Positions 1 through 64,000 of a DNA stretch of 64,000 nucleotides are shown here, one piece after another. How positions within the stretch are numbered: position 1 is the stretch's first letter; the number at the start of each line of letters is the position of its first letter. Origin of the DNA: Cordylochernes scorpioides. Its lineage: Eukaryota; Arthropoda; Arachnida; Pseudoscorpiones; Chernetidae. Both the position numbers and the translations under genes were made by a program. The notes beneath the pieces are model-generated. The model did not search any database and was not told the origin of the DNA. It was given only the letters and a program-made list of their open reading frames with translations. The stretch lies in NCBI GenBank assembly GCA_030710605.1, contig CP092863.1, positions 111,597,530 to 111,661,529 on the forward strand, in the 5' to 3' direction.

Positions 1-250
1 TGGGAGCACTACTCAGTGGCAGGCCGAATTAGCTGCAATAGAAATGGCCGCCTCTGACATGAGAAACAGACGCCATGTGCAGCTGCTCCTAACATGAAGT
101 ACAAACTTTCTCATCCTGTATCCCTGGATTAGGAGTCCTTACAGGGTACTATCAGCCGGGCCAGCTGAGACCAGGTTTTTTAGTGATCTTGTTATTGCTC
201 CCCCTCCTCCTTTTTCATCCGAGATTGGGACTGGCAAAGGCGAAGTTTTG
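1..250 (+). repeat. Retroposon 3' end fragment, family R1
   Basis: This segment matches 56590-56870 (opposite strand) and in part 22315-22430. The first ~95 bases read open as a peptide ending in RRHVQLLLT and a stop, followed by a non-coding tail with a CATCCG motif. Three copies sharing a coding-like end plus tail suggest the 3' end of a retroposon. The clade is not recognised and the left end is cut by the window edge. Confidence 0.45.
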
Positions 251-337
251 TAAGGTGATTAATTAGACAAGTAAAACTTATCGATAAGATAAAATATATT
301 TATCTATATGAGTCTAAAGATCTCTCCTTTTCCAAAA

Positions 338-790
338 TAACTTTATTAGGTACCGCTCAAATAGAACAATTTAATGTGAAAAAAAAAAAACAGTACAAAT
401 GTGATATTGCACTGGGATAAGGTGTAAAAATTATGAAAAAGGCATCTCCTTATCCATTATTTCAGAATGATAGGGCCAACAGCCCGAAACGCGTCCGTGG
501 TTAGCTTTTTCTTGATTAATCAAGAATGGGTATTTGGCAAATTCTGGAATAATTAAAAAATCAACGAGAATAGTTGATATTTATTCCGATAGATGGCGCA
601 AGCCATCAGCAACTTTCAGTTGCACGATAAGGAGATGCCTTTATCATAACTTAGCTTATGTTATTTATATAAGAAATATGAACAGGTTCTTCACAGAAAA
701 AGTGTACAATACCGGATTAGATCCCGGTTTATGGCTGTCGGGGAATTCGACGTTTTATACCACATGTTCCCGTCTAAAGATCAAAATCCG
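338..790 (-). repeat. tRNA-like SINE interrupted by a hammerhead-family insertion
   Basis: The left part (ACTTTATTAGGTACCGCTCA) and the right part (a degenerate tRNA-like B box in reverse complement, near 700-765) together match the continuous copy at 42575-42750. Between them lies the foldback at 379-648. This is a nested insertion. The tRNA-like portion is too decayed to be a tRNA gene. Confidence 0.45.
379..648. repeat. Foldback pair of HH1 retroposon copies
   Basis: A reverse-orientation HH1 tail (379-452) abuts a forward HH1 copy (about 472-648). The forward copy keeps hammerhead stem II, GAAA and the CGCGTC segment (473-501) but has lost the CTGATGA half-core, so this ribozyme is broken. 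The rest runs through the AGATGGCGC motif to the family end near GATGCC. The same head-to-head arrangement occurs at 18568-18856. Confidence 0.6.
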
Positions 791-949
791 AAAACGATCA
801 TTACATTAATTTACAAATGTGAAGAAAGATTCTATATTTTTCTGAATCATCATCAGATGATAACAACAGATTATTACAAATATATGATATATAAAATATA
901 AAATATATGATAATTAAATGTTATATTATAAAAAATAAAGCAAGATATG

Positions 950-1091
950 TACTTATCTTTATTTCAACAAACAAAACGTGATATCCCGGCTAGGGATAAT
1001 TGCGTCGATTTACATTCTTTAAACAGAAACAGTTATAAACATATTACACAAGAAAGTAATCAAAAATAAAAAGAGAAACAATAATATATAT
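950..1091 (-). mobile_element. LINE 3' end (family L1h), left of the LTR insertion
   Basis: Contains the reverse complement of a 3'-terminal hairpin (976-1005) shared by five LINE tails in this window. The LTR retrotransposon that starts at 1092 is inserted here; the coding part of the same LINE resumes at 6278. The copy is 5'-truncated and inactive. Confidence 0.5.
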
Positions 1092-1431
1092 TGTTACATC
1101 ATGATTAATGGCGTATTTCTTATATTAGTTTTAATATATTTGAAATTTAAATTACATATTTATTTATTTTTATATAAAATATTCTATGATATTTATTTAA
1201 AACAGATTATTAATTTATCATCATTTGTATTTAGGTACACTGTGACTTCACTGCTCTCTTTGATGTGAGAAAATAAAAAAAGGATTCTGGTGGCTACTTA
1301 AAGAAGACTTATCTCATTATTCCCTTTTATAAATTTGTAGGATGGTTGAAACACGCTCTGGTAAGATGCAAGACCCAGCACAGGAGAGAATCCAGGCTGA
1401 AGAGTCTGCCAAGCCGCAACCTGGTGCAACA
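1092..1431 (+). repeat. 5' LTR
   Basis: 340 bp, TG...CA ends with TGTT/AACA inverted termini. An AATAAA polyadenylation signal lies at about 1272-1277. The last 90 bases (from ATG at 1342) encode the first 30 codons of gag, so the LTR is partly coding. Confidence 0.93.
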
Positions 1432-2490
1432 ATTGGTAGAGATGCTAGTTCCGACCCAGTTGTCCTGAATCCCAACATCGACATCCCCAAGTATGATGGA
1501 ACGGAAGACCCTCGCCCATGGATTGAATCTCTTGAAGAAATTGGCTTCTTGTACCATTGGGCAGACTACATTATCTCTCGTTATGCCGCCATGAACATGA
1601 CGGGAAGCGCTAAAACCTGGTTGAATTTACACAAAGCTAGTTTCACGAGCTGGGAAAATATTAAAATCCGCCTCATTCAGGATTTTTCTTTGGACGCGAA
1701 TAAAGAAGAACTTAGAATAAAGCTCAACAGAATGCAACACTGGAATGAACCAGCAATCAGGTTCGCGGAAGACATTCTAGTGTTGTGCAACAAGGTTGAC
1801 CCCGCAATGGAAGAAGAAACAAAAATTGAACATGTTATTGGAGGACTGAAAAAAGAGTACTCATTCGCGCTCTACCTGAACCCTCCTAAAACGACCGATG
1901 ACCTTCTTGTCGTGTGCAAGAAAATGGATTATTTTGAAAAGAAGTATCGGGAACGTGTGGAGAAATCCAGAAACCTATATAACGGTCCACGCTATTCTAG
2001 ACCCCAACAACAATCGAGGTACGTGCCGCCGACTGCCGCACGAAACTACCAGACCACTTCCAGGCCCCAAGCCCCTGTTTCCAATAATTACAAGAACGAC
2101 TCCCCTTCTACCCCCAGACAGTATCGAAACAACTTTCCCCAGCCCTCTACCCCTAGACGTCCTTATAATCCTAACTTTGTGCCGAAACCAAACCTTCAGA
2201 GAAACACTTACAATAAAAGCCAAGAAGTGAGCAAAAATAGGACGGAAGATGGAAGACCAATCTGCTTTAAATGTAACAAGCCAGGGCACGTGGCCCGTTA
2301 TTGTAGGGTCAAGTTTATAAGAATCCTAGAAGAGGATCCAGCAGATACCCAAGAGAAGGTCGAAGAGAAAGGCCAAATGAATGAAATATCAGAGAAATCA
2401 GGACCTCGGCTTTATGCTGATGTATGTCATAGCACACAGACAAATATTCCTACCCGGAATAGATATTCCGTGTTGGAAGATTTAAACTAA
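1342..2490 (+). CDS. gag: Gag polyprotein of the LTR retrotransposon
   Basis: 382 residues. It supplies the capsid and nucleocapsid of the intracellular particle that packages element RNA. The middle (about 45-210) resembles retrotransposon capsid regions, with a WIESLE segment and a FSLDANKEELR segment. A Pro/Asn/Arg-rich linker follows, then one CCHC zinc knuckle at about 308-321 (C-X2-C-X4-H-X4-C), which binds RNA. The ATG lies inside the 5' LTR and the frame continues through the LTR end and the primer-binding site, so those signals are translated. The frame stops at 2488-2490 directly after the heptamer TTTAAAC (2481-2487). Translation normally stops there; a -1 slip gives Gag-Pol. No internal defects are seen. 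Confidence 0.9.
   Translation: MVETRSGKMQDPAQERIQAEESAKPQPGATIGRDASSDPVVLNPNIDIPKYDGTEDPRPWIESLEEIGFLYHWADYIISRYAAMNMTGSAKTWLNLHKASFTSWENIKIRLIQDFSLDANKEELRIKLNRMQHWNEPAIRFAEDILVLCNKVDPAMEEETKIEHVIGGLKKEYSFALYLNPPKTTDDLLVVCKKMDYFEKKYRERVEKSRNLYNGPRYSRPQQQSRYVPPTAARNYQTTSRPQAPVSNNYKNDSPSTPRQYRNNFPQPSTPRRPYNPNFVPKPNLQRNTYNKSQEVSKNRTEDGRPICFKCNKPGHVARYCRVKFIRILEEDPADTQEKVEEKGQMNEISEKSGPRLYADVCHSTQTNIPTRNRYSVLEDLN
1434..1451 (+). promoter_or_regulatory. Candidate tRNA primer-binding site
   Basis: Starts TGGTAGAGATGC two bases after the 5' LTR, as expected for pairing with a tRNA 3'-CCA end. I cannot assign the tRNA without a tRNA set. It lies within gag. Confidence 0.6.
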
Positions 2491-5400
2491 GCGTCGCGCC
2501 TGAATCTGTCAATCAAAGCAAGTCGACCATAAACGGAATCAAGAAGTTGGACCCTAAATACAAATTAAAAATTAAAGTGGACAAGATAGGGACTTTTGAA
2601 GCTTTGGTTGATACAGGTGCTGACCTCTCAGTGGTCGACCTCAGAACGGCCCTCGATACAGGCCAGGGTATAAGTAAACTCGCAAAAATTTGTGCAGGAC
2701 CCGATGGAAAAAAATTGGACATGGTAGGAAGTATATTTTTAAATATAAAAATTGATGACGAAACATTATCACACAACTTTGTGATATTGAAAACGCATTT
2801 ACGGACATTAATTCTTGGGAGAGATTTCCTTAAGAAAATGAACGCAAAAATAGATTGTAAGCAAGAAACTATAAAATATGATTTGACGAATAATCATGAC
2901 GAAATCAATTTTGAAATGTTGAAAATAAAGAGTGCCAAGGATTCCATTGTACCGGAATGTTCCATGAAATTGATCAAGGCATTGGTAGAAACAGAGGATG
3001 GAGAATATATTATCGAGGAGAGCAGCAAAATGTTTCAAACAAATGGACTTCGTCTAGCAAGAAGCTTGATCAATGTTATAAATAGGGAAACACACATCTG
3101 GATAACTAATCCGTATCCTCGACCGTTAAAAATAATGAAAAACCAAACATTGGCTTTTGGAAGTAGTCCAGCGAAAATAAATGTGAGTCGAGAAAGAGAG
3201 GTAGAAAAGAACGAAGAACCTAGATTCCAAATAAACGAAAATCTTTCACCAAAGGAACAGAAGGAGTTAAAACAAGTTTTAGAAAGGTATGGAGATCTTT
3301 TTTCATCGAGATTAGGGAGAACCAATTTGGCAAAACATCGGATAGACACAGAAGACGCGAAGCCAATTAAACACAAGCCTTACCGGGTAAGTGCTAAAGA
3401 ACGAGATATTATAAAAGAGCAAATTGACGAGATGCTTACAGAAGGCATAATTAGGCCATCTTCTAGCCCCTGGTCTTTTCCAGTAATATTGGTCAAGAAG
3501 CGAGATGGTAAATACAGATTTTGTGTGGACTACAGAAAACTGAATAATGTGACAGTAAAAGATGTCTATCCGATCCCTAGAATAGACGAAGTTATGGATA
3601 CTCTCCAAGGATCTACACACTTCTCAGCAATAGACCTCAGATCTGGATATTGGCAAGTTGAAGTCGAAGAAAGAGACAAAGAAAAAACAGCTTTCACTAC
3701 AGCGCATGGATTATATGAATTCAACGTGATGCCTTTTGGACTTTGTAACGCGCCTGCTACCTTTGAGAGAAATATGGAGAATATGCTTGGAAATCTGAGA
3801 TGGCAAATTTGTTTGTGTTATCTGGATGATGTTATCATATATAGCCCGGATTTTCCAACGCACCTCAAAAGACTTGAAGCTGTTTTTAGATGTTTTCGTG
3901 AATCTAATTTAAGGTTAAACGACAAAAAATGCCGATTTGCTTTTGAAGAATTGGAGATCCTCGGCTATATAACGAGCAAACATGGTATAAAACCCGCGGA
4001 ACATAACATCAAAGCTGTCAGAAATTTTCCTCGGCCCAAAAAGGTCAAAGAAGTACAATCCTTTTTGGGAATGTGTTCATATTATAGAAAATTTATCAAA
4101 GACTTTTCAAAAATTGCTGACCCTTTGACCAACCTTATAAAAAAAAGTGTATCATTTACCTGGACAGAAAGACAAGAGGAAGCGTTCCAAACCCTAAAAA
4201 CAGCACTATTAAGTCCACCAATTTTAGGTCACTTCAATCCAAATGCACCTACTTATGTTCATACTGATGCGTCCAACATCGGCATAGGTGCAACACTTGT
4301 CCAAGACATCGGTGGTGAAGAGAAGGTGATCTCATACTTGAGTCGTACCCTAAGTAAAGCGGAGCAAAATTATTCAACCACTGAAAAAGAATGTCTGGCC
4401 GTTGTCTGGTCAATGTCAAAATTACGACCCTACCTTTATGGAAGACACTTTAAAATAGTAACAGACCATCACGCCTTATGCTGGCTCAAAAACTTGAAGG
4501 ATCCAACAGGTCGATTGGCAAGATGGGCATTGAAAATTCAAGAATATGACTTCGATATAATACATAAATCGGGAAAGAAGCATCTGGACGCCGATGGCTT
4601 ATCTAGGGGGCCCTTACCAGAAACTGATTGGGATGAGGATTTTGAAAGGCTATTTTTAAATCAAATAACAGACGAAGAGGATAAATTTATCGAAAGTGTT
4701 AAGAAAAACCTTAATGGAAGCAGGCGATCAATTGCGCAAAACTTTAAAGAAGAAGATGGATGCCTCTTTAAGAAAAACCCGAACCCTGAAGGCAGGGCGT
4801 GGTTGCTTGTGGTTCCAGAGAATAAAAAGAGAGAAATTATGAAAGAATATCACAATCATATGTCGAATGGCCATCTGGGCGTCGCCAGAACCATGTACCG
4901 AATAAAGAGTAAATACTTTTGGCCATCCATGCTAAAGGATGTCTCAGAATTCGTTAAGACGTGTCACCTTTGCCAAAGTAGGAAAGGCTCAAATCAATTA
5001 CCTTCTGGACTACTACAGCCCATCCCCCCAGCCAACTTTCCTTTCGAAAGAATTGGAATTGACTTTGTTGGTCCACTACCATCTACGAAAAACAGGAAAA
5101 AATGGATAATCGTGCTGACGGACTACTACACTAGATATGCAGAAACAAGAGCAGTCTCGGAAGCAACAGTGAAAGAAGTTTCAAAATTTCTAGTAGAGGA
5201 TATTTTTCTTCGGCACGGAGCCCCACAATATCTTATTAGTGACAGAGGCTCTCAATTTACCAGTAATTTAATGAAAGAGGTGATGAAAACGTGCAAGATT
5301 AAACATTGCTTCACAACGAGCTATCATCCCCAGACTAATGGATTGACAGAGCGGTTAAATAGAACATTGATCAATATGCTCAGTATGTATGTGAACACTG

Positions 5401-5954
5401 ATCAGAAAAATTGGGACGAAATACTCCCATTCATCACTCACGCTTACAATACTACAATTCAGGAAACCACAGGATATTCTCCCTTTTTCCTGATGTTTGG
5501 AAGAGAACCCACGTCTCTTTTGGACGACAGGAATATCTCGGTGGACATTGACAAAGATGATTATGATGAATACATAAAACATCACTTAGACAAAATAAAC
5601 AGAACAAGAAAATTAGTTATTAACAACACAATAAAGACTCAAGAAAGAATGAAAAAGAACTATGACAAGAAACACATGGAAAGAAGCTACGAACCAGGAG
5701 AATTAGTAGCAGTTTGGACACCAATTAGGAAAATAGGAAAGTGTGAGAAACTACTGAGAAAATATTTTGGCCCATATAGAATATTAGAGAAGCTGTCCAA
5801 CGTAAATTACTTAATTGAACCAAAAGATAATCCTGGCCAAGACCCATTGATTGTCCATGTCTCAAGAATCAAACCCTATTTTGAAAGAATTGATGAGGTC
5901 AATCACGAGGACGTGACGACCTCTGGAGAGGGGGAAGTGTTACATCATGATTAA
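2463..5954 (+). CDS. pol: Pol polyprotein (protease, RT, RNase H, integrase)
   Basis: The open -1 frame runs from 2463. About 1,135 residues follow the first plausible residue encoded at 2547 (a TTG, not ATG), and I number from there. Aspartic protease has DTGA at 22-25. Reverse transcriptase has its catalytic YLDD near 425. RNase H begins near TDAS at about 573. Integrase follows, with an HHCC zinc domain (H residues about 768-780, CHLC near 807) and a DDE triad at about D838, D898 and E934. Together they copy element RNA to DNA and insert it. The order RT-RNaseH-IN is Ty3/gypsy. The stop codon (5952-5954) lies inside the 3' LTR. All catalytic motifs appear intact. Confidence 0.92.
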   Translation: MFRVGRFKLSVAPESVNQSKSTINGIKKLDPKYKLKIKVDKIGTFEALVDTGADLSVVDLRTALDTGQGISKLAKICAGPDGKKLDMVGSIFLNIKIDDETLSHNFVILKTHLRTLILGRDFLKKMNAKIDCKQETIKYDLTNNHDEINFEMLKIKSAKDSIVPECSMKLIKALVETEDGEYIIEESSKMFQTNGLRLARSLINVINRETHIWITNPYPRPLKIMKNQTLAFGSSPAKINVSREREVEKNEEPRFQINENLSPKEQKELKQVLERYGDLFSSRLGRTNLAKHRIDTEDAKPIKHKPYRVSAKERDIIKEQIDEMLTEGIIRPSSSPWSFPVILVKKRDGKYRFCVDYRKLNNVTVKDVYPIPRIDEVMDTLQGSTHFSAIDLRSGYWQVEVEERDKEKTAFTTAHGLYEFNVMPFGLCNAPATFERNMENMLGNLRWQICLCYLDDVIIYSPDFPTHLKRLEAVFRCFRESNLRLNDKKCRFAFEELEILGYITSKHGIKPAEHNIKAVRNFPRPKKVKEVQSFLGMCSYYRKFIKDFSKIADPLTNLIKKSVSFTWTERQEEAFQTLKTALLSPPILGHFNPNAPTYVHTDASNIGIGATLVQDIGGEEKVISYLSRTLSKAEQNYSTTEKECLAVVWSMSKLRPYLYGRHFKIVTDHHALCWLKNLKDPTGRLARWALKIQEYDFDIIHKSGKKHLDADGLSRGPLPETDWDEDFERLFLNQITDEEDKFIESVKKNLNGSRRSIAQNFKEEDGCLFKKNPNPEGRAWLLVVPENKKREIMKEYHNHMSNGHLGVARTMYRIKSKYFWPSMLKDVSEFVKTCHLCQSRKGSNQLPSGLLQPIPPANFPFERIGIDFVGPLPSTKNRKKWIIVLTDYYTRYAETRAVSEATVKEVSKFLVEDIFLRHGAPQYLISDRGSQFTSNLMKEVMKTCKIKHCFTTSYHPQTNGLTERLNRTLINMLSMYVNTDQKNWDEILPFITHAYNTTIQETTGYSPFFLMFGREPTSLLDDRNISVDIDKDDYDEYIKHHLDKINRTRKLVINNTIKTQERMKKNYDKKHMERSYEPGELVAVWTPIRKIGKCEKLLRKYFGPYRILEKLSNVNYLIEPKDNPGQDPLIVHVSRIKPYFERIDEVNHEDVTTSGEGEVLHHD
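2481..2487 (+). promoter_or_regulatory. -1 ribosomal frameshift heptamer between gag and pol
   Basis: TTTAAAC is positioned as T TTA AAC in the gag frame, the canonical X XXY YYZ pattern, immediately before the gag TAA. The pol frame is open from 2463 onward in the -1 frame and has no ATG near its start, so frameshifting is the simplest route to Pol. I did not fold the downstream stimulator. Confidence 0.8.
5925..5937 (+). promoter_or_regulatory. Polypurine tract
   Basis: GGAGAGGGGGAAG ends immediately before the 3' LTR at 5938, the expected plus-strand primer position. It is also translated as part of pol. Confidence 0.85.
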
Positions 5955-6277
5955 TGGCGTATTTCTTATATTAGTTTTAATATATTTGAAATTTAAATTA
6001 CATATTTATTTATTTTTATATAAAATATTCTATGATATTTATTTAAAACAGATTATTAATTTATCATCATTTGTATTTAGGTACACTGTGACTTCACTGC
6101 TCTCTTTGATGTGAGAAAATAAAAAAAGGATTCTGGTGGCTACTTAAAGAAGACTTATCTCATTATTCCCTTTTATAAATTTGTAGGATGGTTGAAACAC
6201 GCTCTGGTAAGATGCAAGACCCAGCACAGGAGAGAATCCAGGCTGAAGAGTCTGCCAAGCCGCAACCTGGTGCAACA
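5938..6277 (+). repeat. 3' LTR
   Basis: 340 bp, indistinguishable by eye from the 5' LTR. It contains the pol stop codon at its left end and a second copy of the gag start (ATG at 6188), which here opens only the 30-codon LTR portion. Confidence 0.93.
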
Positions 6278-6605
6278 ATATTAGGAACCTGAACCTTTCA
6301 GGTTAGAAAGATAATCACGAATATATTTACAAAAATAGTTAAACCTATGTTAATTCTCTCTGCTATTTACAAATTGATATAGATCTACAACATTATTTAT
6401 TGTTTGTTATCTAGCGGTAAAGAAAAGTGGACATTCCAGCAGTAGGTGTCTCGAGTCCTGTATTTCCTTGTCACAATGACAACTAGAGTCCTCAACCGCT
6501 CCAAATTTTGATAAATAGCTTTTGAAACTGTTTTGTTTATTATAAAAGACCTTGACTTCACGTTATCTGAACTGCAACTTTCCTTCCAGTAATTTTTGTT
6601 GGCCA
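6278..6605 (-). pseudogene. LINE reverse-transcriptase C-terminus (family L1h)
   Basis: Reverse-complement reading gives the C-terminal zinc-type motif of LINE ORF2 proteins: a Cys-X-Cys pair, then SRHLLLECPLF, ending at a stop (6407-6409). The same motif recurs at 39865-40017 and 45766-45911. Upstream codons are broken by stops and frame changes. The LTR element separates this part from its 3' tail at 950-1091. Clade is uncertain (CR1/Jockey-like by motif only). Confidence 0.6.
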
Positions 6606-7285
6606 TTTTTCAAATTTCGACATGTCTAACTTTAAGTTCAATATCTCTAAGCTCAAATGTTATATAGATTGTATATTTGAGAGAAAATAAAAAAAACTAA
6701 CATAGATAGATACACAGTTCCTTAAAATTGTTCGTGACGCAAACCTTGTCGTACTCACGTCAAACCTCTTTTCATATGTCAGATTGTCAAAAAGTTCAAA
6801 AAGAAAACAGCAATGATTATATCAAATGACAACCAAATGGATTCGTCATTTACGGCTTGTTATCAACCACAGTCCAACAAACAAACAGGGTTATCACAGC
6901 GGTGATTGGAGGAACGCAATCAGCCAATCATCGAAGGAATGTGGCATGGCATCCATTAATTTGTACTGACCCCACCCACCCCTCCACATATTTATGGACG
7001 TTGACCAAATTGATTTTTTAAAGAACGTTAATTGCATCGGAAAAAGGAGTAGCTAGAGATTCTGTGTTCTCTTATCTTCAACCCAACTCCTGGGTGATGA
7101 AACACGGGAATCCGGGTGGGTAGGTCACAGCTGGCCTGGGGAATTTGATGGTAAACTCGACTTGCATCTACACAACTACATTTTCTTCCTCTCTCTTATA
7201 TCCTTCAGAATTCAAACTAATTTTTGTTGAATGTTATTGTCAAATATTATTCTATGATTGTAATAATATGTGACTTAAAATCTGT
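6606..7285. other. Gene-free stretch
   Basis: No reading frame or repeat relationship recognised. A moderately GC-richer patch with CCAATCA sequences occurs around 6890-6960; nothing marks it as a promoter. Confidence 0.4.
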
Positions 7286-7287
7286 GG

Positions 7288-7690
7288 TGTCAGGAATGTA
7301 TATACGTTATATTAAAATATTATTTTATTTGAATTATATTTTATAGATACAAATACTCTGTTAAATCGACCGTCGGAGGTCACGTTTACCCTATAAAAAC
7401 TCATTGTTGTTGTCTCCCGCTGGATGGCTCAAATCTTTGTACATTATGTAAATAATCTTTTGTTTTCCTTGTTCTACTCGCCTTAAGCTAGGCGGTACTT
7501 TTACCAAATTATGTTTTTCATATATATTCCTCAGATCAAATAAAGAAATCTCTGATCAAAACTATTTTATTATTCCCACGACTGCAAAACAATTATGTAA
7601 CATACTCATGGATACCAAAATCAAGCAACAAATAATAATGCTATATAAATAACAATCAAGATACAAGCAGAAAATCTCATTCATCTTTCT
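7288..7690 (+). mobile_element. MITE-like element M1, copy 1
   Basis: One of five related copies (also 11137, 30120, 59083 and, reversed, 55845). Shared core: a CGACC...AGGTCACG block, a TATAAAA box, a GTTGTTG run, GTAAATAA and an end near ACGACTGCA. Outer ends read ATATGTTATA and its complement next to (TA)n, suggesting short inverted termini inserted into TA microsatellites. No coding capacity. Confidence 0.55.
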
Positions 7691-7943
7691 TTATATATAT
7701 AGGTAAGAGTTAATAGAGAGATGTTCATTTATTAGTAACTAGACGAATGGCCCGGGTAACGCCCGGGTTTTACCCGAGTGCGAATATATTTTAAAAACGT
7801 TTTAATTCAAATACTATTCGTTACAATTATAAATTGGCGCCATGGATGTCACTCTTGTGAAACGTCCCGTTCCAAACTGTGTGTTTTTAAAATGTTTTAA
7901 CTATATATAATATAACGGTATAATAACGGTATAAAGAAATAAT

Positions 7944-8016
7944 GAGCCTATAGCCTAGTGGTCATGGCATCTGCCCGGTAAGCGGAAGGTCGTGGGTTCG
8001 ATTCCTATCCCTTGAC
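7944..8016 (+). repeat. tRNA-like segment inside the Helitron
   Basis: Contains an A box like TAGCCTAGTGGTC (7951-7963) and a B box GGTTCGATTCC (about 7995-8005) at tRNA spacing. The arms do not clearly form a full cloverleaf and the segment flows into repeats, so I read it as a SINE-type Pol III head captured by the Helitron. A divergent tRNA gene is the alternative. Confidence 0.5.
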
Positions 8017-8039
8017 CTTGTATACATCTTGCTTCCTAG

Positions 8040-9058
8040 GGTTGCCTAGAGTGGCCGCTATAGACAGGGCGGTCTGTATAGACAGGTGGATGTATCACAC
8101 AGCTGATAACAGGGTTGTCTAGAGTGGTCGCTATAGACAGGGTGGTCTGTATAGACAGGTGTATGTATCACACTGCTGATAACAGGGTTGCCTAAAGTGA
8201 CCGCTATAGACAGGGTGGTCTGTATAGACAGGCGGATGTATCACACAGCTGATAACAAGGTTGTCTAGAGTGGCCGCTATAGACAGGTGTATGTATCACA
8301 CAGCTGATAACAGGGTTGTCTAGAATGGCCGCTATATACAGGGTGGTCTGATAGACAGGTGAATGTAACACACTGCTGATAACAGGGTTGTCTAGAGTGG
8401 TCGCTATAGACAGGGTGGTCTGTATAGACAGGTGTATGTATCACACTGCTGATGACAGGGTTGCCTAAAGTGACCGCTATAGACAGGGTGGTCTGTATAG
8501 ACAGGTGAATGTAACACACTGATGATAACAGGGTTGCCTAAAGTGACCGCTATAGACAGGGTGGTCTGTAGGGTTGCCTAAAGTGACCGCTATAGACAGG
8601 GTGGTCTGTATAGACAGGTGGATGTATCACACAGCTGATAACAGGGTTGTCTAGAATGTCCGCTATAGACTGGTGTATGTATCATACAGCTGATAACAGG
8701 GTTGTCTAGAATGGCCGCTATATACAGGGTGGTCTGTATAGACAGGTGAATGCAACACACTGCTGATAACAGGGTTGCCTAAAGTGACCGCTATAGACAG
8801 GGTGGTCTGTATAGACAGGTGAATGTAACACACTGATGATAACAGGGTTGCCTAAAGTGACCGCTATAGACAGGGTGGTCTGTATAGACAGGTGGATGTA
8901 GCACACTGCTGATAACAGGGGTGTCTAGAGTGGCCGCTATAGACAGGGTGGTCTGTATAGACAGGTGGATGTAGCACACTGCTGATAACAGGGTTGTCTA
9001 GAATGGCTGCTATAGACAGGTGTATGTATCACACAGCTGATAACAGGGTTGTCTAGAG
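8040..9058. repeat. ~75-bp tandem array
   Basis: About 13 imperfect units built on GGTTGTCTAGAGTGGCCGCTATAGACAGG and GATGTATCACACAGCTGATAACA, including shortened and partial units. Short open frames on the minus strand are by-products of the repeat. Near its end a 16-bp CTTCAGACAGTGA motif is repeated three times (9116-9160). Confidence 0.85.
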
Positions 9059-9370
9059 GGGGGCAGGGATGCCACGTGTTCGCCGGCAGCCAATGGGCGC
9101 GCATTCTATCCGTGAACTTCAGACAGTGAGCTTCAGACAGTGAACTTCAGACAGACAGAATAAGGCAATTATATAAGTAGATGTTTACTTAGATATATTT
9201 AGTAATTTATGTTCCTTGTACCTTCAATAAAGATGATTTATATTTTAGAAGAGAAATAATTATTGAGATCCACCATCAACAATTTTTATTTCAACTTTTT
9301 AAAAACTTTATTTCAACGTTTCGATGACCTCCGTTGTCTCCCTTTTTAATGGAAAACATTTTTGCATATA

Positions 9371-9688
9371 CATTCATGGACAAAAAGAAGTGAAAGGTCT
9401 TTGAAGAAGACAGAGGCTGTTTACACTTGGTTATCTCGTGTATCTTCAATAAAGGTCACTGTAATATCTTTCAGAGTTATTGTCTTAATCCCGATATAAA
9501 TGATAAAAGGTACAACTTCCTTAAGTTTTGTCCATGAGTGTATCTTTCAGAGTTATTGTCTGAATCCCAATATACATGCTAAAAGGTACAACCTCCTTAA
9601 GTTTTGTCCATGAGTGTATCTTTCAGAGTTATTGTCTGAATCCCGATATACATGTTAAAAGGTACAACCTAAGTTGTCTCCATGAGTG
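9371..9688 (+). mobile_element. TIR76 element, copy 1
   Basis: Bounded by TA (9369-9370 and 9689-9690), with an inverted terminus related to CACTCATGGACAAAAC on the left and GTCCATGAGTG-like on the right. A unique end segment (TTATCTCGTGT...GGTCACTGTAATATC) precedes about three 76-bp units. Same architecture as 17326, 32026, 43563 and 48767. TA flanks suggest a Tc1/mariner-type non-autonomous element. Confidence 0.6.
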
Positions 9689-9699
9689 TACATACTTGG

Positions 9700-11130
9700 A
9701 ACCTAAGTTTTGAATGATTTGATATTTAACACACATAGAGAGGGAGTCGGTCTTTTCAACACAATGATAAAATAAACGAAGAAAATTTTAAAATGTGAAA
9801 AGATATATATACACAAATAGAGAAAGGATAAAGGTGGTTTTGAATGAAATTTTAAAGAAATTGTTATTTCATTTTCGACGTTTTGATTTTCACCTTATTT
9901 TATCTATCAGGATTTTTTTTTTGCTATATCGCTTTTCTTATTTAGAAAATTGACGTTTGTTTTCTCAGACTCCAAGCCCTATTTAGAAATAGTCTTTCAA
10001 ATGTAGTATGTGCTTTGCTTTACCTCCCAGTGCACCTTAAATCTTTCAAGTAAAGTTTGAAAAAAAAAACTATTTTAAACTAAGAAAACTGTACGACGTT
10101 TGAGTAAAAACACATTTATCATTATTCATTTTTCTACTTTTTGATTTTGTTTCGTTTCCTTTTTTTTTCTGTTCTGATTTCATCTAGGATTCTCCAAATT
10201 GTGTCATCTCTTCCAGTGATATCTAACTCTTTATTTTATAAAATTATCTTCTTTTTTTATATTTCTCCTTATCATTTTTTGTTCGATCGTTTTTGAAGAC
10301 AACTCTAAAATTCATAAATTAATTTATTAAAAAAAAACTTTAAACATTTTTAGATATATATAAAGAAATGAGTTAATTACCTCGTATTTAAGGCAACAAA
10401 AGAATCATCCAATTTACATACATCGTTCTAACCAGATTCAACTTGTGTAAAACAGACGAAAAAGCAAAAAAAAAAAAAAAATTAATAATACAGGGTAAGT
10501 TCCTATTTTTTACAAGCTTTCACACTCAAAGAATATTCAACTTCTTGCTTCATTTTTATTACACACAGAGGAGGGAATATCACCCAAGTTATGCAATTAT
10601 TCTATTTACATATTGGAGAGAAAGATACCGACACATGAATACCTTTTTTATTCAGAAGATAAGGGTGAACTGACTAGCAATTATTCAGCAAAATTGATAC
10701 ATTAACGTATAGAAGAGAAGCAATAGCCAATTAAATGCCGCCTAGGGACCCACGTGACTATTTGAACAAAGGGGAAGACAGTTTAATTAGAAACTGAGAG
10801 AGAGAGAGAGGTCTGGCGAATAGGAAGGAACAAGGCGCAGATCAAATATTTGATGAAGGAAAGTCGCGCGATTATTTTAAACGTGATTTCGCAAAAAGAC
10901 GCGAGGGAGATCTGAAAACATATTTACTTTACGGATTTAGGATTGAAAATTTTATATAGAAGAATGCCTTAGCTTTTTTTTTTAAAATCAGGTTTCCATA
11001 TCCGAGCAATGATTTTTTTTTGTGTATGTATATATATGTTAAAAAACAATAACAGAATGGTCAGATGTTGGTATTAAAATAATAATAATAAAAAAAAGGC
11101 ATATGCTGACCACGCTCACATGAGCTTTTT
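9700..11130. other. Gene-free AT-rich stretch
   Basis: Long A and T runs and a (GA)n tract at about 10797-10811. The 76-residue frame at 10443 begins in an A-run and has no family resemblance. Nothing functional recognised. Confidence 0.4.
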
Positions 11131-11136
11131 AGATTA

Positions 11137-11545
11137 TATATGTTATATAAAAATTGTATTTAATTATAAAATATTATAATTCCCAGATTAAATTACTCTG
11201 TTAAGTATACCACCAGATGTCACGACTTTCCCTATATAAATCTATTGTTGATATTTCCCGTTGGCCGGCTCAAATCTTTTGTAGATATGTAAATAAGGCT
11301 TTTGTTTTCTTCATTCTTCACGCCTTAAGTAAAAGGTTCCCTTTCTCAAATTATGTATTCTTACTTTATTAGCACAATTAACAAAATTTAGATTCAAAAC
11401 TTTCTCTACTATTCTATTCACGTCTGCAAAACAATATCATGAAATGCTCATATATCAAAACAATATCACAAAAATACTCATTGTATCCTTAAACAACCTA
11501 AGCATTTTCTATATCAAACAAATTTATCATAACATATATATATAC
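11137..11545 (+). mobile_element. MITE-like element M1, copy 2
   Basis: Matches copy 1 through the GTCACGACTTTCCC block, TATATAAATC, GTAAATAAGG and a CGTCTGCAAAACAAT end. Flanked by ATATATATGTTATA on the left and ATAACATATATAT on the right. Confidence 0.55.
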
Positions 11546-11552
11546 GTTGTGA

Positions 11553-11810
11553 AAAAATAGTACAAATGTGATATTGTACTGGGATAAGGTGCATCAATTG
11601 TGAAAAAGAAAAAGACATCTCTTTATCGTGCAACGGAAAGTTGCTGATGGCTTACGCCATCTATCGGAATAAATATCAACTATTCTCGTTGATTTTTAAT
11701 TATTCCAAAAATGGCCAAATACCCATTCTTGATTAATCAAGAATAGCCTGCTTAATCAAGAATGGGTATTTGAACAAAAATCAACGAAAATAGTTATCGT
11801 CACTTTGTTC
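11553..11810 (-). repeat. HH1 retroposon copy, rearranged
   Basis: Reverse-oriented HH1 body (tail, GGCGTAAGCC region, TTGATTAATCAAG) followed by a short forward fragment. The hammerhead part is absent. Confidence 0.55.
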
Positions 11811-12129
11811 TACTTGGTACTGGAAATACCATGAAAACATGATCTGAATGCTATAAATACCAATTATAAAACCTTGAAAACATAATTTAGGTTTTATATG
11901 TGCCATGGTATTATTGATGCATCCTGGGCATGAAGAAGTACCATTTATTAACCAATGAAAACAAATTAGTTACTACGACTCTATTCGTCATCTCTTGAAA
12001 TAAATGGTAAAGTACTGGAAATATATCACGAAGACATGGGTCCTGATGATTATATAACAAAATTAGATGATGTTAAGACGCGGGCACACGATACTGAAAA
12101 CGCCACGAAGAAATGTTCGCTTGATTGTA

Positions 12130-12600
12130 ACACCATGAAAACATTAGTTTGATGAGGTAAACATCATAAAACTATGAGTCTAGTCTTGGAACTACCATGA
12201 AAACATGTTCCTAGTGTTGGAAATACCATGAAAAGACAACCCTGGTGTTGGAAATACCATGAAAATATGACCCTGGTGTTGGAGATATTATGAAAACACG
12301 GCCCTAGTGTTGAAAATGCCATAAAACATGGCCCTAGTATTGTAAATACCTTGGAAACATGATCGTGGTGTTTGAACTACCACGACAAATATACTTAGTG
12401 TTGGAAATACCATGAAGACATGGCCCTGGTGTTAGAAATACCATGAAAACATGGTCCTAGTGTTGGAAATACCATGAAAAGACAACCCTGGTGTTTGAAA
12501 TACCATTAAAACATGGCCCTGGTGTTGGAAATACCATGAAAACATGGCCCTGGTATTGGAAATACCACGAAAACATGGCCCCGCTATAGGAAATACCACG
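12130..12600. repeat. Degenerate ~31-bp minisatellite
   Basis: Units of the type GGAAATACCATGAAAACATGG plus CCCTGGTGTT repeat about 15 times with drift, denser toward the right. The minus-strand frames at 12432-12744 are translations of the repeat, not genes. Confidence 0.75.
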
Positions 12601-13462
12601 CCAACACGGTATCGAGGCGCCACAAGGACCTCGATAAACCCGGCGAGGTCGCCTGGTGTCAAGTAGGACGCCAACAATACGAGGAAGCCATCTGAAATCA
12701 TTAGGCGACCTCCGACCTACCACCACGCCTGTCATTAGAGCCATTGTCCATCCACTACCTTCAATACGCTTAAATCTCCATTCACTGCGGTGAACCGCCT
12801 TTTTTTTTTATAGAAGGGACGCTTAAAGACTGCAACCTAGAACTTCAAGAATGTCACATAGTTTTCCGTTTCAAACGGAAGGTCGAAATAAAGGCCTATG
12901 TATGCATGCATCACATATGCAAATACGCGCGCGCGTTTTTATTTTTTATTTTTTTTTTATATCAAACAAAATATCCCCGTAAAGATGATACTTTGAGTTT
13001 CTTCAATGGAAGAGGCGCGGCACATATTTTCAGCACGTTTACTATAATACTCGCCTGAACCATTTCATATATCGGTAGATATTTAGGTAATAAAAAGGCA
13101 TATATTGGATTGAATAATACGATATATATGGTCTCCAGTTTATTCGCCAGTTGATTGGTTTTGCTACTACTTCCCAGCGTTGCCTATGTTGCGTATGTCC
13201 AGTTCATTTATCTCCCAGCAACCATTTGTATGGCCGTATGGCATTTAATTTGCATAGAAACGGCGGCATACGGTAAGGTACCACTTCTACTGCAGAATGG
13301 TTATGGTTAAAGTTAAATTAAAACGAATATTTGATATAATCTGAAGAGTCGTTACTGAAGTAAAATTAACTCTCATATGTTTTAAAGTGTGATTAGTGTA
13401 GTTTTTCAGATTTAAATTTACGGACATTTTATAATGGTTGCAAGGTTCACATACTAAGTATT

Positions 13463-13684
13463 TTGTATAGCTCTCAACTTTCAACCCCAAACCACATCAC
13501 TGACTACATTAGCTCATCCATTGATAAGTTCTACTCATCCCCAGAAGACGCTATCAAAAAATTGAAGATCCACAGACCTGACACGTTTATAGGATTAATT
13601 AGAGATAAGAAAGAAGAATTTAAAGATATATGCAACTCATTGTTAATATGTTTCCTATTCGGTTTATATATATTCACATTTTGA
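13463..13684 (+). pseudogene. Retroposon coding-end fragment, family R2
   Basis: A 73-residue frame contains FYSSPEDAIKKL and ends in RDKKEEFKDI. Related peptide ends (LYSSP..TINKLYKLDTL, then GDKKEEE) are encoded at 20630-20740 and around 28330-28430 on the minus strand, and the tail recurs at 22440-22500 and 56880-56955. The repeated peptide suggests an unclassified retroposon C-terminus. Confidence 0.35.
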
Positions 13685-14139
13685 TCCGTCGCATATATGC
13701 CTGTTCTAATTGTATAACACTGGTCTACACTGAAATATATATTTTTGATAATGCATCAGTTTCTGACTTAATTTGAGGTGCTGATCAGGAATATAATGTT
13801 AGTTGTTATGTATCTCATCAATTTTTAGAGATATAACATATTTAGGCCACAATGTGGTACATCAGTCCATATAAGCGGTACGAAAAACACATTGAACGCA
13901 AATAAAAACTGAGAACGTCATACCAAAAGGTACTTTATTTACTGTAGTATAAAAAACCGAATCTATACAAAAAAAAGTAAAATGCTACAGTCAATCCTTC
14001 ATGAATTTCAACCTTTTTGATCTTCTCTTATAAGTGTATTCCGGCAGGTCTCGGGACAGATTCCAGCAGTAATCTGCCATCATGTGGCAGTCCCCTTGAT
14101 ATCTCTCTTCCATCACTTAATTATTATAAAATGTATTAT

Positions 14140-14335
14140 GAAAAAAAGGCATCTCCTTATCGTGCAACTGAAAGTTGCTGATGGCTTGCGCCATCTATCG
14201 GAATAAATATCAACTATTCTCGTTGATTTTTAATTATTCCAGAATTGGCCAAATACCCATTATGGATTAATCAAGAAAAGCTAACCACGGATGCGTTTGG
14301 GGCTGTTGGCTCTCATCAGCGTGGTGCAAGCTGTA
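14140..14335 (-). repeat. HH1 retroposon copy with decayed hammerhead
   Basis: Full-length reverse copy. On the minus strand the order is ACCACG, CTGATGA, a weakened stem II, CAAA in place of GAAA, CGCATC and CGTGGT (14284-14325). Loss of the G in GAAA should abolish cleavage. Confidence 0.7.
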
Positions 14336-14699
14336 CTCTTCGACAAAGCAATATATGTTTGAGGGTAGAAAGGTTTAGCGCAAAGGTTGTATGGAAACGC
14401 AGAAAGAATGGCTAGCAGATATTCCATTATTTAACCAGGCGGTATGATTTAATTTGACGCCATCATCAATCTGAATGTAGGGCATCCATCCAGGGATTCT
14501 GCCCGCCTCCATTTTTCACTCCAGAATCATTTCTTTTGGGAAAAAAAGTCAATACCATCTTGTGCTGCTTCTACAGTGGCGAGGCTCTCTTCACCCTTTT
14601 CTTTTCAAACATTACCGCGATATCTGTATATGAGAAATGTAACTAATTAGCATGATTTTTTGTATTATTTTCAAATTAAGCTCTTTCTATTGTTCTTAT

Positions 14700-14930
14700 T
14701 GCGAATGGGGAAAAATTGAGAGGGTCTGGCTAATCTATGGTTAACTCTCCAAGCGGTTTAGCCAGTTTAATCTACCATTGTTTTGTGTTCAAGACAACTT
14801 TAGGTGAATATATGAACAAATATCCTTCAATTTGTTCTGTTAGTGACCATCACTCACAGCTCATCTAGTGACCTTCCGGTAGCTTCCAGCCAGCTTAATG
14901 CAGGTCTTCCTCTCTTCCTTTAATTTTACC
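14700..14930 (+). repeat. Fragment of the PAL retroposon family
   Basis: Shares GAGAGGGTCTGGCT, CCAAGCGGTTTAGCC and the GTGACCATCA/CTCATCTAGTGACCTTC block with 40230-40610. Diverged. Confidence 0.45.
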
Positions 14931-15255
14931 CAACATCAACATCTTTTCTAATACATATGCTCTCATTATATTTTTGGATTAGTTCAGTCTTTGTTAGCAC
15001 ATATGGGATTCTTGGTATCAACCAGAAGATAAATTTCATTTATAATTGAAATAGTTGTCCTTTTATATATAGCTGTTGATATCACTCTCTGAGTAGCTTT
15101 CTTCTTGTCCACATTTCAAAAGCTTCAACTCCTTTTCTTTCTTTCTTTTCAGATAGCCTAGCTCTTATATCCATAAATAATCAAATAAAATACCAATGTC
15201 TCTATTATTCTCTTCTTTGTCTTACTTCGTCTTTGTCTTCAACGTTCTACTATTG

Positions 15256-15560
15256 AGAGAGAGAGAGAGATTGAAACTGATTTATTTCAAAGTCCTTATA
15301 AGATTATATAAGGTTAAAACATAAATATGATTATATAATGATAAATATAGGAAAAAAAGATATAAATAGATTTTAAAAATAATTGATAAATATACATATA
15401 TATAAAATATATACAAGGTCTTCATTGGTGGCGCCCACCGCGGGAAAGACTCCGCCACCGATGGACTGCGAGAGTTCTTTCCCACAGAGTGGGCAGGTCG
15501 ATGTGATGGCTGGTGTTACCCACCTCAAGAGAGAGAGAGAGAAAGAGTTATATAGCTGGC
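15256..15560 (-). repeat. Retroposon 3' end with (TC)n tail, family R3
   Basis: Minus-strand reading encodes STCPLCGKELSQSIGG followed by PAVGATNED, then an AT-rich 3' region ending in a CT repeat. A diverged copy of the peptide is at 61270-61370, and the 3' region recurs at 39235-39450 and 63225-63520. The CPLC pair suggests a zinc-type end of a LINE protein; clade unknown. Confidence 0.45.
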
Positions 15561-15754
15561 GCACAATAAATAGATTAAAATATTCAACCTATCTATGTAC
15601 ATAAGCTTTGAGGACAAAGTATTTCACCTCGTGGCAAGTACATTACGTACTGAATACCCTTTTTGTGATTATCAGAATGACATCTAGATGGCACAATAAC
15701 CTACAGGACATGTAACAACTGTCCTGGTGTGAAACTACCTACATATTCTCATGT

Positions 15755-15900
15755 CCAACAATGGTCGCAGTCTTGCAGAAAATTGACAATAGACCCAGAA
15801 TAACAGCTTTACACACCCAAGCTGTAAGACATTGCGAATGCTGTGAGATGTATGGAGACATCTGAAGCTCTTCATTGGACACAACAACAACAACCAGAAT
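15755..15900 (+). repeat. Retroposon 3' end with (ACA)n tail, family R4
   Basis: Matches 54430-54600: a frame with LQKIDLDPEQQLYTP in the better copy, a stop, then TTGGACAC and an ACAACA tail. This copy has in-frame stops. Confidence 0.45.
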
Positions 15901-16802
15901 GGTTCTAGTAATATTCCCTTAATTGCATGTAATTCCACATTCCTCGGAGCTTATTTCCATAGTATGTTAAAATACCATAATCAATATTCAACCTTACAGT
16001 GCCTAAGATATAAGCAGAATCGTCCAATACAATAGTAGAGCTCTGATGAAATCGCTGAGTGGGTTCACAACTAATGGATCACGCCATCTCAATATCTTTA
16101 GGCTAGATTAAGGTAGGTAAATCAGCATGCTGGTTCCGAGACCTCCCACAATTTTTGCGCTAGAAAGATAAACGCTTTTTAAAATTCGTGTAGAAAGAGG
16201 CTTGTAAGAACTCCTTGGACAGTCAAGTGGACCAATGAGAGCATCATCTATGAATTGGACCTAATCAAGCGGCTGGCAATACAGACATGAATCCAAAGAG
16301 GACCCTCAACAGTGGCGGACCATATCGATCCAACCCCAGACACTGAAGTCCCCTGGGGACCGAATGTAATTTAAGATGTATTAACCACGGCGGCAAGACA
16401 GCTCGATCCAAAAATGTTGCTAATGTTTGGAGTTTTCTTTAAATATTTCCTTGTCTTATTCTTGATGGGAAGAGAGGATTTTTCACAATTGATTTCACCC
16501 CGGTTAGGTTTTCCTAATCTCGCCTATTTATATGGCATATTTATGTCTGGTTTAGTATAAACGTTATTTTCAACGCAGTCTCCTTTTTCTTAGAAATATA
16601 CACTTCTCTCAACGTCCCTTGCCATTTTTATACCCCTTTAAAAATAAGAATTTCCGAGATCTCTAAAATACGCTTCTATCTCAACGATGATTTTCTCATT
16701 TGAGCCAAATTACTTTTCCCGCTAGCCTTTTCTTCATGTCTGGTAACAAAGAAAATCACAGTGGACTATGTCTGGCAAATACGATGAGGGAGGCAGGAAT
16801 TC

Positions 16803-17216
16803 TTAACTCAATTTATGAAGTTTGGTTGCGACTACTCCGGATGAATCTGCTGATTCGTTGTCATTCTGATAAAGCACTTTTTTTTCCTCAAATGGAGCCA
16901 TGTATACTTCAATTTCGTGTCGAAGCGGCGGTCTACTAATTCCTTGTAGCATTGTCTCCCCAGTGTTTGTTGTTTCCATTTCTAAGAAGTCTATAAGAAT
17001 GAGTCTCCCTTCACCTCCCAATATATCGTCGCCAACCTGCACTCTATCTTTCTTTAATTTTCCTGGAAGTAACTCGTTGTGTTGCTCAACGGTACAAGAA
17101 TTGACTGTACAGCTACTGAATCCTTGGTATATCGCTGGGATGGTTCCAAAGTCGCATCCTCTTGTGTTCCGCCGTGACGGCATCGGGCCGATAACTTTTC
17201 CATCTTCAACTTTCAT
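16803..17216 (-). pseudogene. Unrecognised 137-codon reading frame
   Basis: The longest non-repeat frame outside the LTR elements. It has balanced amino-acid composition, several cysteines (about 5 in the first 45 residues) and an acidic middle (VQVGDDILGGEGRL). Just upstream, in another frame, an open stretch ending NGNGFLSCE could join it by one frameshift at about 17217, so it may be a decayed larger gene or one exon. No splice sites convincingly bracket it. I do not recognise the family. Confidence 0.25.
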
Positions 17217-17325
17217 GTTTCACATGATAAAAAACCGTTCCCGTTATCTATGGCTTTTGCTACTTTACACCTACTTTCTTTCATCAATCTGATCTCATTG
17301 TACTAATAATTGTGCATACTGTGTA

Positions 17326-18296
17326 CACTCATGTACAAAACTTAAGGAAGTTGTACCTTTTAGCATGTATATCGGGATTTAGACAATAACTCTGAAAGAT
17401 ACACTCATGGACAAAACTTAAGGAAGTTGTACCTTTTAGAATGTATATCGGGATTTAGACAATAACTCTGAAAGATACACTCATGGACAAAACTTAAGGA
17501 AGTTGTACCTTTTAGAATGTATATCGGGATTGAGACAATAACTCTGAAAGATACACTCATGGACAAAACTTAAGGAAGTTGTACCTTTTAGCATGTATAT
17601 CGGGATTTAGACAATAACTCTGAAAGATACACTCATAGACAAAACTTAAGGAAGTTGTACCTTTTAGAATGTATATCGGGATTTAGACAATAACTCTGGA
17701 AGATACACTCATGGACAGAACTTAAGGAAGTTGTACCTTTTAGGATGTATATCGGGATTTAGACAATAACTCTGAAAAATACACTCATGGACAAAACTTA
17801 AGGAAGTTGTACCTTTTAGCATGTATATCGGGATTTAGACAATAACTCTGAAAGATACACTCATGGACAAAACTTAAGGAAGTTGTACCTTTTAGCATGT
17901 ATATCGGGATTCAGACAATAACTCTGAAAGATACACTCATGGACAAAACTTAAGGAAGTTGTACCTTTTAACAAGTATATCGGGATTCAGACAATAACTC
18001 TGAAAGATACACTCATGGACAAAACTTATGGAAGTTGTACCTTCTAGCATGTATATCAGGATTCAGACAATAACTCGGAAAGATGCACTCATGGACAAAA
18101 CGTAAGGAAGTTGTACATTTTAGCATGTATATATCAGGATTTAGACAATAACTCTGAAAGATATTACAGTGACCTTCATTAAATACACACGAGATAACCA
18201 AGTATGAACCAAATTTCCTCTTTCTCCTTTAAAAAAGCAGACGACCGGCAATATCAAAGACTTTCCACTTCCTAAAGTTTTTTTTTCCATGAATAT
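17326..18296 (-). mobile_element. TIR76 element, copy 2 (reverse)
   Basis: Starts TACACTCATG (TA at 17324) and ends CCATGAATATA. About eleven 76-bp units (17330-18165), then the unique end segment with GATAACCAAGT and CTTTCCACTTCC. Each satellite unit contains the terminal motif CACTCATGGACAAAACTTAA. Confidence 0.65.
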
Positions 18297-18567
18297 ATGA
18301 ATGTATGTATGTGATGATATATATGAAACATATTAATAACTATTAATATTATTTTGAAACTCAACAAACAACGATCTTTTAGGAATTATATTCACAAAAT
18401 TACTTTGCGCTATTTCACATTGGAGTTTCAAACTTTAAAAATCGCTTTAAAGGACAGCGTTATTCCTCATTTACTCTGTATAACGAAAGACTTTAATAAA
18501 AAAAAAATCTTTGACATCTTCAATTTCATTACCAAGATTTTTTTTTTTCACTATTTTACAATTTGAA

Positions 18568-18856
18568 AAAAATAGTACAAATGTGACATTGTACTGGGAT
18601 AAGGTGCATAAATTATGAAAAAGGCATCTCCTTATCGTGCAACTGAAAGTTGCTGATGGCTTGCGCCATCTATCGGAATAAATATCAACTATTCTCGTTG
18701 ATTTTTAATTATTCCAGAATTGGCCAAATACCCATTCTTTAATGGCCAATTCTGGAATAATTAAAAATCAACGAGAATAGTTTATATTTATTCCGATAGA
18801 TGGCACAAGCCATCAACAACTTTCAGTTGCACGATAAGGAGATGCCTTTTTCATAT
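18568..18856. repeat. Head-to-head HH1 foldback
   Basis: A reverse HH1 body (18568-18742) is followed at once by a forward body (about 18743-18856), joined at the TTGGCC segment. Both hammerheads are missing from the junction. The arms are about 130 bp and could form a hairpin. Confidence 0.65.
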
Positions 18857-18879
18857 TTTACAATTGTCATTATATTAGG

Positions 18880-19690
18880 AGAGAGCTTATTGAGTTTCAC
18901 GAAATACTTCCCCAAAACCATAAGTATTCTCCCGGTCTCTCCTTGAGGTAGACGTTTATCGGAGGTTAGATTCAAACAGGACATGTCATTTTTGATTTGA
19001 CAAGTGGTCCTTCATCAGAGGGGATTATTCATGAGAAGTTTTAGTGTAGTGGTTGTTGTCGCGGTAAGGCTGTCTGCCCTAGGCGCCCTTAGATTCAGAT
19101 ATCGAGGGACCAGTTGTTGGCGCGATAAAGGCTGTCTGCCCTAGGCGCCCTTAGATTCAGATGTCGAGGGACCAGTCTCCCCTGTGGAGACAATTTAAAT
19201 TTGAAAAGGAGGTCAAGCAAGACACCCTAGACCAGCCTCACTTTCACACACACTTTATTCATCCAAAATATTCCCTTTTATACTAACCTATTTTACATAT
19301 ATTTCATATATTACACAAAACAAAAAAAGAGACAGTAAATTTACATAATACCTACAATTTAGGTGCGTCTGATATTTGCCTACAAAGAAAACGAATATAA
19401 TCTTATACAAAAACAAATAATAAATTTACACAATGTACATGACACAAAAAAAATAAAAAAAGAATAACTCTAATCCTGTACAGTGGTGTTCGAAGGAACG
19501 ACGGTGGAGAGAGTTTATTGAGTTTCGCGAAATACTTCCCCAAAAACATAGGTATTCTCCCGGTCTCTCCTAGAGGTAGACGTTTATCGGAGGTTAGATT
19601 CAAACAGGACATGTCACTTTTGATTTGACAGAATTGGTCGCTCATCAGAGGAGGTTGTTCATGAGAGGTTTTAGTGTAGTGGTGTTCGAA
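18880..19690. repeat. Diverged direct duplication of a ~170-bp segment
   Basis: 18880-19045 and 19500-19690 share GAGAGAG(C/T)TTATTGAGTTT, the CGTTTATCGGAGG block and TTTTAGTGTAGTGGT. Within the spacer a ~65-bp block with CTGTCTGCCCTAGGCGCCC is itself repeated (about 19065 and 19128). A minus-strand frame (19403-19645) crosses the right copy. This could be a decayed LTR pair, but no TG..CA ends are evident. Confidence 0.4.
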
Positions 19691-20437
19691 GGGACGCTGG
19701 TAGAAAAGTACACACGGGGGAAGGGATTAGCGATGTTTGAGGAGATTGTGTCCGTTACAACAAACTGATTGAAGGATTCCAACGCCCCAATCGGAAAACA
19801 CCGTCACGCTGTAGGGTGGGGAAAAAAACGAGAAATGAGGGATTTTGTACCGGTTTAGATTCCCCATACATACTGTTTGTTGTTATTCTCCTCCTTGTAA
19901 AATTGGTTTAGGGATATGTATGTGAACATAACACGTGGTAAGATTTAAGTAAGCATACACAATACCTCTTTCATGATTATCATTGTTAACACAAAGAGAC
20001 AAAGATAGTCAACACCATCTATCAATCCTAATCTTATTGCTACTCATTCTCAGTAAACATGATATAGATAAATTACACAAAGGTATAAGACGCCGCAACT
20101 CTTTTTTATTAATTGTATTAAGTAGCTTTCGGGAAAACTCTTCCTCAGTAAACATGATATTTAGTAGGTTTGAGATTGGTTATATCTACATATGACCCCC
20201 ATATTTACATATTGGCTGATAACAGATTCCAAAAAGCATAAAAATAATATAGTTTCGGATTAGCCTTTAGTGCATCTATTCGGAAGAATTCCAATCAGAA
20301 AATTTGCTATTTAATCACCAAATGTACATTTACCACAGATATTTCATCGCAATATTTATCAAAATATCACTTTTCATTAGCCAAATAAGAAATGCATATG
20401 CAAATTATGTTGATCATATTCTCCACTGAAACATATA

Positions 20438-20632
20438 CAGCTTGCACCACGCTGATAAGGCCCAACAGCCCGAAACGCGCACGTGGTTAGCTTTTCTTTA
20501 TTAATCAAGAATGGGTAGTTGGCCAATTCTGGAATAATTAGAAATCAACGAGAATAGTTGATATTTATTCCGATAGATGGTGGCAAGTCATCAGCAACTT
20601 TCAGTTGCACGATTAAGAGATGCCTTAAGTGA
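20438..20632 (+). repeat. HH1 retroposon copy, hammerhead mutated
   Basis: Hammerhead region 20446-20487 has CTGATAA (G8 changed to A), shifted stem II and CGCGCA in place of CGCGTC. Body and AGATGG motif follow. Probably inactive. Confidence 0.65.
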
Positions 20633-20745
20633 GCTCTACTCTTCCCCGGCAGACACCATCAACAAGCTTTACAAGCTTGATACCTTAGTGTGATTGAGTG
20701 GAGATAAGAAAGAAGAAGAAGAGATGCCTTTTTCATAATATACTT
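20633..20745 (+). repeat. R2 retroposon tail
   Basis: Encodes ELYSSPADTINKLYKLD then a stop and GATTGAGTGGAGATAAG with an (AAG)n tail. Abuts the HH1 copy directly. Confidence 0.4.
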
Positions 20746-20875
20746 TCCTGTAAAACCGTGAAATTTTTTCTTAATTTCTCATCTGGGAATATTGAAGTAT
20801 TGAATAGTGTCTTTAGTAATTTGTATTATTGTAGCTGTTGTGATGCTAATTGATGTAAATAAAGTATTTATACAA

Positions 20876-21019
20876 GTCGAAGAGCTTCTTTTTTACGAGG
20901 ACGATTGTACAAACTTTCGGGCAAGACGCTCATCTACGTTGTGTTTTTCCTTGTACCCGTAGAAGGGTGTCTTGACCGAAAGCTTGTACGATCATTCTTG
21001 TAAACAAAGAAGCTCTCTT
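20876..21019. repeat. Inverted repeat of hammerhead-like HH2 modules
   Basis: Arms of about 55 bp (GAAGAGCTTCTTTTTTACGA... and its imperfect complement) flank a ~33-bp spacer. The right arm reads GTAGAAGGGTGTCTTGACC-GAAAGCTTGTAC, a hammerhead-like half-core with a pairing stem II; the left arm carries the complement. The CTGANGA core is degenerate. Confidence 0.5.
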
Positions 21020-22230
21020 CTCCCCGATTTGGGTTTCTTTTTCTATAGCAAATAGGGAGATTATTGTTGCTTTACAACAACAAACAAACTGCTCTGTCTG
21101 AGGAAAGACGAAAACTAAATGATAAAACGCGGCAACTTTGTCCTTCATTTCCGGCACTAATTAATAAAATATCAAAGAATAGGTATATAGCGATGGCGAA
21201 TTTTGGATTTTACAGGATTATATCCCGGAAAAAGGCCACACAGGGTTCTCCCCATCCCTTGTGAACTGGCGAATCCTGTATAGGGCGAGAGGCCCTAAAT
21301 AAAGGCTTTGTTGTTGTTGCTTTAAAGATGTTTTACTTTGTTAGTTTTTAGAGAGAAGAAGGAGAGCTTCATTATATAAGAAAACTTGTATGAATGTCCT
21401 TTTATAAAAGACTTTATCTTCTCCACGACTTGTCTTACTTCTTCTATAGCAAATAGGGAGAGAATTGTTGACTTAAAGATGTTTTACTTTGTTAGTTTTT
21501 AGATAGAAGGAGAGCTTCTTAATATAAGAAAACTTGTATGAATGTCCTTTTATAAAAGACTTTATCTTCTCCACGACTTGTGTTACTTCTTCTATAGCGA
21601 ATAGGGAGATTGTCGTTGACTTAAAGATGTTTTACTTTGTTAGTTTTTAGATAGAAGGAGAACTTCTTAATATAAGAAAACTTGTATGAATGTCCTTTTA
21701 TAAAAGATTTTATCTTCTTCACGACTTGTGTTTCTTCTTCTATAGCAAATAGGGAGAAAATTGTTGACTTAAAGATGTTTTACTTTGTTAGTTTTTTAGA
21801 GGGAAGAAGGAGAGATTTTTTATATAAGAAAACTTGTATGAATGTCCTTTTATAAAAGAAGTTATCTTCTCCACGACTTGTCTTACTTCTTCTATAGCAA
21901 ATAGGGAGAAAATTGTTGACTTAAAGATGTTTCACTTTGTTAGTTTTTAGATAGAAGGAGAGCTTTTTTATATAAGAAAACTTGTATGAATGTCCTTTTA
22001 TAAAAGACTTTATCTTATCCACGACTTGTCTTACTTCTTCTATAGCAAATAGGGAGAAAATTGTTGACTTAAAGATATTTTACTTTGTTAGTTTTTAGAG
22101 AGAAGAAGGAGAGCTTCATTATATAAGAAAACTTGTATGAATGTCCTTTTATAAAAGAAGTTATCTTCTCCACGACTTGTGTTGCTTCTTCTATAGCGAA
22201 TATGGAGATTATCGTTGTCTTAAAGTATCT
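21020..22230. repeat. ~148-bp satellite array
   Basis: Start points of AACTTGTATG at 21383, 21531, 21679, 21831, 21979 and 22130 give a 148-152 bp period, about six units. A diverged zero-th unit (about 20990-21060) is split off by a LINE insertion (21064-21316). Confidence 0.8.
21064..21316 (+). pseudogene. 5'-truncated LINE end with (GTT)n tail
   Basis: The frame encodes LSEERRKLNDKTRQL and NRYIAMANFGFYRIISRKKA before a stop, then AATAAAGGCTTTGTTGTTG. The protein is homologous to the minus-strand LINE at 50670-51420 (EERRTLMLKTGQL, NKYIATAFYGFHKSIS). It is inserted into the first satellite unit. Confidence 0.6.
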
Positions 22231-22314
22231 ACATATTGAAATTGTAACAACACACTGTCTCTGAGTATGATTTTTTTTTTGTTTTATTTAAAATACCTCT
22301 CAAGCTTTCAGGTA

Positions 22315-22500
22315 TCACAAACCTTTCTACTCCATGTTAGGAGCAGCTGTACATGGCGTCTGTTCATGTCAGAGGCGGCCATTTCTTTTGGAGCTAAGTC
22401 GCTACTGAGTAGTGCTTCCAGTCTTAATGACAAAGGCATTCTACTTCACTCAATCATGACTTGATACCGTAATATGATTGAGTGGAGATAAGAAAGAAGA
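22315..22500 (-). repeat. R1 fragment joined to R2 tail
   Basis: The R1 coding end (reverse) is followed by CTTCACTCAATCATGAC and a forward ATTGAGTGGAGATAAG tail. The same junction occurs at 56755-56955, so the two pieces probably belong to one element. Confidence 0.4.
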
Positions 22501-22696
22501 AGACAAACCCTTCTACAGGATTATACAACGATGTTTCGGATGCGATCACTGACTCACTTACTAAGCTCGAAAAGCTTGCCGCATCCTGGATATGTCTGGC
22601 CTTATCTAAATAGTTGAGCTTGACTGTATCTTCTTGCCAGACTTCTTCTGGTCTCCAACCGAATTGAAGCCTATATGCTTCCTTAAAAGTACCCAC
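22454..22696 (-). pseudogene. Short unrecognised coding-like frame
   Basis: 80 codons with a protein-like N-terminal half (FKEAYRLQFGWRPEEVWQED) and a tail running into the R2 repeat. It may be the upstream coding part of the R1/R2 retroposon or a gene remnant. No family recognised. Confidence 0.25.
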
Positions 22697-22699
22697 AAC

Positions 22700-23180
22700 A
22701 TCAGAAACCCTGATGACACTAATAATTCACCAACACCCGATTGTTACTGATACACCTTTATTAAACTTACACATCCTTATATACAGAATTATATTTACAA
22801 TTATGTAAATCTTCTGGCTGAATAAGCAAAAAAGAAATTTACATAACCGGCGTCTCCAAACGATATGAATAGTAATCTTTAACTACTATTTATATCTTGT
22901 ATATTATTTACATATATTTTAAATATGCAAGTAAACTATTTAGCATATTTATCTAGCGTATGTTTTATTATGTAATACATTGATATATAAGAGATGATTA
23001 AACCACCACTTTTCTATTTTCTTAATCAAAATAAAAGCTTTCAGACATGCCCTTTTATCAAAATTCTAATATAATCTCATTATTTTCGTTGTATGTTGAG
23101 CTGAAGAAGACCATAGTCGAAAACTCATTATTATAAATAAATTAAAAGTTGTGTCTATAATAATATTTTGTAGTTTAATG
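22700..23180. other. Gene-free AT-rich stretch
   Basis: Nothing recognised beyond AT-rich runs. Confidence 0.4.
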
Positions 23181-23181
23181 A

Positions 23182-23493
23182 CTACACATGAAGAAAAGAT
23201 TCTTTGAGATATATCCTTTCTAATATAGGACAGGAATTTATCCTCAATTGGAAAACTTGGAGCATTGAAATGGGCGTTAAGTCATATAAATTGTTAGCTG
23301 TTGCCTTTGTAATGTTAAAAATCGTGTAAATAAAGTTTATATACTGTAAATAAGACAACTGACCCATATAGATGAATGAAGGAAACTTTTGCCACTTGTC
23401 CATATTGAGCTGCTCTAACTGAACATCAGATAAACCTTTCAACGTTGACATGAAACAAAGAAAACCTGAGAATGAACAACCTTGAATGACCAA
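23182..23493 (-). pseudogene. 103-codon frame, possible gene remnant
   Basis: The N-terminal part has regularly spaced leucines (STLKGLSDVQLEQLNMDKW), loosely like a leucine-rich repeat; the C-terminal half is AT-biased. It starts 20-30 bases from an HH1 insertion. Could be chance. Confidence 0.15.
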
Positions 23494-23512
23494 TTTTTTG
23501 GTCGTTGAGGTA

Positions 23513-23712
23513 CAGCTTGCACCACGCTGATGAGGGCCAACAGCCTGAAACGCGTCCGTGGTTAGCTTTTCTTGATTAAATCAAGAATGGGTATTTGGCC
23601 AATTCTGGAATAATTAAAAATAAACGAGAATAGTTTATATTTATTCCGATAGATGGCGCAAGCCATCAGCAACTTTCAGTTGCACGATAAGGAGACGTCT
23701 TTTTTCATAAAA
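23513..23712 (+). repeat. HH1 retroposon with near-intact hammerhead
   Basis: Runs from GTACAGCTTGC through the ribozyme (23521-23562), TTGATTAAATCAAG, the AGATGGCGC motif and the GCACGATAAGGAGA end. The best full-length HH1 copy in the window. Confidence 0.75.
23521..23562 (+). ncRNA. Hammerhead ribozyme motif, HH1
   Basis: Stem I is ACCACG with CGTGGT. Then come CTGATGA, stem II GGGC-CAACA-GCCT (one G-U wobble at the core), GAAA, and a stem III reduced to ACGCGT before the cleavage triplet GTC. The ACGCGT is self-complementary, as expected for a dimer-acting hammerhead. Activity is not demonstrated. Confidence 0.7.
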
Positions 23713-23999
23713 TATAGACGTCAATAAAAAAAAAAACACTCAAATTTTCTCGAGTGGTATTTGAGAAAAGAAAATGAAGATCTTTTTTATCAACTGAGAG
23801 TTCGCACCCAAAAACTTTCTCTTTTTTTTTTTTTCATTCTTTCTTGAAGATGCCGCAAAGATGATGAACAAAGCAAGATGAATGTGTTTGGAATCCTCTC
23901 CGAAGGGAAGCCAACAAGACAAAGAACAAGAGTAGAGGAGGGGAGTGTCTGTCATCAATTATTGACCACCACAGTTTCTCAATAGACGTTCTTCGGTGG

Positions 24000-24530
24000 T
24001 TTCAGAGAGAGAGGGGGGGAGGATGGATTGCATCACTTGGATTCTTGCCTACGTCCGGGTTCAAAGTTCTGTTTTGGATCCTGGGAAAACTTGAAAATAC
24101 CAAATTAATCTTTTTTTCCCTCTCTAGGTGAACTATTTCTCCCTCTAGATTTATCCATATTGACTCGAGAGTTGACCAACCATCCTGGGAGGGGCGTGGT
24201 TCACCATCCTCAGGGCTTCTGTGTGCTAACTACTCCGTAATTTATACCGTTATTATACATCCCGGAGTGTATAATTTACTGAGGTAATGTATATACTTAT
24301 CATTTATTTACACGCCCCCGATGTCACTTCTTCCTTGATTTATTATCAGCCTCTACTAAATTAATTGTTAAAACCGCGACAACCATTTGTTTTATGACCA
24401 TTCGTTCATTTACTCTCTATGGAAGCGATGATGGGGATGAAGTTAGCTGACTTCGTAGAAATAGAGAATTTTTCTGTTCTTTTTTTTTTTTTTACATGTT
24501 TTCCTCTTCTTTCTATCTTCACATGTAAGT
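24000..24530. other. Gene-free stretch
   Basis: A (GA)/(G) run near 24005-24025, otherwise nothing recognised. Confidence 0.35.
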
Positions 24531-24536
24531 AAAGAT

Positions 24537-24800
24537 AATGAACATGATACAAACTTCTACTGCCCTTACTGCGATGAAAAATATGTATTGGGAGGGCTTG
24601 GCTCATCAGTGGTTAACCCTCCAATTCATACATTCAAATATTTGCATCGAGAAGCGGCCTGGTGGATTAAATAGGCGAAACCGCTGGAAGGGTTCACCAC
24701 TGATGAGCCAAGCCCTCCCAATACATATTTTTCATCGCAGTAAGGTCAGTAGAAGTTTGTATTATGTATAAAAGAAACATTCGTGCTTTTAAATTCTTTC
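24537..24800. repeat. PAL retroposon foldback
   Basis: Left arm TACAAACTTCTACTGCC... through GGCTTGGCTCATCAGTGG and its complement on the right (24690-24765) flank a short spacer holding GGCGAAACCGCTGG. The right end continues to ATAGATGGCGCGTTATTGC. Member of the family at 27612, 28690, 38545, 40230, 48301 and 61760. Confidence 0.65.
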
Positions 24801-25114
24801 ATTTTATATGTATAGATGGCGCGTTATTGCTTTGTGTTAATAATGAACATGTTAACGAATGATCAAACATATTGCGATATAATATAACTAGTCAAAAATT
24901 AAACAGAATTGAAAGCTTTGACATTGTTTATAGAGAATAATTAGACCAGAACACTAAAGGAGACTTCTAAGAAGTCAAAGTTAACGGCGGCAAATTTCTT
25001 TTTATTTTCTTATTAATTAATAAAGAAACTCGTCATGCTTAACTTTGATTCCTTCTTCAAAATGATGTCTGACGATTCTTTCTCTTGTAATAGGAAACTA
25101 TCTATAAGTACAGG

Positions 25115-25215
25115 CCATGATAATCATGGTGGCTAGAAGATTGTGACTATCTACACTGTGAATACACATGTCTACACACCAAAGCAGTTCAACTTGCAAA
25201 AAAAGAGCCAGATAT
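25115..25215 (-). repeat. SINE fragment (family of 49595-49892)
   Basis: Shares CAGGCCATGATAATCATGGTGG and CACATGTCTACACA with the fuller SINE at 49600-49700. Lacks the tRNA-like head. Confidence 0.45.
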
Positions 25216-25219
25216 CACC

Positions 25220-25600
25220 ACCAATTACTTACACTTACTAATTAAGGTGAATAAAGATCAGGCTTCCAAAGATAAGTTTTCTTTTTAAAAATCTTTAATT
25301 CACAAATCTAAGTTTTCAGACAAAAAAAAAACTCTTCTACAATAGAAAACACTACAATAAATCGTCAATAGGACAAGAATTAACATATAATCAAATATCA
25401 TTTTTAATAATTTCGTAAAACTTTGCTGTAGATATTCAAAAAAGAAACTTGTCCATAGAACCCTGATAGTTTCACCTTAACTTTGATTCAAGGGATTATT
25501 CTATTGACTTGCACTTACATATGAAATGTTGTAGTTGTTTCATATTACCAGAATATTTATCTGATGGATATCAGTTCAACTTCATAAGTTGATGACGATT
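25220..25600. other. Gene-free AT-rich stretch
   Basis: No feature recognised. Confidence 0.35.
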
Positions 25601-25604
25601 CAGA

Positions 25605-26575
25605 AGCTGGATTCTTTTTCCTGAATGATCCCAAAGATCCTTTTTCCTGGATGATCCCAAAGATCCTTTTACCTGGATGGTCCCAGAGATTCTTTTACCT
25701 GGATGGTCCCAAAGATCCTTTTTCCTGGATGATCCCAAAGATCCTTTTACCTGGATGGTCCCAAAGATTATTTTTCCTGAATGATCCCAAAGATCCTTTT
25801 TCCTGGATGATCCCAAAGATCCTTTTACCTGGATGGTCCCAAAGATTCTTTTACCTGGATGGTCCCAAAGATCCTTTTTCCTGGATGATCCCAAAGATCC
25901 TTTTACCTGGATGGTCCTAAAGATCATTTTACCTGGATGGTCCCAAAGATCCTTTTACCTGGATGGTCCCAAAGATCATTTTACCTGGATGGTCCCAAAG
26001 ATCCTTTTCCTGGATGGTCCCAAAGATCCTTTTACCTGGATGGTCCCAAAGATCATTTTACCTGGATGGTCTCAAAGATCCTTTTTCCTGGATGGTCCCA
26101 AATATCCTTTTTCCTGGATGATCCCAAAGATCCTTTTTCCTGGATGGTCCCAAAGATCATTTTACCTGGATGATCCCAAAGATCCTTTTACCTGGAGGTC
26201 CCAAAGATCCTTTTACCTGGAGGTCCCAAAGATCCTTTTTTCCTGAATGATCCCAAAGATTATTTTTCCTGGATGATCCCAAAGATCCATTTTTCTGGAT
26301 GATCCCAAAGATCCTTTTTCCTGGATGATCCCAAAGATCATTTTACTTGGATGGTCAAAGATCTTTCTCCTGGATGGTCAAAGATCCTTTTTCATGGATG
26401 ATCCCAGAGATACTTTTTTTCTGGATGGCCCCAAAAATATTTTTTCTTGAATGGTCCCAAAGAACCATTTTCCTGGATGATCCCAAAAATCCTTTTTTTT
26501 TCTGGATGGTCAAAGATCCTTTTTCCTCGATGGTCCTAAAGATCCTTTTTCCTGGATGGTCCAAAAAATCCTGTT
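25605..26575. repeat. 26-bp minisatellite
   Basis: About 36 units of GGATG(A/G)TCCCAAAGATCCTTTT(T/A)CCT. The two alternating variants (TTTTTCC and TTTTACC) form higher-order blocks; the right third is degenerate. Because the unit lacks stops, open frames appear in several frames and both strands; none is a credible gene. Confidence 0.9.
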
Positions 26576-27020
26576 TTGTAGCTGGAATATAATCAAGAAG
26601 ATGTTGGGATTGATACTCTCGTTTTGTACTTAGTATATGTTGGGGATATCTTCATGCTGTCTGCACACTTTAAGGAATTGAGGTTGTCCACAATCTTGAA
26701 CATGGAAAATTGCTGACTGTTCAATCGTTCTTGTTAGTTTCTTTAAATATGTAGCACGGAGATATTTCAGGAATTCAGCTTCTAAGGTTGAGTACTTCTC
26801 CATCTTGATTGAAAGTGTGTCGATATGGAGGGAGGTTCAAATTGGTAATTGATGATAATGGATAATGATGGATATAAGAAATACCGCATCGTGATTTATA
26901 AAATAACTTGTTTAACAGTTATAAAATGACAAGTTTGGTCTTTAAATATCCATTTCTTGGTTTTTCAAGAAGCCACTGGGACCAAAAAAATATTTTTTGG
27001 TCGCAGTGGTTACAGTCTAC

Positions 27021-27062
27021 TCCACGCTGACGAGCGCCAACAGCGCGAAACGCGTTCGTGGA
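27021..27062 (+). ncRNA. Hammerhead ribozyme motif, subfamily 2
   Basis: TCCACG/CGTGGA stem I, CTGACGA core, stem II GCGC-CAACA-GCGC, GAAA, short ACGCGT stem III and triplet GTT before the cleavage position (27056/27057). Every conserved core base is present. Relative to HH1, both stem I and stem II change on both sides, which preserves pairing. Confidence 0.78.
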
Positions 27063-27145
27063 TGGCTTTTCTTGATTTATCAAGAAATTGGGTTGGTCAA
27101 ATATCAGGGAACAGGCTAAATCAATGTTTAGTTGATTTCTGTTCC

Positions 27146-27159
27146 ACCAGATGGCGCTC
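27146..27159 (+). promoter_or_regulatory. CTCF-consensus match in the retroposon
   Basis: CCACCAGATGGCGC fits the general metazoan CTCF core consensus CCASYAGRKGGCRS at every position. The reverse copy at about 46783-46800 differs by one base. Binding is unproven. Confidence 0.4.
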
Positions 27160-27611
27160 TGCCTTCTGTAAAGCACATGTGCTCCTGGTCAGGATATGCC
27201 ATTTTTAATATTGATTTCAACACCTGATCTTTTGATCTTTTATTTTATTTTTTATTTTTCTTTCGTTTTTTCATATATGAATTTGTGTTTATCAGAAGTT
27301 AGATAAACACATGGAGTATTTAATAGTTAAATAACATTTAGATTTGGGGATCTTGAATAGAATGGAAAGAATTATACATGTAAATTTTTAATTGTAAGTT
27401 CTAATTTGTTTGTTGTTTTGTTTCCTCTGTATTAGCCGCAAATATTTCAATATCACGCCTGGTTGATTAATTGAAAAAAGAGAGAATAAAAAGATAGGTT
27501 GATTTGATCAGGAAGGAAGAAGCCTTGAGAATATTGGAAGAGAAAAACGAAGCCAGTTGAAGGTTACCAGAAAAAGACAGAAGAAATAGTAAGACTCGAC
27601 AAGAGTTTCTT

Positions 27612-27873
27612 TATTATGATACTTTAGCGCGCCATCTGTTATGAAAATTCGAAACTATTATAGACGCGTATGATTCTTTTAAAAATTAAACAATTTCTAC
27701 TGTCCTTACTGTAATGGAAAAATTAATTGGAGGGCCTGGCTCATCAGTGGTTCTGGGAGGGTTCACCACTGATGAGCCAGGCCCTGAAATTAATTTTTCC
27801 ATTGCAGTAAGGACAGTAGAAATTGTTTAATTTTCAAAAGAATCATACGTGTCTATAATAGTTTCGAATTTTC
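27612..27873. repeat. PAL foldback element with 13-bp target duplication
   Basis: ACAAGAGTTTCTT occurs at 27599-27611 and 27874-27886. Between them is an inverted repeat with arms of about 115 bp (TTCGAAACTATTATAGACG... and complement). The long target duplication indicates target-primed retrotransposition rather than cut-and-paste. Confidence 0.7.
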
Positions 27874-27924
27874 ACAAGAGTTTCTTCCATTTATAAACGA
27901 TCATGCATCCAGATAGATATACCA

Positions 27925-27965
27925 GTAGAAAGGCGACTTGTCCGAAAGCTTGTACTTTTCTCTTA
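27925..27965 (+). repeat. HH2 hammerhead-like relic
   Basis: CAGTAGAAAGGCGACTTGTCC-GAAAGCTTGTAC: stem II GG..CC and GAAAGCTTG persist but the CTGANGA core is mutated. Confidence 0.4.
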
Positions 27966-28079
27966 TATATTCAATGAATAGGCAGACTACCATTGTCCTA
28001 AAGACAAAATAATTGGTTGTGACATATATATTAAGAGTAAATGGATTGACAAAGAAAGTTCTGGAAGATAAAATGAATG

Positions 28080-28265
28080 GATAGACAATTGACAATTAAC
28101 ATAATTTTATTGACATCTTGTCAATACAGTCAAAAGTTCACAGTTTTCACTATTTTAAAAAGATAATTATATATACATAATATACAATGAATATGGCGCT
28201 TCTGCCATCGATGCAGAGTTTGGTGGAGAATCGCGAGCGGGTCTCCAGCGACATAAATGGATAGA
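28080..28265 (-). repeat. Repeat F5
   Basis: Shares ATTGACATCTTGTCAAT and CAGTTTTCACTATT with 60495-60570, plus a GATGCAGAG segment. Probably a retroposon tail; class not resolved. Confidence 0.35.
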
Positions 28266-28329
28266 TAAGTTCAGAAAGAAGAAAAAAATGGACTGATGAA
28301 CTGTGTGGATAGCTATGTAGAAATCTTCT

Positions 28330-28530
28330 TTCTTATCTACACTCAATCATATCAGGGTATCAAGCTTGTAAAACTTGTTGATGGTGTCTGTACTGGGGAT
28401 GAGTAGAGCTCACCAATCTCAGTCATATCAAGAAATGAAGAATATAACTGAAAATATAAAGGAACGGGGCTACACTGGAAACAAGGAATTGCTCAAAAGA
28501 GCAGAGAAACTGAAGAAGAAGAAGACTAAT
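28330..28530 (-). repeat. R2 retroposon end
   Basis: Reverse copy of the R2 end: CTTATCTACACTCAATCAT, then GATACC..AAGCTTG and GAGCTCACC. The plus-strand 93-residue frame at 28375 has lysine runs and is not convincing. Confidence 0.35.
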
Positions 28531-28689
28531 TACAATCTATCTACCTTCTCTAAATTTAGCCATATGTCTATTTGTGAGAAATTCTACCTATTTTTATACA
28601 CAAGTTTGCATATGTATATATATAGTTCAACTAAAATACCCATTCAAAGTGTCTAGCATCAGTATCACTATAAAAGGAAGTTTCAAAAA

Positions 28690-28870
28690 TGCAATATAAC
28701 AGCGGTATGGTAGATTAAACTGGCGAAACCGCTGGGAGGGTTCACCACTGATGAGACAGGCCCTCCCATTAATTTTTCCATTGCAGTAAGGGCATTAGAA
28801 ATTGTTTAATTTTGAAAAGAATCATACGCGTCTATAATAGTTTCGTATTTTGATAACAGATGGCGCGCTA
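28690..28870 (+). repeat. PAL retroposon, right half
   Basis: GGCGAAACCGCTGGGAGGG, CACTGATGAG, GTCTATAATAGTTTCG and AGATGGCGCGCTAATGC match 27750-27873 and 61545-61640. Confidence 0.55.
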
Positions 28871-29250
28871 ATGCATCTTATTATATATTTTTGTTTAAAG
28901 TCGGGAGAGGAAAATTTTCCCCGTAAAAAAAGAAGAGAGAGATATCTGTAACTCTGATATTTGCATAGAGCCATGGTATAAAGAGAGAATGACCTAAGAG
29001 AGCCTCTAATTAAGTGGTGGGATGTGTGACAGATGGAATGAAGGAAAGCCGCCTCATTGTTTCTCTCGACGTGTATGAACACTGGAAACCTTTGTCTCGA
29101 AATGTTAGCTTACTTTTAGGCGGGACGAATGCCTAGAGCCTAAGTCTATCAATCACCTTTCTTTTATCTCACAACACTCTTTTTTTCCTTCAAAACAATA
29201 AGATTTATTTAACTTTTTTCAAAAAATGTAATTCGTATCATTACAATATA

Positions 29251-29887
29251 CAGTTAAACCTATCTATAGCACCACCTCTATATAGCGCCTTCCTCTCTAT
29301 AGCGCCCGATTTTAAACATTAAAATATAAACATTTTACATTAAACGTAACCTGTCTATAGCACCCCCTCTAAATAGCGCCTTCTTCTCTATAGCGCCCGA
29401 TTTTAAACACTTTAAAATGTAAAAATTTTACATTAAACGTGACCTGTCTATTTGCGCCCTCTCTAAATAGCGCCTTCCTCTCTATAACGCCCGATTTTAA
29501 ACATTAAAATGTAAACATTTTACATTAAACGTGACCTGTCTATTTGCGCCCACTCTAAACAGCGCCTTCCTCTCTATAGCGCCCGATTTTAAACATCACA
29601 ATGTAAAAAATTTACATTAAACGTGACCTGTCTATTTGCGCCCCCTCTAAATAGCGCCTTCCTCTCTATAGCGCCCGATTTTAAACATTGAAATGTAAAT
29701 ATTTTACATTAAACGTGACCTGTCTATAACGCCCCGTCTAAATAGCGCCTTCCTCTTTATAGCGCCCGATTTTAAACATTAAAATGTACACATTTTACAT
29801 TAAAAGGGACCTATCTATAGCACCCCCTCTCTATAGCACCCTATTTTGGTGAGTCCCAAGAGGAGGCGCTATAGACAGGTTTAACTG
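29251..29887. mobile_element. pogo/Tigger-like non-autonomous element with internal tandem repeats
   Basis: Terminal inverted repeats CAGTTAAACCT(A/G)TCTATAGC are flanked by TA (29249-29250 and 29888-29889), fitting the pogo/Tigger pattern. The interior is about seven ~89-bp units combining TCTATAGCGCCCGATTTTAA and TTTTACATTAAACGTGACC. The units echo the TIR itself. No transposase. Confidence 0.7.
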
Positions 29888-30119
29888 TATTCTAGTTTGA
29901 TCATACGAATCCCTAATCTGAAACAGTAATCCATAGAAAAACTTCCAAATTGGGGGTCTTAAGTCTTATAATTCAATCATTTTACTGGCAAAAATGACAA
30001 AAATCTCTGAAAGACAACCTGAAAAGACATGTACTCTCCAAGCATCTAGGTTTATCAGATGAATAATGATGATTTGGGGAATTTAGCCCAATGACTGATT
30101 GACAGGAATTTGGATTATA

Positions 30120-30470
30120 TATATATATATGTTATATGAAAATTATTTAATTCAAAAATTATAATTTCTAGAATAAAAACTCTGTAAAGTCGACCGCCAG
30201 AGGTCTCGCTTTTCCTATATAAACCTATTGTTGTTGTTTCCTGTTGGCCGGCTCAAATCTTTCTGTAGATATGTAAATATGTAATATTTTCTTTTCTTTA
30301 TTCTTTACACCTTAATTCAGGTATTTCTCCCTTAAGTATGTCCATTAGCACAATTAAACAAAATTCCGATTCAAAACTATTTTTTAAAATTATATTTACC
30401 ACGACTGCACCTTCAATTCTCTACCATTTCAACACCAAAATATTATATTCATGACATATATATATGTATT
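30120..30470 (+). mobile_element. MITE-like element M1, copy 3
   Basis: CGACCGCCAGAGGTC, TATATAAACC, GTTGTTGTTTCC, GTAAATATG and ACGACTGCA blocks. Set between (TA)n tracts. Confidence 0.55.
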
Positions 30471-30494
30471 AGAAGAGAAAATTGCTATAAAATA

Positions 30495-30655
30495 AGTATA
30501 TAACCAGTAGCAATGTGTTTCTTTATTCGTACAAAGTGCAAGCTTTCGGATCTTTATAATCCTTCTACAGACATTGGTTTATAAAGATCCGGAAGCTTGT
30601 ACTTTGCGCGAAAAAGAAACGTCACGGTTTATATACTTATTTTATATAGAGAGTA
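30495..30655. repeat. Inverted repeat of HH2 hammerhead-like modules
   Basis: Arms of about 70 bp around a short centre. On the minus strand: CTGTAGAAGGATTATAAAGATCC-GAAAGCTTGCAC. Stem II GGAT..ATCC is intact while the core reads CTGTAGA instead of CTGANGA. The plus arm has GGAA for GAAA. An AATAAAGAAAC motif follows outside. Confidence 0.55.
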
Positions 30656-30659
30656 TAAG

Positions 30660-32020
30660 ATGAAATGTGCAATTGGGCAAATTCTTTCGAAGAAAAAAAT
30701 CATTTCTTCCGTGAGAATAAGTCTCTCAATAAAAATCATTTTAAATCTACAGTCTTCAGATCATAATATGAATCTAAAATTTAAAGAACCTAAATAACTA
30801 AAAATCATCTCTTAAAGCCTATACCCTTTCATAAAATTTCCAGGAAATATCGGTTTACAAACGCTTCATTATTTCGAGATACAAATTCAAATCATAACTC
30901 AAGAATATCTGAAAACACACACGCTCTATCAGTTTTAAAGAGAAACAAACAAAAAAATACATTCTTCGTAACTAAACCCCTGATAAGAAATGAAGAAGCA
31001 AAAAAAAAAAGGATAAAAAGAACAATCACCAAGTAGCAAAACATCCATCGAGAGGAAAAAAAAAAGAGAGAGACGCCTAATTACATCACACCTTCAATAT
31101 GCACAAGAACGGCAATGATGATGATGATGATAAAATATAATGCAGACGATTCATCTCGAAGTAGATGACTGGTCCTAAAAATAAGCTTATCAATCAAGTC
31201 ATCCAATTAAAAGCACAAATCGTGGAATTACTTCGCAGCAGCAATAACAACAAGGAAAAAAAAGTATTCATCTCATATTGATCGTTTGGTCTTCGAAAAT
31301 TGGCGGGAAAAAGGAATGGGCAAAGCAGACGAACATTTTAGTTGTTCTTAGATTAGAAGAGGTGATTGCTCATGCTCCGTCGACGACATTGGTTATTGAG
31401 TGAGTGAAGGGGGTGAGTTCACCCCCCCATCATTAAGAAGGGACCTAGCCAATCTGCGCTAGATTGCCAATTTAGACTACACTAATAACCCTTTGGTGAC
31501 AACCCTTGCCTCTCCAATATGAGCTCGCACAATCCAATTACTCTTTCATCAGGGCACAAACCTCTAGGGTCGAGATGACCTACTTATGGACATGGGAAGA
31601 CAAACTCAATTGACCCCAATTGCCTTTCCAATTTCCCCTCCATTACCTTAGAAAGCCATATGGGAACAATACATAAAATGTCAGCAACGATAAAGACAAA
31701 AATGTGTTAATAAAGAAATCGATGAAAAAATTCGATTGTAGCTATAATATGCTGTTTTTTTTTTAATGACTCTTTCAAGATGAGTGTGTGTGAAAAACTC
31801 TTTGTATATTATGGAAGAACGTATAAGATGTTCATTATACATACACACATAACGCATTATTGATAATACATGTTTAAATGAATAATTTATAATTGATAAC
31901 ACGTTTGTCTTTTTTAATTATTTGAAAAGAGCATTTTGACATGATCTCTTACGTATAATTCGTATTTTTCAAAAGGTCATCTGACTTTTTGTAAATTAAT
32001 ACCATTCTTATGTAAGTTCG
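30660..32020. other. Gene-free stretch
   Basis: AT-rich with purine runs; a slightly GC-richer region at 31370-31680 shows no frame or repeat. Nothing recognised. Confidence 0.35.
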
Positions 32021-32139
32021 CATTGCACTTATAAACAAAACTTAAGGAAGAGGAAAGACTTTGATATCACCGGTCATCTAGTTTTTGAAGGTGATAGAGT
32101 CAAATTTGTTTATACTTAGTTATCTCGTGTGTCTTCAAT

Positions 32140-33853
32140 AAAGGTCACTGTAATATCTTTCAGAGTTATTGTCTGAATCCCGATATACATGCTGAAAGGT
32201 ACAACTTCCTTAAGTTTTGTCCATGAGTGTATCATGAAGAGTTATTGTCTGAATCCCGATATACATGCTAAAAGGTACAACAACCTTAAGTTTTGCCCAT
32301 GAGTGTATCTTTCAGAGTTATTGTCTGATTCCCGATATACATACTAAAAGGTACAACTTCCTTAAGTTTTGTCCATGAGTGTATCTTTCAGAGTTATTGT
32401 CTGAATCCCGATATACATGTTTAAAGGTACAACTTCCTTAAGTTCTGTTCATGAGTGTATCTTTCAGAGTTATTGTCTGAATCCCGATGTACATATTTAA
32501 AGGTACAACTTCCTTAAGTTTTGTCCATGAGTGTATCTTTCAGAGTTATCGTCTGAATCCCGATGTACATATTTAAAGGTACAACTTCCTTAAGTTTTGT
32601 CCATGAGTGTATCTTTCAGAGTTATTGTCTGAATCCCGATATACATGTTTAAAGGTGTAACTTCCTTAAGTTCTGTCCATGAATCCCGATATACATGCTA
32701 AAAGGTACAACAACCTTAAGTTTTGTCCATGAGTGTATCTTTCAGAGTTATTGTCTGATTCCCGATATACATACTAAAAGGTACAACTTCCTTAAGTTTT
32801 GTCCATGAGTGTATCTTTCAGAGTTATTGTCTGAATCCCGATATACATGTTTAAAGGTACAACTTCCTTAAGTTCTGTTCATGAGTGTATCTTTCAGAGT
32901 TATTGTCTGAATCCCGATGTACATATTTAAAGGTACAACTTCCTTAAGTTTTGTCCATGAGTGTATCTTTCAGAGTTATCGTCTGAATCCCGATGTACAT
33001 ATTTAAAGGTACAACTTCCTTAAGTTTTGTCCATGAGTGTATCTTTCAGAGTTATTGTCTGAATCCCGATATACATGTTTAAAGGTGTAACTTCCTTAAG
33101 TTCTGTCCATGAATACCGATATACATGCTAAGAGGTACAACTTCCTTAAATTCTGTCCATGAGTGTATCTTTCAGAGTTATTGTCTGAATCTCGATATAC
33201 ATGCTTAGGGTACAACTTCCTTAAGTTTTGTCCACGAGTGTATCTTTCAGAGTTATTGTCTCAATCCCGATATACCTGTTTAAAGGTACAACTTCCTTAA
33301 GTTTTGTCCATGAGTGTATCCATCAGAGTTATTGTCTAAATCCCGATATACATTTTTACAGGAACAACTTCCTTAAGTTTTGTCCATGAGTGTATCTTTC
33401 AAAGTTATTGTCTCGATCCCGATATACATGTTTAAAGGTACAACTTCCTTAAGTTCTGTCCATGAGTGTATCTTTCAGAGTTATTGTCTGAGAGAATCCC
33501 GATATACATATTTAAAGGTACAACTTCCTTAAGTTCTGTCAATGAGTGTATCTTTCAGAGTTATTGTCTGAATCCCGATATACATGTTTAAAGGTACAAT
33601 TTCCTTAAGTTCTGTCCATGAGTGTATCTTTCAGAGTTATTGTCTGAATCCCGATACACATATTTAAAGGTACAACTTCCTTAAGTTTTGTCCATGAGTT
33701 TATCTTTCAGATTTATTGTCTGAATCCCGATATACATACTAAAAGGTACAACTTCCTTAAGTTTTGTCCATGAGTGTATCTTTCAGAGTTATTGTCTCAA
33801 TCCCGATATACATGCTAAAAGGTACAACTTCCTTAAGTTTTGTCAATGAGTTT
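32140..33853. repeat. 76-bp satellite array, left part
   Basis: Unit: TTCAGAGTTATTGTCTGAAT, CCCGATATACATGCTAAAAG, GTACAACTTCCTTAAG, TTTTGTCCATGAGTGTATC. Variation is mostly point changes (TTTAAAGG for CTAAAAGG). Confidence 0.9.
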
Positions 33854-34059
33854 TGTCGCATACCTCGAGATATTTGCATAATATTGTTTTGTTTTATATA
33901 TTTTTACATGTTGTTTCTTATGAAAGGTTGATATATTTGCATGTCCGCGAGAAGCGCGATGTATATATATAGGTCAAGAGAATAATAAAGTTAGAGTTTC
34001 TATTGCTTTGGAGCTTCTCTTATTCTTTCTAACTCGTTCTTTTTAATTAGAACACTACA
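33854..34059 (+). repeat. 5' LTR of the kinase element
   Basis: 206 bp with TG...CA ends. A TATATATATA box near 33962-33972 and AATAAA at 33984-33989 mark likely promoter and polyadenylation sites, leaving a short R/U5 region. Confidence 0.88.
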
Positions 34060-34062
34060 ATT

Positions 34063-34217
34063 ATGGCGCAGCCGACAGGATCGTCGAATTCGACCATTAA
34101 AAGCCTCATCAGGGCGATGGCTGACCAGCAGCGCTTGATGAGGGACCAGCAACGCTTGATGATGAATATTCTTTTTAAAAATAAGAAAGAAGAATATTTC
34201 AGCGAAGAAGAAGAGGA

Positions 34218-34253
<36 letters not shown>

Positions 34254-34398
34254 GGATGAAGAGGAAGAAGAAGAAGAAGAAGAAGAAGAAGAAGAGGAGG
34301 AAGAGGAAGAGAGCCTTGAGTCTCTAGAAAGTATTGAGTCCGAAATAAGTCTTGAAAAGTCTGAAAAAAGTCAAAAGGCTCAAGTTGAAAAAAAATGA
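34063..34398 (+). pseudogene. N-terminal part of the kinase-element protein
   Basis: 111 codons from an ATG overlapping the primer-binding site. It begins MAQPTGSSNSTIKSLIRAM and has a predicted helical QQRLM repeat, then a ~40-residue Glu-rich run (about 46-86). The frame ends at 34396 just after an A8 run (34388-34395). The next frame (from 34352) continues with a second SLIR..QQRLMMDLLF copy of the same motif, so the break is a frameshift, not a natural end. The QQRLM segment might derive from a parental gag; that is a guess. Confidence 0.6.
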
Positions 34399-34696
34399 AA
34401 GCCTCATCAGGACGATGGCGAAGCAGCAACGCCTGATGATGGACTTGCTTTTCGAAAAGAAGAATGAAATGGTAGATGAAGAGGATTTCTATGAACCTGA
34501 TAATGGTGCGGAAGGAAAAGAAATGGTTGAATATGATGATTCAAAGGTGGAAGAAAAGATAGATGCAGAACAAGGTACTGATTCAAAGGTGGCAGAAGAA
34601 AAGCAAGATGCAGAACAAGGTACTGATTCAAAGGTGGAAGAAAAAATACTGATCCAAAAGATGTTAAGAATGAAAGTGAGCTTGAAAATAATTTGA
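34352..34696 (+). pseudogene. Middle part of the kinase-element protein (+1 frame)
   Basis: Meaningful from about 34396. It repeats the SLIR..QQRLMM motif, then an acidic region with two DAEQGTDSKV repeats. Sense is lost after an A6 run (34641-34646), where the main frame takes over one base back. Both breaks are in A homopolymers and compensate each other, so sequencing error or a polymorphic frameshift is plausible. Confidence 0.55.
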
Positions 34697-36825
34697 GTAC
34701 AGATTCTGGATTCGAAGTAGGTAAACCAGCATCTATAGGACATTTATATGACATGATTCCTAAGTGGACTAATCCCATGTTATTCGTTGGCAATGAAGAC
34801 GAACCTTCTGTTTCTCACCAGCATGTTTTCAAGCACGATCGTAGTATGATGTGGTGTAACCAGACTAGAGAAGCGCTAAAACGCTTGGATTTGAATGAGA
34901 TACATAGCCACGAAATCAATGGCGTAGACTTTTCCAAAGACGCAGCAAAAAAGGACTTTGCAATAATAAAGAACCCCGTCTATTTTGAGAGACTTCAACT
35001 TTTAAGAGATGTGGAAGTCGAAGGTTTGATCAACGGAGTTAAAATATCTAATCAAGACTTGTACCTGGGCGACTACCTAACTGTTCACGGTGACTTGATC
35101 GTAGCCAGATTGGTGATTGACGGTGAAGTCAACGGTGTTAACCTGGACGATGTCGTTCGAACCAAGGGTAGTCAGGCAATAACTGGACCCGTTAATTTCT
35201 CCGATTCCATAGGAGTTAGTGGAACGCTGCACGTCCATAATGTTTACACTGGCACTGTGAACCAAGTCAATCTGGAAGAACTTTTCTTCAACAAGCTGAC
35301 GTACTCCACCCGTCAGGTAGTACCAGGCCACAAGATAATCCACGGAACTGTAAGCCTCTCTCCGGGTGCAGATCTAGACACCTATGCTATAAACGAAGTG
35401 AGCCCTCGCTCCTTGTTTGAAGACACCTTGCCTCTAAACGAGCCTATAGTTATCTATGAAAATGTCACGTTTCTAGACGGCGTAAGCATCGATAACATCT
35501 GGCATGGCACCAATTATCATTTGTGGGAATTAAGTGACGATTTCATTCTATATAACGGAAGCCAAGAAATATATGGAGATATAGATTTGGTCAATGTGCT
35601 CAATGTAAAAGATTTTTGGATTGTTCGTGATTTGGGATCTAAATGTTTTTCAAATTTTATTGAAGATAGTGAAAAGAATAATTTGGATTTGCATGATATG
35701 AATTTATCTCATTTTGTCGTCTTTCATCCTGAATATGGAGGGAAATCTCTAAAGAAAGTATTGGAAAATGGAAAACTTTTGCCAGAACAATTATTGAGCA
35801 TTCTTTGTCAGATTTGTATTTTGATGAGTAATGCTGAGCAAAACATCGGGTTGGTTCACATTGATATAAGTCCCAGAAATACTCTGATACGACCGACTGC
35901 TCAAAAGGTTTTGAACTACGACATTGGAGAAGAGAATTATGAAATCCCAACCAACAACTGCATTGCCAAATTGAAAGATTTTGAAATATCTCGACTTGTA
36001 AAGAATGATAATCCTAATCCGAGTGCTTTTTACGAGAATGTTTCTCAGCTAATTTGGACCCATAATGAAATGCGAGAATTTAAATCTGCTTGTGAAATGC
36101 ATACTGAATTCATTGAGGAGACATCAACGCAGATTGCCGTTGAAGAAAGTCAAAAATCTCATTTAGAAACTGAAGACTTGGATGAGTTGGGAGTCCCATA
36201 TCTCTGGCTAGTTGTCTTGAAGAAAGCTCCTCAGGCCAGCAAGTACATCCAACCCTATGACTGTTCAAGACCTGCAGACGATGTCTCTAGGCCTGCAGAC
36301 GATGCCTCTAAACCTGCAGACGATGCCTATAAACCTGCAGACGATGCCCCAAAACCTGCAGAAGATGCCTCTAATCCTGCAGACGATGTCTCTAAGCCTG
36401 CAGACGATGCCTCTAAACCTGCAGACGATGCCTCTAAACCTGCAGACGATGCCTCTAAATCTGCAGACGATGCCTTTAAGCCTGCAGACGATACCTTTAA
36501 GCCTGCAGACGATACCCCTAAGCCTGCAGACGATACCTCTAAGCCTGCAGACGATACCTCAAAGCCTGCAGACGATACCTTTGGGCCTTCAGACGATACC
36601 TCTAGGCCTTCAGACGATACCTCTAAGTCTTCAGATCTTCAACGAAATAAAAAACCTTCAAAGGAGTCCCATCACAGGAGTGATGAGAGGTCATGGAGGG
36701 GGAGTCTGTCGCATACCTCGAGATATTTGCATAATATTGTTTTGTTTTATATATTTTTACATGTTGCTTCTTATGAAAGTTTGATATATTTGCATGTCCG
36801 CGAGAAGCGCGATGTATATATATAG
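34627..36825 (+). CDS. Haspin-like kinase C-lobe protein with NGV repeats, LTR-borne
   Basis: 710 residues counted from 34693 (TTG; the frame is open from 34627 and continues the two preceding pieces). Residues ~70-310 hold four or five ~42-residue repeats with NGV-x-(L/I) followed by Q-x-I-x-G, likely beta-rich. Residues ~340-500 resemble the haspin kinase C-lobe: YGGKSLKKVL (347-356), a helix with an AEQN segment, VHIDISPRN (388-396; catalytic Asp391 and Asn396 kept, HRD Arg replaced by Ile), LKDFEISRL (427-435; metal Asp429), then WLVVL near 505-512. No ATP-binding N-lobe or beta-3 lysine is apparent, so it may be a pseudokinase. Residues ~523-650 are KPADDAS-type heptads. The frame ends inside the 3' LTR. 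Substrate and role unknown. Confidence 0.6.
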   Translation, partial: FKGGRKNTDPKDVKNESELENNLSTDSGFEVGKPASIGHLYDMIPKWTNPMLFVGNEDEPSVSHQHVFKHDRSMMWCNQTREALKRLDLNEIHSHEINGVDFSKDAAKKDFAIIKNPVYFERLQLLRDVEVEGLINGVKISNQDLYLGDYLTVHGDLIVARLVIDGEVNGVNLDDVVRTKGSQAITGPVNFSDSIGVSGTLHVHNVYTGTVNQVNLEELFFNKLTYSTRQVVPGHKIIHGTVSLSPGADLDTYAINEVSPRSLFEDTLPLNEPIVIYENVTFLDGVSIDNIWHGTNYHLWELSDDFILYNGSQEIYGDIDLVNVLNVKDFWIVRDLGSKCFSNFIEDSEKNNLDLHDMNLSHFVVFHPEYGGKSLKKVLENGKLLPEQLLSILCQICILMSNAEQNIGLVHIDISPRNTLIRPTAQKVLNYDIGEENYEIPTNNCIAKLKDFEISRLVKNDNPNPSAFYENVSQLIWTHNEMREFKSACEMHTEFIEETSTQIAVEESQKSHLETEDLDELGVPYLWLVVLKKAPQASKYIQPYDCSRPADDVSRPADDASKPADDAYKPADDAPKPAEDASNPADDVSKPADDASKPADDASKPADDASKSADDAFKPADDTFKPADDTPKPADDTSKPADDTSKPADDTFGPSDDTSRPSDDTSKSSDLQRNKKPSKESHHRSDERSWRGSLSHTSRYLHNIVLFYIFLHVASYESLIYLHVREKRDVYI
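36262..36640 (+). repeat. 21-bp coding repeat (PADD heptads)
   Basis: About 18 in-frame units of CCTGCAGACGATGCCTCTAA encoding K-P-A-D-D-A/T-S. Codon-phase repeat variation keeps the frame. Confidence 0.85.
36695..36706 (+). promoter_or_regulatory. Polypurine tract of the kinase element
   Basis: GGAGGGGGAGTC directly precedes the 3' LTR. Confidence 0.7.
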
Positions 36826-36912
36826 GTCAAGAGAATAATAAAGTTAGAGTTTCTATTGCTTTGGAGCTTCTCTTATTCTTTCTAACTCGTTCTTTTTAAT
36901 TAGAACACTACA
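36707..36912 (+). repeat. 3' LTR of the kinase element
   Basis: 206 bp; differs from the 5' LTR at two positions (T/C and G/T around the CTTATGAAAG segment). Contains the stop codon of the protein at 36823-36825. Confidence 0.88.
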
Positions 36913-38278
36913 TCTTTCAGAGTTATTGTCTCAATACCGATATACATGCTAAAAGGTACAACTTCCTTAAGTCTTCTCCATGAGTGTATCTTTCAGAGTT
37001 ATTGTCTGAATCCCGATATACATGCTAAAAGGTACAGCTTCCTCAAGTCTTGTCGATGAGTTTATCTTTCAGAGTTATTGTCTGAATCCCGATATACATG
37101 CTAAAAGGTACAACTTCCTTAAGTCTTGTCTATGAGTGTATCTTTCAGAGTTATTGTCTGAATCCCGATATACATGCTAAAAGGTACAACTTCCTTAAGT
37201 CTTGTCCATGAGTTTATCTTTCAGATTTATTGTCTGAATTCCGATATACATGATAAAAGGTACAACTTCCTTAAGTTTTGTCCATGAGTGTATCTTTCAG
37301 AGTTATTGTCTCAATCCCGATATACATGCTAAAGGGTACAACTTCCTTAAGTTTTGTCCATGAGTGTATCTTTCAGATTTATTGTCTGAACCCCGATATA
37401 CATGCTAAAAGGTACAACTTCCTTAAGTCTTGTCCATGAGTGTATCTTTCAGAGTTATTGTCTGAATCCCGATATACATGCTAAAAGGTACAACTTCCTT
37501 AAGTCTTGTCCATGAGTGTATCTTTCAGATTTATTGTCTGAACCCCGATATACATGCTAAAAGGTACAACTTCCTTAAGTTTTGTCCATGAGTGTATCTT
37601 TCAGAGTTAATGTCTCAATCCCGATATACACGCTAAAAGGTACAACTTCCTTAAGTCTTGTCTATGAGTGTATCTTTCAGAGTTATTGTCTGAATCCCGA
37701 TATACATGCTAAAAGGTACAACTTCCTTAAGTCTTGTCCATGAGTGTATCTTTCAGATTTATTGTCTGAATTCCGATATACATGATAAAAGGTACAACTT
37801 CCTTAAGTTTTGTCCATGAGTGTATCTTTCAGAGTTAATGTCTCAATCCCGATATACACGCTAAAAGGTACAACTTCCTTAAGTCTTGTCTATGAGTGTA
37901 TCTTTCAGAGTTATTGTCTGAATCCCGATATACATGCTAAAAGGTACAACTTCCTTAAGTCTTGTCCATGAGTGTATCTTTCAGAGTTATTGTCTGAATC
38001 CCGATATACATGCTAAAAGGTACAACTTCCTTAAGTCTTGTCCATGAGTGTATCTTTCAGATTTATTGTCTGAACCCCGATATACATGCTAAAAGGTACA
38101 ACTTCCTTAAGTTTTGTCCATGAGTGTATCTTTGAGAGTTATTGTCTGAATCCCGATATACATGCTAAAAGGTACAACTTCCTTAAGTTTTGTCCCTGAG
38201 TGTATCTTTCAGAGTTATTGTCTGAATCCCGATATACATGCTAAAAGGTACAACTTCCTTAAGTTTTGTCCATGAGTG
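36913..38278. repeat. 76-bp satellite array, right part
   Basis: About 18 units. Here the TTAAGTCTTGTC variant is common, unlike the left part, and a several-unit block with GAACCCCG and TCTCAATCCCG variants recurs, indicating local higher-order repeats. Confidence 0.9.
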
Positions 38279-38544
38279 TATATAGAGAGACCATTGTAAA
38301 AAGTCTGATGTAAATACTTGTGATCTAAAGTTTACGTTTTATATAAATAAATGTCTAATGAAAGAAAATAGTTACTGTACGTATTTCGTGGTCCAAATGT
38401 CAATATATATAATTTTAAATATCAATATTCTATGTCATGATGTTTTTTCTATCTTTATTTGGGGATCAATAGACATTCTTCAAATTTCTCCCTCTATATA
38501 CAAATGAAAACACCTAAACGCAAATGTTTCTTTTCACAAATATA

Positions 38545-38875
38545 TCAAACTTCTACTGTACTTACTGCGATGAAAAATATATTGGAAGGGCTTGACTCAT
38601 CAGTGGTGAACTCTCCCAGAGGTTACGCCAATTTAATCTACCACACCTCTCTTTAGAGTTATAGTACCGTATTGGATCATTCTGCTTTGATATGGTACAC
38701 TGAAAAGTGGGATCTCAGAAATGGTATTCAAGTAAACTATGGACATAAGCTTTTAGGACAGTAGAATTACATATAAATATTTGTATCTAACAATGCTCTT
38801 CCACAAACAACAATCATAAGGCCAGTTAGGCAGAAATTAATACAAAGCAATAACATGCCATATATATATATATAT
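38545..38875 (+). repeat. PAL retroposon, forward copy
   Basis: TTCTACTGTACTTACTGCGATG, GGCTTGACTCATCAGTGGTG, then CATTCTGCTTTGATATG and AACTATGGACATAAGCTT. Complements the reverse copies at 61760-62462, giving the left half of the element. Confidence 0.55.
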
Positions 38876-38959
38876 TAATAATAATAATGTTTTCTACTTG
38901 AAAGATTATAACGTTAATATCATTGAATATAGAAATTTTTCAGAAAGGGGAATTTGATC

Positions 38960-39135
38960 TATAAAAATAAATGTCGCCTCTCCCCGGAAAAATAGACGCT
39001 AAAGTGACCCGTCAAAATAGATTCTGGTGTTGTAGCTTTGTCACCGACCTGAGTCCGCTAGTTTGTGAAGATGGTCAATATATGGTGCTAAGTTTTAGCG
39101 TCTATTTTGACGGGAGAGTCGACCTTTATTTGTAT
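38960..39135. mobile_element. Small inverted-repeat element F4
   Basis: Ends AATAAATGTCGCCTCTCCCC..AAAATAGACGCTAAA and, inverted, TTTAGCGTCTATTTTGACGGGAGAG..TTTATTT, about 40 bp each. Half copy at 57878-58015. No coding capacity. Confidence 0.5.
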
Positions 39136-39234
39136 AGTAATTTATTGTGTTTCTTTTAATCGATTTTCGATATTTATATGTATTTTTTTATTTTAGCTTA
39201 TTTAAGAATTTCTCTCTCTCTCTGTTTCGTTATC

Positions 39235-39450
39235 TCTCTTGAGAGAAAGAGATTGAGATTGAAATTACTTTTTTCAATGTCCATATAAGATTATATAAGG
39301 TTAAATACAGAATAAATATAAATATGAATAAATAAGATTATATATTGATAAATATATGAATAAATAGATATAAATAGATAAAATAATTGATAAATATACA
39401 TAAATATAAATATATATATACAAGTCGTCATTGGTGGCGCCCACCGCTTA
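39235..39450 (-). repeat. R3 retroposon 3' end
   Basis: (GA)n tail, AAGATTATATAAGG, GATAAATATATG and GGTGGCGCCCACC blocks as at 15256-15440 and 63225-63520. Confidence 0.5.
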
Positions 39451-39864
39451 TTTAAGAATTTCTCTGTTTCGTTATCTCTCTTGACATTACATAAGATATA
39501 AATAGAAAAGACACAAAGTGAAATTCACATAAACTACAGGTAGGAACATCAGAATTAGGGTACTTGTTGTGAAAAAGATAATTAATAGACCAAAACCTAA
39601 AGTTAAAAAAAAAAAAGATTGTCTGATATAACGCATTACTTACTACTATTTTGTTACCATTTTAAATTCCATTGAAAATAAAAACGTATAAAAGAATAAC
39701 ATTATTTAATTGACTAGTACACATTATGTTTATAAATTATTATTATATTATATATATAATATTATAAAATATTAGAAATCCCTAAATAATTTCGTCCAAA
39801 TTTTTATAATACTCAATTTGTTACAAATCACGGAAATTTCAAAAGTTTTTAAAATAGAATAAAG

Positions 39865-40017
39865 GCAGTGGAGGATTCAAGTTGCTTTTGTGGTATTGAA
39901 GAACAAACCTCAAGACATCTACTGATCGATTGCCCAGCATTTCAAGATTATAGAATGAAGAATGAACTAGTGTTTGTGAACTTAACGATTTTATTTCCGA
40001 TAAAAAATCATATTTAA
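39865..40017 (+). pseudogene. LINE reverse-transcriptase C-terminus (L1h), truncated
   Basis: 51 codons including EDSSCFCG, SRHLLIDCPAF and a stop. The Cys-X-Cys..His..Cys spacing matches C-terminal zinc motifs of LINE ORF2. The homologous copy at 45766-45911 has a longer tail, so this one stops early. The 3' region runs to about 40200 and contains the family hairpin (40133-40161). Confidence 0.6.
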
Positions 40018-40132
40018 AGTTCAATTCATTTTGTAAATACATTCTAAACTTTCTACAAAATCTGGATCTCTAATGTTTTCATGCGTTGAATAATGTAAAT
40101 AACTTATGTAAATAAACTTTTCTCCTTGTTTG

Positions 40133-40161
40133 GCGCAAGTATCCCTTGCGGGATATAGCGC
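40133..40161 (+). other. LINE 3'-terminal hairpin
   Basis: GCGC..GCGC closes a stem with ATCCC..GGGAT. Homologous hairpins: 976-1005, 45510-45539, 50236-50267, 51525-51555. Base changes on one side are matched on the other (GACGC/GCGTC at 51525). Such hairpins serve as reverse-transcriptase recognition sites in some LINE clades. Confidence 0.5.
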
Positions 40162-40229
40162 TTTGGAAATAAAATAATTGTAAATTGTCGATAAGATTTC
40201 CAATAATTATTTTTGGCAATGTTTAAGTC

Positions 40230-40610
40230 AAATATTATCTCTACAGAGCTTGCTGCAATGGTAAAAGTAACTGAATGAGAGGGCTTGGTCTCATCAGTGG
40301 TGAACCCTCTCAGCGGTTTCGCCAAATTAATCTCCAGACCGCTCTACTATTGTATTGGATTGGTTTTCTTATATACCCTGTATTTACTATGGAAGACAGC
40401 TTAGAGATGTTTAGGGAAACTATGAACATAAGCCTTTAGATATGTAGAGGTACATACAATATGTTGTTAGCGTCCATCATGTCGACCTTTGGTGACACTA
40501 TGGACAAATATTCTCCAATTTGACCTGTTAGTGACCATCATACACAGCTCATCTAGTGACCTTCTGGTAGCTTTCTTGATCCCTTTTAGCCAACTTATTA
40601 TAGGTCTTTA
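40230..40610 (+). repeat. PAL retroposon, longest forward copy
   Basis: TCTCTACAGAGCTTGC, GGCTTGGTCTCATCAGTGG, CAGCGGTTTCGCC, AACTATGAACATAAGCC and CAGCTCATCTAGTGACCTTC blocks in order. Confidence 0.5.
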
Positions 40611-40619
40611 TCTCTTTCT

Positions 40620-41140
40620 TCTTATATTAAACAGAAGTTGAAATTCCTGGTACAAGAGGTTTTAGAAAAGGAAATTTTTCAAATGATCGGTATAATCAAG
40701 AATGGCCGAACGTATTGCTGAATAGAAACAAAGAGGTGAATAGCCAAACAGAATGGAAAGACTTTTGCTACTGTTCATAAGACCTGATATCAGTAGAAAA
40801 CTAGAAGAAAAGAAGTAAGATTTATCTACAAGTGAGAAACTACTCAAAAAGGTCTACACCAAACTGATTTTGAACTTAGGAACTGATTGTTTTCAGAGAT
40901 AATAAGTTTAGAGCTGACGTATGGAGAGAGAGTGCGGGGGTAGACGAGATAAGCACGAGAGGATTTCTCTCACGAAAAAAAGAAAAAAAATCGAAAATTT
41001 CGAATCTCGGCAAGCCGCCCTAATCTGTCAGGCTTTACCCCGGCTCACCACACCCTAGGTGCGTGCGGTGACTCAGGGGGCACGTGCTGATGTCATGCAC
41101 GGTGTACACCTGGAACGGTTGGCAGTGCTCTTGGCAAGGA
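40620..41140. other. Gene-free stretch
   Basis: A GC-richer segment at 41010-41140 leads into the array; no frame recognised. Confidence 0.3.
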
Positions 41141-41144
41141 TGGT

Positions 41145-42540
41145 CTTCGGATTCACACGGTTAGCTACTTCCTTTGACATGGATGGAATGGTCTTCGGAC
41201 CCAACACATATACAGTTAGCACTCCCCTTGACAAGGATGGAATGATCTTCTGACCCAACACATAAACAGTTAGCACTCCCCTTGACAAGGATGGAATGAT
41301 CTTCGGACCCAACACATATACAGTTAGCACTCCCCTTGACAAGGATGGAATGGTCTTCGGACCCAACACATATACAGTTAGCACTCACCTTGACAAGAAT
41401 GGGATGATCTTCGGACCCAACACATATGCAGTTAGCACTCCCCTTTACAAGGATTGAATGGTCTTCGAACCCATAACATATACAGTTAGCACTCCCCTTG
41501 ACAAGGATGGAATGGTCTTCGGACCCAACACATATACAGTTAGCACTCCTTAGCACTCCCCTTGACAAGGATGGAATAGTCTTCGGACCCAACACATATA
41601 CAGTTAGCACTCCCCTTGACAAGGATGGAATGATCTTCGGACCCAACACATATACAGTTAGCACTCCCCTTTACAAGGATTGAATGGTCTTCGGACCCAT
41701 AACATATACAGTTAGCACTCCTCTTGACAAGGATGGAATGGTCTTCGGACCCATAACATATACAGTTAGCACTCCCCTTGACAAGGATGGAATTATCTTC
41801 GGACCCAACACATATACAGTTAGCACTCCCCTTGACAAGGATGGAATGATCTTCGGACCCAACACATATACAGTTAGCACTCCCCTTGACAAGGATACAA
41901 TGGTCTTAGGACCCTACACATATGCAGTTAACACTCCCCTTGACAAGGATACAATGGTCTTCGGACCCAATACATATACAGTTAGCACTCCCCTTGACAA
42001 GGATGGAATGATCTTCGGACCCAACACATATACAGTTAGCACTCCCCTTGACAAGGATACAATGGTCTTAGGACCCTACACATATGCAGTTAACACTCCC
42101 CTTGACAAGGATACAATGGTCTTCGGACCCAATACATATACAGTTAGCACTCCCCTTGACAAGGATGGAATGGTCTTCGGACCCATAACATATACAGTTA
42201 GCACTCCTCTTGACAAGGATGGAATGGTCTTCGGACCCATAACATATACAGTTAGCACTCCCCTTGACAAGGATGGAATGATCTTCGGACCCAACACATA
42301 TACAGTTAGCACTCCCCTTGACAAGGATGGAATGATCTTCGGACCCAACACATATACAGTTAGCACTCCCCTTGACAAGGATACAATGGTCTTAGGACCC
42401 TACACATATGCAGTTAACACTCCCCTTGACAAGGATACAATGGTCTTCGGACCCAATACATATACAGTTAGCACTCCCCTTGACAAGGATGGAATGGTCT
42501 TCGGACCCAATACATATGCTTAGCTCTTTCCTCGACAAGG
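41145..42540. repeat. 54-bp tandem array
   Basis: About 25 units of CAGTTAGCACTCCCCTTGAC, AAGGATGGAATGGTCTTCGG, ACCCAACACATATA. A three-unit block with ACAATGGTCTTAGGACCCTAC recurs three times, so a higher-order repeat exists. As 54 is divisible by three, an 18-residue repeat stays open on both strands (279 codons forward from 41684). No start context or flanking coding sequence supports a gene. Confidence 0.88.
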
Positions 42541-42574
42541 ATGGAATGGTGCCTTTAGACTTTGTTCCTTATTC

Positions 42575-42750
42575 CAAAATCACTTTATTAGGTACCGCTC
42601 AAAAATAACAACCTAGTTTATGATAATTGCAACAATAAATGTGAAGGTTATTCACATATTAAACAAAATGTTAACGTGGGATTCAATCCCGGTTCATGAC
42701 TGTCGGGAATCGAGGGTGTTACCCACTTGTCCAACGACTCTTATTTCCTT
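42575..42750 (-). repeat. tRNA-like SINE
   Basis: In reverse complement it has an A-box-like GGACAAGTGGG and a B-box-like GGGATTGAATCCC, with the TTTATTAGGTACCGCTC tail on the other side. Same family as 338-790. Confidence 0.5.
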
Positions 42751-42759
42751 TAGACACAA

Positions 42760-43555
42760 CATATATATGTTTAGCAATTTTTTGACAATGTTTAAATGGT
42801 CTTTTGGACCCGACACATTGGACGGAAAATCCAGATTTTATAATTCAAGCTCGAACGGCTGTATCTTTAATAAGAACATCGAGTTTTTCACAATCCAATC
42901 ACAATGCTATCCAAACAAAACATACTTTCTATAGTTTTAAAAAGAGAAGAGGGAGTTGTGACTTTGATTATTTCCTCTCACCCACTACTTAATTCTCAAT
43001 CACAGCGCTGGGCTGGAGGAAATGGCATTATGCTAATATGGAAGGAGAGGGTTTGCATACTTAATGAGGTATGCAATGGGTTTCTTCGTCATCTTTCTCC
43101 AGAGTCAACACCAGTTTCGGACTTGTTTACCTCAGCTAGCTGGAGAGATAATATATATACTAGATTCACTACTATATTTTATACTGATAGATAAATGGCT
43201 GTGACTATCTTGAAACTATCATTTTTCCTGATGCCTTATTTGCATATTTCCTTTATACACAAATCTTGGATGGAAAAAAATGAATAAAAAAAAAACTATT
43301 TTGATAATTTTTATTTAAAAACATGCAAAAACTTTATATCTTCAAATAATTTTGACTTCTTTTTGACCCCCTGCACCTATTTACATATAATCGCTGTATG
43401 CAAATAAGAAGGGATCGCTGAAGAATATGAATGATTCTCAATTGCATTAGTAAAACAAGTCATATATATAAATATGTGTTTACAATATAATCCTATATCA
43501 ATAACCTCTATATTGAAGAATCGCAGATTTCGTCAAATTGTCTAATGGACAAGTC
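42760..43555. other. Gene-free stretch
   Basis: Short overlapping frames at 42804-43194 show no family resemblance. Nothing recognised. Confidence 0.3.
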
Positions 43556-43562
43556 GTATAGA

Positions 43563-44521
43563 CACTCATGGACAAAACTTAAGGAAGTTGTACCTTTTAG
43601 CATGTATATCGGGATTCAGACAATAACTCTGAAAGATACACTCATGGACTAAACTTAAGGAAGTTGTACCTTTTAGCATGTATATCGGGATTGAGACAAT
43701 AACTCTGAAAGATACACTCATGGACATAACTTAAGGAAGTTGTACCTTTTAGCATGTATATCGGGATTGAGACAATAACTCTGAAAGATACACTCATGGA
43801 CAAAACTTAAGGAAGTTGTACCTTTTAACATGTATATCGGGATTCAGACAATAACTCTGAAAGATACACTCATGGACAAAACTTAAGGAAGTTGTACCTT
43901 TTAACATGTATATCGGGATTGAGACAATAACTCTGAAAGATACACTCATGGACAAAACTTAAGGAAGTTGTACCTTTTAGCATGTATATCGGGATTGAGA
44001 CAATAACTCTGAAAGATACACTCATGGACAAAACTTAAGGAAGTTGTACCTTTTAACATGTATATCGGGATTCAGACAATAACTCTGAAAGATACACTCA
44101 TGGACAAAACTTAAGGAAGTTGTACCTTTTAGCATGTATATCGGGATTGAGACAATAACTCTGAAAGATACACTCATGGACAAAACTTAAGGAAGTTGTA
44201 CCTTTTAGCATGTATATCGGGATTGAGACAATAACTCTGAAAGATACACTCATGGACAAAACTTAAGGAAGTTGTACCTTTTAACATGTATATCGGGATT
44301 CAGACAATAACTCTGAAAGATACACTCATGGACAAAACTTAAGGAAGCTGTACCTTTTAGCATGTATATCGGGATTCAGACAATAACTCTGAAAGATATT
44401 ACAGTGACTTCTATTGAAAACACACAAGATAACCAAGTGTGAACAAAATCGCCCCTGTCTTCCCAAAAAAAGCACTATTGGCGATATCAAAGACTTTTCA
44501 CTTCCTTAAGTTTTGTCCATG
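43563..44521 (-). mobile_element. TIR76 element, copy 4 (reverse)
   Basis: Eleven 76-bp units, the most homogeneous array, then TTACAGTGACTTCTATTG, GATAACCAAGTGTGAAC and a terminal CTTCCTTAAGTTTTGTCCATG followed by (TA)n. The exact period of 76 was measured here (CACTCATGG at 43563 and 43639). Confidence 0.7.
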
Positions 44522-44524
44522 TAT

Positions 44525-45340
44525 ATATATATATAACATAAAGTTGCGGGACGATGATAATTAAGTACCAAAAGAGACATATCTTCTATTTAATTGTACA
44601 TCGTTCTGATGCATAAACAAAGGGAGAGGTGCTGCCTTTGGTATATATGTATATATACCTATAAATATTAAGACGCATATAATATATCTTAAAGCACAAA
44701 AATGTATAAACATATTTTTTTAATCTTTGAATTTTCATTTAAATCAACATATTCAGATATATGATCTAGTAAAATATACATTTTGTTCTGTAGAGAGACC
44801 TAAAACATATTTGCATATTTCCCTTCGATAATAAAAAAGAAGAAGAGAGGAAAGAAAGTCCCACGAGAGGTTAGTAAGTCTGGGGGTAAAATATCAAATT
44901 GTTGTATTTCACCATTAATTACCCATCGTAACAATTAGAAGAGGAGGGAGGGAGGAGGCAACTCTATTATCTTTTTAAGAGCTTCACTAAATTAAAACCA
45001 AAAGTTTTAGAAAGTTCTTTTTGCTTCACCTTAATTTCTGGCCCAACTTAATAAACCACATTGCTCCTCCTACTTCTATGCTTAAAAGACTTTCCGTATT
45101 AAACTGCACCCCCCCCCCCCCCCCCTCCACACAATCTTATATCTTTCTTTCTTTTCTTTAGTTACGGTACTTGGATTGAATTATTGGTTCCTTCCTTTCT
45201 CTAGAGATAGTTTCTATGTCTTAGTTTTCTTCTTCTTTTTTTAAACTTTGTTGTATAGAATTCCATACACAACACATTGAGGTAATGTCTCTATTTATAT
45301 TGAAAGATAGGAGAATTTTTAAATTTTACTCTTTCAATTG
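44525..45340. other. Gene-free stretch with poly(C)
   Basis: A run of about 17 C at 45109-45125 could form i-motif or G-quadruplex structures. Otherwise AT-rich with nothing recognised. Confidence 0.4.
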
Positions 45341-45377
45341 AAGTTTTTAATATTTTAAAAACCAAGCTCTGTAATGT

Positions 45378-46000
45378 CAGCAACTTTTATTTACATATTA
45401 AATAGATATTCTTTCATTATATTACCACCCTGGTCTTTATTCCCATTTACTGATGACATGTTGGGATTTTAGGGAAATTGAATAAGACATTTATTTATTT
45501 CAATTCAAAACGCTATGTCCCCCTAGGGACACTTGCGCTAAATGCACATACAAATATAACAAAGAAAATATTCAACATGGAAAGATACACAGAAAGTACT
45601 TAGAAAGATTCATAAATATTATTTACATATAGAGATATTCCTTGAATTTTATCTAAAATTACATCATTAAATTTTAAATATATACACACATATACACGCA
45701 TACACCTACATATTGTTTACAACCATATAATATGTCCAATATTTATTTGAGATCGTTACATCAAAGACAATTTCTCTTAATGAAATCCAAAATATATTTA
45801 CAAAGGAAATTAAATTTTATATATGTGTCCTTACTTGAAATTAAATCACTAGGGCCTAAAGCTATTAAATCGTTGTTGACTCTGTAATCTTGAAAGACAG
45901 GGCACTCTAGCAAGACATCATCAAATCATACGAACACATGGAATGAATAGTTTTACAGTTGAGGGTAAATAACAACACATGATATTACAACACAACACAA
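45378..46000. mobile_element. ~200-bp repeat block hosting a LINE insertion
   Basis: 45378-45490 plus 45912-46000 match 49376-49569 with about two differences in the first 112 bases. The block is flanked by a ~30-bp direct repeat (TAATATTTTAAAAACCA..AGCTCTGTAATGT at 45348-45377 and 46006-46040). Confidence 0.55.
45491..45911 (-). mobile_element. 5'-truncated LINE (L1h) with 7-bp target duplication
   Basis: AAGACAT flanks both sides (45484-45490 and 45912-45918); the empty site at 49479-49485 has it once. Minus-strand reading begins in frame as LLECPVFQDYRVNNDL and continues to a stop near 45766, the C-terminal end of a LINE ORF2. The 3' region contains the family hairpin (45510-45539) and an A/T-rich tail. 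421 bp long, so severely truncated. Confidence 0.75.
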
Positions 46001-46044
46001 TATATTAATATTTTAAAAACCAATTGAAGCTCTGTAATGTGGTT

Positions 46045-46740
46045 TCTGTTCTTTCTCAGTATTAGACTATATTACAAACAACCCTAAGGTTCTACAATTA
46101 CAGAGGGTATTCGATTTTTTAAATAATTTCATTTAAAAAAATAAATTATTTCAACGACAAAAAAACTTTATGATGTATATAGTTGTTTTGTGTTTGTTAT
46201 TAAAGTTTATAACACATTTAAACTTTATATATTTTATTCAATGAAGATCAAAATTACATAAACATCACATTTATTTATATATCATAACTACATAACATTA
46301 GGCCAACTATTTTCAGTTTTGTTTTCGTCACCGGTCCAATATTTTTATTTTCACAGACTAAATTATGAGATTAATTTATAAATGAAAAATATGGAAAACA
46401 AATAAACAACTATATACATAACTTTATTAAGACCTTTTAGTCTTATACAGATTCTCAAAGCAGAAATGTAGGATACATGCAGGAAAAAAACAATAGTACC
46501 GTAATGGTAAAATAATTTATTAATGTTTGTACAACTTATTGTTTTCGATGTTTAAAGCCGTGACGTTTAGCAACAGCTCTGCATCGATGTTGTCAGGACA
46601 TAAGACTTCTCGTCTTAGAATTCTCCGTATTTTCATTTATTTGATTGAAGGAAGCTTTTGAGTAAGTCATTCTTAAGTTAAATAAAACGTGGACCAAAAT
46701 TAGGTTATATGTACATATATATAGATCTTAAAATAAAAAA
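46045..46740. other. Gene-free AT-rich stretch
   Basis: No feature recognised. Confidence 0.35.
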
Positions 46741-46744
46741 TGGA

Positions 46745-46862
46745 ATACCCTGACCAGGAGCAACATGTGCTTTACAGAAGGCAGAACGCCATCTGGTGGA
46801 ACAGAAATAAACTAAACATTGATTTAGTCTGTTCCCTGATATTTGGCCAACCCATTTTTTTC
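46745..46862 (-). repeat. HH1 subfamily 2 copy lacking the ribozyme
   Basis: Reverse complement of 27095-27200, including GAACGCCATCTGGTGGAAC. Truncated before the hammerhead. Confidence 0.6.
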
Positions 46863-47269
46863 ATATATAGATCTAAGTATTATAAAGGGAAGTATAAGGG
46901 AGTGTTATACTTTTAATTATGTCAGTTAAAATATTAATTCAGCATGTTCATATTCTAGCTAAGCTTTAAAAATGACAGATTAAATATGATATCTTTAAAT
47001 TTATAAATTCATCACTAATGACCCAAGCCCGTCTCTTTTAATAACTTTCATCATTGTAGTAAAAGGTCTGTAGAGATAATTATTAATTATTTATATAAAA
47101 AGAAACAAACATGACCAACAATTAATTATTACAAATCCTAAATATGATATCTGCTATATTAAGGCATGAAAAACACGATTTCTAATAATATGGGCGTGAT
47201 TTCGAGATTCTAAAGCTAAGGGGTCTGAGAAAATATTAGACCATGCAGCCTCATTTCGACAAAAGCATA

Positions 47270-47865
47270 TCAGAGATCTGAGATAGGGCGACCACCCTAC
47301 GACCAACATTCTACAAGAGAGCTGAGATAGGGCGACCACCCTACGACCAACATTCTACGAGAAATCTGAGATAGGGCGACCATCCTACGACCAACATTCT
47401 ACGAGAAATCTGAGATAGGGCGACCACCCTACGACCAACGTTCTACAAGAGAGCTGAGATAGGGCGACCCCCCTACGACCAACGTTCTACAAGAGAGCTG
47501 AGATAGGGCGACCCCCCTACGACCAACATTCTACAAGAGATCTGAGATAGGGCGACCACCCTACGACCAACATTTTACAAGGGATCGCGCGACCACCCTA
47601 CGACCAACATTCTACAAGAGATCTGAGATAGGGCGACCACCCTACGACCAGCATTCTACAAGAGATCTGAGATAGGGCGACCACCCTTCGACCAGCATTC
47701 TACAAGAGATCTGAGATAGGGCGACCACCCTACGACCAACATTCTACAAGAGATCTGGGATAGGGCGTACACCCTACGACCAACATTCTACAAGAGACTT
47801 GAGATAGGGCGACCACCCTACGACCAACATTCTACAAGCGCGACCACCCTACGACAGAAAATTGC
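47270..47865. repeat. 44-bp tandem array
   Basis: About 13 units of GATCTGAGATAGGGCGACCA, CCCTACGACC, AACATTCTACAAGA. Each unit holds a short inverted repeat TAGGG..CCCTA. Two units carry an internal deletion with GCGCGACC. Confidence 0.85.
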
Positions 47866-47869
47866 AGAC

Positions 47870-48295
47870 GAACCCTGACGGATGACACCAATCCTGATTG
47901 AGCGATGACTACATTAGCGATATTTATAAGGTAACATTAATCATGCTCATTATGTGCTCATTTACATAATGTCACTTGGTGGTGTTCCCCCTAATTAGAA
48001 TACTTGGGTGGGTCCTTTTCAAGGAGAAATTAGGAATTTGGTTCTAAGACCTTTCATTTTTTAAGCAGAATTCCTTATATACTGGAATTTACCGAGTACG
48101 TGATCAAGATGCACAGATGATAAACTCTTACTTGGCAAAACCTCAGGTCGCTTAGAACATAGATGTAAATAGAAAACAAGTGGTGGGATGATAATCATAA
48201 TTTATGGCACAACTATGTGTAAAAGAGGGAATATAATTATACAGATATCTTTAGTAAATTAAATTTAATTGCCATCTATCGTTAAAATTTTACAG
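47870..48295. other. Gene-free stretch
   Basis: Nothing recognised. Confidence 0.3.
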
Positions 48296-48300
48296 AAATA

Positions 48301-48540
48301 AATTTACTGGCAATGCGTTTCTTTTAAATATCATCAAATATTATCTCTACAGACCTTACTGTAATGATATGAGTTATTGAATGAGAGGGCTTGGCTCATC
48401 AGTAGTGAACCCTGGCGAAACCGCTTAAGGGTTCACTACTGATGAGCCAAGCCCTCTCATTCAATAACTCATATCATTACAGTAAGGTCTGTAGAGATAA
48501 TATTTGATGATATTTAAAAGAAACGCATTGCCAGTAAATT
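48301..48540. repeat. Near-perfect palindrome, PAL family
   Basis: Arms 48301-48413 and 48428-48540 (113 bp each) with a 14-bp centre GGCGAAACCGCTTA. I find no mismatch between arms by eye. Contains GGCTTGGCTCATCAG and its complement. Confidence 0.85.
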
Positions 48541-48766
48541 AATTTGTGGAAAATTTTAACACATATCTTTGGCAATGTTCCTTCAACTTTCTCTGATCTA
48601 CACCATCCTGTAGATAACTGTGGGTGATGGAAGATCTGGTTGATGAATTGCCATTATCAGACTTTTGGGCTTCTTTCTTACATCGTTGATAGGGCAGTAG
48701 AGGACAAGGTAATTGGAGAACATTCATGCAATAAACTGAATGAAGTAGAAAGTCTTTGATGTCTCC

Positions 48767-49345
48767 GTCATGGACAAAACTGAAGAAAGTCTTTGATAAC
48801 TATGGTTGTCTGTTTTCTTTTTAACGAGACAGAGGCAATTTTGTTTACACTTGGTTATCTCGTATGTCTTCAATAAAGGTCACTGTGATATCTTTCAGAG
48901 TTATTTTCTGAATACCGATATACAAGCTAAAAGGTACAACTTCCTTAAGTTTTGTCCATGAGTATATCTTTCAGAGTTATTGTCTGAATCCCGATATACA
49001 TGCTAAAAGGTACAACTTCCTTAAGTTTTGTCCATGAGTGTATATTTCAGAGCTATTGTCTCAATCCCGATATACAAGCTAAAAGGTACAACTTCCTTAA
49101 GTTTTGTCCATGAGTGTATATTTCAGAGTTATTGTCTCAATCCCGATATACATGCTAAAAGGTACAGTTTCCTTAAGTGTTGTCCATGAGTATATCTTAC
49201 AGAGTTATTGTCTCAATCCCGATATACATGCTAAAAGGTACAACTTCCTTAAGTTTTGTCCATGAGTATATCTTACAGAGTTATTGTCTCAATCCCGCTA
49301 TACATGCTAAAAGGTACAACTTCCTTAAATTTCGTCTACGAGTTT
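48767..49345 (+). mobile_element. TIR76 element, copy 5
   Basis: TCATGGACAAAACTGAAG end, unique segment (TTATCTCGTATGTCTTC), then about six 76-bp units ending in GTCTACGAGTTTATA. Ends are more decayed than in copy 4. Confidence 0.6.
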
Positions 49346-49375
49346 ATATATCTATAGATGTCGCTTTTTCATCAG

Positions 49376-49569
49376 CAACTTTTATTTACATATTAAATAT
49401 ATATTCTTTCATTATATTACCACCCTGGTCTTTATTCCCATTTACTGATGACGTGTTGGGATTTTAGGGAAATTGAATAAGACATCATCAAATCATACGA
49501 ATACCTGGAATGAATAGTTTTACAGTTGAGCGTAGATAACAACACATGATATTACAACACAACACATGG
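49376..49569. repeat. Empty-site copy of the ~200-bp block
   Basis: Matches the block at 45378-46000 without the LINE: GAATAAGACATCATCAAATC is continuous here. Confidence 0.7.
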
Positions 49570-49594
49570 TTATATTTATGTTTTTTTTCGCTTA

Positions 49595-49892
49595 TCCCTA
49601 GTACACATGGTACAGGCCATGATAATCATGGTGGGTAGAAGTAGGCGATTGCTTTTACTGTAAGTGCACCACATGTCTACACATGGGAAAAGCAGTTCGA
49701 CTTTGCACTTACAAATGTGCCAGAGCCCCGTTTGGTTACTTGCACTCTCTGGTGGGGTTGAACTTTTGCAAGAATCAGAGGCCATTGGAGTATTTTTTAT
49801 TTTATTTTTTTATCAGAAAAAAGTGCCTAATGCAAGAATCGAACCCGGGTCGTAGCGGTCGTAAACCAACGGTTTAGACCATCCAGACCATT
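49595..49892 (-). repeat. tRNA-derived SINE
   Basis: On the minus strand the head has an A box TGGTCTGGATGGTC (49877-49890) and a B box GGGTTCGATTC (49836-49846). The body carries ATGATTATCATGG and GTGTAGACATGTGG segments shared with 25115-25215 and, more distantly, 60735-60995. Confidence 0.6.
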
Positions 49893-50194
49893 ATATTTAT
49901 GTAATATTAAAAAATAGTTCACAAATGTAGTCATCTCACATTAAGAGAGAGATGACCAGAGTTATTATAGATCAGAATACATTCTTTCAGGACGGTCCAG
50001 CTTACTAGTTCAAAGAATTGTAGTTTGAATCGTGGCCTCTGAGTGGTATACTGAGCAGAACCAGAAAGTTCAATGGCTGGAGTCAATCTGGCCATAGATG
50101 TAGGATTGAAGTATGTCAGTCCAAGTTGGATAGATGTTTGCCATCCTATATCTCAGGAATTCTGGACAGCTGAAATATTATTAATAATTTAAAT

Positions 50195-50290
50195 TAATAA
50201 TAATATTATGAAACGATTTATTCATTTTCAAATCAGACGCGATATCCTCACAAGGGATGCTTACGTCAAGAAACAACACTAAGATACTAT
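50195..50290 (-). repeat. LINE L1h 3' end
   Basis: Contains the hairpin 50236-50267 closed by GACG..CGTC. No coding part recognised. Confidence 0.45.
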
Positions 50291-50669
50291 ATAACATAAA
50301 CAATTGAATAATTACATGGTTTGAGTAGAGTTTAAAGAAAAAAGGAAACGATGATAATATCAATTGAAAATAGAGTCGAGACAAAGCTAACTCAGAGAGA
50401 AATAAGGAGAACGAGGTCATTGATTGGTTACTAAATAGATACATGGACACCTCCATAGACAGTCAATTGTACTCCATGGTGGAACTTGGAGATATCACCT
50501 GAATAACGACCTTGAACTGGAAACAGTGGAATCTACCGAATAATTATGTATATTATTTTTATTAGAATGTCCTATCTTTCACAGCTACAGAAGTAATCAT
50601 TTTTATCCCATCGAAGAAATTTGCGAATTTGTATATAACACAAAGACACTTATGTAAAATTAAATAATT

Positions 50670-51420
50670 TTTGTAACAACAAAAACAACAACAAAAAAAG
50701 CCTTTATTTAGGGTCACTGACCCTATACAGGATTCACCAGAGGTATGCATAAGAACAAAGCAGTGAGACAAAGGAAATAACGATATATACAGAGTAAAAA
50801 GAAAAAAAAAACAAGAAAAGAAAAAAGAAAAAATAAGAATAAGAAAGAGGGAAGCAAGAAATCAACACAAAAAGAGTAGCAGTAAGAAAGTGAGGAGTGA
50901 GTGTCACTTGGCCTTCTTCTGAGATATGGACTTGTGGAAACCATAAAACGCCGTAGCAATATACTTATTCTGGGTCATATTGTCAATTATTGATGGAAGT
51001 GAAGCACAGAGTTGCCCAGTTTTGAGCATAAGGGTTCTTCTTTCTTCTTTCAGAGCAGAGCAATCAAAAATATAGTGAGTGATTTCATTTTTTAGTTTTG
51101 AATTACAGAAGGTACAAGTCGGGTCCTCACCGCAGAGCATCTTGGTGTGGTTTTCTCTAAAAAAAAACTTGAAAGTATTCTAACTTGTGCGAGTAGTCTT
51201 ACAACCGGGAAAGGAAAATCCCCTAAAAGGTATCCCTCCGTCATGAAAGATATGTGAATGTCTTTGTAGTGAGAGTATAGCTTAGATTTATCCATTCTTG
51301 TAAGGTCGTTTTGTATAGATTGGTCTGCCGCTGTTTTTAAGAGCCCTGTAATCGCGCTCTTCAGCGTTTCAGGGTCATCACAGGAAACAAGTGCAGGGGA
51401 TCCATTATTATTTTTGTAAA
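50670..51420 (-). pseudogene. 5'-truncated LINE ORF2 C-terminus with (GTT)n tail
   Basis: From about 51410 the minus strand encodes DDPETLKSAITGLLKTAADQ, then EGYLLGDFPFPVVRLLAQVR, which fits the end of a LINE reverse transcriptase. It changes frame in a T-run (about 51159-51167, A9 on the plus strand) and continues as MLCGEDPTCTFCNSKLKNE, ITHYIFDCSALKEERRTL and a stop at 50904. The Cys-X2-Cys..His..Cys set is the zinc-type C-terminal motif. AATAAAGGC and a GTTGTT tail follow. Inactive by truncation. Confidence 0.7.
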
Positions 51421-51424
51421 TTCA

Positions 51425-51585
51425 TTTTAGATTTTCTCTTCTGTTTGAGAAAACCAACGTTTCAGTTTTAATTATGTTTTTAGTTCGGTTATTGAGTTGT
51501 ATATAGGTTGATAAAATGTATTTAGACGCAAGTATCCCAAGCTGAGATACGCGTCCGATATGTCAAATAAATATATTATGTATAT
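51425..51585 (+). repeat. LINE L1h 3' end
   Basis: Hairpin 51525-51555 (GACGC..GCGTC) and an AAATAAATATATTA end. Confidence 0.45.
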
Positions 51586-51626
51586 AGAAGTGAGTGTCAC
51601 CTTGTTAATATATAAAACATATTGCC

Positions 51627-51778
51627 ACGTGGAAAATTAGGAAAGACAAACTTCGGGTTGACACATAAATTTATTTAAGACAAGAACAAACTATATAAAT
51701 GATAAACAAAAGATAAGCAATGAGGGAAGTTTACAGAGTAGCAAAATATAAAAATCAAAAATGATACTCTGTTAACAA
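51627..51778 (+). repeat. Repeat F7, copy 1
   Basis: Matches 54988-55141 in the same orientation: TGGAAAATTAGG(A/G)AAGACAAACTTC, GAGGGAAGTTTACAGA, ATGATACTCTGTTAA. Class unresolved. Confidence 0.45.
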
Positions 51779-51895
51779 AATAATAAATACTTTGCTACAA
51801 TATGTAAATATTATTATAAAAACAAAGATGAAATCGTGGAAAATAAACCTTATTATTTATAATATATAAAATAAGAATACTAATAATTCTTTATT

Positions 51896-52075
51896 ACAGC
51901 TTGCATCACGCTGACGAGGGCCAACAACCCGAAACGCGTATGTGATTAGCTTTTCTTAACAAATCTTAATTAATTTCTTAATTAATCAACGAATAATTGA
52001 TATTTATTCCGACAGATGACACAAGCCATCAGAAACTTTCAATTGAATGATAAGAAGATGCCTTTTTCTTAAATA
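51896..52075 (+). repeat. HH1 retroposon copy
   Basis: Diverged body (AGATGACACAAGCC in place of AGATGGCGC) but a largely preserved hammerhead at its start. Confidence 0.6.
51905..51946 (+). ncRNA. Hammerhead ribozyme motif, HH1
   Basis: ATCACG/TGTGAT stem I (one G-U), CTGACGA, stem II GGG..CCC (fourth pair lost), GAAA, CGCGTA with triplet GTA. Core bases kept; activity uncertain because of the weaker stems. Confidence 0.5.
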
Positions 52076-52194
52076 ATCCTTCAATATAATATTTTGGTCA
52101 AATAGTCAATCGTGCAAATATCTGGTCATTCTGTTAGTTTATATACAAGATAAAACAATAAACCGTCAGTGTAATACGTTTCCTTTCATGGTAT

Positions 52195-52245
52195 AAAATC
52201 CAGTGAGCTTTCGAGACTTTCTACAATCCCTTTCTCAGTCCTGAT
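52195..52245 (-). repeat. HH2 hammerhead-like relic
   Basis: Minus strand: CTGAGAAAGGGATTGTAG, AAAGTCTCGAAAGCTCACTGG. Resembles HH2 but the core lacks the canonical spacing. Confidence 0.35.
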
Positions 52246-52249
52246 ATAT

Positions 52250-53150
52250 ACAAGTAAATAGCCAAAATTTTGACACCAAAATATAAAGAGAAAGCACGAT
52301 AGAAAAATCGATTAAAATTTAAAAAAATAAATAAACATGTTAATTTATATATGAATAAAAGACTGAGTGTACCTTTTGGATAAAAATAACTCACAGAAAA
52401 AAAAACTCAATATAAACAATATATAGGAGCTTAAAGGTATGAACAATAATCCTTTATAAAGAAAATGTTATGTAACTTTAATATATTTCAGATATTACGA
52501 AATACAAGTATATTATAGTATATATAAACATATTTAATTATAGAGATATTAGTATTTATATTTAAACATAAATATATAAATGTCACGTGAGAATAATCAA
52601 GCTAAATGCGAATATACATATTATATATACATTAAATATATAATAAACAGCATAAACAATAAATAACCCTATATATTTTGTTAATATTTTATTTTAATTC
52701 TCGCATATAGAATTAGATTTATCCCAAAATATTCTCAGAATAATATAAATATATATATTTATAATTAATTCACGTTTAATTATTTTTTCTAAAAGAAAAA
52801 TCAGTGATTATTTTCTAAAATCAATAAAATTCATTCTACATTTACTTAATATAAATAACAAATTGCGATATGTCGTATTTAAATAAATAAATGGATTTTT
52901 AAAAATTATTATTATTATTTAAAATACACCAATTTTTAATTATTTTCTTTTATTATTATTATAATAATAAAAAAATCCTTAATTATAAATACTATTTTTT
53001 CTCATTTATTATATATTTTGTATTTATATAATAATTCATAGAATATATATAGAGAGAAATACGTCGTCATTTTCTTCTCTGTGATTTGTCTTTTATTTAA
53101 ATAAATCAGACGAGAATTCTATTACTACTCTAGCGTCGCCGAATTAATTT
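52250..53150. other. Very AT-rich gene-free stretch
   Basis: Almost entirely A/T with ATATAT and ATTATT runs. Nothing recognised. Confidence 0.4.
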
Positions 53151-53154
53151 TTAT

Positions 53155-53865
53155 TTAAAATTGGGAAATGAAGTCTTCTGGGTGACTTGGCCGTTGGAAT
53201 TCAGTCAAGTGAAGGTCTTCTGCTTCTAATATCACCGTCCTCTCTCTCTTTCATAACCGAAAAATTACATTAACACACATGTGTGCTAGGCCTATTTTTA
53301 TGTAGATATATCTTCTCCCCTTTTTTTTTCTAGGTATGTTACCGATGATTTTGATGTTTTTATTTTTTCAAATTACATCGTTTTTTTTTTCTATTTCTCT
53401 TTTTTTCCCTCCTCCCTTTTTTCTATAGAATTCTTCTCTAATATGTTTTTTTTATCCGATTGGTAATTATTCATCTTAGATTTTATTCATATCATCCAAA
53501 TTGGCTTTGAACTAGAAAATTTTATATATACAGTCGATAATTTAAAACTCGTTAATTTGAATCTCTCAATAATTTGAAATTTTTACCGTTCCCTTGAAAA
53601 ATACTCGAAAGCTTAATAAAAATCAATATTAATTGGTCTCCTCAGTAATTTGTAGTTGAAGGAATAGTATCTTACCATAAATAAACATCTGTGAATAACT
53701 GTACAAATGTTTAAAATAATAAATAACAAATTTAGAGAGATCAACTCTTGTTTACTTGATTTTTTTCCCTCCCTTCCTCTTTGTTGTTTAAACTCCTGTT
53801 ATTTTGAACTCTTGATAAATTGAAAATTTTCTCTGGTCCCTTGAGTTTCAAATTTCTTATTAAGA
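53155..53865. other. Gene-free stretch
   Basis: Pyrimidine-rich (CTCTCT near 53240) then AT-rich. Nothing recognised. Confidence 0.35.
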
Positions 53866-53867
53866 AA

Positions 53868-54010
53868 AATGCATCTCCCGATCGTGCAAGTAAAAGTTGC
53901 TGATAGCTTACGCCATCTGTCGGAATAAATATCAATTATTCGTTGATTTTTTGAAAAATTTATTCCAGAATATTGGTCAAATACCCATTCTTGATTAATC
54001 AAGAAAAGAT
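53868..54010 (-). repeat. HH1 retroposon fragment
   Basis: Reverse body from the tail (CATCTCCCGATCGTGCAA) to TTGATTAATCAAGAAAAG, cut just before the hammerhead. Confidence 0.6.
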
Positions 54011-54429
54011 AACAAGGAATTCTGGAGAAATGAAAAAAAAATAACGATTAGTTGATTAGTCGTACTCCCGTGTCGACCATCTTTTCACATCCTACCATCC
54101 AGATTGAAACTTTTCTTAGCGCCAACACATTCAATCCAGAATTATTGAGGAAGCTTCCCTCCAAAAAACAAAATAACCTAACAATATCTAACCAGTTGAA
54201 TGTCAATTGCAATAGACATTATAGGAACAAATGGCCTCCCAGACTTTTCGGTCTATAAGCCGGCAATGGTATTAGACACTAATAGACACTAAGACAAAAC
54301 ACAATGGGGGGGGGGGAGAAGTCTGACCACATCTCCCTGCGGTCCCCCCTGGACCCCTCGAATATTCGACCAAATTCTGGTTCGTTTCCAAGGTGACTAA
54401 CGTGGTAACGGCACCCATTTTCCAATGAA

Positions 54430-54600
54430 GAGGATATTATCATGCCCAGCAATGGCCGCAGCCTTGCAGAAAATTGACTTAGACCCAGAGCAGCAGCTTT
54501 ACACACCCAAGATAGTGGATATTGCTGCTGCTGTGATGGAGATGCATGGAGATATCTGAGACTCTTCTTTGGACACGACAACAACAACAACAACAAAACA
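54430..54600 (+). repeat. R4 retroposon 3' end
   Basis: The frame MAAALQKIDLDPEQQL..DIAAAVMEMHGDI ends at a stop near 54558, followed by an (ACA)n tail. Homologue at 15755-15900. A poly(G) run of ten lies just upstream at 54307-54316. Confidence 0.5.
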
Positions 54601-54987
54601 CAATCCCTAAGCGTTTATTACGCACCAGGAGTCCAGGTTAGGCCTAGATCAATGAATGATATAGACAGTAATTAAGACAGTTGTCATTGCATCTACACGA
54701 GATTCTGTTTGACTGAACTAGGCACTAGCTAGCTATGCGAGGTCTATCTAGACCTACCTCTGTTGGGCGTCTCAGTCTTATTTCTTATTCTAGTCCAAAT
54801 AGACTGCTGATTCATGTGTCTTCAGACATACTGTATTGTGATACCAAAATATTCTTCTTCGACACGGATCGCAAAATCCTCAACCCTTCATACAATTTTT
54901 CTTTCATTATCTACCTTCATCATAGTTATCAATAACATATTCAAATCTCACATTCTAATCTTAAACTCAAACCCAGAAGTTCTAATA

Positions 54988-55141
54988 TTGCCAAGTGGAA
55001 AATTAGGGAAGACAAACTTCAGGATGATACAGCAATTTATTTAAAGGTAAGAACAAACTATGAGTGATAAAGAAAAGATGAGGAATGAGGGAAGTTTACA
55101 GAATAGTAAAATATAAACATAAAAAATGATACTCTGTTAAT
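54988..55141 (+). repeat. Repeat F7, copy 2
   Basis: See copy at 51627; about 85 percent similar by eye. Confidence 0.45.
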
Positions 55142-55844
55142 ACTAGTGTAAAATATTAAATGCTTCTCGCTATACAATATGAACAATGCGTAAAATGTAT
55201 TGAATTCTGATATACCACCATATTTGCATATTCAACTCTGCCTCTATGTAAAAAGGAGGTAGAAAACGAAGATCTTCTGATCATTTAGAGGAGAAATCTT
55301 CGGTATTATGGAAATCTCTTCGGAAATATGTAAATGTGTAAATACGTAGTGGTGTGTATAGAGTTCCCTCCTTTGCATTAAATCTCTTAACTTTACCATT
55401 GTGACGTAAGGTAATAAAACTGTATTCAAGATCTATAATAACCACACAGACGACAGCATAAATCCGTGATGTTGACCGGAATATCAAAGCTTGCGTTCCG
55501 TTTATGCAACTCCGTGACATGTTGGTGTCGCATGTATCTGACCCCCCTGCGGAGATCAATGACGCTTGCGTGCGGTTTGCCGGAACCTCTGTTGAGTCAC
55601 GTGGTCCTGGGAGAACAGGAAACCCTCTGGGACTGATTAATTTATACTTTTTTCCCCTTTTTCTTCACCCCACCCGGCAACACGGTAGGTAGGGCAGACC
55701 GTTTAAATCTGGCCAGGGGTACTAATCGAATTGCGGTGTTTGGATTTTGCAGTGATTTTAAAGAGCGAAAATATTTCCGAGAGATAATTAAATCAGACTG
55801 CACGGATTTTTGTAGACGTTTTTTGGCCGTGTATACCTGTTTAA

Positions 55845-56270
55845 ATTATATATATATATATATATGTTATAAATAAAAAGATGAGATTTTCTGCTGTTTT
55901 TTATTTGTTATTTATATAGAATTATTAGCTGTTGCTTGATTTTGGTATGCAGTCGTGGAAAAGATTATAATAAAATTAGTTATTAAAATAGCTTTAATTA
56001 TGCTAAAGGAATATATATAAAAGCATAATTTGATAAAGGTAATGCCTGGCTTAAGGCGTAAGAATAAAAAAATAAACTTATTTACATAATGTACAAAAAA
56101 AAAAAAAAAGGTTTGAGCCGGCCATCGGGAAACAACAACAATGAGTTTTTATAGGGGAAGCATGACCTTTGGCGGTCGATTTAACAGAGTATTTGAATCT
56201 ATGAAATAATTAAAAATTCACATTTACAAATTTCAATACTATTTTTAAATTTAAAATTAAGGAAAAATAT
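55845..56270 (-). mobile_element. MITE-like element M1, copy 4 (reverse)
   Basis: (TA)n then TATGTTATAAATAAAAAGATGAG, TGCAGTCGTGG, CTTAAGGCGTAAG, GAGCCGGCC, GTTTTTATAGGG and TTTGGCGGTCGA. The fullest view of the 3' half of the element. Confidence 0.55.
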
Positions 56271-56589
56271 AAAAATGGTCAGATGTTGATATATATCTGC
56301 CATCTTAAAATGCCCATGTGAGAGGATAGGTGCCTGATTTTTCATACCACTACATAACCTTATCCTCATATATTTTTCTTGCTTCTCCCTCTTTTTAAAA
56401 CATATATTAGAATGTACATAGAGGGGTACATCTCCCTTTAATTATGAATCAGAACGAGGCTATATGTTCATCACCCTAGTAATAAACTTTATTAATAGGA
56501 GAAAGAATGAGTCACAACACCAGTTCTGGAAAATTCAGGCAACAAGCCAACCTGTATGCCTGTAAACGGGTGTTATGGCTCATTATTAA

Positions 56590-56960
56590 TCATCAGTAGT
56601 AAAGTCCGCCTTTGCCGGTCCCAAGCCCGGATGAAAAAGGAGGAGAGGGAGCAGTAACAAGCTCACTAAAAAACTTGGGCTCAGCTGGCCCGGCTGATAG
56701 TACCCTGTAAGGGCTCCAGGGATACCGGATGAGCAGCGTTTGTACTCTATGTTAGGAGCGGCTGCACATGGCGTCTGTTCCTCAGGTCAGAGGCGGCCAT
56801 TTCTTTTGGAGCTAAGTCGGCCTGCCACTGAATAGTGCTCCCAGTCTTAATGACAAAGGTAGACACATTCTACTTCACCCAGTCATGATGGTTGTCAAAG
56901 CTTGATACCCTAATATGATTGAGTGGAGATAAGAAAGAAGAGAGAAGACTAGTAAGGTTT
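56590..56960 (-). repeat. R1 retroposon with R2-type tail
   Basis: Reverse complement of the R1 end at 1-250, with CATCCGG, CAGCTGGCC and RRHVQ-encoding parts, adjoining CTTCACCCAGTCATGATGG and an ATTGAGTGGAGATAAG tail. Confidence 0.45.
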
Positions 56961-57204
56961 TTTACTAGGGTAATGTACATAATGCATCGTTCTTCTGATG
57001 TATAATTAAAGGGAGAGGTGTCTCTCTAGGTACATGAATATCACTTCCATAACATATTCTCCAAATACAACATTCTAAATCTACAATCTCCAAAGACAAT
57101 AACACCATAAACAGAAGATCTACCCCAACAGTTCTAGCATATTCAACACAGATAACCCCACCCCCATTGTCCCCCTAACTCTCTACAACTGGAAACTATT
57201 TTTA

Positions 57205-57717
57205 TATAACAACAACAACAAAAACCTTTATTAAGACACTATTGTCTTACAAGGGGATTCCCCTAAAAGGTTATATATGTACATGAGTGAGGAGGAAAAG
57301 CAATTTAGAGGGGAGGGGGAGCAATCAGCCGTTGTCTGTGGAGTTGAGCACTTCTTCCCTCATTTTATCAATCGCCTTGAAAAATTTTAAAAATTTATAA
57401 ACAAATTTTTTATCCAGCAGGAGAGTAGTAAAACTTTTATATACATGTTGTTCATTATAGTGAGTTAGCCCCGAAATTTCGTGAATTTCAAGTATCTTTT
57501 CCTGTAGGAATGGGCAATGGAATAGATAATGGACCAAATTGTCTTGGATGACAACATTGTAGAAGTAGCAATTTGAAAGGTCGCTCTTCCAAAATCCCTT
57601 GATATCCTCGGGGAAAAGTAGCCATAGAATCCTTTGACGGGCTACAAATCGTTTAATTTTCAAAGGGAGGTTTGATAGTAAGTAGTCCTCAATTATTTTT
57701 ATATTTGATTTTTGAAA
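57205..57717 (-). pseudogene. 5'-truncated LINE ORF2 C-terminus
   Basis: The frame is open from about 57717, includes LPLKIKRFVARQRILWLLFP and DNLVHYLFHCPFLQEK, and stops at 57325. The Cys/His motif is partly lost (one Cys changed). AATAAAGGTTTTTGTTGTTG tail at 57210-57235. Related in layout to 50670-51420 but diverged. Confidence 0.6.
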
Positions 57718-57764
57718 ATGTATTTCTGTGAATCTCTATTGTATGTGTGTTGCACGCCTTTACA

Positions 57765-57840
57765 GAGCTAGTGGCCTGATGAAGCACGACCACGTGAAAG
57801 CTTGCCTCCCAATATCTGAATAAAAGAAACTATGCAAATA
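57765..57840 (+). repeat. Hammerhead-like HH2 relic
   Basis: CCTGATGAAGCACGACCACGTGAAAGCTTGCC then AATAAAAGAAAC. The CTGATGA and GAAA boxes are both present, but stem II does not pair in the required register. Confidence 0.4.
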
Positions 57841-57877
57841 ACTATGCAACTTTATGTTATATATTTGAATGTAAAAA

Positions 57878-58015
57878 ATAAAGATTGCCTCTCCTGTCGA
57901 AATAGCCGTAAAAACTAAACCCCATCTATTGACCTTCTCTGTAAACTAGCAGATTCGGATCGGTGACAAAGCCACAACACCAGCTTTGGAAAACTGAGAA
58001 CAGGATAAATATCCT
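57878..58015. repeat. F4 element fragment
   Basis: AATAAAGATTGCCTCTCC, AAACTAGCAGATTC and GTGACAAAGCCACAACACC match the inverted-repeat element at 38960. Confidence 0.4.
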
Positions 58016-58059
58016 ACCAGCAAAATTTGCATCTATATTTTGATCCATCAAATTTTTAT

Positions 58060-59080
58060 TTTGTTTTCTCTCTCTCTCTCTCTTTAAATTCAATAGAAAC
58101 CTATTGTTCCTTATCTTTTGAACATGAATCTATAAATAAAACAATCCCAAACGATATTTATAACTTACCAAACGACCAATAACCCAAAAAATATATATAT
58201 CTGAAGAAAAAATAGCTTTAGATATTCATTATAGCAAATAGAACAAATTATTTTTAATACAAATTTCTATCAAAAGCGCGACAAAAGTAGTTTAAATATT
58301 TTAAAAATCAATGATAAAAATATTGAGATGAGCAATTTTATATATTTATTAATATCTTTTTTTATTAAAAAAAACAATTTTTATACAATTATTATTATAT
58401 TATTTTTTAAAAATAATGATAAAAAAAGAACAACCAAAAAGAAATTTTAAAAACGCTTTCTAAATAATTGATATTTCAAATTTTAAATATATAAATATTT
58501 ATTTAAGAATTATACAAAAACTCTTCATACGAGATTTAAAAAAAAATTGTAACAGACATAAATTAAGAAATAAAAACTCTATAAAGTTAACAATCCAAAT
58601 AATATTTGATTATTGTAAAAATATCAAAAAAATGTTTTAATACCATTCGATCATGTTATATATAATAAAAAATATATATTTTTTTATAAAAAAATTATAC
58701 AAACGACGTGGAGGAATGTATCAAAAGATAAAAATATTAATGAATACAAAGGATTATATATTTTCGGCTGGTAAGTAGATTAGAGACAATTTTAAAACAA
58801 GCAGTTTTTTAATCGGGTGTAAGGTTTTCCCCCAGTTTTGTTTTCTTAAAACTGTAATCCCTCATTGGTGCTGCCAAATACAGTCTTCGTAGCAATTTAG
58901 ACTTTTTCTCTCTCTCAAATTTACTTTAAATAATAACAACCATTTTAATATATTTTTAAAAGAAATTTCAAGACTAAAAATTGTTGGTAAAATACAAACT
59001 CATATATTTGTTTGACTTAGGTTTAAAATTATCTTCATTTTTGTGTGTTGATAGATATACTTATAAAATATATTTTATAA
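58060..59080. other. AT-rich gene-free stretch
   Basis: A (CT)n run at about 58065-58083, then A/T runs. Nothing recognised. Confidence 0.4.
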
Positions 59081-59082
59081 AT

Positions 59083-59440
59083 GTTATATTAAAATATTTA
59101 AAATTATATTTCATAGATTCAAATACTATGTTAAATCGACCGCCAGAGGTCACGCTTCCCTTATAAAAACTCGTTGTTGTTGTTTCCCGATGGCAGGCTC
59201 AAAACCTTTTGTACATTATGTAAATAAGTTTTTCATTTTTTTTATTCTTACGCCTTAAGCCAGGCATTACTTTTATCAAATTGTTTTTATATATATTCCA
59301 TAAGCTCAATTAAAGCTATTTTGATCTTTACTATTTTTATTATACTTTCAAGATTTTAACCACGACTGCATTACATAGCATAATCCTCAAGATAATCAAA
59401 ATAAACAGAAATCTCTTTTTTATTTATAATATATATGTAG
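59083..59440 (+). mobile_element. MITE-like element M1, copy 5
   Basis: CGACCGCCAGAGGTCACGC, TTATAAAAACTCG, GTTGTTGTTTCC, GTAAATAAG, CTTAAGCCAGG and ACGACTGCA in order. Confidence 0.6.
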
Positions 59441-59505
59441 AGTTATATGTAAATATGGTATAAGTCAAAGTATTTTATATATATTTTGCGGATATTTAAA
59501 TGACA

Positions 59506-59537
<32 letters not shown>

Positions 59538-59867
59538 AATCAACTTATAAACCAGAAAGTATATATATATATATATATATATCCCTAGAAGAGCCATTTC
59601 AAAATAATTAACGACAATTTCATCAAATTTAAATTGATAAGGTTATCGATGGTGATTAATTGTGTGAGCGAAGTAATTAAAATTTCTCTCTCTGTGTGGC
59701 AATATTTCCTTCACTAATTAGGAATGATTAACTCTTAATTATTTCATTTTTTTCAAATAATATCCATCTCACATAACTTACAGGAATCTGTATATAAAAA
59801 AGAGAACAGAAGAATACCTATAACTTATATGTAAATATTTTGAATATAGAACAATCCATAATATATA

Positions 59868-60325
59868 TTTTTTTAAATAAGGCTTATTTTGGATTTTAAT
59901 AAGATTTTTTATTAATCCAATATTTCGATGGACCAAACGTCCATCTTTTACGAGGTTTTTGTTATGAAGCATACAGCAGGTCGCGTTCTTCAGGTGAACC
60001 ACGGACGTCGTACAAGCTTATTAGACGATTAACCATCTAATATATACATTTTAAACAAAGTAAATATAATCAAAAGAAAAACAGTGTAATATATATAAAT
60101 AAATAATGATAATTCTTTTGATTATATTTACTTTGTTTAAAATGTACATATATATTAGATGGTTTATCGCCCAATAAGCTTGTAAGACGTCCGTGGCTCA
60201 CCTGAAGCACGCGACCTGCTGTGTGCTTCATAATAAAAACATCGTAAAAGATGGACGTTTGGTCCATCGAAATATTGGATTAATAAAAAATCATATTGAA
60301 ATCCAAAATAAGCCTTATTTTTTAA
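59868..60325. repeat. ~210-bp-arm inverted repeat with hammerhead-like hairpins (HH3)
   Basis: Arms 59868-60077 and 60114-60325, spacer 36 bp, about 90 percent matched. In the right arm GATGGAC-GTTT-GGTCCATC forms a stem directly before GAAATATTGG and AATAAA, the layout of a hammerhead stem II plus GAAA. The matching CTGANGA is degenerate. Confidence 0.6.
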
Positions 60326-60494
60326 ATATATAATGTTATATCAAAATAATTATAACTCTCTCTATTTACATATTTGAATATTAGAAATATATTTAAGAAA
60401 TATATACTTGACGTAGAGGGATATAGGTACAGTATGCAAATATCTACTTATAAAGAAAATACTATAAAAATTGATTTTTCTTTCCGGGGAGAGA

Positions 60495-60730
60495 GAAAAT
60501 GACACTTAACATAGTTTTATTGCCATCTTGTCAATGCAGGTCAAAGTACACAGTTCGCACTATTCAGGTAATGATGATAAATCTACAATGTGTGTGATGA
60601 TGATGATTATTATTATACGAAAATAATTAAAGTATATGCAACTATGTACAATGACTATGTACATACCGCTGCAGAGATTAATGGAAGATTGCCAAGCGTG
60701 AGAGAGAGAGAAATGTTTTTTAAATACTTA
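60495..60730 (-). repeat. Repeat F5, longer copy
   Basis: Shares ATTGCCATCTTGTCAATGC and CACTATTC with 28080-28150. A GATGATGAT run follows. The small frame at 60590 is not convincing. Confidence 0.35.
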
Positions 60731-60734
60731 CTAA

Positions 60735-60995
60735 TAGTACACATGAAACAGACCATAATAAGCATGGTTAGCGACTGCCTTTCACTGTAGATGCAATACA
60801 GGTCAAAATATGTAGAAATCAGTTCGAGTACTTATAAAATTCTAACGCCTTTTTTTTTGTTATTTGCATTCAATGGTGGGTTGGTCTTGTGAAAGAATCA
60901 GAGTCCAATGAAGCAGAAAAAATGGTGAATACGGGATTCAATCCCAGGTCGTAATTGTCCAAAGTTGACGCTGTGTGCCACTCTTTCATTAACTT
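60735..60995 (-). repeat. tRNA-derived SINE
   Basis: Minus-strand B-box-like GGGATTGAATCCC (60933-60945) and a body with CCATAATAAGCATGG and TTGGACTCTGATTC, parallel to 49595-49892. Confidence 0.5.
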
Positions 60996-61087
60996 TCCTA
61001 TGCAACTATCTAATAAGGTAAATAAATACAATCCAGATGTCCCTGTTATTGATTTTTCTATTATTTCAGCGAATAGGTTTTAATCTA

Positions 61088-61162
61088 GCTCTAACTGTGG
61101 TATAATGGTAAGCTTCAGGCTTGATACTCACACCGATTTCAGTTCGAAACTGGGGATGTAGG
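61088..61162 (+). repeat. tRNA-like SINE head
   Basis: A-box-like TGGTATAATGGTAAG and B-box-like AGTTCGAAACTG at tRNA spacing, then a T-run. Cloverleaf ends do not pair well, so it is a SINE head or tRNA pseudogene. Confidence 0.45.
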
Positions 61163-61264
61163 TTTTTTTTTTATGTTGTTTTGTTTTTCAGCTTTGGCCT
61201 CCGTCTCGAGGCAATAAGACAATAACAATTGTAAAATATACTATCAAAAAGTACCATCTTGATC

Positions 61265-61400
61265 TTGAAATGAGCAATGCCAGTCACACATCAACCTGCA
61301 CACTCTGTGGAAAATAACTCTTGTAGTCTATCGGTGATAGAGCCTTTTCCCCAGTGGACGCCACCATATGTATTTATGAACATATATCTAACCCAATCTC
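61265..61400 (+). repeat. R3 retroposon coding end, decayed
   Basis: Encodes SHTSTCTLCGK then stops; matches the R3 peptide at 15460-15520. Confidence 0.35.
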
Positions 61401-61544
61401 ATTTGATTTTATTTCTTTAACCTTATATAACATTTTATGGACAATATAATCAAGTAGTTCAAATCTCAAATCTCTCCCTCTCTATCTCTCAACAAGTTCG
61501 CAAATATGATGTCGCAAATGTTAATTTTTATTGCAATAAAGGCA

Positions 61545-61640
61545 GTATAAATTGTTTAATTTTTAAAAAGAATTATACGCGTCTATAATAGTTTCGAATT
61601 CTCCAAACAGATGGCGCGCTAATGCATCATAATATAATGT
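61545..61640 (+). repeat. PAL retroposon right end
   Basis: AATTGTTTAATTTTT, GTCTATAATAGTTTCG and AGATGGCGCGCTAATGC. Confidence 0.5.
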
Positions 61641-61759
61641 CTTTCGGGCAAGTTGTGTAGCGTTGAGAGTTCCTAATATTTTATGTATGTAAAATTTTAA
61701 AATAATATAAATACACAGTTATTCTTATAAAATAAAAGGATTTAAAAGCGCGAATGTTT

Positions 61760-62462
61760 ATTTTATACATAATACAAACTTCTACTGTCCTTACTGCGAT
61801 GAAAACTATTGAAAACCATTTCTAAGATTCCATCCTTCAGTGTAGCATATAAAAGCAGAATGATCCAATACAGTATCAGAGCTCTGAGAAGCGGTCTGGT
61901 GGATTAAATTGGCGACACCGCTGGGAGGGTTCACCACTGATGAGCCAAGCCCTCCCAATATATTTTTTCATCGCAGTAAGGACAGTAGAAGTTTGTATTA
62001 TGTATAAAAGAAACATTCGCGCTTTTAAATCCTTTTATTTTATATGTATAGATGGCGCGTTATTGCTTTGTGTTAATTTATGCCTAACTGGCCTTGTCTT
62101 TATAGTTTGCTGAAGAGCATTGCTCGAAGCAAATATTTGAATGTAATGCTACTGTCCTATAAGCTTATGTCCATAGTTTACTTGAAAACCATTTCTAAGA
62201 TTCCATCCTTCAGTGTAGCATATAAAAGCATAATGATCCAATACAGTATTAGAGCTCTGAGAAGCGGTCTGGTGGATTAAATTGGCGAAACCGCTGGGAG
62301 GGTTCACCACTGATGAGCCAAGCACTCACAATATATTTTTTTCATCGCAGTAAGGACAGTAGAAGTTTGTATTATGTATAAAAGAAACATTCGCGCTTTT
62401 AAATCCTTTTATTTTATATGTATAGATGGCGCGTTATTGCTTTGTGTTAATTTATGCCTAAC
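61760..62462 (-). repeat. Tandem pair of PAL retroposon copies
   Basis: A ~280-bp segment (AAAACCATTTCTAAGATTCC to GCTTTGTGTTAATTTATGCC) at 61811-62088 recurs at 62183-62460 with very few changes. Both hold GGCGAAACCGCTGG or GGCGACACCGCTGG, CACTGATGAGCCAAG and ATAGATGGCGCG. The 66-residue frame at 62080 is repeat sequence. Confidence 0.65.
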
Positions 62463-62464
62463 AG

Positions 62465-63220
62465 TTATTCTTATTTCGGCAAACTCTTCATAATGAAAAC
62501 TCCTTTAAATAACTATCATAATAATTATAAATACTATTTTGTTTCCCTTTTTTTCTCCCCATAACGAAATTTCGCTATAGTGAAATATGTTGGTTGCTTC
62601 AATTTCGTTATAGCATTTAGTCAAAATTCTCTCTTTTTTTTCTTATTCTGAACTAAAATTACCTTATATGACATGTTAAATCTCAAATGAATAAATATTA
62701 TGATTTGATATAGTTTATGATTTTATGCTTTATTTAAGTTTCCATCAAATATAGCAGTATTTCACATATTATAACACCAAAAAATTAATTAGCATTGGAA
62801 GCAATCATGGTTATCTGACCAATAGGAAACAAGCTGATTGCGCCAATCAAAATGTCCGTCTATCTTAATTTCCTCGTCGTCTGATTGCACCTCTCTGATT
62901 GGACCGATTGCTACCAACCTATTTGCATTCGACAGTATCTGCATTATTCGGCTGCAAAGTAAAACCTTTTGTTTCAAAGTAAAAAGTGTAGAATTCCTTT
63001 TTAAACGACATTTATTTCACTGATATTCTCTAAATGATATTTTAATATCAAAATTTCTTCTCAATTAGCATTTTTTCTAAAGCTATATAGCATTGAATAA
63101 CGATGTTTTTTTAAAACGCCAAATTGTATTTTTATAATAATATCCCTATCTTTTGTTTAAAAAAACTATATTATAATAAAACAGAAGACAAATTTGAATA
63201 AAATATCGCCTAAAATGAGA
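62465..63220. other. Gene-free stretch
   Basis: A CGAAATTTCGCTATAG / CTATAACGAAATT inverted pair near 62565-62615 recalls a pogo-like end; not enough to call. Otherwise nothing. Confidence 0.3.
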
Positions 63221-63224
63221 GAGA

Positions 63225-63520
63225 GATCGAAACTTCTTTATTACATCGTTCATTTAAGATTATATAAGGTTAAAGTTTTAAAATTTTGAATAAATATGAA
63301 TAAATAAGGGGAAATATATGAATAAATAGATGCAAATATATTTTAAAAATTTATAAATATATACATATATAAAATATAAACCAAGTCTTCATTGGTAGAG
63401 AGATTGAGATTGAAACTGATTTATTACAAAGTCCATATAAGATTATATAAGGTTAAATACAGAATAAATATAAATATGAATAAATATGATTATATAATGA
63501 TAAATTGGTAGAGAGAGAGA
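63225..63520 (-). repeat. Two adjacent R3 retroposon 3' ends
   Basis: GAGATTGA/CGAAACTTC, AAGATTATATAAGG and ATAAATATGAATAAA blocks occur twice (63222-63395 and 63400-63508), each beginning with a (GA)n tail. Confidence 0.45.
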
Positions 63521-63689
63521 GAAATAACAAAAGCAATAGAAAATAAAAGCAATTTTATAAGCAGCCATTGCATTTTAACACTAAACAAAAAATAAACAAT
63601 AAAAATAAATTAGAATCATCACTAAAGAGAACACTAATTACCAAAAGTACATTAGACCTAACAAACATACAACGAATATCACCAAAAGT

Positions 63690-64000
63690 TCAAATTACAA
63701 TGTTATAATCACTTCCACACCAAAAACTTCTTAAAGTTGGTAACAGAGTTGTATTAAGAGCATATTCATCATAATCTAGGTGTCCCAAGGTTGCTGTTAG
63801 AGAGGAGATGACCGCAAACCAAGCCTTGTTATCACAGATAGCTTGGCGTAATGAATGGCTAAGTCCCGGTCCAACCTTAAATAATCGCGAGGCTGCCACT
63901 GCCCGCCATAAAGGGCACGGAGAGACATGTTTAAGGCCCCCTAGGGCCCCCAGAGATGAGAGGGGCCAGTTTATAGCGCTCCCGGGATCTATTATGCCGA
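63690..64000 (-). CDS. Unrecognised reading frame, 5' part beyond the window
   Basis: The minus-strand frame is open from the window edge to a stop at 63690, about 103 codons. Composition is protein-like and the DNA is markedly GC-richer than its surroundings: NWPLSSLGALGGLKHV, CPLWRAVAASRLFKVGPG, WFAVISSLTATLGHLDYDEY. It ends a few hundred bases before a (CT)n tail, so it could be the end of a retroposon protein or a terminal exon. I do not recognise the family. Confidence 0.35.
   Translation of the reverse strand, partial: GIIDPGSAINWPLSSLGALGGLKHVSPCPLWRAVAASRLFKVGPGLSHSLRQAICDNKAWFAVISSLTATLGHLDYDEYALNTTLLPTLRSFWCGSDYNIVI

Follow-up and report, generated by a model that had tools for sequence, protein, structure and literature searches.

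An LTR-bounded element in the window (the whole 64,000-nt stretch of Cordylochernes scorpioides contig CP092863.1 that was analysed) is very probably a member of a multi-copy, non-autonomous LTR-retrotransposon family with an interior patched together from cellular genes. In the same reading, RNA starting in the 5′ LTR would be packaged and copied by the reverse transcriptase and integrase of a partner element. Template switching at microhomologies would account both for the gain of the host pieces and for their later reshuffling among copies, and the encoded protein would mostly be a dispensable passenger. The assignment to non-autonomous LTR retrotransposons is based on near-identical LTRs with TG...CA ends, a primer site and a polypurine tract, short target duplications at most independent insertions, dispersed copies, and the lack of gag-pol genes of its own.

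The structural features described in the initial annotation were largely recovered (Table 1). Both LTRs were 206 nt long and differed at two positions, and the TGG-starting primer site, which we take to be of the tRNA-Ser type, lay 4 nt past the 5′ LTR. The polypurine tract was present as well, but it ended 2 nt short of the 3′ LTR that it was said to touch. The long coding region across three frames was resolved into three successive open frames (34051–34398, 34349–34696 and 34627–36825). The longest interior frame comprised 693 codons and exceeded those of all 2000 Markov-simulated sequences (simulated maximum 240). The first frame change of the window copy was absent from three and the second from all of the four sister copies with a long NGV module, each of which had other frame breaks of its own. 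As originally stated, the window copy contained no reverse transcriptase, protease or integrase detectable with Pfam or with tblastn using two pol queries. The head frame, whose ATG (34063) overlapped the primer site, gave nothing near a cut-off in a Pfam search. A related head was present in the annotated proteins P0003 and P0006; P0001–P0007 are gene models, and the DNA itself was read for the window and the fetched loci only. For P0006, the assignment of cargo to DDT or to a Mec-17 acetyltransferase was dropped because the stretches concerned may be adjacent exons fused by gene prediction.

Table 1. Features of the element and its flanks (positions in the window)
Feature	Positions	Strand	Details
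Left flank	33110..33851	.	76-nt satellite array
5′ LTR	33854..34059	+	TG...CA ends; TATATA at 33962; AATAAA at 33984
Primer binding site	34064..34081	+	TGGCGCAGCCGACAGGAT; TGG-starting, 4 nt 3′ of 5′ LTR
Head frame	34063..34398	+	MAQPTGSSNSTIKSLIRAMADQQ..., then Glu-rich run (GAA repeat 34204–34310); stop 34396–34398
Second frame	34349..34696	+	Repeat copy of head motif and Glu/Lys repeats
NGV-repeat module	34720..35604	+	Five NGV-like motifs at 34912, 35026, 35125, 35254, 35470
Haspin-like kinase fragment	35608..36027	+	EYGG 35731; HIDISPRN 35857; KDFEISRL 35974
NAP (nucleosome assembly protein) fragment	36028..36261	+	Cut at QPYD
21-nt tandem repeat	36271..36635	+	Codes for (S/T)KPADD(A/T)
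Polypurine tract	36695..36704	+	GGAGGGGGAG; adjoins 3′ LTR, 2 nt (TC) between
3′ LTR	36707..36912	+	206 nt; two differences from 5′ LTR
Right flank	36912..38281	.	Same 76-nt satellite, continuing in register

Judged from sequence similarity, the interior is a chimera of an element-specific head with SRR1, NAP and haspin-like pieces, to which the NGV-repeat protein probably adds a further cellular source. The earlier proposal of a captured cellular gene held in that cellular-type cargo replaces gag-pol, but not in that the cargo stems from one gene. Likewise, the kinase and NGV parts were both present, but the NAP fragment had been overlooked and the kinase was cut on both sides. All four pieces (SRR1, NAP, haspin and NGV) were found together within single DNA-read copies; SRR1 was absent from the window copy.

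The three haspin-like motifs predicted for the main frame were located, and among kinases the piece was closest to haspin (profile E of 1e-10 against solved haspin, 3e-5 for the next non-haspin kinase). The Pfam search suggested as a check of the long frame failed to return Haspin_kinase at E-values up to 1, and the fuller haspin piece of P0001 stayed under the cut-off of this family (15.9 vs 25 bits). Placed by the motif positions of haspin, the window piece starts past the alpha-C region and runs into NAP, leaving out the N-lobe and the part of the C-lobe after SRL. It thus falls short of a complete kinase, which has both lobes, a glycine loop, the catalytic Lys and a full C-lobe, and a working enzyme is unlikely to be encoded. 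The haspin and NAP stretch was 88% identical to P0002, whose NAP domain (E 3.4e-29, 102 bits) was above the Pfam cut-off of 28.6; the NAP pieces of the window (17.3 bits) and of copy L029 (26.4 bits) were below it and are fragments only. The SRR1 cut-off of 24 bits was passed in copies L029 (41.1) and L037 (43.4), with E-values for SRR1 of 2.3e-10 in a DNA-read copy and 4.8e-12 in P0001. The NGV module gave a weak bactofilin-like match below cut-off and no match to the PDB by sequence, and NCBIfam and PHROGs searches yielded weak matches only.

Several copies with different flanks, named in the initial annotation as a sign of mobility, were found on many contigs. LTR matches, scored at 40 of 1716 candidate places (window included), were distributed over 15 of the 24 contigs. 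We compared 15 complete copies representing 13 independent insertions. L025 is a duplicate of L023, and L033, the most decayed copy, a duplicate of L026; for L026 and L033, the end of the 3′ LTR was placed by hand. L043 and L046 likewise have two LTRs and stand outside the 15 compared. The complete copies were 2.9–5.1 kb long with long frames, and LTR–LTR divergence was 0–0.029 in 14 of them. All 15 had a polypurine tract at the 3′ LTR and a primer site with at most two mismatches (none in nine of the copies), which was overlapped by the head ATG in 13 copies. The two pol queries matched none of the 15. Target duplications of 5–7 bp were observed at 11 of the 13 independent insertions and at all four solo LTRs; six of the 11 were plain TATAT/ATATA strings, and in such AT-rich flanks chance matches are easy. 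No target duplication was found at L030 or at the window copy, which interrupts the 76-nt satellite in register.

Haspin and NGV pieces occurred in every complete copy, NAP adjoining haspin in 14 and SRR1 in nine. Five copies combined a long NGV module with the absence of SRR1, nine combined SRR1 with a short NGV module, and one (L032) had neither arrangement. Copy L035 was a mosaic with the NGV core upstream of SRR1, and at its 5′ junction the 7-nt GTGGAAG was common to both sources. The two main architectures and this microhomology junction suggest template switching during reverse transcription.

No pol was found between the LTRs at any of the 38 further LTR places scored (40 of 1716 candidates), so that an autonomous partner was not recovered among them. 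The pol matches at L044, L045 and L047 fell outside the element; those at L045 and L047 were 97–100% identical to, and belong to, the gypsy family that neighbours the element in the window. This Ty3/gypsy neighbour (1092–6279) was rejected as partner because its LTR and primer site differ from those of the element. The host genome contained 113 haspin-like matches, 97 of them without a stop inside the match, and ten of these loci were read; an intron-containing parental gene was not found among these mostly open frames. Two long open frames, with NGV parts 96% identical, are candidate NGV sources.

The pieces might instead have been acquired at the DNA level, through recombination or the repair of gaps in or next to the element, and not through template switching on mRNA; we consider this unlikely but worth some weight. 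Since most host haspin-like matches are uninterrupted, the intronless cargo kinase is uninformative on an RNA step, and the window copy without a target duplication indicates that unusual DNA events occur here. DNA-level uptake accords less well with the arrangement between primer site and polypurine tract, where several cellular-type segments follow one another head to tail, all in the sense direction. The 7-nt junction of L035 fits switching between RNA templates, although microhomology alone also fits some forms of DNA repair. That the cargo is an accessory gene set of a virus-like element (a viral kinase and a fibre-like protein) and not host-derived is very improbable: the top matches were eukaryotic haspin, NAP and SRR1, and the host itself is rich in haspin-like sequences, against which stand two weak matches, one between NGV and a virion structural family (E 0.15) and one between the kinase and a family of phage serine-threonine kinases (E 0.016), and the weakness of the bactofilin match. 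A search of phage DNA and a search for an LTR word in viral contigs gave no match. NCBI annotates seven such proteins as host genes, as would be expected if the fusion genes formed a multigene family of the host and merely lay between LTRs of unrelated insertions. This reading, to which we assign a negligible probability, was refuted by the 15 copies compared, in which the interior runs from a head placed on the primer site up to the polypurine tract; in 14 of the 15 LTR pairs the difference is below 3%, and most copies are bounded by target duplications.

It is also improbable that selection maintains the fused protein for a role in the element, as a Gag substitute or in packaging or the targeting of chromatin. 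The open frames of 771 codons in L029 and 770 in L037, next to the 693 of the window, could be a sign that the protein matters; the fusion of start codon and primer site seen in most copies and the catalytic Asp and Asn kept in the window copy, L026, L029 and L035 point the same way. However, none of the 15 copies was open from head to tract, the kinase has no N-lobe, and in P0001 and P0004 Glu replaces the catalytic Asp. In filtered module sets, dN/dS was 0.78–1.53, with wide intervals that all include 1, and passenger cargo is therefore likelier than a maintained protein. By our choice, these sets excluded L025 and L033 and, per module, copies without it or with poor alignment. Unfiltered pooled values for all copies were 0.67 (NGV), 0.90 (haspin), 1.21 (NAP) and 0.73 (SRR1).

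The best-documented case of an LTR element that captured several genes is Bs1 of maize, which contains segments of three host genes from which a chimeric frame arose (PMC13317346, PMC5408686). Bs1 is the closest known system, and the pseudoscorpion family is its animal, multi-copy analogue: in both, a single LTR element combines pieces of several cellular genes, whereas the family described here has another gene set, many copies, and two main architectures plus a mosaic. In LTR-mediated retroposition of metazoans, template switching at microsimilarities brings host mRNA into an LTR element (PMC5408686); retrocopies are reported for that process, whereas here a multi-gene chimera makes up the interior of the members of a dispersed family. 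Host mRNA in an animal LTR retroelement is also described for crocodilian ERVs, which captured KIT-ligand and nectin3 (PMC4299795), with one gene named per element, unlike the several pieces and no recognised viral genes of the pseudoscorpion element. LTR retrotransposons of bdelloid rotifers likewise carry added enzymatic-type ORFs (ORF3s) but are described as keeping gag and pol (PMC5408684). The TRIMs PbTRIM of the harvester ant (target duplications, solo LTRs; PMC3532108) and Helenus (target duplications, primer site, polypurine tract; PMC10886601) are also non-autonomous; TRIMs are small, whereas the pseudoscorpion element, at about 3 kb and with long coding cargo, is too large for one.

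With its numerous copies, slight LTR divergence, alternative architectures and junctions that can be read, the family would allow the steps of capture and shuffling to be ordered copy by copy. The comparison also exposed the unusual abundance of haspin-like sequences in the host, and it showed that seven annotated C. scorpioides proteins, one of them named GSG2, contain element cargo. With slightly less than even confidence, we tentatively suggest that the family may act in this animal genome as an engine of ongoing gene shuffling, in which pieces of at least three, probably four, host genes would continue to be exchanged between copies at short microhomologies and would give rise to new long frames at many sites, some of them annotated as host genes.

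Copies of the element were dispersed through the host genome, in keeping with the mobility proposed in the initial annotation. In the assembly (24 contigs, 2.62 Gb; the window lies on contig C1), 40 LTR matches were scored among 1716 candidates, the window's own two included, and these were spread over 15 of the 24 contigs. The further 38 places were all fetched as DNA and formed 27 loci. Fourteen of these loci, together with the window copy, made up the 15 complete copies compared; L043 and L046, with two LTRs each, were outside this set. Since flanks were common to L023 and L025 and to L026 and L033, both pairs were taken as duplicated segments, leaving 13 independent insertions. Short direct repeats (5–7 nt) flanked 11 of these 13 (not L030 or the window copy), and six of the 11 were plain TATAT/ATATA strings that could match by chance. 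Eight single LTRs were tested; neither cargo nor a second LTR lay near four of them (L036, L038, L040 and L047), and all four of these solo LTRs had 5-nt duplications. The LTR pairs diverged by 0–2.9% in 14 of the 15 copies and by 6.3% in L025 (13 of 205 positions, compared with 3 in its duplicate L023), which suggests that one LTR of L025 was exchanged or is of poor sequence. All 15 copies had a polypurine tract and a primer site with at most two mismatches.

Features of the window copy and of other parts of the window
Feature	Window position	Detail
5' LTR	33854-34059	differs from 3' LTR at two positions; TATATA and AATAAA
3' LTR	36707-36912	TATATA and AATAAA, as in 5' LTR
Primer site		TGGCGCAGCCGACAGGAT; starts 4 nt 3' of 5' LTR
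ATG of head frame	34063	overlaps primer site
Ty3/gypsy element	1092-6279	identical LTRs of 342 nt; long gag and pol frames; likely ATAT target duplication
54-nt tandem repeat	41160-42550	
U6atac matches	41323-42563	nine of ten Rfam matches; on the 54-nt repeat

The interior of the window copy consisted of three frames in succession, a 21-nt repeat and a polypurine tract ending 2 nt short of the 3' LTR. Its longest frame far exceeded the chance expectation from simulated sequences. Given the motifs present in each LTR, one compact LTR may supply both promoter and polyadenylation signal. The primer site presumably pairs with tRNA-Ser, and its overlap with the start of the head, the first part of the reading frame, was seen in 13 of the 15 copies; the tRNA complement would thus dictate the first head codons. 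A 76-nt satellite surrounded the window copy with its register kept on both sides, and no target duplication was found in the flanks of 33854 and 36912. Elsewhere in the window, the U6atac matches probably represent a satellite resembling part of the RNA.

The commoner form of the cargo ran from the head through Glu/Lys-rich repeats, SRR1, a short NAP piece (YDEPVLAYLKDV) and residues 1–69 of the NGV-repeat module to a short linker, the haspin-like kinase, NAP, a PADD repeat and the tract. Haspin and NGV pieces occurred in all 15 copies, and the NAP piece adjoining haspin in all except L037. SRR1 was present in nine copies and the long NGV module in five (window, L021, L022, L023 and L025), none of which had SRR1; L032 had neither. 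The Pfam cut-off for SRR1 was passed by L029 and L037, and that for NAP only by P0002, an annotated host protein, with the L029 and window pieces falling short. The main-frame protein had at least five matches among those listed (7999 candidates scored), all five from Cordylochernes scorpioides. Seven annotated host proteins (P0001–P0007), one of them named GSG2, carried element cargo, and several appear fused to adjacent transposon genes.

The haspin-like kinase named in the initial annotation was recovered by comparison with solved haspin, both for the window piece alone (E = 2.7e-6) and for a profile from five family pieces (E = 1e-10; next non-haspin kinase 3e-5). However, the window frame and the family piece tested missed the Pfam Haspin_kinase cut-off, and the whole L029 frame gave only E = 0.004 for haspin. 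A second kinase type, 27–33% identical, was found in P0003 and P0006. The catalytic Asp and Asn (HIDISPRN) were kept in the window piece, L026, L029 and L035; P0001 and P0004 had Glu at the Asp position. The window piece began past the alpha-C region and ran into NAP after SRL. Judged from sequence, the cargo kinase is unlikely to be a working enzyme. The dN/dS values from filtered copy sets were 0.78 (0.52–1.17; n = 4) for NGV, 0.82 (0.47–1.84; n = 7) for SRR1, 0.88 (0.42–3.03; n = 9) for haspin and 1.53 (0.62–7.44; n = 9) for NAP, all consistent with an absence of constraint; without filtering, the pooled values were 0.67, 0.73, 0.90 and 1.21, respectively. None of the 15 copies had an open frame from head to tract, the frames of L029 and L037 being open for 771 and 770 codons.

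Candidate sources of the cargo were sought in the host genome. NGV residues 101–327 gave 32 protein matches (all 35 candidates scored), each with at least 85% identity. At C24:134138613-134139293 and C24:134270247-134270927, an NGV stretch with 96% identity was part of an open frame (1586 and 1993 residues, respectively); the two frames are candidate source genes, and could also be derived from the element. Twelve of the 32 matches, L035 among them, spanned only about query residues 28–220, so a second NGV arrangement exists. In the haspin family search, with 112 of 588 candidates scored, 113 matches lay above the cut-off. Of these, 97 had no internal stop, and many were clustered; locations included C5 43–51 Mb, C17 75.8 Mb and C3 147.2–147.4 Mb. 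Three of 14 bacterial control genomes had matches, none over the cut-off. Haspin-like sequences are thus greatly expanded in this single arachnid genome. The best ten loci (L048–L057), examined as DNA, had frames of 319–451 residues, all with HRDLH, and no LTR match. The cargo kinase matched five of them (26–32% identity) and the P0003-type kinase all ten (23–30%). Their kinase cores, as distinct from whole genes, look intronless, so an RNA step does not follow from an intron-free cargo kinase. Mammals, too, have intronless haspin genes (PMC8254168).

Neither of two pol queries matched any of the 15 complete copies. The gag of the Ty3/gypsy element in the window matched L022 and L031 on the reverse strand, in what look like later insertions. 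In L044, L045 and L047, pol matches fell outside the element, and those in L045 and L047 were 97–100% identical to this gypsy element. Its gag frame starts inside the 5' LTR, which places the likely primer site, located by eye, within gag.

The cargo pieces could have been joined by a reverse transcriptase switching between two packaged RNAs, a process described in PMC5408686 and PMC13317346. In L035, a 578-bp NGV core sharing 98% identity with the window copy lay 5' of SRR1 rather than downstream. Its 5' junction fell within GTGGAAG, which occurs both in the repeat of the element and in the NGV sequence; for this one junction, that is the outcome such switching predicts. No clear common stretch as long was found at the L035 3' junction or the NGV–kinase junction of the window.

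Among part of the matching open-licence papers, none was found on this element or on haspin within a retrotransposon. Related papers report LTR-mediated retroposition in animals (PMC5408686), host mRNAs captured by crocodilian ERVs (PMC4299795), bdelloid LTR elements with extra ORFs alongside gag and pol (PMC5408684) and, in a 2008 paper on a DNA transposon of C. elegans, that transduplication in animals had been unknown until then (PMC2572040). Of the known elements, Bs1 of maize is the closest in type (PMC13317346, PMC5408686). We conclude that the element of Cordylochernes scorpioides is real and chimeric, and that it was mobile in the past.
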